A DNA stretch of 35,070 nt from Planctomycetota bacterium (GTDB lineage Bacteria > Planctomycetota > PLA2), in assembly GCA_027297745.1 (NCBI GenBank), contig JAPUHK010000100.1, forward strand, positions 1-35,070. Reading direction: 5' to 3'. How positions within the stretch are numbered: the first letter of the stretch is position 1; each line of letters starts with the position of its first letter. Shown here in pieces: positions 1 through 35,070 of this stretch. Both the position numbers and the translations under genes were made by a program. Under the pieces are notes generated by a model, which was not told the DNA's origin, did no database searches, and saw nothing but the letters and a program-made list of their open reading frames with translations.

Positions 1-2
1 GG

Positions 3-455
3 GGAAAGGGCGGCCAGGACAACGCGCGTCCCTCAGGCAACGCCGTGATGGCCATGAACCTGTTGCGCATCTCCGAGCTGTCCGGCGACCTGGATGCGCG
101 CGGCCTGGCGCAGGCGACGATCGATCACTACGGCACGATGCTTACCGGAAGCAGCCTCGGCTTCGGCTCCATGCTGGGGGCGCTCGACTTCGCCCAGGGC
201 CCGCGGGAGATCTTCATCGCCGGCGCGGCGGAGGACGCGGGCACGCAGGCGCTGATCCAGGCGGTGTGGCGCAACCCCGATCCGAACCGCGTCGTGGCCC
301 TGGTTGCGCCCGGTCTGGAGAAGCTGTTGCCGCCGGCGGCAGGCAAGACGCCCGTCGACGGCAAGCCCGCGGCGTACGTGTGCCGCAACTTCACCTGCGA
401 CGCGCCGACCACCGATCCCGCCGACCTGGCCTGGAAGCCGCTGGAGGCCGATTGA
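3..455 (+). CDS. C-terminal part of YyaL/DUF255 (SSP411-like) thioredoxin-domain protein, 5' truncated by window edge
   Basis: The frame is open from base 3 (GKGGQDNARPSGNAVMAMNLLRIS...) upstream of the ORF-track start at 45. DNARPSGNAVMAMNLLRL-type and C-terminal AYVCRNFTCDAPTTDP motifs are typical of this family. Confidence 0.85.
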   Translation, partial: GKGGQDNARPSGNAVMAMNLLRISELSGDLDARGLAQATIDHYGTMLTGSSLGFGSMLGALDFAQGPREIFIAGAAEDAGTQALIQAVWRNPDPNRVVALVAPGLEKLLPPAAGKTPVDGKPAAYVCRNFTCDAPTTDPADLAWKPLEAD

Positions 456-471
456 GGCCTCGGGTCATGGT

Positions 472-1182
472 CTAGCCCGTGCCCTTTGTGGCCGCCTCAT
501 AGAAGTACGGCAGGAGGCCCGCGACGCCGTCGATCAGGATCTGAATCGCGATCACCGCCAGAACCAGCCCCATGATGCGCGGCAGGATCAACTCGACGCC
601 CGGCCCGAACCTGTTGCGCAGTTTCACGATGCGCATCATCGAGAGGAACGCCAGGGAGCACACCGCCGCGATCGAGATCAGCAGGATGACGTGGGCGTCG
701 AAGTCCGCCGACTTGGCGCTCATGCTCATGACGACCGTGATCGAGGCCGGTCCCGCGATGAGGGGGACCGCCAGCGGGTAGTAGGCAACGGCCTTGGGCC
801 TGCCTTGCTCGGCGGCCTTGTTCACGCTGCCGAAGAACTCGTGCTCCTTGCCGCGCGCCAGGGCGAACGCCACGCCGAAGACGAAAATTCCGCCGGCGAT
901 CTGCAGCGCGCCCTGCGTGACCTGCAGACCCTTCAACAGCAGGCTCCCCGCGACGGCGAAGGCCGCCAGGGTCACGGCGCCGGTGAGCACGGCCCGCAAG
1001 GCGACCCCGACCCGCTCCACCGGCTCGAGCTCCTTGGTCAGGCCGAGGAAAATCGAGGACACGCCACTGGGGTTGACGACGATGTAGAGCGCCAGAACGG
1101 TCTGGACCAGGATCTGGATCTGCGCCGGCAGGAAACCCGTCAGATCTTCGACCGACTCCGGCATGCGATCGGAGGGTAGCAA
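472..1182 (-). CDS. MarC family integral membrane protein
   Basis: Multi-TM protein with VVNPSGVSSIFLGLT and PLAVPLIAGPASITVVM motifs characteristic of MarC/UPF0056. Confidence 0.85.
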   Translation of the reverse strand: MLPSDRMPESVEDLTGFLPAQIQILVQTVLALYIVVNPSGVSSIFLGLTKELEPVERVGVALRAVLTGAVTLAAFAVAGSLLLKGLQVTQGALQIAGGIFVFGVAFALARGKEHEFFGSVNKAAEQGRPKAVAYYPLAVPLIAGPASITVVMSMSAKSADFDAHVILLISIAAVCSLAFLSMMRIVKLRNRFGPGVELILPRIMGLVLAVIAIQILIDGVAGLLPYFYEAATKGTG

Positions 1183-1213
1183 AGTGCACTGTCCGGTGCG
1201 GTTCGGGCGCGGC

Positions 1214-1255
1214 GGGCGGTGGGCGGGGGGCGGTGGGCGACGGGCGGTGGGGATG
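1214..1255 (+). repeat. Degenerate G-rich heptamer tandem array (GGGCGGT/GGGCGGG/GGGCGGT/GGGCGAC/GGGCGGT/GGGGATG)
   Basis: Six consecutive 7-nt units read directly in register, in the divergent intergenic region between marC and the molybdenum hydroxylase operon. Confidence 0.8.
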
Positions 1256-1307
1256 GGGAACCACGGAGGGGAGCGAGATTGATAGAGTGGGCCAAGGAGG
1301 AACGCGC

Positions 1308-1940
1308 ATGGCGGAGGATCGCAATCGTGTCTCTAGGCGTGACGTCCTGCGCGGGGCCGGAGCGGCCGCCTTCCTCGGATCGATCGCGCCCGCGCTCCAG
1401 GCTCAGGCCAAGGCCAAAGTGGCCAAAGGGATCGCGCGCGGCGGCCCGGGCGCCGTCGAGGTCGGCTTCACGATCAACGGCGAGCGCCGCAAGCTCAGCA
1501 TCGAGCCGCGCGTGACTCTGCTCGACGCGCTGCGCGACCGCCTGGAGCTCACGGGGACGAAGCGCGTCTGTGACCGCGGCTCGTGCGGCGCGTGCACCGT
1601 CTGGGTCGACGGCAAGACGTGCAACGCCTGCATGATGCTCGCGATCGACGCCCAGGGCGCGGTCGTCACCACGATAGAGGGGCTCGCGAACGGCGACCGT
1701 CTGCACCCGATCCAGGACGCCTTCATCCGTGAAGACGCCCTGCAGTGCGGCTTTTGCACGCCCGGCATGATCATGTCCTGCGCCGCGCTGCACGAGCGCA
1801 AGTTGCGGGAGAACATGGACTCGTCCGCCGCGCCGTATCGACTGTCGCTTGAAGAAGTCAAAGAGGCCATCAGCGGCAACCTGTGCCGTTGCGGAACCTA
1901 CACCCACATCTTCAGCGCGTGCCTGGGGGTGGGCCGATGA
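1308..1940 (+). CDS. Tat-exported (2Fe-2S)-binding subunit of a molybdenum hydroxylase (PaoA/YagT-like)
   Basis: Start at 1308 is preceded by AGGAGG. Twin-arginine signal SRRDVLRGAGAAAFLGS. Cys motifs CDRGSCGACTVWVDGKTCNAC, CGFCTPGM and CRCGTY for two 2Fe-2S clusters. Confidence 0.9.
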   Translation: MAEDRNRVSRRDVLRGAGAAAFLGSIAPALQAQAKAKVAKGIARGGPGAVEVGFTINGERRKLSIEPRVTLLDALRDRLELTGTKRVCDRGSCGACTVWVDGKTCNACMMLAIDAQGAVVTTIEGLANGDRLHPIQDAFIREDALQCGFCTPGMIMSCAALHERKLRENMDSSAAPYRLSLEEVKEAISGNLCRCGTYTHIFSACLGVGR

Positions 1941-4141
1941 GCAAGAAGAAGCTGCGCCTCGGTTTCGAAGGCAAAGAGAAAACGGTCGATGTCCAGGTCC
2001 CCGACGGCACACCGGATCCCTGGGGCACAGACGCGAAGCTCGACGTCGTCGGCAAGGACCATACGCGCGTGGACGGCGTGCTGAAGGTCACCGGCCGCGC
2101 GAAATATTCCTACGACGTGCATCCGGAAGCGATGATCTTCGCCAAGCTGCTGCGCTCTCCGCACGCGCATGCGCGTGTGGTGCGCGTCGACTTGTCGCGC
2201 GCCAAGGCGCTGAAAGGCGTGCTCTACACCGAGGGCCAGGAAGGCACCGTGGTGCACTACCCCGGGCAGCACGTGGCCGGCGTGGCGGCGGAGACGGAGG
2301 AGATCCTGGACGACGCCCTGCGTCTGATCCACGTGGAGTACGAGGTGTTGCCCCACGTCGTCACGGTGGATGCGGCGCGCGCCGAGGGCGCCCCGCCCGT
2401 GTTGGAACGGCGGAACAAGAACGTCTTCCGCGAGCGTGGGCGCGGCGACGGCGACCTGGACGCCACCGAAGCGGCCCACAAGCAGGCCGACGTCGTCCTC
2501 GAGCGCACCTACACGACGCAGATCCAGACGCACTCCGCGCTCGAGACCCACGGCTGCGTGTGCGAGTGGAAGGACGGCGAGCTCACCATCTGGGCCTCGA
2601 CGCAGGGCACCTTCAGCGTCCGTGACAGCATGGCCAGAGCGCTCGACGTGCCCCAGAAGAAGGTGCGCACGATCACGGAGCACATGGGGGGCGGTTTCGG
2701 CGCCAAGTTCGGCATCCGCTACTGGGACCGATTCTGCGCCAAGGCCGCGCAGATGACGGGAAGGCCCGTGCGCTATCTGCTCGACCGCAAGGAGGAGCAC
2801 CTGGTGGGGGGCAACCGCCCCGACTCGCGCCAGGTGTGCAAGTTCTCCGCGAAGAAGGACGGGACGCTGATGGGGGCCGACGTGCGTTCCTGGGGCACCG
2901 CCGGCACCTCGGCGCGCGCGGCGGGCGTGTTCAACCCTGGCATCTACAAGTTCCGCGCTACCTACAAGGAAACCTACAACGTCCTGACCAACACGACGGA
3001 GGGGCGCGCCTTCCGCGCGCCGCGCTATCCGCAGGGCGTGTTCGCGCTCGAGGGCATGCTCGACGAGATCGCCGAAGAGATCGGCATGGATCCGCTCGAG
3101 CTGCGCAAGAAGAACGACGTGCACTCCGTGCGGCTGGCGCAGTACGAGGTCGGCGCCAAGCAGATCGGTTGGGAGCGCCGCAACGAGCGTCCCGGCTCGG
3201 GCAAGGGGCCGCTCAAGCGCGGCATCGGCATGGCGTCGGGGCTCTGGCACCACACCGGCCGCCGCGGCAGCGCGGTGCGTTGCCGCGTCGACCGTGAGGG
3301 CTCGGTCACGCTCTCCAACGGCGCGCAGGACATCGGGACCGGGACGCGCACGATCCTGGCCGTGCTGGGCGCCGAGGAGCTGGGACTGCAGCCGCAGGAC
3401 ATCACGGTGCGGCTGGGCAACACGGACGATCCCCCCGGGCCCGCCAGCGGTGGTTCGACCACCGCGTCGACGCTCGGACCGGCTGCGCGCGACGCGGCTT
3501 GGCAGGCCAAGCAGGTCATCCGGGAGGCGGTGGCCGACGCGCGCGGCGGCGATGCCGGCAAGCTGGATTTCAAGCGCGGCAAGGTCGTCGGCGCTCCGAA
3601 GGATCTCAGCTTCCAGCAGGCCTGCGGGCTGTTGGGCGAGGCGGTCGAGACGCTCGGCCGCTGGCACAAGGGGCGCAACTACCCCCGTTTCGAGGAAAAA
3701 GTGGCCGGCTGCCAGTTCGCCGAGGTCGAGGTGGACGTCGAGACCGGGCACGTACAGGTGCTCAAGATCGTCGCTGTCCAGGACTGCGGGCGCGTGATCG
3801 ATCCGCTGCTGGCGCGCAGCCAGATCAACGGCGGCGTGATCCAGGGCCTGAGCTACGCGCTCTATGAAGACCGGGTCATGGACCCCGGGACGGGCGACAT
3901 GCTGAACGCCAACCTGCTCGACTACAAGATCGCCGGCTCGCGCGAGATGCCGGAGATCGTGTCGATCCCGTTCACGGTCAGTAACGGCATCAACAGCGTG
4001 GGCATGTCGGGGCTGGGCGAGCCGCCGACCGTGCCGACCGCCGGCGCGATCGCCAACGCGGTCCACAACGCCATCGGCGCGCGGGTACGCAGCCTGCCGA
4101 TCACGCCCGACCGGGTCCTCCAAGCGCTGGGGGTGATCTGA
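1937..4141 (+). CDS. Xanthine dehydrogenase family molybdopterin-binding catalytic subunit (PaoC/YagR-like)
   Basis: ATGA overlap with upstream stop. EHMGGGFGAKFG, GGSTTAS and active-site Glu motif GLGEPPTVPTAGAIANAV. Confidence 0.9.
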   Translation: MSKKKLRLGFEGKEKTVDVQVPDGTPDPWGTDAKLDVVGKDHTRVDGVLKVTGRAKYSYDVHPEAMIFAKLLRSPHAHARVVRVDLSRAKALKGVLYTEGQEGTVVHYPGQHVAGVAAETEEILDDALRLIHVEYEVLPHVVTVDAARAEGAPPVLERRNKNVFRERGRGDGDLDATEAAHKQADVVLERTYTTQIQTHSALETHGCVCEWKDGELTIWASTQGTFSVRDSMARALDVPQKKVRTITEHMGGGFGAKFGIRYWDRFCAKAAQMTGRPVRYLLDRKEEHLVGGNRPDSRQVCKFSAKKDGTLMGADVRSWGTAGTSARAAGVFNPGIYKFRATYKETYNVLTNTTEGRAFRAPRYPQGVFALEGMLDEIAEEIGMDPLELRKKNDVHSVRLAQYEVGAKQIGWERRNERPGSGKGPLKRGIGMASGLWHHTGRRGSAVRCRVDREGSVTLSNGAQDIGTGTRTILAVLGAEELGLQPQDITVRLGNTDDPPGPASGGSTTASTLGPAARDAAWQAKQVIREAVADARGGDAGKLDFKRGKVVGAPKDLSFQQACGLLGEAVETLGRWHKGRNYPRFEEKVAGCQFAEVEVDVETGHVQVLKIVAVQDCGRVIDPLLARSQINGGVIQGLSYALYEDRVMDPGTGDMLNANLLDYKIAGSREMPEIVSIPFTVSNGINSVGMSGLGEPPTVPTAGAIANAVHNAIGARVRSLPITPDRVLQALGVI

Positions 4142-5103
4142 TGAAACAGTTCAGCTACCTCACCGCCGACAGCTTCGAAGCGGCCTCGAAGGCCCTGACG
4201 GATTCCGGCAACGCCGTGGTCAAGGCGGCCGGAACCGATCTGCTCGATCTGCTCAAGGAGCGCATCGTCGAGCCCGACGAGGTCGTCAACCTGCTGCGCG
4301 TGGAACAGGCGTCGGGGACCGGGGTGGTCTCGGCGCTGGCGACTCTGGCGGACGTCGCGGCGGACACGGCGATCGCCGAGGACTACCCCGCCCTGCACAA
4401 GTCCGCGGCCGTGGCGGCGACGCCGGCCGTGCGCAACTTCGCCACCGTGGGCGGCAACCTGTGCCAGCACACGCGCTGTTGGTACTTCCGCAACGAGTCC
4501 TTCCCCTGCTTCAAGCGCGGCAGCGCCATCTGCCCGCCGCTCGAGAAGGGGGGCCAGAATCGCTACAACGCGGTGTTCAGCCACGAGCGCTGTGCCAGCG
4601 CCCATCCCAGCAACCTGGCTCCGGCCTTGATCGCGCTCGGCGCGAAGGTCCGTTGCGTGCACCCCGAGGGCGGGCGCACGCTGAGCGTGGAGGAGCTGTA
4701 TCGCGAGCCGCGCAACGGCAGGATCGGCGACACCGTGTTGCGCAAGGGCGAGCTGATCCGCTCCGTGCATCTGGAGCCGTCCGCGCTCACCCGCAACAGC
4801 ACCTACCTGGAGTTCCGCGAGCGGCACAGCTTCGACTTCGCGCTCGTGAGCGTCGCCGCTGCGGTGCGCCTCGAAGGCTCGAAGGTGGCCGAGGCGCGCA
4901 TCGTGCTCGGTGCGGTCGCGCCGATTCCCTACCGCGCGAAGCAAGCCGAACAGGCGCTCACGGGCAAGGCGCTCAATGCGGAGACCGCGCAGGCGGCCGC
5001 CGAGGCGGCGCTGGCCGGCGCGCAGCCGCTCTCGCAAAACGCCTACAAGGTACCCATCGCGAAGACGCTGATCCGGCGCGCCCTGATGGAGCTTTCGTCA
5101 TGA
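4141..5103 (+). CDS. FAD-binding subunit of molybdenum hydroxylase with an additional Fe-S (4Fe-4S-type) Cys motif (PaoB/YagS-like)
   Basis: Overlaps the upstream stop by 1 nt. FAD motif VRNFATVGGNLCQ. Extra Cys set in CQHTRCWYFRNESFPCFKRGSAICPPL...HERCASAHPSNLAPAL. Confidence 0.9.
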   Translation: MKQFSYLTADSFEAASKALTDSGNAVVKAAGTDLLDLLKERIVEPDEVVNLLRVEQASGTGVVSALATLADVAADTAIAEDYPALHKSAAVAATPAVRNFATVGGNLCQHTRCWYFRNESFPCFKRGSAICPPLEKGGQNRYNAVFSHERCASAHPSNLAPALIALGAKVRCVHPEGGRTLSVEELYREPRNGRIGDTVLRKGELIRSVHLEPSALTRNSTYLEFRERHSFDFALVSVAAAVRLEGSKVAEARIVLGAVAPIPYRAKQAEQALTGKALNAETAQAAAEAALAGAQPLSQNAYKVPIAKTLIRRALMELSS

Positions 5104-5312
5104 AGCCTCCCGATGCTTGCCGCTTCCTCGAGAACAAGACCTGGTTCCTGGGGCCGGCGCCCGCGGGCGGCGAACCCGAGGGCACGCGGCCCCTGTCGAC
5201 GCCGTTCTGGTGCTTGAAGACGCACGAGCCGATCGGACCCGACGGCGACTTGGTCGACGACGTCTGCTGCAACGGCGAGCGGCCCTGCTTCAAGGCGCAG
5301 GTGGAGCTCTAG
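5100..5312 (+). CDS. Small (70 aa) cysteine-rich protein, translationally coupled to the molybdenum hydroxylase operon
   Basis: ATGA overlap with the FAD-subunit stop. Peptide MKPPDACRFLENKTWFLGPAPAGGEPEGTRPLSTPFWCLKTHEPIGPDGDLVDDVCCNGERPCFKAQVEL. In the ORF track it is hidden inside ORF 4461..5312 (same frame). Confidence 0.65.
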   Translation: MKPPDACRFLENKTWFLGPAPAGGEPEGTRPLSTPFWCLKTHEPIGPDGDLVDDVCCNGERPCFKAQVEL

Positions 5313-6544
5313 CCCGTTTCGGGGGCGGTTGCCGGTTCCGGCGCGTCGACGGCGTCTTTGCCGCCGACGGCGATCCAGCCCGCAAGCGCCAGCAGCACGG
5401 CCGCGGCAATGAAGGACAGCGCGTAGCGCACGATGCCGAGCTCGGGCTCTGTGGACATCCCGTAGAGCCAGCCTCCGAGGATGGGACCCACGATGCGCGC
5501 GATGGCCAACATGCCTTGTGCCGTGCCGAGGACGTGCCCCTGCTCGTGTGCGGAAGCGCCGCGGCTGATGAGCGATTGCACCGATGGGCTGCGGATGCCC
5601 TGGCCGACGGCAATGAGCAGGCTCGCCGCGAGCAATGTCGCCAAGTTTCCAGCGAGGGCCAGGACGAGCATGCCGGCCCCGGTGATGAAAGCGCCCCAGA
5701 TGACCAGCCTGCGCTCACCAAAGCGCGGTACGACCTTGCGTACGAGGCCACCCTGGACAAGGACGATCAAGAGGCCGATGTAGACGAAGATCCAATAGAT
5801 ACCCGACTCCGTAAAGCCCAACCGGCTCTGTACGAAGAGGGAGTAGGTCACCTCGAAGGCCGAGAACGCCAGCATGGCCACCGCGGCGGCCAGGATCCAG
5901 CGGCCCACGCCCGGTAACTGCAGCACGCGGCGTAGCCCGTGGAACACCGCGAAGGGGGAAAGGCTCCCCTTTGCCGGCTGCACGTCGCCCTTGCGCGTCT
6001 CCTTGATGATGAAGATGGCTGCGATCGCGTTGACGCCGCAGATCACGGCGGCGGCCCAGCCCGGTCCCGTGGGTCCCCCCCAGTTCACAGCCAAACCGCC
6101 GATGGCCGGGCCGAAGACGAACCCCAGGCCGAAGGCCGCGCCGATCATGCCCATGCCCTTGGCGCGCTCCTTGGGCGGGTAGATGTCGGCGATCATGGCC
6201 TGCGCGACGGCGATGTTGGCGCCGCCGAGGCCGGCCACGACGCGCGACAGCAGGATCACCTCGAAGCTGCGGGCCAGCGCCAGGATGGTGTAGCCGGCCG
6301 CGGAGATGAACAGCGTCACGATCAGCACGGGACGGCGCCCGATGCGGTCCGACAGGCGGCCCCAGAAGGGCGCGGTCAAGAACTGCATCAAGCTGAAGAG
6401 CGAAAGGACCAGGCCGAGCTCCATCCCCGTGGCGCCGTAGCTCTTCGCGTACACCGGCAGCAGCGGGATGATGATCCCGAAGCCGACCAGGTCCACGAAG
6501 ACGGTCAACAGCAGAACGAGCAGCGCGGAGCGGCGAGCACCCAT
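5309..6544 (-). CDS. MFS transporter (TetA-like/multidrug efflux family)
   Basis: 12-TM-like hydrophobic pattern. Motif A GRLSDRIGRRPVL and N-terminal VFVDLVGFGIIIPLLPVYA typical of the TetA/MFS drug:H+ antiporter group. Confidence 0.85.
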   Translation of the reverse strand: MGARRSALLVLLLTVFVDLVGFGIIIPLLPVYAKSYGATGMELGLVLSLFSLMQFLTAPFWGRLSDRIGRRPVLIVTLFISAAGYTILALARSFEVILLSRVVAGLGGANIAVAQAMIADIYPPKERAKGMGMIGAAFGLGFVFGPAIGGLAVNWGGPTGPGWAAAVICGVNAIAAIFIIKETRKGDVQPAKGSLSPFAVFHGLRRVLQLPGVGRWILAAAVAMLAFSAFEVTYSLFVQSRLGFTESGIYWIFVYIGLLIVLVQGGLVRKVVPRFGERRLVIWGAFITGAGMLVLALAGNLATLLAASLLIAVGQGIRSPSVQSLISRGASAHEQGHVLGTAQGMLAIARIVGPILGGWLYGMSTEPELGIVRYALSFIAAAVLLALAGWIAVGGKDAVDAPEPATAPETG

Positions 6545-6582
6545 GGCGTGGCAGCCGATTCTATGGTTGGGTTCATACCGAA

Positions 6583-7350
6583 ATGACGATGCTGGACGGA
6601 GTCCTGGCTGGAATCGTGCAGGGACTCACGGAATTCCTGCCGATTTCCAGCAGCGGCCACCTCGCGTTGCTGAGCCGGCTCGCCGGCTGGCACAACCCCG
6701 AGGCCCACCTGGGCTTCGTGATCGCGCTGCACCTGGCCTCGGTGGCGGCCGTGATGCTGTTCGTGGCGCGCGAGATCGGCTCCCTCTTCACATCGCAGAA
6801 ACGGCTGTTGTGGGTGGGGTCGCTGGCGACGCTGCCGCTCGGTGTGCTCGGCGTGCTGTTTCACGAAGCCGTCTCGGCCGCCACGGGCAGCCTCGTTTGG
6901 ATCGGCATCTTCTTCCTCGTGACCGGCGGCCTGCTCCTGTCCACCCGCTGGGCGCCCGGGGGGACCGGCCGCGCCGCGGACCTGAGCCCGGTGCGCGCGT
7001 TGATCGCGGGGTTCGGCCAGGCGCTCGGCATGTTCCCCGGCGTCAGCCGCAGCGGGGCCACGCTGACCGTCTGCCTGCGCCTCGGTCTCGAGCGCGAGCA
7101 GGCCGTACGCTTCACGTTCCTGCTGGCCATCCCCGCCATCCTGGGCGCGGCGCTCTACACGGGCGTGAAGGACGGCCTTGCTGTGGACGTCCCGGCGGGC
7201 GTGCTGCTGCCCGGCATGGCCGCCTCTTTCGCGTCGAGCCTCGTGGGGATGAAGGTGCTGGCGCTCGTCGTGCGCCGGCAAGGGCTTCCGTGGTTCGCCC
7301 TGTACTGCGCAACGCTCGGAGTGATCTCGCTGATCGTGGGGCTGCGCTGA
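6583..7350 (+). CDS. uppP: Undecaprenyl-diphosphate phosphatase
   Basis: Motifs GIVQGLTEFLPISSSGHL and FPGVSRSGATLTVCL are diagnostic for UppP/BacA. Confidence 0.95.
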   Translation: MTMLDGVLAGIVQGLTEFLPISSSGHLALLSRLAGWHNPEAHLGFVIALHLASVAAVMLFVAREIGSLFTSQKRLLWVGSLATLPLGVLGVLFHEAVSAATGSLVWIGIFFLVTGGLLLSTRWAPGGTGRAADLSPVRALIAGFGQALGMFPGVSRSGATLTVCLRLGLEREQAVRFTFLLAIPAILGAALYTGVKDGLAVDVPAGVLLPGMAASFASSLVGMKVLALVVRRQGLPWFALYCATLGVISLIVGLR

Positions 7351-7354
7351 CTCT

Positions 7355-7452
7355 GCTACCCCTACCGCTACCCTTACCTCTCACACTTGCCCCTACACCG
7401 CGGGAAGGGGAGCAAAGGTAGGGGTAAGGGTAGAGGTAGGGGCAGGGGGTAG
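7355..7452. repeat. Imperfect inverted pair of degenerate hexamer arrays: C-rich (GCTACC CCTACC GCTACC CTTACC TCTCAC ACTTGC CCCTAC) facing G-rich (GGTAGG GGTAAG GGTAGA GGTAGG GGCAGG GGGTAG)
   Basis: In-register hexamers at 7355-7396 and 7417-7452, with CTACCCTTACC matching the complement of the right arm. Lies between convergent uppP and the PilO-like gene. Confidence 0.8.
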
Positions 7453-7464
7453 AGAACGCTGACC

Positions 7465-7989
7465 CTACTCCGTATAGCGGAACCCGAAGGTCACGCGGCC
7501 GGAGTAGAGATCGTCGGTGATCGTGCCGCTCTGACCGCCGGGGCCGGAACGGTCGATGCGCACCTCGATCGTCTTGAGGATGCCGTTCGTGTAGCGCTCG
7601 ACGGCGCTGGCGAACAGCGCGATCTTCTCGCGTGTAACCGGCTTCTTGCGGCTGATGTCGATGAAGAAGCGGCGCTCCTTCACCTTGCCGCTGATGGGCG
7701 TGGGCCGCGAGGCCTCGCCCATGCGCTCCGGGTCGATACCATACTGTCGCGCGCGCTCCGAGATGACTGCTTTGGGCCGCTTGTCGCGCAGGTCGCTGCT
7801 CTTGAGCTGCGTGGTCAGCCGCGTGACCTCGCCGCTCAGCTCGCGGATCGCGCGCGACTGCTGCGGAGCGAGATCCAGGGCGCGCTGATACGCCTGTGCC
7901 TGGTTGTACGAGGTCACCGCCACGAACACGAGGATCGCGAGCAGGATCGTCATCAGGACGACGTAGAGCTTTACGGGATCGTCGGACAT
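7465..7989 (-). CDS. PilO/GspM-like single-pass membrane protein
   Basis: N-terminal TM (VVLMTILLAILVFVAVTSY), coiled segment, small C-terminal domain. Immediately downstream of the PilM/PilN-like gene. Confidence 0.5.
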   Translation of the reverse strand: MSDDPVKLYVVLMTILLAILVFVAVTSYNQAQAYQRALDLAPQQSRAIRELSGEVTRLTTQLKSSDLRDKRPKAVISERARQYGIDPERMGEASRPTPISGKVKERRFFIDISRKKPVTREKIALFASAVERYTNGILKTIEVRIDRSGPGGQSGTITDDLYSGRVTFGFRYTE

Positions 7990-7991
7990 GG

Positions 7992-9758
7992 CTAGCGCCC
8001 CCGCCTCCGCTTGCGCTTCTTCTCGAACACCAGCGTGGTGCGCTGGAAGCTGGTCCCCTTGACCGGCTGGTACGACGACGGCTTGGCGTTCCAGCCCTTG
8101 AAGATGGGCATGGCCTTCAGGTAGTCCTCGAGCTTGGTGCCCGCAGGCACGGACTCGACGATGATCGTCATCGACACGTGATCCTGCCGGATCAGCAGGT
8201 GCTCGATGTCGAAGTAGTGCACCTCTTTGTGGTGCTCGCGGATAACCGCGAACATGCCGTTCCAGATCCGCAGCGCGCTGACGATGGGTGGGATGTTATC
8301 GCTCTGGTCGCCGAACTCCTTGCGCAGCAGATACCGCATCTTCTTCAACGCGCGCAGATAGCTCGACAGCACCTCGGGCGGAGGCACGCGGCGCTCGATC
8401 GTATCGGGGTCCATCAGCACGGGCCGCCCGCCGCGCTGCTCCGGCGCCACCTTGTTGTACGCGGCCGCCACCTGCTGAAAGGCCGTGAACGCATCGGTGG
8501 CGATGTCGCTCCAGAGCTTCTCCCGCAGCGAAGTGCGCTTGTAATAGAAGAAGACCGCCGCCGCGAAGAGTGCGACGAAGAGCAGCGAGACGGTGATCGC
8601 CAGCGGCACCTTGAGCAGGTCGAACTTGTTGGCGACCTTCAGGTCCTCCTGGCGGAAATCGATGCGCAGCGGGTCCACGCCGAGGCCCTTGAGCGCCAGG
8701 CCGAGGGCGATGCTCCCCTCCGCGTTGAGGTCTTCCACCTCGCCGTTGCCGAGTTTGGCCTGGAAGTGGTCGCACGGACGGAAGGCCTCGACGGGCAAGC
8801 CCAGACGCGCTTGCAAGCGTTCCAGCAGGCCGGGAATGCGCAGGCCGGGGCCGGCCACCAGCACGCGGCTGGGCTGGTTGCCTTGTATCGCAGCGCCCGA
8901 GCGCACGTACTCACGCTTCAAGCTACGCACCAACTCGTCGCGCCGCTGACGAAAGAGATCCTCCTCCAGCTCGGCGTGGCTCTTCTCGGTCTCCTTCTTG
9001 TCGTCGAGCGGGTCGCCGATGCTGACCAGCAGATCGCCGGCTTCCCCCTCGTCCACGGCTGCGCCGAGCGCCGCCACCTTCGCGCCGGCCTCGTCCGGGT
9101 CGATGTCCATGTCGCGGGCCAGCGCGTGGGTGATCGTGTCGACCGCCAGCCGGATGGAGCGCAGCGCGCGCACCTTGCCGCCCTGCACGATGATCAAGGA
9201 CGTGGCGGCGTACCCCATGACCAACAGCACGCAGTCCGGCGTTTTCTCGAGCTCGCCCGACGCGCGCACGGTGTTGTAGAAGGCGAGCGCGTCGAGGTCC
9301 ATCGCCAGCGGCTCGACCCCCGCGCTGCGGCTGGCCTCGATCAACCGGCTGAGGTCGTCCTTGCGCGCCGCGAAGACGAGCAGGTCGGTGCCCTCCTCCT
9401 TCTCCGCCACGCGCGTGAACTGGACCACGACGTCGTCGGCGTCGCAGTCGTGCAGATGGTGCTCCACTTCGTACTTGATCACCTTGCGGATCTGGTCGTC
9501 CGCCTTGAAAGGGACCGGGATCTCGCGCACCACGGTCTCGCTGGCGCCCACGTCGGTGATCACCGTGGACTTGTCGAACTTCAGCTCCTTGAACAGCTCG
9601 TTCAGCGAGTCCCGCAGCTCATCGGGGTCCGGGGCGCCGCCGCGCGGGGTCACGTTCCGCTGCGCGTAGCGCGTGACGCGCCACTTCTTGGCATTGCCCA
9701 CCAGCTCGACGGCGCGGACGCCGCGGGTGTGGAAGTCGAGACCGACGGATCGAGCCAC
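7992..9758 (-). CDS. PilM-PilN fusion-like protein (GspL-like type IV pilus/T2SS assembly platform)
   Basis: N-terminal actin-like PilM fold signature (SVGLDFHTRGVRAVELV, ITDVGASETVVREIPVPFKADDQIRKVIKYEVEHHL). C-terminal single TM and PilN-like domain (LLFVALFAAAVFFYYKR...). Confidence 0.75.
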   Translation of the reverse strand: MARSVGLDFHTRGVRAVELVGNAKKWRVTRYAQRNVTPRGGAPDPDELRDSLNELFKELKFDKSTVITDVGASETVVREIPVPFKADDQIRKVIKYEVEHHLHDCDADDVVVQFTRVAEKEEGTDLLVFAARKDDLSRLIEASRSAGVEPLAMDLDALAFYNTVRASGELEKTPDCVLLVMGYAATSLIIVQGGKVRALRSIRLAVDTITHALARDMDIDPDEAGAKVAALGAAVDEGEAGDLLVSIGDPLDDKKETEKSHAELEEDLFRQRRDELVRSLKREYVRSGAAIQGNQPSRVLVAGPGLRIPGLLERLQARLGLPVEAFRPCDHFQAKLGNGEVEDLNAEGSIALGLALKGLGVDPLRIDFRQEDLKVANKFDLLKVPLAITVSLLFVALFAAAVFFYYKRTSLREKLWSDIATDAFTAFQQVAAAYNKVAPEQRGGRPVLMDPDTIERRVPPPEVLSSYLRALKKMRYLLRKEFGDQSDNIPPIVSALRIWNGMFAVIREHHKEVHYFDIEHLLIRQDHVSMTIIVESVPAGTKLEDYLKAMPIFKGWNAKPSSYQPVKGTSFQRTTLVFEKKRKRRRGR

Positions 9759-9804
9759 GGGTACGTTCTATCCTCTCCCGCCCGGACGAGCGGAAGTGGT
9801 CATT

Positions 9805-10146
9805 CTACCGGCGGGCCTCGTACTTGCGGCGCTGCTCATCGGTGAGCACGTCTTCGACGATGCGCTGCTTCCAGCTCTCCGTGATTTGCTCGATCTCCAG
9901 GGTGTGCGCGTTGCGGGAGCGGGCAAGCCGCACTTCGGTGTCGTACATCCAGAGCCTTTCCTCGACCTGGCGCGTCTGGGAGGCGCTCAGGTCCAGGATC
10001 TCCCGGTAGTCCTGCGCCCGCAGCTCCACGGACGAGGGGGCGCTGCGCGGCGTGGCCACGACCGTGCCGACCCAGCTGCCCATCCCGAAGCCGCCCACGA
10101 AGCTCAGCGCCAGGGCCACGAGCAGGAAACGCTTCAGCTCTCGCAT
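9805..10146 (-). CDS. Periplasmic Spy/CpxP/CnrX-like sensor-type protein
   Basis: N-terminal TM/signal, then helical LDLSASQTRQVEERLWMYDTEVRLAR...VLTDEQRRKYEARR (LTxxQ-like). Follows sigma/anti-sigma genes. Confidence 0.55.
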   Translation of the reverse strand: MRELKRFLLVALALSFVGGFGMGSWVGTVVATPRSAPSSVELRAQDYREILDLSASQTRQVEERLWMYDTEVRLARSRNAHTLEIEQITESWKQRIVEDVLTDEQRRKYEARR

Positions 10147-10149
10147 GGC

Positions 10150-10515
10150 TTACCTCCGGAAGAGGGGGTCCGCGATGGCCTCCTCGGCGCGCAGGATCTC
10201 AGGCAGGGCCTCCATGGCGAGCAGCGCCAGGCCGACCGCGGCCAGCACCGCCGCAGCCACCAGGACGCGCTTCAAGAAGCGCCGCGCCTCCTCGAGGTCC
10301 AGCACGGGTGCCGCGGCTGCCCGGCGTGCGAGCTCGGCGGCGAAGCCGGGCGGCGGCTCGGGCGCCCCTGCCAGCACTTCGCTGCGGATCAGGCGGCACT
10401 GTTCGATGCGAGCCTGCAGCTCCTCGTCCGCCTCCGCCTGCTGTTCCAGACGCTGCGCATCTCCGGCCTCCATCAGGCCGTCCACGTAGCGCCAGATCTG
10501 ATCGTCACTGTACAT
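10150..10515 (-). CDS. Anti-sigma factor-like protein, single TM
   Basis: MYSDDQIWRYVDGLMEAGDAQRLEQQAEADEELQARIEQC N-domain, TM VLVAAAVLAAVGLALLAM. Overlaps the sigma gene stop by 11 nt. Confidence 0.7.
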   Translation of the reverse strand: MYSDDQIWRYVDGLMEAGDAQRLEQQAEADEELQARIEQCRLIRSEVLAGAPEPPPGFAAELARRAAAAPVLDLEEARRFLKRVLVAAAVLAAVGLALLAMEALPEILRAEEAIADPLFRR

Positions 10516-11062
10516 GGCTTTGCAGCCTCCTTTTGAGCAGAGCGCGGGCCCTGTGCAAGCGGCTCTCCACCGTTCCCAGCGAGACGCGCAGAACATCCGC
10601 GATCTCCTGGTAGTGGAGCCCCTGCAGCTCGCGCAGCGCAAGCACCGATCGATAGTGCTCCGGCAACTCCGCGATGGCCGCGCGCACCAGGCGGCGTATT
10701 TCGGCCGTCTGCGCGCTTTCTCGTGGGCCGCTCAAGCCGTCGGGCGGGGGCTCGGACTCCTCCAATGCTACCGCCGGCCGGCGGCGCAGCTTCTTTCTGT
10801 GATCCTTGGCGGCGTTCACCGCAACCCTGTAGAGCCAGGTGTAGAACTTCGATTTGCCGTCGAAGGCGCTGATGCGCGTGAAGACCTTCATGAAGACCTC
10901 CTGCGCCACATCCTCGACCTCGTGCGCGTCCCGCAGCACTCCATACAACAGCGCGAATACGCGCCGCTCGTATTTCTCCACGATTTGCCTGAAGGCTTCC
11001 GTGTCGCCTTTGCGCACGCGCGCGATGAGATCGCCTTCCGAGGGTTCGCTGCCCATGCCCAT
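10505..11062 (-). CDS. ECF (sigma-70 region 2/4) RNA polymerase sigma factor
   Basis: Region 2 AFRQIVEKYERRVFALLYGVLRDAHEVEDVAQEVFMKVF; region 4 LPEHYRSVLALRELQGLHYQEIADVLRVSLGTVESRLHRAR. Start codon uncertain (ORF extends to 11206). Confidence 0.92.
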   Translation of the reverse strand: MGMGSEPSEGDLIARVRKGDTEAFRQIVEKYERRVFALLYGVLRDAHEVEDVAQEVFMKVFTRISAFDGKSKFYTWLYRVAVNAAKDHRKKLRRRPAVALEESEPPPDGLSGPRESAQTAEIRRLVRAAIAELPEHYRSVLALRELQGLHYQEIADVLRVSLGTVESRLHRARALLKRRLQSHVQ

Positions 11063-11322
11063 AATCAAGCGCCCGCTATCGTCTCCTGCTCCTGCAGCGG
11101 GCGCCCGCACCCGATTGAATCGGTCCGATCGCAGCACGAGTCCACGGCGCAGCCGTTGGCCGTCCGTTCGCGGGCTTGCGCCCCGGGAAGCTTTGGAGAG
11201 AGCCATCGTTCAAGGGGGGAGGGACCGCCGTCAGGCTTTGCATGCGCCTCCTGGATTCAGCGGTCCAGAATCCCATAGGGCCGCTAATGAGACGCCCCAA
11301 AGCGGGCGAACATTCCCCAGAT

Positions 11323-11357
11323 CCCCTACCAGAGGTAGAGGCAGGGGTACGGGTGTG
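11323..11357. repeat. Second, shorter copy of the GGTAGG-type hexamer element
   Basis: CCCCTACC AGA then GGTAGA GGCAGG GGTACG GGTGTG in register, same unit family as 7355-7452. Confidence 0.7.
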
Positions 11358-11361
11358 TGAG

Positions 11362-11388
11362 CCGGCCAGGGCCCCCCTAGCTGGCCGG
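11362..11388 (-). terminator. Hairpin CCGGCCAG/CTGGCCGG spanning the ribBA stop codon
   Basis: Perfect 8-bp inverted repeat with 11-nt loop around the stop (11377-11379). No clear U-tract. Confidence 0.4.
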
Positions 11389-12636
11389 GGCTTCGGGCGG
11401 GGGCTCGCCGCCGAGGCCGCTCAACAGGTGCCCCAGCTTGTCGCGCTTGGTGACCAGGTAGCGGGCGTTTGCCGGGCTCGGCTCGATCTCGATCGGCACC
11501 CGCTCCACGATCGTCAGGTTGTAGCCCGCCAGCGCCTGGAACTTCTTGGGGTTGTTCGTGAGCAGCCGCATCGAGCGCACGCCGAGGTGGCGCAGGATCT
11601 GGGCGCCCACGCCGTAGTCCCGCTGGTCGGCCTTGAAGCCCAGCGCCTGGTTGGCCTCGACGGTGTCCAGGCCGCCGTCCTGGAGCGCGTAGGCCCGGAT
11701 CTTGTTCTCGATCCCGATGCCGCGGCCCTCCTGGCGCATGTAGAGGATCACGCCGCGCCCGGCTTCTTGCACCTGCTGCATGGCGCGCTTCAGCTGGTCG
11801 CCGCAGTCGCAGCGCAGGGAGCCGAACACGTCCCCGGTCAGGCACTCCGAGTGGGCCCGCACCAGGATCGGATCCTTGAGCGGCGGGTTGCCGTGGTCGG
11901 GGTGCGGTGTCGGGATCCCGAGCGTCAGCGCCAAGTGGGAGCGCTGGTCCACGCGGCTGTGGAACATGTGCAGCTTGAACGGGCCGGCGGCGGTGGGCAG
12001 GTCGATCGTCTCGCTGTGCCGGATGAGCTGCTCCGTACGGCGCCGGTGCTCGACGATCTGCGCCACGGAGCAGATCTGGATGCCGTGCTCCGAGGCGAAC
12101 GCCTGCAGCTCCTGCATGCGGGCCATCGAGCCGTCGGTGTTCATGATCTCGCAGATCACGGCCGCGGGCCTCAGGCCGGCCATGCGCGCCAGGTCCACCG
12201 AGCCCTCGGTCTGGCCCGTGCGCACCAGCACCCCGCCGCGCCGCGCCCGGATCGGCTGGATATGGCCGGGCCGCACGAGGTCCGTGGGCTTTGCCCCCGG
12301 CCGCACCGCGACCTGGATCGTCCGCGCCCGGTCGGCGGCGGAGATGCCCGTGGTGACACCGGTGGCGGCCTCCACCGTGACCGTGAAGTTGGTGCGGAAG
12401 CGCGAGTTGTTCGCGGCCACCATCGGCGGCAGCTCCAGCTGGTCCGCCAGGTCCTCATCGAGCGACAGGCAGACCCAGCCGCGCGCGTGCGTCGCCATGA
12501 GGTTGATCACCGCGGGCGTGACGTGCTCGGCGGCGATGCACAGGTCCCCCTCGTTCTCGCGGTCGGGATCATCCACCAGGATGACCATCCGGCCGGCGCG
12601 GAAGTCCTCCAGAACCTTGGGAATCGAGGCGAGCAT
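11377..12636 (-). CDS. ribBA: Bifunctional 3,4-dihydroxy-2-butanone-4-phosphate synthase / GTP cyclohydrolase II
   Basis: [20 protein letters not shown] (RibB) and [22 protein letters not shown]...[20 protein letters not shown] (RibA). Confidence 0.95.
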
Positions 12637-12765
12637 GGAGCGTGAATCCTCCTGATACGACTGAAATTCTGGCCTCGGATCCGTTCAAAAGCAAGGAAGA
12701 CGGATGGGGTCTGCCCCCATTCCGCGGGTGCCATCTTAGGTGTGATGCTTAGAGAGGAGAGGCTG

Positions 12766-13989
12766 ATGCGCAAATTGACGCTGGCCGTCCCGATTCTGGC
12801 GCTCCTGGCTCTGCCCCTACGGGCGGGCAATACCATCGAGCTGGTGGAAATGAAGAACGGGCGCCTCTACGAGGCCCAGGAGCTGAAGGTCAAGGGGGAC
12901 CGGCTCTGGATCAGGCTGGCTGAGAAGCGGCCGGGCCAGAAGGTGGCCTTCTCGGTTCCGATCGACAAGGTGGTGCCCGAGTTCGTGTACCACGCCTGGG
13001 TCGCGCAGATCCGTCCCGACTCCGAAAAGGACCAGCTCAAGCTGGCCGCCTGGGCGCGCAAGCAGGGCTTGTTCGCGCTGGCGCTGAAGACCTACAAGGG
13101 CGCCGCCGCGCTGTCCCCGAAGGCGCGCTCGGAGCTCGAGGCGTTCGAGGCCGGCTATGAGGCGGAGGAGTCCGCGTTCCTGTATCGGAAGGCGCGCGAT
13201 CTGTTCGACGCGGGCCGCTTGAAGGAAGCGCGCGTGCTCTCCACGCAGGCCCTGAGCCGCTTCCCCGACTCCGTGGAGCGCAAGGCGGTCGAGGAGCTGA
13301 TCAAGATCGTCGACGAGCGCGAGGCTTTCCTGACCGAGGAGAAGAAGCGCAAGGAGGCGGGGCGCCTGCTCAAGCGGCAGAAACGGGACTACCGCCGCCT
13401 GCAGATCTGGGCCGACCGTGGGCAGCGCTACATAGGCAAGGCGGACTTCATCGACCCGCCTTCGGCGCTGCGGCGGCTGCAGGTCGGGACCGCGATCTAC
13501 GGACGCGTCATGGACATGCTGATCGACCGCCTCCCTTACGTGGAGAACGCCGGGCTGCGCGACGACATGCGGAAGCTGCTGGAGAGCCTGCACACGGGGC
13601 GCATGACCGCGCTGCTGCTGCTGGCCGACGGCCGCTACATGACGGGGGACGTGTTTCTGTCGATGCAGACGGCGCACGAGCTGATCGCAATCGATCCCGG
13701 GAACGAGGGCGCCCACAGGTTGCGGGAGCAGATCCTCTCCGGATCGGCCGGCGGCGGGGGCGGCCCGTTTTCGTACGGCCATCCGATCGGGATCTACACC
13801 CCCGAGCGCATCGTGCGCAGGCGCGCGCTCGATTACCTGGGGATGGCCGGCTACAACGGCGGCGACGGGCACACCAAGAGCGGCTTCGGCGTGCACGTCT
13901 TGTGGCACACGAAGGGTCTCAAGTACCGCAACCCCTGGCTCTACTACGCGAAGCGCGCATACGGCGGGCGCTACCCCCGGGGGTATTAG
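12766..13989 (+). CDS. Secreted protein with TPR-like helical region, function unknown
   Basis: Signal peptide MRKLTLAVPILALLALPLRAG; preceded by GAGGAGAG. Alternative upstream starts at 12742/12745. Confidence 0.65.
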   Translation: MRKLTLAVPILALLALPLRAGNTIELVEMKNGRLYEAQELKVKGDRLWIRLAEKRPGQKVAFSVPIDKVVPEFVYHAWVAQIRPDSEKDQLKLAAWARKQGLFALALKTYKGAAALSPKARSELEAFEAGYEAEESAFLYRKARDLFDAGRLKEARVLSTQALSRFPDSVERKAVEELIKIVDEREAFLTEEKKRKEAGRLLKRQKRDYRRLQIWADRGQRYIGKADFIDPPSALRRLQVGTAIYGRVMDMLIDRLPYVENAGLRDDMRKLLESLHTGRMTALLLLADGRYMTGDVFLSMQTAHELIAIDPGNEGAHRLREQILSGSAGGGGGPFSYGHPIGIYTPERIVRRRALDYLGMAGYNGGDGHTKSGFGVHVLWHTKGLKYRNPWLYYAKRAYGGRYPRGY

Positions 13990-14180
13990 AGCTCCGCTGT
14001 CGCGCCGTCCGGCGGCGCGCGGAAACGGCAGCGGGTAGACGTATCTCTCCGTTGATACGACGTCGGGGACGCGACGCGCCATGCTTGTCCTTTGGGCGGC
14101 CATAACGCCGACGGCGCGACGGCGCCTCGCGCCCGGCCCCGGTCTCGACGATGGGTTCTCGGACAAACTCTGGGCTCTGC

Positions 14181-14186
14181 TAGAAT
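14181..14186 (+). promoter_or_regulatory. Candidate -10 box (TAGAAT) for tex
   Basis: TAGAAT 20 nt upstream of the tex ATG, followed by CTCAGGAGAACC RBS region. No convincing -35. Confidence 0.35.
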
Positions 14187-14205
14187 CCTGCGGCTCAGGA
14201 GAACC

Positions 14206-16725
14206 ATGCAGGATAAGTCCGTCGCCGGTGACGCCGGGGCGGCATCGAGCGCGGGCGACCCCGAACCGAAGACCGCCGATGCCGTAGTCGCTCGTCTTGC
14301 CGCCGATCTGAAGCTGGACCCTTCCGCCGTGGAGCGTGCGCTCGATCGGTTGGACGCCGGTCTCGCCATTCCCTATCTCGCGCGCTACTGCAGCGGCCAG
14401 GTGGGCGGTCTCGACGAGCCTGCGCTGCGCGCCATCCGCGACGCCGCCGCGCAGGTGCGCGAGCTCGAGGCGCGCCGCGCCTTCGTGTTGCATGCCGTCG
14501 AGGAGCGCGGCGACGTGCCCGAGAAGACACGCCGCCGGCTGCAGCGCGCGCGCACGCGGTCCGAGCTGGAGGACCTGTATCTCCCGTTCCGCCCACGCCG
14601 CCGCACGCGCGGCAGCATGGCCGAGGAGCAAGGGCTGGACCCGCTGGCCGACGCGCTGCTGGATCCGAAAACGGAATCGCCCGAGACGCCGGCCGCAGCC
14701 TACGTGGATGCGGAGCGCGGCGTGGCCGACGCGGAGGCCGCCCTGCGCGGCGCGCGCGACATCCTGGCCGAGCGCTTCGCCGAAGACCCCGAGATCCGCA
14801 GCCTGTTCCAGCGCCTGGTGAACAAGGAAGGCAAGCTGCAGGCCCTGCCGCCGCCCGGGGAGACCGAGATCCCCAAGCGCTACTCCAAGTTCAAGGGCTA
14901 CGAAGAGCGTATCGGGCGCATCCCGTCCCATCGCTTCCTGGCGCTGCGGCGCGCCGAGAAGGAAGGCGCGTTGGCCAATCGCATCGCGTACGACGAGTCG
15001 AAGGTGCTGGCGGAGATCGAGCGCCGCTTTTTCGCCGAGGAGCGCCCCGAGGAGGTCCGGGCGCAGCTGAGGGCGGCGGCCGGCGACGCGCTGCGCCGCA
15101 TCATCGCCCCCGCCGTCCTGACCGAAGTACGGCGCCAAGCAAAAGTGCGCGCCGACCGCGACGCGATCCGCGTCTTCACGCGCAACCTGCATGACCTTCT
15201 GATGTCGCCGCCGGCCGGTCCGCGGCGCGTTCTGGGCATCGATCCCGCGCGGCGCGGGGCCGTGCACCTGGCCTGCGTGGACGAGCGTGGGACGCCGGTG
15301 GCACACGAGCGCATCAAGCCCTTCAGCAAGGACGAGCCGACGGCCGCCGCGGCGGTCGAGAAAGTGCGCGCGTTGTGCCGCAAGCACAACATCGATGTCG
15401 TAGCGCTCGGCAACGGGCCGGGTAGCCACGAGTGCGAGGTGTTCCTGGCCGACGCACTCGAGGAAATGGGCGAGGAATCGCCGCCTGTCGCGGTGGTCGA
15501 CGAGGCCGGCGTCGGCGCGTACGCGTCGGGCCCGGCGGGGCGTGGAGAGCTCGGGCGCTTCCCGGTGCCCGTACGCGGGGCGATTTCGCTGGCGCGGCGG
15601 CTGATGGACCCGCTGGCCGAGTTGGTCAAGGTCGATCCCAAGCAGATCGGCGTGGGCCAGTACCAGAACGACGTGGAGCAGATGCAGCTCCGGCGGGAGC
15701 TGCGCTCGGTGGTGGAGAGCTCCGTGAACTCGGTGGGCGTGGACCTCAACCGCGCCACGCGCCACCAGCTCGCGTACGTCTGCGGCCTGAACCCGCAGCG
15801 CGGCCAGGCCATCGTCGAACGGCGTGAGAAGAAGGGTCTCTTCCGCACGCGCGCCGAGCTGGCCGAGCTGGGCGCCCTGCCGCCGGACGCGCTGCGCCAG
15901 GCTGCCGGCTTCGTGCGCGTGTACGGCGGCGAAAACCCGCTCGACGCCACGGGCGTACACCCGGACCACTATCCGGTGGTCGAGCGCATCGCTGCGGCGC
16001 GCGGGGTGACGCCGGGCGAGCTGGTCGGGAACGCGGATCAGCTGGCCGACATAGCCGTCGAGGACTTCGCCGACGAGCAGCATCCGCCGACGACCGTGGC
16101 GAGCGTGCTGGCGGAGCTGCTGGAGGGCGGGCTGGACCCGCGTCCGGCGCTGGAGATCGTGCGCCGCCGCCTGCTCGTGCGCTCGCTGGAGGAGCTCAAG
16201 CCGGGCATGCGGGCCGACGGACGCGTGACGAACGTGACCGCCTTCGGCGCCTTTGTGGACATCGGTGTCGGGCAGGACGGGCTGATCCACGTGTCCGAGC
16301 TGAGCGACCGCTTCGTAAAGGACCCCTCGCGCGTCGTGCACGTAGGCCAGGTCGTGTCCGTACGCGTGCTCAGCGTGGACCTGCAGACCCGGCGCGTGGC
16401 GCTGTCCATGAAGCCCGCAGGCGGCGGGGGGCGCGGCGAGCGTGGCGAGCGTGGCGAGCGGGGCGAGCGGGGCCGGGGTGAGCGGGGCCGCGGCCGGGCA
16501 GACGGTCCCAGGGGAGGCGGCAAGCGCGGCGACCGCAAGCGCGGGTGGCCGCAGGGTCCGCGGCCTGATCATGAGGCGGCGGAAGAAGCCAAGCCCGCAC
16601 CCGCGGTGCCTGCGCCCGCCGAAGCAGCACCCGAGCCGGAGCCCGCGGAGACGATTCCGGAAGGCATGACCGAGGAGGAGTTCGTCAAGCAGAAGCTTGA
16701 CGAGCTGCGCAAGCGGTTTTCGTAG
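14206..16725 (+). CDS. tex: Tex-family transcription accessory protein / S1 RNA-binding protein with long RGE-rich tail
   Basis: Tex core GNGPGSHECEVF..., VGVDLNRATRHQLAYVCGLNPQRGQAIVERR HhH region; S1 domain GRVTNVTAFGAFVDIGVGQDGLIHVSELSDRFVKDPSRVVHVGQVV. Confidence 0.93.
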   Translation: MQDKSVAGDAGAASSAGDPEPKTADAVVARLAADLKLDPSAVERALDRLDAGLAIPYLARYCSGQVGGLDEPALRAIRDAAAQVRELEARRAFVLHAVEERGDVPEKTRRRLQRARTRSELEDLYLPFRPRRRTRGSMAEEQGLDPLADALLDPKTESPETPAAAYVDAERGVADAEAALRGARDILAERFAEDPEIRSLFQRLVNKEGKLQALPPPGETEIPKRYSKFKGYEERIGRIPSHRFLALRRAEKEGALANRIAYDESKVLAEIERRFFAEERPEEVRAQLRAAAGDALRRIIAPAVLTEVRRQAKVRADRDAIRVFTRNLHDLLMSPPAGPRRVLGIDPARRGAVHLACVDERGTPVAHERIKPFSKDEPTAAAAVEKVRALCRKHNIDVVALGNGPGSHECEVFLADALEEMGEESPPVAVVDEAGVGAYASGPAGRGELGRFPVPVRGAISLARRLMDPLAELVKVDPKQIGVGQYQNDVEQMQLRRELRSVVESSVNSVGVDLNRATRHQLAYVCGLNPQRGQAIVERREKKGLFRTRAELAELGALPPDALRQAAGFVRVYGGENPLDATGVHPDHYPVVERIAAARGVTPGELVGNADQLADIAVEDFADEQHPPTTVASVLAELLEGGLDPRPALEIVRRRLLVRSLEELKPGMRADGRVTNVTAFGAFVDIGVGQDGLIHVSELSDRFVKDPSRVVHVGQVVSVRVLSVDLQTRRVALSMKPAGGGGRGERGERGERGERGRGERGRGRADGPRGGGKRGDRKRGWPQGPRPDHEAAEEAKPAPAVPAPAEAAPEPEPAETIPEGMTEEEFVKQKLDELRKRFS

Positions 16726-16812
16726 TCACGAGCGCAACAGCCGGTCGGACGGGACGCCCTCGCGTTCCCATGCCGGTTGATCGCGACTGCGTGTGGACGG
16801 TGCGGCGACGCG

Positions 16813-19800
16813 CTAGCGCTTGTCGACGCCGTAGGCGACGACCTTGGACTCGGCCGTCACGGCGTAGATGTGCTGGGGACCGGCCACCAGCGGGCAGCGC
16901 AACTCCTGCCCCAGCGCGTCCGTCCACCAGGCCTGCCTACCTGTGAGGTCGAAGGCGTAGACGCGACCGCGATCCGTTCCCGCGTAAAGGAAGCCGTTCG
17001 CGACCAGCGGGGAGCGGCTGACGGAGCCGCCCACCTCGTACTCGCAGACCATCTCGCCTGCGGCGTCCAGCACGTAGATGCTGCGGTCCTCGGAAGCGAC
17101 GTAGATATAGTCGCCGGACGAGACCGGGCTCGTGCGCACCGGACCGCCCGTGTGGAAGCGCCACTTGTGCTTGGGCGACTTGCCGTCGAAGGCGTACACG
17201 CCGCCGTCCTCGGCGCCGGCCACGATCAGCTCGCCGTGCAGCGCCAGGCCGCCGGTGAAGGACGTGTGCGTGCCGGCCTTGAGGCGGCGCAGCTCCTTGC
17301 CGTCCTCCGCTGCGTGCACCAGGATCTCGCCGTCCGCGGTGCCCATGAAGATCTCACCATCGCGGTACAAGAGCTCGGTGGTGGGGGCGCGGGCCAACTC
17401 CTGTTCGTACACGAGCCTGCCGTCCTTCAGCGCGAACAGCCGGCCCGTGCTGGTGGCCGCGTACAGCGTGTCGCCGTTGCGCGCAGCGTCGACGCGTACG
17501 GCGCCCGGCACCTGCACGCGGCTGAGGATCTTGCCGTCCTCCAGGTTGAAGGTCACCGCCAGCCCGTCGATGGTGAAGACCGTCACCTTGCCGTTTATTA
17601 CCAGCGGCCTCACGGCGATGCCGCTCAGGCTCCCGGTCTTGACGTCGTACTCGACCTCACCCGTGTCGCGCCGCACGACGAAGACCTGCCCGTTGCGGCT
17701 GGCGACGATGAGGTGGTCGCCGGCGATCACCGGGGTCCCCTCGATCCGGCCGTCCAGTTGCTCGACCCACTCGCGGCGCTTGACGAGCGACAACTCGAGG
17801 GTGCCGTCCAGGTCCGGGTCGTGCGCGCGCAGCGTGCGCTCCGTCGGCTCGAAGCCGCTGCGCCCGAGCGTGACCGTCGTGCTGTCGTTGATCGGAACCA
17901 TGATGACCATGGGCGTGTGCCCCACGGTCTTGCCGTTCACCTGCACCTCGGCGCCGCCCGGCACCGAGTGCACCACGTAGGGATACTGCCACTGCCGGTC
18001 GAAGCGCACGAGCGGGTTGTCGCGCACGAGCGCGCTCAGCTTGCGGAAGGCCTCGGGCGCGCGCTCGGGAGCCTTGAGGCTGTCCACGTCCTGCAGCACG
18101 ACGCGTAAGCGATCGATGCGCTCGATCTGCGCTTTGCACTCGGACAGGATGCGCTGGCGCGCGATGTACTCGAGCAGCTCCATGTAGCGCTCGCGCGGGC
18201 TCTCGTCGGTGATCGCGTCCGCGAGCTCGTAGGCCTTCTTGTACAGGCCGCGCGCCTGCTCGAAGTAACAATCGCGCAGCAGGCGCTTGCCGTCCTTGCG
18301 CGCTTCCCGGAACGCGAAGCTGATCTCGTAGCGCAGCCGCTCGACGCGGATCTCGTAGTAGAGCTCATCCAGGTCCGGCATGGGCTCGACGGGCACGCGG
18401 TTCAGAAACTTCTGGATGTCCTTGCCCGACTTTCCGATCCAGGGCGACTCCTTCAGCAGGTCGGCCGCGTCGCGCACGGTCTTCATGGTCGTGTTCCACT
18501 TGTGGCCGCGCACCTCGCCCACACGCTCTTCGAGCGTCTTGAGGTTGTCGATCGCGAGGCTGCGCTTCATCGACGAACGCGCCTCGCTGATCACGACGCG
18601 GTCGCGGGACAGGTCCTCGGTGACGCGCTCCAACAGCCGTGTGATCGCGTCCTCCACCTCGACCACGAAGCTCTTGCGCATGCCCGCCGTGGCGGGGTCG
18701 TCCAGCTTGCCCAGGAACTCGTGCAAGAGCGTCAGGCCCTCGATGTAGTGCCGTTCGCCGTCGCGCAGGAGGCGCTGCGCGCGCTTCAGCTCTTCCGCCA
18801 ACAGCGTGCGCAGGGCGGCCGCCGGAGCGCCGACGGTCTTCCTGACCCGCGTGCGACGCTGCAGCAACAGGCCGGCCTCCATCGTCTGGGGCGCCTCGGG
18901 ATAGTCCGCGCGCATCTCGGCGACGAGCGTGCGCATCCTGCCTACGTCGCCCGCGGCGTTCGCCTCGAGCAGGTCCAGCATCATGTCTTCGGCGCTCGGG
19001 GGGCGCAGCACCCAGGCGATGCTGCCCACGACCAGGATGACGGCGGCGGCGATGCCCCCGCGCGTCATGAGCGTCTGCATGCGCATGGCCATCATGCGCT
19101 TGCGGGCCAGCGCGCGCAGTCCCTTCTCCGCGTCCTGGTCGCGCGGGTTGATTCTCAACAGCAGGCGGTAGCAGCTCTTGAGCAGCTCGAACTCTTTGGA
19201 GCCGAGCCGCTTGCCCTTGGCGCCGCTGACCTGGTCGAGCACGGAGTAGAGCTCGATCTGCGCGTCCTTGGGGCGGCCCGAGCGCAGCAGGAACTGCGAT
19301 AGGTGGTAGCGCAGGGCGACGCCTTCGGGCGCCAACTCGAGCCCCGCGCGGCACGCCTCGGCGGCCGCTTCCAGCTCCTGCCGCTTGCCCAGCAGGCGGG
19401 CCAGGCGCAGGCTCGTCTCGGTGCACAGCTCGTGGTCCTTGGTGGCGAGGTAACCCTGCTGCAGCGCGCGCAGCGCCGTGAAGTGATCGGGCTTGTCTTC
19501 GAGCACCTCTTCCAACAGCTGGATGCCGGATTCGATGTCGCCGTCGCGCACCTGCGCCGCGCCGAGGCCCGCGATCAAGTCGGCCGCGAGCTCGGGCGCG
19601 TGCAGATTGCGCGCGATGGCCACGCACTGCCCCAGGATGCCGCGGTCCTCGGGCGCGAGGTCGTAGGCTTGCCGCAGCATCAACGCGGCGCGCTGCTCCT
19701 TGGCGTGCTGCATGCAGTTGCCGGCCTGTTCGACGAGCTCCTCGACACCGAGCGGGCGCAGCAGGTCCTGTTCCAGCAGCAGGTACGTGGAGCGCAGTAC

Positions 19801-20466
19801 CTCGAACGTGCTCAAGCCCGCGACGCTGCGCACTTCGTCGATGCAGTTGGGCTCGTCGAAGCACTCGTAGATGATGACGATGCGCTCGTCCTCACCCTCG
19901 ATCTTGGGCAGGTCGTCCGGACCGCCCGTGCGCAGGAAGAAGGACTTGTTGTCGGGGATCTTGCGCCGGATCAGCTCGACCTCGTCCAGGCGGCGCGCCG
20001 CCTCCAGGCACAGGTGCGACGCCTCGCCTACGACCGGGGAGAGCGGGATGTTGCTGTCGAGGTCGACTTCCTCGCCGTCGTAGAAGGCAAACGAGCCGGA
20101 CACCCAGCTGAAGATCTCGAACAGCTCGTCCTCGGCGTGCTTGATCAGCAGCCGGTCGATCTCTTGCTGCGGAACCTTGCCCGACTGGATCAGCAGCTCC
20201 CCGAACAGGCGTTGCGTGCGCATCTGCTCCTGCAACAGGTGCTGCACGTCCTCCTGCTTGATGAAGCCGCGCCGGACGAACACTTCACCCAACCGCCAGC
20301 GGCTGCGTCCTCCGCTGAGGAACACGCGCACGCCGCCGTCCGTGAAGTACAGCTTCTTCGTGACACCGTCCCGCTGCAGCGCAAGCACACCGGTCTGGTT
20401 GTTCTGCTTCAGCGACTGAAAGATGTCGAAGAGGCTGAGGTTACGGAGATCGCCTTTGAACGCCAT
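16813..20466 (-). CDS. Large multidomain protein: DUF4388 + MshEN-like motifs + TPR region, TM, PEGA domain and PQQ-like beta-propeller
   Basis: N-term MAFKGDLRNLSLFDIFQSLKQNNQTGVLAL (DUF4388); RLGEVFVRRGFIKQEDVQHLLQEQ; TM GGIAAAVILVVGSIAWVL; PEGA VHSVPGGAEVQVNGKTVGHTPMVI; C-term repeats such as DYIYVASEDRSIYVLDAAGE. ORF can extend to 20496. Confidence 0.8.
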   Translation of the reverse strand: MAFKGDLRNLSLFDIFQSLKQNNQTGVLALQRDGVTKKLYFTDGGVRVFLSGGRSRWRLGEVFVRRGFIKQEDVQHLLQEQMRTQRLFGELLIQSGKVPQQEIDRLLIKHAEDELFEIFSWVSGSFAFYDGEEVDLDSNIPLSPVVGEASHLCLEAARRLDEVELIRRKIPDNKSFFLRTGGPDDLPKIEGEDERIVIIYECFDEPNCIDEVRSVAGLSTFEVLRSTYLLLEQDLLRPLGVEELVEQAGNCMQHAKEQRAALMLRQAYDLAPEDRGILGQCVAIARNLHAPELAADLIAGLGAAQVRDGDIESGIQLLEEVLEDKPDHFTALRALQQGYLATKDHELCTETSLRLARLLGKRQELEAAAEACRAGLELAPEGVALRYHLSQFLLRSGRPKDAQIELYSVLDQVSGAKGKRLGSKEFELLKSCYRLLLRINPRDQDAEKGLRALARKRMMAMRMQTLMTRGGIAAAVILVVGSIAWVLRPPSAEDMMLDLLEANAAGDVGRMRTLVAEMRADYPEAPQTMEAGLLLQRRTRVRKTVGAPAAALRTLLAEELKRAQRLLRDGERHYIEGLTLLHEFLGKLDDPATAGMRKSFVVEVEDAITRLLERVTEDLSRDRVVISEARSSMKRSLAIDNLKTLEERVGEVRGHKWNTTMKTVRDAADLLKESPWIGKSGKDIQKFLNRVPVEPMPDLDELYYEIRVERLRYEISFAFREARKDGKRLLRDCYFEQARGLYKKAYELADAITDESPRERYMELLEYIARQRILSECKAQIERIDRLRVVLQDVDSLKAPERAPEAFRKLSALVRDNPLVRFDRQWQYPYVVHSVPGGAEVQVNGKTVGHTPMVIMVPINDSTTVTLGRSGFEPTERTLRAHDPDLDGTLELSLVKRREWVEQLDGRIEGTPVIAGDHLIVASRNGQVFVVRRDTGEVEYDVKTGSLSGIAVRPLVINGKVTVFTIDGLAVTFNLEDGKILSRVQVPGAVRVDAARNGDTLYAATSTGRLFALKDGRLVYEQELARAPTTELLYRDGEIFMGTADGEILVHAAEDGKELRRLKAGTHTSFTGGLALHGELIVAGAEDGGVYAFDGKSPKHKWRFHTGGPVRTSPVSSGDYIYVASEDRSIYVLDAAGEMVCEYEVGGSVSRSPLVANGFLYAGTDRGRVYAFDLTGRQAWWTDALGQELRCPLVAGPQHIYAVTAESKVVAYGVDKR

Positions 20467-20495
20467 TGAGGGCGCCGTCTTCCTCCGGCTCGCCA

Positions 20496-20518
20496 TACGT
20501 AGAGACCGCCTCTACGTA
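20496..20518. promoter_or_regulatory. Perfect 8-bp dyad TACGTAGA-N7-TCTACGTA upstream of the DUF4388 gene
   Basis: Directly read; the DUF4388 start is at 20466 (or 20496). Confidence 0.5.
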
Positions 20519-20548
20519 CAGAGCCTGAGCACCTATCGGAAGCGGCGC

Positions 20549-21576
<1,028 letters not shown>

Positions 21577-21765
21577 CTAGCGCGACCAAAAGGGGCCGTA
21601 GCCGGGATTGCTGTTTCCGGTCGCCGCGACCGCCCCCGCGCAGCGCACCACGCCTTCCCAGAATCGGGGGTTGTAGCCGACGTCCGCCGCGTGCTCCGCG
21701 AGGCCCACACACCCCGGGAGCAGGCAAGTGATCAGCAGCGCCACGACCACTGCGCGTGCGGTCAT
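21577..21765 (-). CDS. Small putative lipoprotein (62 aa)
   Basis: Lipobox-like LLPGC after hydrophobic N-terminus; stop codon directly abuts the mtnA ATG. Confidence 0.45.
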
Positions 21766-21897
21766 TGCCCTGCATCATAAACCGGTGCGCATCGGGAGAG
21801 GGATCCAGCCGGCTGAAACGGGCGCGGGAGCCGTGGGTGCGACGGCCGGTAGGGAAATGTCGCGGCTGCGGGCTTTCAACCGTATACAGGTCTAGTC

Positions 21898-22983
21898 GTG
21901 CTTGCTCAGCTTGCTTTTCTCCTCCTGCCGCCGGCGCCGGTGACGCTGCAGCCGCTGGAGGTCGTCCCCGAACTCCAGGCGAGCGCGCATCTCGAGGCGC
22001 CCGGTGCCCAGGCCAAGGCCTACGCCTGCCCGGCACCGCTGGGCTCGATGTTCTTCATCGACCTCGGGGGCGACGGGACGCTGGACGCGTTCACGTATCC
22101 GCGCTCGCGCGCCGTCGTGCCGTTGCGCAAGACGATCTTCTGGAAGGGCAAGCGCTACGGCGTGCAGTGCAACGGCACCGCGAGTGTCACGTTTGCGGTC
22201 ACAAAGCAGAAGCTGCCGGCAAAAGTGCGCAAGGTCCTCGACGACCTCAACGCGGAACGGCTCCGAGTGGGGCTGCATCCCGTGGGCTGGCACGAGGGGA
22301 CGCGGCAGGCTTGCGAGCTGCACGCCGCCTACATGGAGCGCTACCCGGACACGCAGGTGGGTGCGCGCCTCGAGGCGAAGGGCTTCGCGGGCTACACGAA
22401 GGCCGGCGCCGGGATGGCGGCGGCCGGTGTGACATTGCGGACGTCCGCCGGACGCGCGATCCGCGTCGCCCTTCAGACCTACGCCGACCGCATGCGTCTC
22501 CTGGACCCGTACCTGCTCACCATCAGCGGCGCCGTGTCGCGCAACGGGAAGGTCGTGGTTCTGGATACGGCCTACGGCCACGCGCGCTACGTCGAGGAGG
22601 CTCAGGACGTAGTCCAGCAGCCCGTCCGCTGGCCGCTCGCCTACCCGCGCCCCGACTCCGTAGGCGCGGCCGCGGGCTTCAGCGGCTGGTGCATCGAGAC
22701 GTACGGCAAGAATCGGGGCGGACCGATAAGCCTTCGCCTGGGGCCGGGCGCGCGCGACTTCGCGTTCGGCGAAGCCAGGCTGACGCACGTCTCTTCGGCG
22801 AAGAAGATCGATTGCGAGCTGTCCTGGCCCGGCGCCGGATTCACCAGGCTCGGCGGTGGCAACCGCAACGGCGTCGGCCTGATCCCGTTGAAGCGGCTTT
22901 CGGGCGGATGGTATCGCGTCGAGATCCGCTACGACTCGCAGGGGCGGTCCCACACGCATACCTGGAAGTTCAGAGTCGGGTAG
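21898..22983 (+). CDS. Secreted protein with CAP/SCP-like region
   Basis: Hydrophobic N-terminus (GTG start); [36 protein letters not shown] resembles bacterial CAP domains. C-terminal part unassigned. Confidence 0.55.
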
Positions 22984-23003
22984 CCGCCCCGAGCCCGGGC
23001 GCA

Positions 23004-23033
23004 GGATTCGGACTCGGCCTCCGGTTCGGACTC
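23004..23033 (+). repeat. Degenerate hexamer array GGATTC GGACTC GGCCTC CGGTTC GGACTC
   Basis: Five in-register 6-nt units between convergent genes. Confidence 0.6.
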
Positions 23034-23040
23034 GTTGAGG

Positions 23041-23406
23041 CTAGCCCGGAACCGCCGGCGGTCCCGGCTGCCGATCCTCCGGCGCCAGCCCCGGGGCGTC
23101 GGAACGCACGGGGACGCGCGTCGGGTGTTCCAGCCATTGCAGCTGGCGCACCTCGACCTCCGCCCGCGAGCACTCTTCCACCCTGTAGGTGCCGCCGCGG
23201 AGCTTCACTCCCTCACCCGTGACCAGGTCGCGGAAAGCGAGGTATCCCGTGCGGGTGATCAGCGTCGTGCTGTCCCGCGTGTAGTACAGGCGGCCCGTGT
23301 TGTGGGTGATGCGCAGGTACGGGTTCGCGGACGGCGACTTGATGTTGCAGGCCGCCAGCAGCAACAGCAGCACGGCGGGCAGTCGCAAGGAGCGTCTCTT
23401 CACCAT
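23041..23406 (-). CDS. Small lipoprotein of unknown function
   Basis: MVKRRSLRLPAVLLLLLAACNIKS signal peptide with lipobox LAAC. Confidence 0.6.
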   Translation of the reverse strand: MVKRRSLRLPAVLLLLLAACNIKSPSANPYLRITHNTGRLYYTRDSTTLITRTGYLAFRDLVTGEGVKLRGGTYRVEECSRAEVEVRQLQWLEHPTRVPVRSDAPGLAPEDRQPGPPAVPG

Positions 23407-23416
23407 CGCGCGTGCA

Positions 23417-23716
23417 TCAAAAAGTGGGAACCGTCAGCTTGTCAGCCTGCACGTAGAGGGCACCCTCGCAGTCGCTTTTGAAGTCGAGCGCCTCATCCGC
23501 ACGGAGCAGGAACACGAAACCGTCGTACGAGGTGAGGTAGGTGTGGCGCTTGAACCACAGCGCGCCGGTCGTGCCGGCCACGATCGTGGGATGGGGACGG
23601 GAGCGCAGCAGCGTGCGGAAGGTCTCCTCGTCCACCTCCACGATCGTCGCCATGGCCTTCAGGGCGTTCATCTGCGCCTGGTACTGCGCGCTGGCTCCGG
23701 CTGCGGCGGTCGACAT
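23417..23716 (-). CDS. Hypothetical protein, about 99 aa
   Basis: Open frame upstream of and codirectional with the lipoprotein (MSTAAAGASAQYQAQMNALKAMATIVEVDEETF...). Start uncertain (ORF extends to 23779). Confidence 0.5.
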   Translation of the reverse strand: MSTAAAGASAQYQAQMNALKAMATIVEVDEETFRTLLRSRPHPTIVAGTTGALWFKRHTYLTSYDGFVFLLRADEALDFKSDCEGALYVQADKLTVPTF

Positions 23717-23856
23717 GACGCCCGATCGTAAGGGAGCTATCCGCTTTCCGCCAAATCCGGCCGCTCCCATCTCGGGCACCGTGACCGTGCCGGGCGCGGT
23801 TCGGTGCCCTATGGGCGCGCGCGGCGGACCGTGGGGAGCTTGCAGCCGTGGTGCTG

Positions 23857-25380
23857 CTACTTGAGCTTGGCGCGCTCGAGCAGCTCGCTGGCGTAGCGGA
23901 TCGGCACGCCGAAGTTGGCGCTCTGGAAGCCGTTCAGGATGCCGAAGTTCACGGCTACCACGCGCCCTTCACGGTTGAAGACCGGGCCGCCCGAAGCGCC
24001 CACCGCGGTGGGAGCGTCGTATAGCACCTTGGTCTCGAGCACGTCGCCGATGCGCCCTTCCGTCGGCAGGGGCCGCACCATGTCGGCCCGCGCCAGCGCG
24101 TCCAGGATCTTCACGGGGTCGTTCTTTTCGCTGGTCGTGTTGGCGTCGATGAACTCCTCGCCCGCCTTGGCCAAGAGCGCCCGCAGTCCGGAGGGATAGC
24201 CGAGCAGCAACACGGGCCGGCCCACGCGCAGGTCTCCCGCCGCGGCTAGCGGAAGCGGCCCCGGCAGGTCGTCGCGCTCCTTGCAGTTCAGCACGGCCAT
24301 GTCGACGCGGTCGGAGGTGATCGTCTTCGACGTGTCGAAGTTGACCGCCAGCTTGCGGCCGGGGAAGTACGCGCGCAGCACGATGAAGCGCGGCTCGAAG
24401 CCGTCCGCCAGGAACGGGGCGGCGTCATCGTTCTTCCACCACGGCTCCGCGATGTGGCGGTTGGTCAGCACCAGGCCGGAGCTGTCCGCCATGAACCCTG
24501 TGCCCGTGTAGTCGATGCGGAAGACGGGTCCGTCGCCTTCGAGCGTGAGCGGCACGCGGTCTCCGACGTGTCCGAGCTTTTCGAGCAGCTCGTGCGAGAC
24601 CTCGCGCAGGAAGCGCCACTCGCCCTGCTCTTCGCGGGCGAAGCCGTAGGCGCCCTGAATGATGCAGATCGACTCGGTGTAGCGCTCGAGGATCGTCTCC
24701 ACCGCCGTGTCGATGCGGTTGAAACGCTTCACGGTCGCACGCGCCTCCGCCAGGTCCGGGTTGTGCTCGATGCTGTGCTCGATGTAGCGCGTGAGGTCGG
24801 AGTGCAGGCGCGTGCGGACGCTCGTTTCGAAGGCGGCCATCGCCTTGTCCACCTGGCCGCGGACCGCCTTGTCCACCTCGCCGCGCACTTCGACGACCTG
24901 CGCCTCGACGTCCGCACGGCGCACGGAGCGGCGGTCCAGGGCGGACAGGGCGTTGGTCAGAACCTGGATGCGCTCCTCGTACGAGCGCATCAGCCTGGCC
25001 CCCCGGCGCTGCTCGCGGGCACGCTCGGCGCTCACCTCGCGGCGCCAGGCGAGGTCCGACCGCTCGGCCAGCAGCACCATGACGGTGCAACCGGTGACCA
25101 GCCCGAGCACCAGCAACAGGCCGCTGAGCGACGCGATGGGGTGTCTCGCCAGGAGACGCAGGAGCAGGCTCGAGGCTGCGGGGTCAGCCTGCCGGGAGTC
25201 GGGCCCGCGCACCACCAGCTCGGGGACCGGTGCCGGCGCGCGGCCCGTAGATCCAGGCTCTTCAGCCGACGACGCCGGCTGCGCCGTGGGGCTCTCTGTG
25301 GGGCCCCCGGGACCTGCTACCCGCTCGACCATTCCGCCGCTCCTATCGACATTTCGCGGCGCCGGGGTCCAGTTGGCCAT
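23857..25380 (-). CDS. Membrane-anchored trypsin-like serine protease (S1C-like), no PDZ seen
   Basis: TM LSGLLLVLGLVTGCTVMVLL; catalytic motifs LTNRHIAEPWW (His), DRVDMAVLNC (Asp), GASGGPVFN (Ser). Confidence 0.8.
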   Translation of the reverse strand: MANWTPAPRNVDRSGGMVERVAGPGGPTESPTAQPASSAEEPGSTGRAPAPVPELVVRGPDSRQADPAASSLLLRLLARHPIASLSGLLLVLGLVTGCTVMVLLAERSDLAWRREVSAERAREQRRGARLMRSYEERIQVLTNALSALDRRSVRRADVEAQVVEVRGEVDKAVRGQVDKAMAAFETSVRTRLHSDLTRYIEHSIEHNPDLAEARATVKRFNRIDTAVETILERYTESICIIQGAYGFAREEQGEWRFLREVSHELLEKLGHVGDRVPLTLEGDGPVFRIDYTGTGFMADSSGLVLTNRHIAEPWWKNDDAAPFLADGFEPRFIVLRAYFPGRKLAVNFDTSKTITSDRVDMAVLNCKERDDLPGPLPLAAAGDLRVGRPVLLLGYPSGLRALLAKAGEEFIDANTTSEKNDPVKILDALARADMVRPLPTEGRIGDVLETKVLYDAPTAVGASGGPVFNREGRVVAVNFGILNGFQSANFGVPIRYASELLERAKLK

Positions 25381-25517
25381 TCCGGTTTCCCAAGTCCTTT
25401 TGTGGGGTAGGTTTACAGATGCGTTGGAGGAGTGAGCAGATCCTGCCGTTCTGTTCTCAGAGCGGTCCCCCCATAGAGCGGGGGTGCGTGCGGAGGCGCA
25501 AGAGGCTGAGGTAAGCG

Positions 25518-27593
25518 ATGCAAAACCACTCCATTCGGCTACCGGTCTGGATCCTGATCCTGATCCTGACCCCCCTGTCTGCCTGCGGCGGGGGCGGAAG
25601 CACTCCGCCCGCCCCGCTCGGCTTCCAGCTGCTCTCGATCCAACCCCCGGCCGGTCCCTTGGGCGGCGGCTCCGTCGTGCGCCTGCAGGGCAACAACTTC
25701 CAGTCCGTCTCGGTCACCGCGGTGAACTTCGGGACGGTCCCTGGGACGGCAGTCACGGTCATCAATGACAACACCATCGAGGTCACCGTCCCGCCCGCGC
25801 CGGCTGCCGGCAGCGTCGACGTGACGGTCGAGACCATGGATGCCGGGAGCGAGATGCTCCCGGGGGCGTTCGCCTACAACGACGCGCCCGTGCCGCAAGC
25901 GCTCATCGGCGGTCCGCCGACGGCGACAGGCAGCGAACCGTTCACGATCACAGGCAGCGGCTTTGGACCTCCGGGCACGACGCTGGTCACCGTCGAGTTC
26001 CAGGGCCTGCCCCCCATCAGTGCGGTGGCCTCCACGGACGGAACCACGATCACGGGCAACTTCCCCGTGCAAGCCGGTCCTCCGGCGCCGGTGCCGTTGT
26101 CCGTCACAGTGCACAACGCCGACGCTCAGCTCGCCGTCGTGCCCGGGACCGTGACGTACCAATACGCGGCGCCGCTGCCGTTCGGTGTGCCTTTCCAGAC
26201 TGGTCTAGGCGCCTCCGAGCCGGTCATGATCACGAGCAGCGTTGCATTGGTCTCGACGGCCGGCCCGGACGGGACCTGGGGCAACGTGGACGACGAGGTG
26301 TTCCTGGTGACGGGGTTGCCTGTGTCCCCGGTGGCCACACCGCTTCGCCGCCCCGGCGGCTTCGCCGTGGGCCATCTCGACCCGGCCAACTCGCGCCCGA
26401 CCAGGCTCGACGGCGACACCGCTGCCGTCTACTCCGTCGGCGGCGATACGTTTCCCACGACGGGCGACGATCGCATCACGATTCTCGATACGCTCACGGG
26501 CACACCCACGATCGCGGACTATCCGGCTCCCTACCTGATCCCGGCGCCGCCCGCGCGCATCGCCGGAGACCGCCTGGCTGCGCTCGGCGCTACCGCGCCT
26601 CCGGCCGGCGACGGGTTGCCCGGCACGCTCGACGACGAGATGGTCGTCATGGACCTGACGGCAGGCACGACCCTGACCATGCCGTCCGGTCCGCTGGATC
26701 CGGCGGGCGCCGCTTCGCTGTCGCTTCCCGTGGCGGCGGACAGAAGCACCGCCTTCTTCATCAACATGGGCGTGGACACTACGCCCGGCACGGTAGATGA
26801 CGTGCTCGTGCGTTTGAGCGTCGGCGCCACGCTGGGCGGCAGTGGCCTGCTCGCCGCCTACGCGCTGCACCGGCCGCTGGTGATCTCGTCTACGGAGGTT
26901 GCGCTCGCGACCGCCGGCGCCGACGGCCTGACGGGCACCGGCGACGACGCGCTCAACCACTACCAATGGGCGGGGTCCCCTGGATTCACGGCGAAGCCCG
27001 TTCCCGGCATCGACGGCCTGGCCGTGCGCGTCGCGGTGCGTTTGGGCAGCCGCGGCGTGGCGGTCGCCACGCTCGGGCCGGACTTCCCCGCACTGAGCGG
27101 AGACGAAGAGCTGCAACTCTTCCTGGACATCTCCGACACGATCTCAGTGAGCCGCAGTGCTCCGGGACGCTCCGTGCTGGCGCCGTTGGGCTCCGGCTCC
27201 GTGTTGGTCTATGGACCGGGTCTGGATCTGACGCCGGGAGGCGGCGACGACCAGGCCTGGCATCTGGACGCGAGCGGCGGGTTCAACGCGCTCGGGCCCG
27301 CGCCCTTCTGGCCGCAAACCAGGCTACCGGCAACGGACCAGGACCGCGGTTTCGCCATGTCCCCCGGTCCGGACGGCGCGTGGGGCACGGGGGACGAGAC
27401 GGTGGTGGTGCACTCCGGCGCCGTGCTCCCATCCGCGATCTCCGCCAGTCTGCTGCCGGCGACCACAGGCTCGCCGGTCACGGTCTTCTCACGGCTGATA
27501 CCCGTGGGGCCCTCCTGGGGCCTGGTCCAGAGTCCAGGAGTCGATGGGGCCTTCATGACCGGAGACGAGCAGCTGGTGGTCGTGCGGTACTAG
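25518..27593 (+). CDS. Lipoprotein with two IPT/TIG domains followed by about nine acidic GxDGxxGTxDDxxxV repeats
   Basis: Signal WILILILTPLSACGGGGS; IPT-like LLSIQPPAGPLGGGSVVRLQGNNFQSVS...VNFG; repeats such as AGPDGTWGNVDDEVFLV, GADGLTGTGDDALNHY, GPDGAWGTGDETVVV. Confidence 0.75.
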   Translation: MQNHSIRLPVWILILILTPLSACGGGGSTPPAPLGFQLLSIQPPAGPLGGGSVVRLQGNNFQSVSVTAVNFGTVPGTAVTVINDNTIEVTVPPAPAAGSVDVTVETMDAGSEMLPGAFAYNDAPVPQALIGGPPTATGSEPFTITGSGFGPPGTTLVTVEFQGLPPISAVASTDGTTITGNFPVQAGPPAPVPLSVTVHNADAQLAVVPGTVTYQYAAPLPFGVPFQTGLGASEPVMITSSVALVSTAGPDGTWGNVDDEVFLVTGLPVSPVATPLRRPGGFAVGHLDPANSRPTRLDGDTAAVYSVGGDTFPTTGDDRITILDTLTGTPTIADYPAPYLIPAPPARIAGDRLAALGATAPPAGDGLPGTLDDEMVVMDLTAGTTLTMPSGPLDPAGAASLSLPVAADRSTAFFINMGVDTTPGTVDDVLVRLSVGATLGGSGLLAAYALHRPLVISSTEVALATAGADGLTGTGDDALNHYQWAGSPGFTAKPVPGIDGLAVRVAVRLGSRGVAVATLGPDFPALSGDEELQLFLDISDTISVSRSAPGRSVLAPLGSGSVLVYGPGLDLTPGGGDDQAWHLDASGGFNALGPAPFWPQTRLPATDQDRGFAMSPGPDGAWGTGDETVVVHSGAVLPSAISASLLPATTGSPVTVFSRLIPVGPSWGLVQSPGVDGAFMTGDEQLVVVRY

Positions 27594-27641
27594 GGCCGGC
27601 CCAGCGAGACTGTCCCCTCACCGCGGGACCATGCAAGCACG

Positions 27642-27677
27642 CTCGGGGGGAGGTCTGTCCCGAGTGTCCGCCTCCCC
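27642..27677 (+). terminator. Overlapping alternative hairpins (CTCGGG/CCCGAG and GGGGAGG/CCTCCCC) downstream of the IPT lipoprotein gene
   Basis: Inverted repeats read directly; T-rich TTTTGTGGTTTTT occurs about 35 nt further on. Confidence 0.4.
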
Positions 27678-27722
27678 TGGTGGGCAAATCCTCGATAGCC
27701 CTCAACATTTTGTGGTTTTTCC

Positions 27723-27750
27723 TTGACCGAGGATTCGAAGTCGCTAGGCT
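27723..27750 (+). promoter_or_regulatory. Candidate sigma-70-type promoter TTGACC-N16-TAGGCT upstream of the partner-switching operon
   Basis: -35-like TTGACC at 27723-27728, -10-like TAGGCT at 27745-27750. Confidence 0.5.
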
Positions 27751-28084
27751 CTGAGGTCCAGAGGGCTCCTAAAATCGGGCCCTAGACCGCTAGGTCTGCT
27801 CTCACAAACTAAAGAAATCTCTGGTTCCGACCCTGGGCGCCCGGGACCGGTCGGGTGGGACGATTTCACTCGGAGCAGGGGACGGCGATCCTCCCTACGC
27901 CCTCTTAGCTCGTCGCCGTCCACCAACCCTCCTTGCCGGCCTGGTTCTTCTCTTCGCCGTCCTGCCGACCCCCTTGGCGCCCGGTCGGTTCCTTGGGTTC
28001 TGTGAGACTCAAGCGGATAGGTATGCCGCCGCAACGCTCACCGGCCGAGCGGGAACGTAGCTGGCCGCTTGGGGGAAAACGGCC

Positions 28085-29248
28085 GTGATCACGCGAAAAG
28101 AACAGACCCTATCCCCTCTGACCCGCAAGGCCCTCGCGGAGCGAGTGGCTGCACGCGCTGGCATCGACTCGAAAACCACGATCACCGTCATCGAGGCGTT
28201 GTTCGAGATCGTGCAAGAGGCGCTTCTGGAAGGCGAGAAGGTCGACCTCAACGGGGTCTTGGACATGGGTGTCGTCGTCGAGCCGGCGCGCATCCGCCGC
28301 GAGTCCTCGGGCCGTTTCAGTGAGATTGCGCCGGCGCGCCGCCGGTTGCACGTCAAAGTCTCCGAGCCGCTGCGTGAACGGCTCGCACAACAGCGCACCG
28401 CGGCGATCCTGCTGGCCATGCGCAAGCAGGGCCCGTTCCCCGACATCCTCGCGAATCACTTCGCGCGTCTGGGCTGGAAGGTGCAGACGGTGGACTCCGT
28501 CTCCGCCTGCGACACGCTGCTCGAGGGATCGCAGCCTTACCTCGTGGTCGCCGACCACGCGTTGAAGGGCCGCGATGACTTCGTCGCGCAGCTCAAGAGC
28601 ACGTGGCGCACGAATCCGATTCCCGTGATCACGCTGCACACGCGTCACGAGAACCTGCGCAGGACGGCCGAGCTGCGCATCGAGGGCGACCTCGCGGCCA
28701 TCGAACCCATCGAGGTGAACCCCTTCCTGGTCGCGGCCGACCAAGTACTGGCGCAGGCTACGGAAGAGGCCGCCGTCTTCGAGCGGCAGATCCGCTTCCG
28801 CCTGCCTGCGCGCGAGGAAGAGGTCCTGCGCGCCTTCGATCTCGCGGACGGTTTCTTCAAGGACGCCGGGTTCCGCGGGGATTCGCTCGTGGGGCTAACG
28901 ACCGCCTTCCGCGAGGCGGTGCGCAACGCCGAGTTGCACGGCTGCAGCGCGAGTCCAGAGCTCGGTATCAGCGTCGAGCTGCTGCTGGACGCCGAAAAGC
29001 TCACCACGACGATCGAAGACGACGGGAAGGGCTTCGAGCATGCCAAGTATCGCGACGGGATCGAAGGCTCCGCGCCCGTTTCGATGGCGCGCAAGCGCCA
29101 CAAGAGCGGTGAGTCCGGTGGACTCGGCATCTACCTGATGGAGCGTTGCGCGGACCGGTTGGAATACAACGACCTGGGAAACCGGGTGACCTTGACGAAA
29201 CTGCGGGAGACGGAGCCCGAGCCGGACCCGCCGGGTCAGGAGGGTTAG
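28085..29248 (+). CDS. HU/IHF-like domain + degenerate receiver-like domain + RsbW-type HATPase (serine kinase/anti-sigma type) fusion
   Basis: aa 11-100 LTRKALAERVAARAGIDSKTTITVIEALFEIVQEALLEGEKVDLNG... (HU-like). aa about 105-222 receiver-like without canonical DD/K. aa 234-373 HATPase with N-box FREAVRNAELHG, G1 EDDGKGF, G2 GGLGIYLM. GTG start. Confidence 0.75.
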   Translation: MITRKEQTLSPLTRKALAERVAARAGIDSKTTITVIEALFEIVQEALLEGEKVDLNGVLDMGVVVEPARIRRESSGRFSEIAPARRRLHVKVSEPLRERLAQQRTAAILLAMRKQGPFPDILANHFARLGWKVQTVDSVSACDTLLEGSQPYLVVADHALKGRDDFVAQLKSTWRTNPIPVITLHTRHENLRRTAELRIEGDLAAIEPIEVNPFLVAADQVLAQATEEAAVFERQIRFRLPAREEEVLRAFDLADGFFKDAGFRGDSLVGLTTAFREAVRNAELHGCSASPELGISVELLLDAEKLTTTIEDDGKGFEHAKYRDGIEGSAPVSMARKRHKSGESGGLGIYLMERCADRLEYNDLGNRVTLTKLRETEPEPDPPGQEG

Positions 29249-29249
29249 C

Positions 29250-30416
29250 GTGCAGTATGACCTCACGATCCGCAACGACCCTCCCAAGGACAGGATCGCA
29301 ACGATTGGCCTTGGAGGCGTCGTCGACGCGCACACGTTGGACAAGTTCGAGGCTGCGCTGCGCAGCGCAGCGGAAGGGGACGTGCGTTCGGTCGTCCTGG
29401 ACTGCGAGGAGTTGCGCTACATCAACTCGTCCGGTTTCGGCGAGCTGATCCGCTACTCCGACCGGTTGCGCGAGAAGGGCGGCAGCCTCGTCCTGGCGCG
29501 CGTGCCACCCAAGGTCGGCATCATCCTCGAGATGCTGGGCCTCAAACGCCTGATCCCGACGGCGCCCTCGGTGGCCGAGGCGATCCTTGCGGCGCAGCAG
29601 CCCCCGCCGCCGGCGTTGCCGTCGGAGAAGGCTCCCGAACCCGAAGCGGCGCCCGCACCCACGCCCGAACCCGAACGCGTGCCCGCGCCGGCACCGCGCA
29701 CGGCGAGTCCCAAGATCACGCCCCCCGCGCCGCCGCGCCTGCCCATCGATCAACCTGGGCCGCCGGCTACGGCGGCATCGCCGGGTCCGTCGAGCCCGAT
29801 AGGGCCCCCCTCGCGAATCGATGTGCGCGACCGCTTTCCCGAAGCGAAGCAGGTCACGGAGGAAGCCGCTGCGGAGTTGCCGGAGGGCGAAGCCATCGTG
29901 CGCTGCGCGCTGTGCGACGTGCGCATGCACATCGGCGGGCGCGGCCGCTGGCTGTGCCCGTCCTGCGGCGCGCCGTTCACGGTCTCGCCCGAGGGCGGAC
30001 TGGCCTTCGAGTGGACCGAGTCGGAGGCCGAGGCCATGCACCTCACCTTCGACGTCGCTCCGCGCACGCTGGCGGCTTTCGCCGGCGTGCTGGAGGGCAT
30101 CCTGACCGAGCGACGGGTGTCCCACGCGCGCACGCGGCGTTTCAGCCGCGAGGCGGCGCACGTGTGTCACCTCGTAAGCCAGCACGCGTACGGAAGCGGG
30201 CGTCCGGGACCCTTGCACGTCCTGTTGCTGGCCGGCCCGGAGCGCCTGCGCCTGCGCATCGTCGACCGCGGGAGCTCGCTCGGCACTCAGGCGCACACTG
30301 TGTTCGAGACGCAGGCGCGCCTCTTCCTGGACTTCCGCTATCTGCAGCTGAGCGGGGGCGTGCACGTGACGGAGCTGGCCTTCGCCTACACCGGTTCAGG
30401 GGTCTTCGTCGCATGA
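29250..30416 (+). CDS. STAS domain anti-sigma-factor-antagonist fused to Pro-rich linker, zinc ribbon and degenerate HATPase-like domain
   Basis: STAS: VVLDCEELRYINSSGFGELI (conserved Ser). Zinc ribbon CALCDVRMHIGGRGRWLCPSC. C-term REAAHVCHLVSQHAYG...LRLRIVDRGSSLG resembles the RsbW N/G1 region without the N-box Asn. GTG start, 1 nt after previous stop. Confidence 0.75.
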   Translation: MQYDLTIRNDPPKDRIATIGLGGVVDAHTLDKFEAALRSAAEGDVRSVVLDCEELRYINSSGFGELIRYSDRLREKGGSLVLARVPPKVGIILEMLGLKRLIPTAPSVAEAILAAQQPPPPALPSEKAPEPEAAPAPTPEPERVPAPAPRTASPKITPPAPPRLPIDQPGPPATAASPGPSSPIGPPSRIDVRDRFPEAKQVTEEAAAELPEGEAIVRCALCDVRMHIGGRGRWLCPSCGAPFTVSPEGGLAFEWTESEAEAMHLTFDVAPRTLAAFAGVLEGILTERRVSHARTRRFSREAAHVCHLVSQHAYGSGRPGPLHVLLLAGPERLRLRIVDRGSSLGTQAHTVFETQARLFLDFRYLQLSGGVHVTELAFAYTGSGVFVA

Positions 30417-30982
30417 GCCGACCCCGCCGCCGCCGCGATGCCCCCGAGGGCGCCCTCGCCGCGGTGCTGGGCGGGGCCGTGACCCGGGAGCAACTCAGCG
30501 CCGCGGCCGCCCGCGAAGGCTGCGCCGGCATGCCGCTCGTGCGCACCCTGCTCAAGCGCTACCTGCCGCCCCAGGCGGAGCTGGCGAACGTCTACAGCTA
30601 TCGCAACTTCCCGGCACGCCTGGAGGCGCGCGTGCTCAAGCCGGCGCCCCAGGCGGGCGCGCTCCTGGATCCGGACATCCTGGCACGACTGTGCTGCGTC
30701 CCGCTCGTGATCCTGCACGACGTGTGCGTTCTGGCCGTGGCCCCGGGCCGTGAAGCCGAGGCGGTGGCCTCGATCCACGCCACCTTGAAGCGGGGCGTGA
30801 TTCCCGTGCTGGCGGACGAAGCCGTCATCGAGTGCGCCATCCGGGGCATCCCGGACGTCCCGGACGCCGCACCCCATTTCCTGCGACCGCGCCGCTCCAG
30901 CCCGACCTGGGAGCGTTTCGAGAACAACGTCCTGCGCTCCGTTGAGCTCGAAGCCATCCCGCTCGACAAAGCGGCGCCATGA
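30413..30982 (+). CDS. Stand-alone T2SSE_N/MshEN-like protein (GspE/PilB N-terminal domain without ATPase)
   Basis: ATGA overlap with upstream gene. AAVLGGAVTREQLSAAAARE...DPDILARLCCVPLVILHDVCVLAVAPGREAEAVASIHATLKRGVIPVLADEAVIECAIRGI matches the GspE N-domain pattern. Confidence 0.55.
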   Translation: MSRPRRRRDAPEGALAAVLGGAVTREQLSAAAAREGCAGMPLVRTLLKRYLPPQAELANVYSYRNFPARLEARVLKPAPQAGALLDPDILARLCCVPLVILHDVCVLAVAPGREAEAVASIHATLKRGVIPVLADEAVIECAIRGIPDVPDAAPHFLRPRRSSPTWERFENNVLRSVELEAIPLDKAAP

Positions 30983-32118
30983 TCGGCAGCATCCCCGCTC
31001 GGGCTTCTCCGGCGTCGCGTGCCGGACGCCAGGCGTTCGTGTCCGCTGCGCTCGTCGCGCTCTTCGTGGCCGGCACGCTGTTCGTGCTGCGCACGCGCAC
31101 GACGCTCGATCTGCCGCTCGCCGTGGGAACGAGTGCGGTGCTGGGCTTGCTTTGGGCGGCGCTCGCAGGATGGTTGGTGCAAGCGCGCGAATGGCGCCGC
31201 CGCCGCCTGCGGCTGGCGCTCGATCGCATGGAGCAACACCGGCAGGATCTCGAGGCGCAGATCGAAGTGCTCGACGCCACGCTGGAGGAAGCAAAGCCGG
31301 AAACGGAGAAGTCCGACGCCGCGCGCGAGCGTGACGAGCGCTGGAGCCGCTCGATCCAGAGCGCGCTGTTGCCGGCCCGCCCGCCCGTGCTGCCCGGCTA
31401 TCACATAGACGCGCTGTACCTGCCCTGCGGTGTGCTCGGCGGCGACTTCTACGACTTCCGCGTCTTCGAGGACGGCCGCGTCCTGGTCACGCTCGGAGAC
31501 GTGTCCGGCAAGGGCGCGGCGGGCGCCATCGTGATGGCCATGGTGCAGACGCTGTTCCGTCAGAACGCGGACGTCGCATGCGGGCCCGCGGACCTGTTGG
31601 CCCGCGTCAACGAGGGTTTCGCGGGCGCGGTGGGCAAGGGAATCTTCGTGACCGCCCTGGCCGCCTGGGTGGACCCCGCGCGTCACACGCTCACGCTGGC
31701 GGGGGCGGGGCACCACCCCGTGATGTTGTTCAACGTTCGCAAGCGCGTGAGCTCGCTGGTACAGGCGAAAGGCGCCGCTCTCGGTCTGGTGTCCGGCGCG
31801 GACTTCAGCGAGTCGCTGGTGGAGACGCGCATCGATCTCGCACCCGGCGACGCGTTGCTGTTCTACACGGACGGCGCCAGCGAAGGCTCCGACTCGCTCG
31901 TGACCGACACGGGCGAAGACCGTTTGCGCGCCGCGGCGGCCGCTGCGGTTCTGGAGGGCTTCGACGGGGCGCTGGGACGCATCCGCAACGATCTCTACGC
32001 GGCCGCCGCGCCGCGCGACGACTCGACGCTGGTGTTGGTCGCGCGGCACGGGGGCCCCGGTGGGGCGCACGTCGGCAGAATTCCCACGGCCCGAACTTCG
32101 GAAGGCCTAACGGCTTAG
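30979..32118 (+). CDS. Membrane-anchored SpoIIE/RsbU-type PP2C serine phosphatase
   Basis: ATGA overlap with upstream gene; two N-terminal TMs and coiled coil. PP2C motifs GGDFYDF, LGDVSGKGAAGAIVMA, LFYTDGASE, RDDSTLVLV. Confidence 0.9.
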   Translation: MIGSIPARASPASRAGRQAFVSAALVALFVAGTLFVLRTRTTLDLPLAVGTSAVLGLLWAALAGWLVQAREWRRRRLRLALDRMEQHRQDLEAQIEVLDATLEEAKPETEKSDAARERDERWSRSIQSALLPARPPVLPGYHIDALYLPCGVLGGDFYDFRVFEDGRVLVTLGDVSGKGAAGAIVMAMVQTLFRQNADVACGPADLLARVNEGFAGAVGKGIFVTALAAWVDPARHTLTLAGAGHHPVMLFNVRKRVSSLVQAKGAALGLVSGADFSESLVETRIDLAPGDALLFYTDGASEGSDSLVTDTGEDRLRAAAAAAVLEGFDGALGRIRNDLYAAAAPRDDSTLVLVARHGGPGGAHVGRIPTARTSEGLTA

Positions 32119-32170
32119 CGGAATGCTTCCGAACGCTGCGCTTCAGGGTGTCGATTTTTGTGGACTGTCG

Positions 32171-32341
32171 TATAAGGGAGAGTTGAGAATATGACGGGAA
32201 GGGGATGGTATGAGGCCGTCCCTCAGTGCTGCGGCAGGCGAAATCAAGTCGAGCCAGGGTTGTCCCTCTCCGGAGGGTCGTAAAACAAGCCCTTCACTCC
32301 ATACCATTACCCTATTCTCAGACTGTTCCCCCTGGCTCGAC
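32171..32341 (+). ncRNA. Candidate structured RNA/leader with two interleaved inverted repeats (pseudoknot topology)
   Basis: TATAAG at 32171-32176. Arms TGAGAATA...ATGGTATG (32184-32212) with CATACCAT...TATTCTCA (to 32320). GTCGAGCCAGGG (32248-32259) with CCCTGGCTCGAC (32330-32341). UCCG-capped hairpin CCCTC-TCCG-GAGGG in between. Confidence 0.45.
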
Positions 32342-32391
32342 CTTTAGCCGCGCCCGCCACGCCTCGTGATTCGCGCGCAGGCACCCGTTCC

Positions 32392-33039
32392 GTGCCCCGC
32401 ACCTTCCTCTTCGACGTCGACGGTACGCTCGTCTTCTACCCCGGGATCGGGCGGCGTGCGTTGGAGCGCGCCATCTTCGAGGAGTGGGGGACGCCCGATG
32501 CGCTCGCGCGCACTTCTTTCGCGGGCGCCACCGACCACGGGCTGGTTGCGGGAGTCGCCGAAGGCCGTCCCCCGGGGGACGTCTGGGAGCGCTATGTGCG
32601 CTATCTCGAGGCGGACATGGAAGCGCTTCCGGATGCCACTCCCCTGCCCGGCGTGAACGCATTGCTGGATCGCCTCGCGGCCTCCGGTGCGCGACTGGGG
32701 TTGCTCACAGGCAACTTGCGTGTGGGTGCGCGAGCGAAGCTGGGGCGTCCCGGGCTGTGGGCACGTTTCGACCCCTCGATCTCGGCCTTCGGCGACGACG
32801 GCATGCAGCGCGTGCAGATCGCCGAGGCCGCGCGTGCCCGTTGCGGCGCCGGTCCCTTGACCGTGATCGGCGACGCGTCCGCCGACGCTGTTGCCGCGCG
32901 CCACATCGGAGCCCGTGTACTGCTGGTGAACACGGGGCCGCAAGAACGCCACGAGCTCGAGCAGTGCGCGGCGGACCGGCTCGTCGAAGACTTCAGCGCG
33001 ACCGACGACGTTTGCGACTGGCTGCTTTCGCGGCCCTGA
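32392..33039 (+). CDS. HAD-superfamily hydrolase (phosphatase-like)
   Basis: Motif I FLFDVDGTLV, motif II GLLTGN, motif IV VIGDASADAVAA. GTG start. Confidence 0.88.
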   Translation: MPRTFLFDVDGTLVFYPGIGRRALERAIFEEWGTPDALARTSFAGATDHGLVAGVAEGRPPGDVWERYVRYLEADMEALPDATPLPGVNALLDRLAASGARLGLLTGNLRVGARAKLGRPGLWARFDPSISAFGDDGMQRVQIAEAARARCGAGPLTVIGDASADAVAARHIGARVLLVNTGPQERHELEQCAADRLVEDFSATDDVCDWLLSRP

Positions 33040-33799
33040 CGAACGCCCGCACGCGCGCCGGGTCCACCGCAGCGTCCGTGCGTCCGCCGCGCTTCAGAGC
33101 GGTGCCGACGATGACGCCGTCGGCGATCGCCAACACGTCCGCTACGCTGTCGCGCGTTACCCCGGATCCCGCCAGGATCGTGGCGCGCGGCAGCGCCTTG
33201 CGCGCCTCCTTCAGGTCCGCGAAGTCTGTCGGCTCGCCCGTGGCGGCCCCCGAGACGATCAGGGCGTCGGCCCCGTTGCGCTGTATGAGATCGCGGGCTG
33301 CGTGGGCCAGGTCCCCCCCGAACAGCGGCCGGCCGTGCTTGACGTGCACGTCGGCCGCGATGGCGGTCTTCAGCCCCAGAGCGGCCCGGGCCCGCAGGGT
33401 CTCAGCAGCCCGGCCCTCGATCAGGCCCTGATCCGTGGCCACCACGCCCGCGTGCACGTTGACCCGGATGAAGGCGGCGCCCGCGGCTGCAGCCACGCCC
33501 AGGGCGGCGCGGGCGTCGTTGCGCAGGGCGTTGATCCCTAGCGGCAGCCCGACCTGCGTGGAGACCGCCGCGGCGCAGATCGCCAGCGCCGCCACGGTTT
33601 CAGGCTCCAGATCCTGCTTGAGGAAGGGGGTGTCTCCGTAGTTCTCGAGGATCACCCCGTTCACGCCCCCGGCGGCGTAGGTACGCGCGTCGGCCAGCGC
33701 GCGGTCGATCACCCGCCCCATGCGGCCCCCGTAGCCGGGGCTTCCCGGCAGGGGCAGCAGGTGCACGACGGCGATCACGGGAGCCGGAAAGGCGGCCAT
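32993..33799 (-). CDS. BtpA/SgcQ family (TIM-barrel-like) protein
   Basis: AVVHLLPLPGSPGYGG...GGVNGVILENYGDTPF...GINALRNDARAALGVAAAAGAAFIRVNVHAGVVATDQGLIEG...ADALIVSGAATG. Confidence 0.88.
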   Translation of the reverse strand: MAAFPAPVIAVVHLLPLPGSPGYGGRMGRVIDRALADARTYAAGGVNGVILENYGDTPFLKQDLEPETVAALAICAAAVSTQVGLPLGINALRNDARAALGVAAAAGAAFIRVNVHAGVVATDQGLIEGRAAETLRARAALGLKTAIAADVHVKHGRPLFGGDLAHAARDLIQRNGADALIVSGAATGEPTDFADLKEARKALPRATILAGSGVTRDSVADVLAIADGVIVGTALKRGGRTDAAVDPARVRAFVRAAKAASRKRRRSR

Positions 33800-33853
33800 G
33801 GCGGGATCTTATCGCTCTTGCGGCCTGCGCGGCAGGCCCCGACAATGCCGGGC

Positions 33854-35070
33854 ATGACGCGGAGAGTGGGGGCGTTTTCCCGGGTGCCGGCCCTGGCCTG
33901 CCTGTTCCTGCTGACCTTTGGGGCGGACGACACGACCACGGAGGCCGAGCTGCCCAAGCGGTCCGCGCGGATCGTGGACTACAGCATCGACGCCCGTCTC
34001 GTGCCGGAGACCCAGTCGGTCGAAGGGCGGCAGACGCTCACTTGGCGCAATACCAGCAGCGCGGCGGTCGACCGGCTGTGGTTCCACCTCTACCTCAACG
34101 CCTTCAAGGACGAGAAGTCGACCTTCATGCGCGAGTCGTCGGGGTCGCACCGGCGCCAGCACGCGGACAAGGAACACCCGGGCTCTATCGAGATCGGGTC
34201 GATGAAAATCTCGGGCTCCGAGCAAGAGCTGTGGACCGACGACACGCGCAGCTGGGAAGCGCCGGACGACGGCAACGAGCACGACCGCACCGTCGCCGCT
34301 GTGCAGTTGCCAAAGGCCGTGGGGCCGGGCGACAGCATTACGCTCGAGATCGCCTTTACGAGCAAGCTGCCGCGCGTGTTCGCGCGCACCGGCTGGGCGG
34401 GCGACCCGGGCGCGCCCGAAACCCTGTTCTTCATGGTGGCGCAGTGGTTTCCGAAGATCGGCGTGCTGGAGGAGCTCGAGCCCGGCAAGCCGGCGTTCAA
34501 CTGCCACCAGTTCCACCGCAGCACCGAGTTCTATGCGGACTACGGCACCTACGAAGTGCGCATCGACGTGCCCAAGGATTTCGTCGTCGGAGCCACGGGC
34601 CGGCGCGTCTCCGCCGAGCCGGGTGCCGACGGGCGCATGGTCTACACGCACGTCCAGGAGGACGTGCACGACTTCGCCTGGTGCGCCGCGCCCGACTTCG
34701 TGGAGAAGAACTACACGTTCGACTTCGACACGTTCTGCAAGGAAGCGCCGGGCTCGATGGGGGAGCGGCTGCGCAATACGCTGGCCGAGGCCGCCACCCA
34801 CCGCGGCGTCGACGCCGCGTCGATCAAGCCGACGCCGGTCAAGATCCGCTTCCTGCTGCAGCCCGACCACGAGGACGATGTGCTGTGGGAGCGCTACAAG
34901 TGGTCGACCGGCGCCGCGATCGCCTGCTACGGGGTCTGGTTCGGGCACTACCCCTACGACGTGCTCACGGTGGTCGATCCGCCGGACGGCGGCCGCGGCG
35001 CGGGGGGGATGGAGTATCCGACGCTGTTCACCGGCGGCCAGCGCAGGCTGGCGCCGTCGTATTTCATGAG
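33854..35070 (+). CDS. M1-family-like metallopeptidase/aminopeptidase, 3' truncated by window edge
   Basis: Frame open from ATG 33854 to the window end, so absent from the ORF track. Signal-like MTRRVGAFSRVPALACLFLLTFGADD; YSIDARLVPETQSVEGRQTLTWRNTSS..LWFHLYLNAF; GAGGMEYPTLFTGG resembles the M1 GxMEN-type exopeptidase motif. Confidence 0.8.
   Translation, partial: MTRRVGAFSRVPALACLFLLTFGADDTTTEAELPKRSARIVDYSIDARLVPETQSVEGRQTLTWRNTSSAAVDRLWFHLYLNAFKDEKSTFMRESSGSHRRQHADKEHPGSIEIGSMKISGSEQELWTDDTRSWEAPDDGNEHDRTVAAVQLPKAVGPGDSITLEIAFTSKLPRVFARTGWAGDPGAPETLFFMVAQWFPKIGVLEELEPGKPAFNCHQFHRSTEFYADYGTYEVRIDVPKDFVVGATGRRVSAEPGADGRMVYTHVQEDVHDFAWCAAPDFVEKNYTFDFDTFCKEAPGSMGERLRNTLAEAATHRGVDAASIKPTPVKIRFLLQPDHEDDVLWERYKWSTGAAIACYGVWFGHYPYDVLTVVDPPDGGRGAGGMEYPTLFTGGQRRLAPSYFM

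Follow-up and report, generated by a model that had tools for sequence, protein, structure and literature searches.

A four-gene operon with fused partner-switching domains

Planctomycetota are bacteria with an unusual cell biology. The window, the whole 35,070-nt planctomycetal stretch analyzed here, contains an operon of four genes on the + strand at positions 28085-32118. ORF1 and ORF2, both of which start with GTG, are separated by a 1-nt gap, and the junctions of ORF2 with ORF3 and of ORF3 with ORF4 are ATGA overlaps. An initial annotation, made from the sequence alone, had given this layout correctly and had named the domains and fusions of the encoded proteins, which we recovered with Pfam, family profiles compared to PDB, and Foldseek. 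All four genes occur in the same order in three relatives, which are further genomes of the window's own family, and as ORF1 and ORF2 are kept there at 55-63% identity, the gene set is not due to chance. The contig of a fourth family genome stops within ORF2. A scan of named genomes gave full-length matches in close family members only. We found no PADLOC match to anti-phage defence systems and no Rfam match to RNA elements within the window.

ORF1 (28085..29248, +, 387 aa) is a predicted serine kinase, built from an HU domain, a pseudo-receiver and an RsbW/SpoIIAB-type ATPase, as judged from Pfam, the family profile searched against PDB, and 76 aligned homologues. Its RsbW-type kinase domain (aa 241-372, 28805..29200, +) matches HATPase_c_2 (PF13581, E=9.4e-16) and has intact ATPase boxes, with E277 and N281 in the N-box, D312-x-G314-x-G316 in G1, and GGLG in G2. 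N281, G314 and G316 are present in all 76 homologues, E277 and D312 in 75 of them each. RsbW and SpoIIAB are the nearest structures, both with the family profile (RsbW 1.5e-14) and in structural searches. The window genome holds a second kinase gene, which adjoins a GspK-like gene.

The middle domain (aa 105-228, 28397..28768, +) reaches only 0.047 for Response_reg in a single-sequence Pfam search, but is clear with the family profile (YycF 8.5e-13). The phospho-acceptor aspartate is kept as D157 (aspartate in 60/76 homologues), the conserved lysine is replaced by glutamate (E207) and is absent from all 76 homologues, and the acidic pair is absent in the window's ORF1. By these residues, the domain is classified as a pseudo-receiver. 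The AlphaFold model of ORF1 was poor (pLDDT 50, below 50 in the HU part) and was used only for matches of the receiver and ATPase domains.

The N-terminal domain (aa 12-100, 28118..28384, +) is a genuine HU/IHF homologue (PF00216, E=7.9e-11; IHF 2.1e-15 with the family profile), confirming the nucleoid-protein-like domain of the initial annotation. Most of the kinase family retains it. Homologues align with ORF1 from the first residue and likewise carry the HU domain, which supports the start of ORF1, and since the HU-receiver-ATPase architecture is conserved throughout the phylum, the HU part is not the product of a mis-annotated start. Its net charge is +2 in the window; across the kinase family, values run from -6 to +10, with most falling from -4 to +4, whereas the genome's two canonical HU proteins, found by a search, carry +5 and +10. 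The HU domains of the family have lost the GRNP arm motif; a proline and TG survive at the tip of the arm in many relatives, as in the DPxTG arm of L041, but the window copy lacks this proline too.

ORF2 (29250..30416, +, 388 aa), the predicted substrate of the kinase and antagonist, comprises a STAS domain, a proline-rich linker, a zinc ribbon and a degenerate domain of SpoIIAB fold (Pfam, alignments, model). The STAS domain (aa 14-111, 29289..29582, +) is recognized by PF01740 (E=1.5e-16) and, in Foldseek, matches SpoIIAA (1.0e-6). Its predicted phosphorylation site, Ser60 (codon at 29427..29429, +), corresponds by sequence to the position of SpoIIAA Ser58 and is invariant in the alignments of ten ORF2-type homologues. 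The zinc ribbon has the form CxxC...CxxC (C219, C222, C236, C239; 29904..29966, +), with all four cysteines invariant in six aligned homologues. The C-terminal domain (30030..30389, +) has a HATPase_c_2 match that is weak in the window (0.073) and reaches 5.2e-7 in the relative L127; its model (pLDDT 59) matches SpoIIAB (1th8_A) in Foldseek at 9.5e-6. According to the alignment, it has lost the N-box asparagine and the G2 box and kept the DxG residues D339 and G341.

ORF3 (30413..30982, +, 189 aa) has the MshEN fold known from the N-termini of GspE and PilB, without the ATPase, and matches PF05157 barely above the cut-off (E=4.1e-5). Motif scoring shows it to lack the two 24-residue RLG...Q motifs of MshEN c-di-GMP receptors: it matches 15 of 22 relaxed positions, with key residues at 1/6 and 2/6, compared to 20-22 of 22 in several MshEN relatives and 13.4 +/- 1.0 in shuffled sequences. 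Three relatives, with 35-42 versus 16-28 bits, favour placing ORF3 in the ORF2-linked MshEN subfamily, although the window's ORF3 itself gave a tie at 17.4 bits.

ORF4 (30979..32118, +, 379 aa) consists of two predicted membrane helices, a helical linker and a SpoIIE/RsbU-type PP2C phosphatase (PF07228, E=1.1e-34; hydropathy, motif alignment and RssB-type phosphatases in PDB). The catalytic domain (31471..32046, +) was delimited by Pfam and motif alignment and carries the motifs GGDFYDF, GDVSGKG, TDG and DD, which are conserved in four homologues.

Distribution in Planctomycetota

HU-receiver-ATPase proteins occur in 74 of 300 Planctomycetota genomes and in none of 200 Bacteroidota-centred and 200 Bacillota-centred genomes; as a positive control, 177 of the 300 were matched by the same query once the threshold was relaxed. 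Genes of the kinase and ORF2 types were found together in 61 of the 300 genomes, the kinase alone in 13, the ORF2 type alone in 8, and neither in 218 (Fisher p=1.6e-41, a value that overstates independence because the genomes are related). The two types have 27 families in common, of 30 and 33.

Directly upstream of the kinase gene lies a short MshEN gene at 37 of 51 loci, representing 22 of 30 families, compared to about 6 MshEN domains in a whole genome, and ORF2-type genes sited elsewhere also often adjoin an MshEN gene. Kinase and substrate genes alike are repeatedly accompanied by MshEN, a connection absent from the initial annotation, and kinase, substrate and this sensor-type protein recur together across Planctomycetota. 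The SpoIIE gene is linked to kinase or ORF2 genes only in the window's own family; the window genome has seven other SpoIIE-domain genes, whose products could act on ORF2.

We also found a sister subfamily in which a STAS domain takes the place of HU (STAS-pseudo-receiver-ATPase; 16 loci, 14 families), so that kinase and substrate are fused. These fusions have NS, once TS, at the position equivalent to Ser60. A conserved neighbouring target gene was not found, the 112 neighbours belonging to scattered housekeeping families only.

Proposed mechanism and alternatives

Because conservation extends to the residues of the kinase and to the serine of the STAS domain, ORF1, ORF2 and ORF4 very probably form a working partner switch, as the initial annotation had proposed; kinase, STAS substrate and PP2C phosphatase are all present with intact catalytic residues, and the operon does indeed lack a sigma factor. 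In the proposed cycle, the RsbW-like kinase ORF1 would bind unphosphorylated ORF2 via its STAS domain and, with ATP, phosphorylate Ser60, releasing ORF2, until membrane-anchored ORF4 strips the phosphate and allows ORF2 to recapture ORF1. The HU and pseudo-receiver domains would be non-catalytic and most likely serve as a dimerisation or interaction platform, interchangeable with STAS in the sister proteins. MshEN proteins, ORF3 here and its relatives beside kinase or substrate genes elsewhere, would be the constant regulatory partner, ancestrally probably coupling the switch to c-di-GMP; in the window's family, where the motif has decayed, ORF3 probably acts as a protein partner. The target would be encoded away from the operon. 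We consider it likely that this explanation holds as a whole, that is, a partner-switching module with an HU/pseudo-receiver platform, MshEN as its constant partner, and an off-operon target.

In a classical anti-sigma switch, ORF1 would sequester an unlinked sigma-70-family factor, to be freed by ORF2. This is possible but less likely than not: RsbW and SpoIIAB are the structures nearest to ORF1, the receiver-Bergerat protein LvrC of Leptospira has been interpreted as an anti-sigma factor (PMC13269768), and the genome encodes four sigma-70-type proteins that score 117-123 bits with the SigBFG model. However, none of the four reaches the cut-off of that model (TIGR02980, 234 bits), leaving the 94% complete assembly without a detected SigB/F/G-type factor, and the 25 commonest families of the 112 neighbouring genes (29 groups of loci) include none of sigma factors. 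The initial annotation favoured a DNA- or nucleoid-directed output, in which free ORF1 would bind or bend DNA through its HU domain under the control of ORF2. Its HU/IHF homology, retention in most of the kinase family, and the arm-tip proline and TG of many relatives speak for this, but the near-neutral HU domain and the loss of GRNP and, in the window, of the arm-tip proline do not support such an output. DNA binding is, moreover, not obligatory for HU-fold domains, and in the sister subfamily HU gives way to STAS, a domain for protein interaction; we regard a DNA-directed switch as unlikely.

Rather doubtful, too, is a switch that is gated by c-di-GMP and targets type II secretion or type IV pili, with MshEN as the link to GspE/PilB ATPases. 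The fold is a c-di-GMP receptor (PMC5013675), several relatives score well above shuffled sequences for the motif, GspE/PilB genes lie nearby at three loci (L043, L046, L107), the second kinase gene of the window genome has its GspK-like neighbour, and this genome encodes three GGDEF domains; yet ORF3 itself has an eroded motif, and in the neighbour survey secretion genes are not general. That the genes are vestigial or chance neighbours without a common function is very improbable, even though ORF3 is degenerate and the SpoIIE gene is linked in one family only, as the operon is kept at the identities given above with intact catalytic residues, and phylum-wide co-occurrence and adjacency contradict chance. 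Only tentatively would we extend the partner-switching module with MshEN as its regulatory partner to a phylum-wide system in which an MshEN c-di-GMP receptor directly gates the serine-kinase switch, with an HU-fold kinase, a pseudo-SpoIIAB-bearing antagonist, and an output other than a SigB/F-type sigma factor or a classical two-component response.

Comparison with known systems

With SpoIIAA/SpoIIAB/SpoIIE and RsbV/RsbW/RsbU, the operon shares an RsbW-type kinase in which the N, G1 and G2 boxes are intact, a STAS antagonist with a phosphorylatable serine position, and a PP2C phosphatase. It differs in the fusion of the kinase to HU and a pseudo-receiver and of the antagonist to a zinc ribbon and a degenerate SpoIIAB fold, in the MshEN partner, and in that no SigB/F/G sigma factor was detected. 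In SypE/SypA and HsbR/HsbA, kinase and phosphatase domains are distributed otherwise than in ORF1-ORF4, and neither system is known to contain an HU or MshEN domain. These partner switches, of Vibrio fischeri and Pseudomonas aeruginosa respectively, have a multi-domain, receiver-containing regulator (PMC3610818, PMC10120452, PMC6482189).

In the literature searched, we found no partner switch of this four-gene design, no paper combining MshEN with a STAS domain, and none on an HU domain fused to a HATPase. A conserved set of kinase, substrate and MshEN would join c-di-GMP to partner switching by serine phosphorylation, and supplies defined proteins for asking what role the HU fold plays inside a kinase.

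The best whole-chain structural match of ORF1 is LvrC (PDB 9qih, 1.7e-11, with the ORF1 model at pLDDT 50), in which, as in ORF1, the receiver is directly followed by an RsbW-type domain (PMC13269768). The receiver of LvrC is canonical and phosphorylated, and HU is absent from that protein, whereas ORF1 has HU and its receiver lacks the lysine in all 76 homologues. ORF3 and its relatives have the MshEN fold in common with MshE and PilF (PMC5013675, PMC11731258). Unlike in these receptors, it stands alone here, without the ATPase and next to a gene for a partner-switch kinase or a STAS protein; the motif is lost in ORF3, but in several of its relatives much of the two 24-residue motifs and their 5-residue spacer is preserved.

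Operon organization and domain composition

The four genes of the operon lie on the + strand: ORF1 (28085-29248), ORF2 (29250-30416), ORF3 (30413-30982) and ORF4 (30979-32118). These coordinates bear out the junctions described in the initial annotation, a 1-nt gap followed by two ATGA overlaps. The proposed architectures were likewise recovered, with Pfam assigning HU and HATPase_c_2 to ORF1, STAS to ORF2, MshEN (annotated as GspE-N-like) to ORF3 and SpoIIE to ORF4. The ORF1 receiver gave a weak match as a single sequence and a clear one with a family profile, which matched IHF (2.1e-15), RsbW (1.5e-14) and the YycF receiver (8.5e-13) in the PDB. For the C-terminal 120 residues of ORF2, a modest predicted model (pLDDT 59) points to a SpoIIAB-like fold (1th8_A, 9.5e-6); a relative of ORF2 (L127) matches HATPase_c_2 in Pfam at 5.2e-7.

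Close relatives carry Planctomycetota names. The complete four-gene order recurs in three other genomes of the window's family, and in a fourth only ORF1 and ORF2 are present, at the end of a contig. Downstream in the window are genes for a HAD hydrolase (32392-33036) and BtpA (32993-33799); a HAD hydrolase gene also follows the operon in L032.

A probable partner switch with a pseudo-receiver kinase

Since it has a full set of kinase, STAS and phosphatase parts, the operon is probably best read as the established partner-switch cycle, in which ORF1, ORF2 and ORF4 would take these roles. The annotation of a complete switch agrees with the conserved residues: the N-box Glu/Asn, G1 and G2 boxes are nearly invariant in 76 kinase homologues, Ser60 of the STAS domain is invariant (10/10 ORF2-type proteins) and the PP2C motifs of ORF4 are intact. 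Further, STAS replaces HU in STAS-pseudo-receiver-ATPase proteins at 16 loci from 14 families (L108-L116, L118-L123, L126), which thus combine kinase and substrate domains in a single chain; this fusion supports ORF2 as the putative substrate of ORF1. A tree built from 76 receiver-ATPase cores groups the STAS types together (7 label changes versus 22 with shuffled labels) and places the window protein with its own family among the HU types.

The receiver phospho-Asp position is kept in 60 of the 76 homologues. Because the receiver Lys is found in none (Glu in 53, Gln in 16) and the window protein lacks the acidic pair, phosphotransfer control of ORF1 is unlikely.

Distribution of kinase and putative substrate

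The ORF1-homologue profile matched in 177 of 300 Planctomycetota genomes, 74 of which have the full HU-receiver-ATPase form; at E<=1e-30 it had no match in two sets of 200 genomes each, one Bacteroidota-centred and the other Bacillota-centred. The genomes are mostly metagenome-assembled, with automatic gene calls. ORF2-type proteins extending past the STAS domain occur in 69 of the 300. Both types are present in 61 genomes, only the kinase in 13, only the ORF2 type in 8 and neither in 218 (Fisher p=1.6e-41, inflated by the relatedness of the genomes). The overlap stands at family level despite this relatedness: the two types occur in 30 and 33 families, of which 27 have both. Several exceptions are contigs ending within a gene (G004, G123, G080, G277).

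MshEN as a probable partner

Among loci picked from the best matches, a short same-strand MshEN gene immediately precedes the HU-type kinase in 37 of 51 (22 of 30 groups). Since a genome carries roughly six MshEN domains, chance alone should place one there in well under 1% of cases. The STAS-type kinase has MshEN immediately upstream in 3 of 16 loci. Family f48 (L127, L146) has the order MshEN, kinase, STAS/zinc protein, second MshEN. Detached ORF2-type loci have a nearby MshEN gene in 9 of 20 cases, mostly adjacent and divergent. Gene order suggests that MshEN is a constant partner. Of the four ORF3 proteins in the window's family, three match the ORF2-linked MshEN subfamily more closely than the kinase-linked; window ORF3 shows no preference. 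MshEN genes adjoin ORF2-type STAS/zinc genes remote from the kinase locus in L155-L160, L164 and L169, mostly divergently.

For c-di-GMP binding, sequences were compared with the MshEN motif of Wang et al. 2016 (PMC5013675), in its strict and relaxed forms. Window ORF3 matches 15 of the 22 relaxed positions (shuffled sequences 13.4 +/- 1.0) and relatives in L040, L043, L046, L093, L101, L115 and L144 match 20-22, although even in the best of these some key residues differ from the strict motif. The window's genome has three GGDEF domains. Another of its short MshEN proteins (contig C64, L177:1360-2001, - strand) has a better motif than ORF3, and its gene adjoins one for a protein resembling the GyrB C-terminal part.

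Output of the switch

Rival readings address the output and are compatible with the core partner-switch reading. The annotation had suggested a nucleoid- or DNA-directed output via the HU-like domain. Its net charge is +2 in the window and -4 to +4 in most relatives, and the genome's two canonical HU proteins have +10 and +5. The arm-tip proline, kept by many relatives, is missing in the window. Because of this near-neutral charge and missing proline, DNA binding by window ORF1 is not supported, which leaves the suggested output unsupported; for the kinase family as a whole, DNA binding is conceivable.

No SigB/F/G sigma factor was found at cut-off in the window's genome, which has four other sigma-70 types, and no candidate target recurred among 112 neighbouring genes. 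GspE/PilB or GspK-like genes lie near some loci, which is not a general feature.

The operon differs from known partner switches in its HU/pseudo-receiver kinase, its antagonist with a pseudo-SpoIIAB domain and its putative MshEN partner. Among single proteins, the closest known is the receiver-Bergerat anti-sigma factor LvrC. A search of literature available without subscription found no paper that brings together MshEN and a STAS domain, or an HU domain and HATPase.

A second, partial HU-like repeat precedes the main HU domain in kinases of L040, L043-L047, L090-L093, L095-L097, L099, L144 and L145. In L114, a stand-alone canonical HU gene (3744-4082, + strand) lies ~1.5 kb upstream of the STAS-type kinase and its MshEN gene. 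The window's genome has a second HU-pseudo-receiver-ATPase gene (contig C20, L050:7104-8300, - strand), its receiver with Glu instead of Asp, which adjoins a GspK-like gene; a GAF-Roadblock and a Roadblock/LC7 gene lie on the opposite strand, an arrangement also kept in G001 and G002 (L048, L049).
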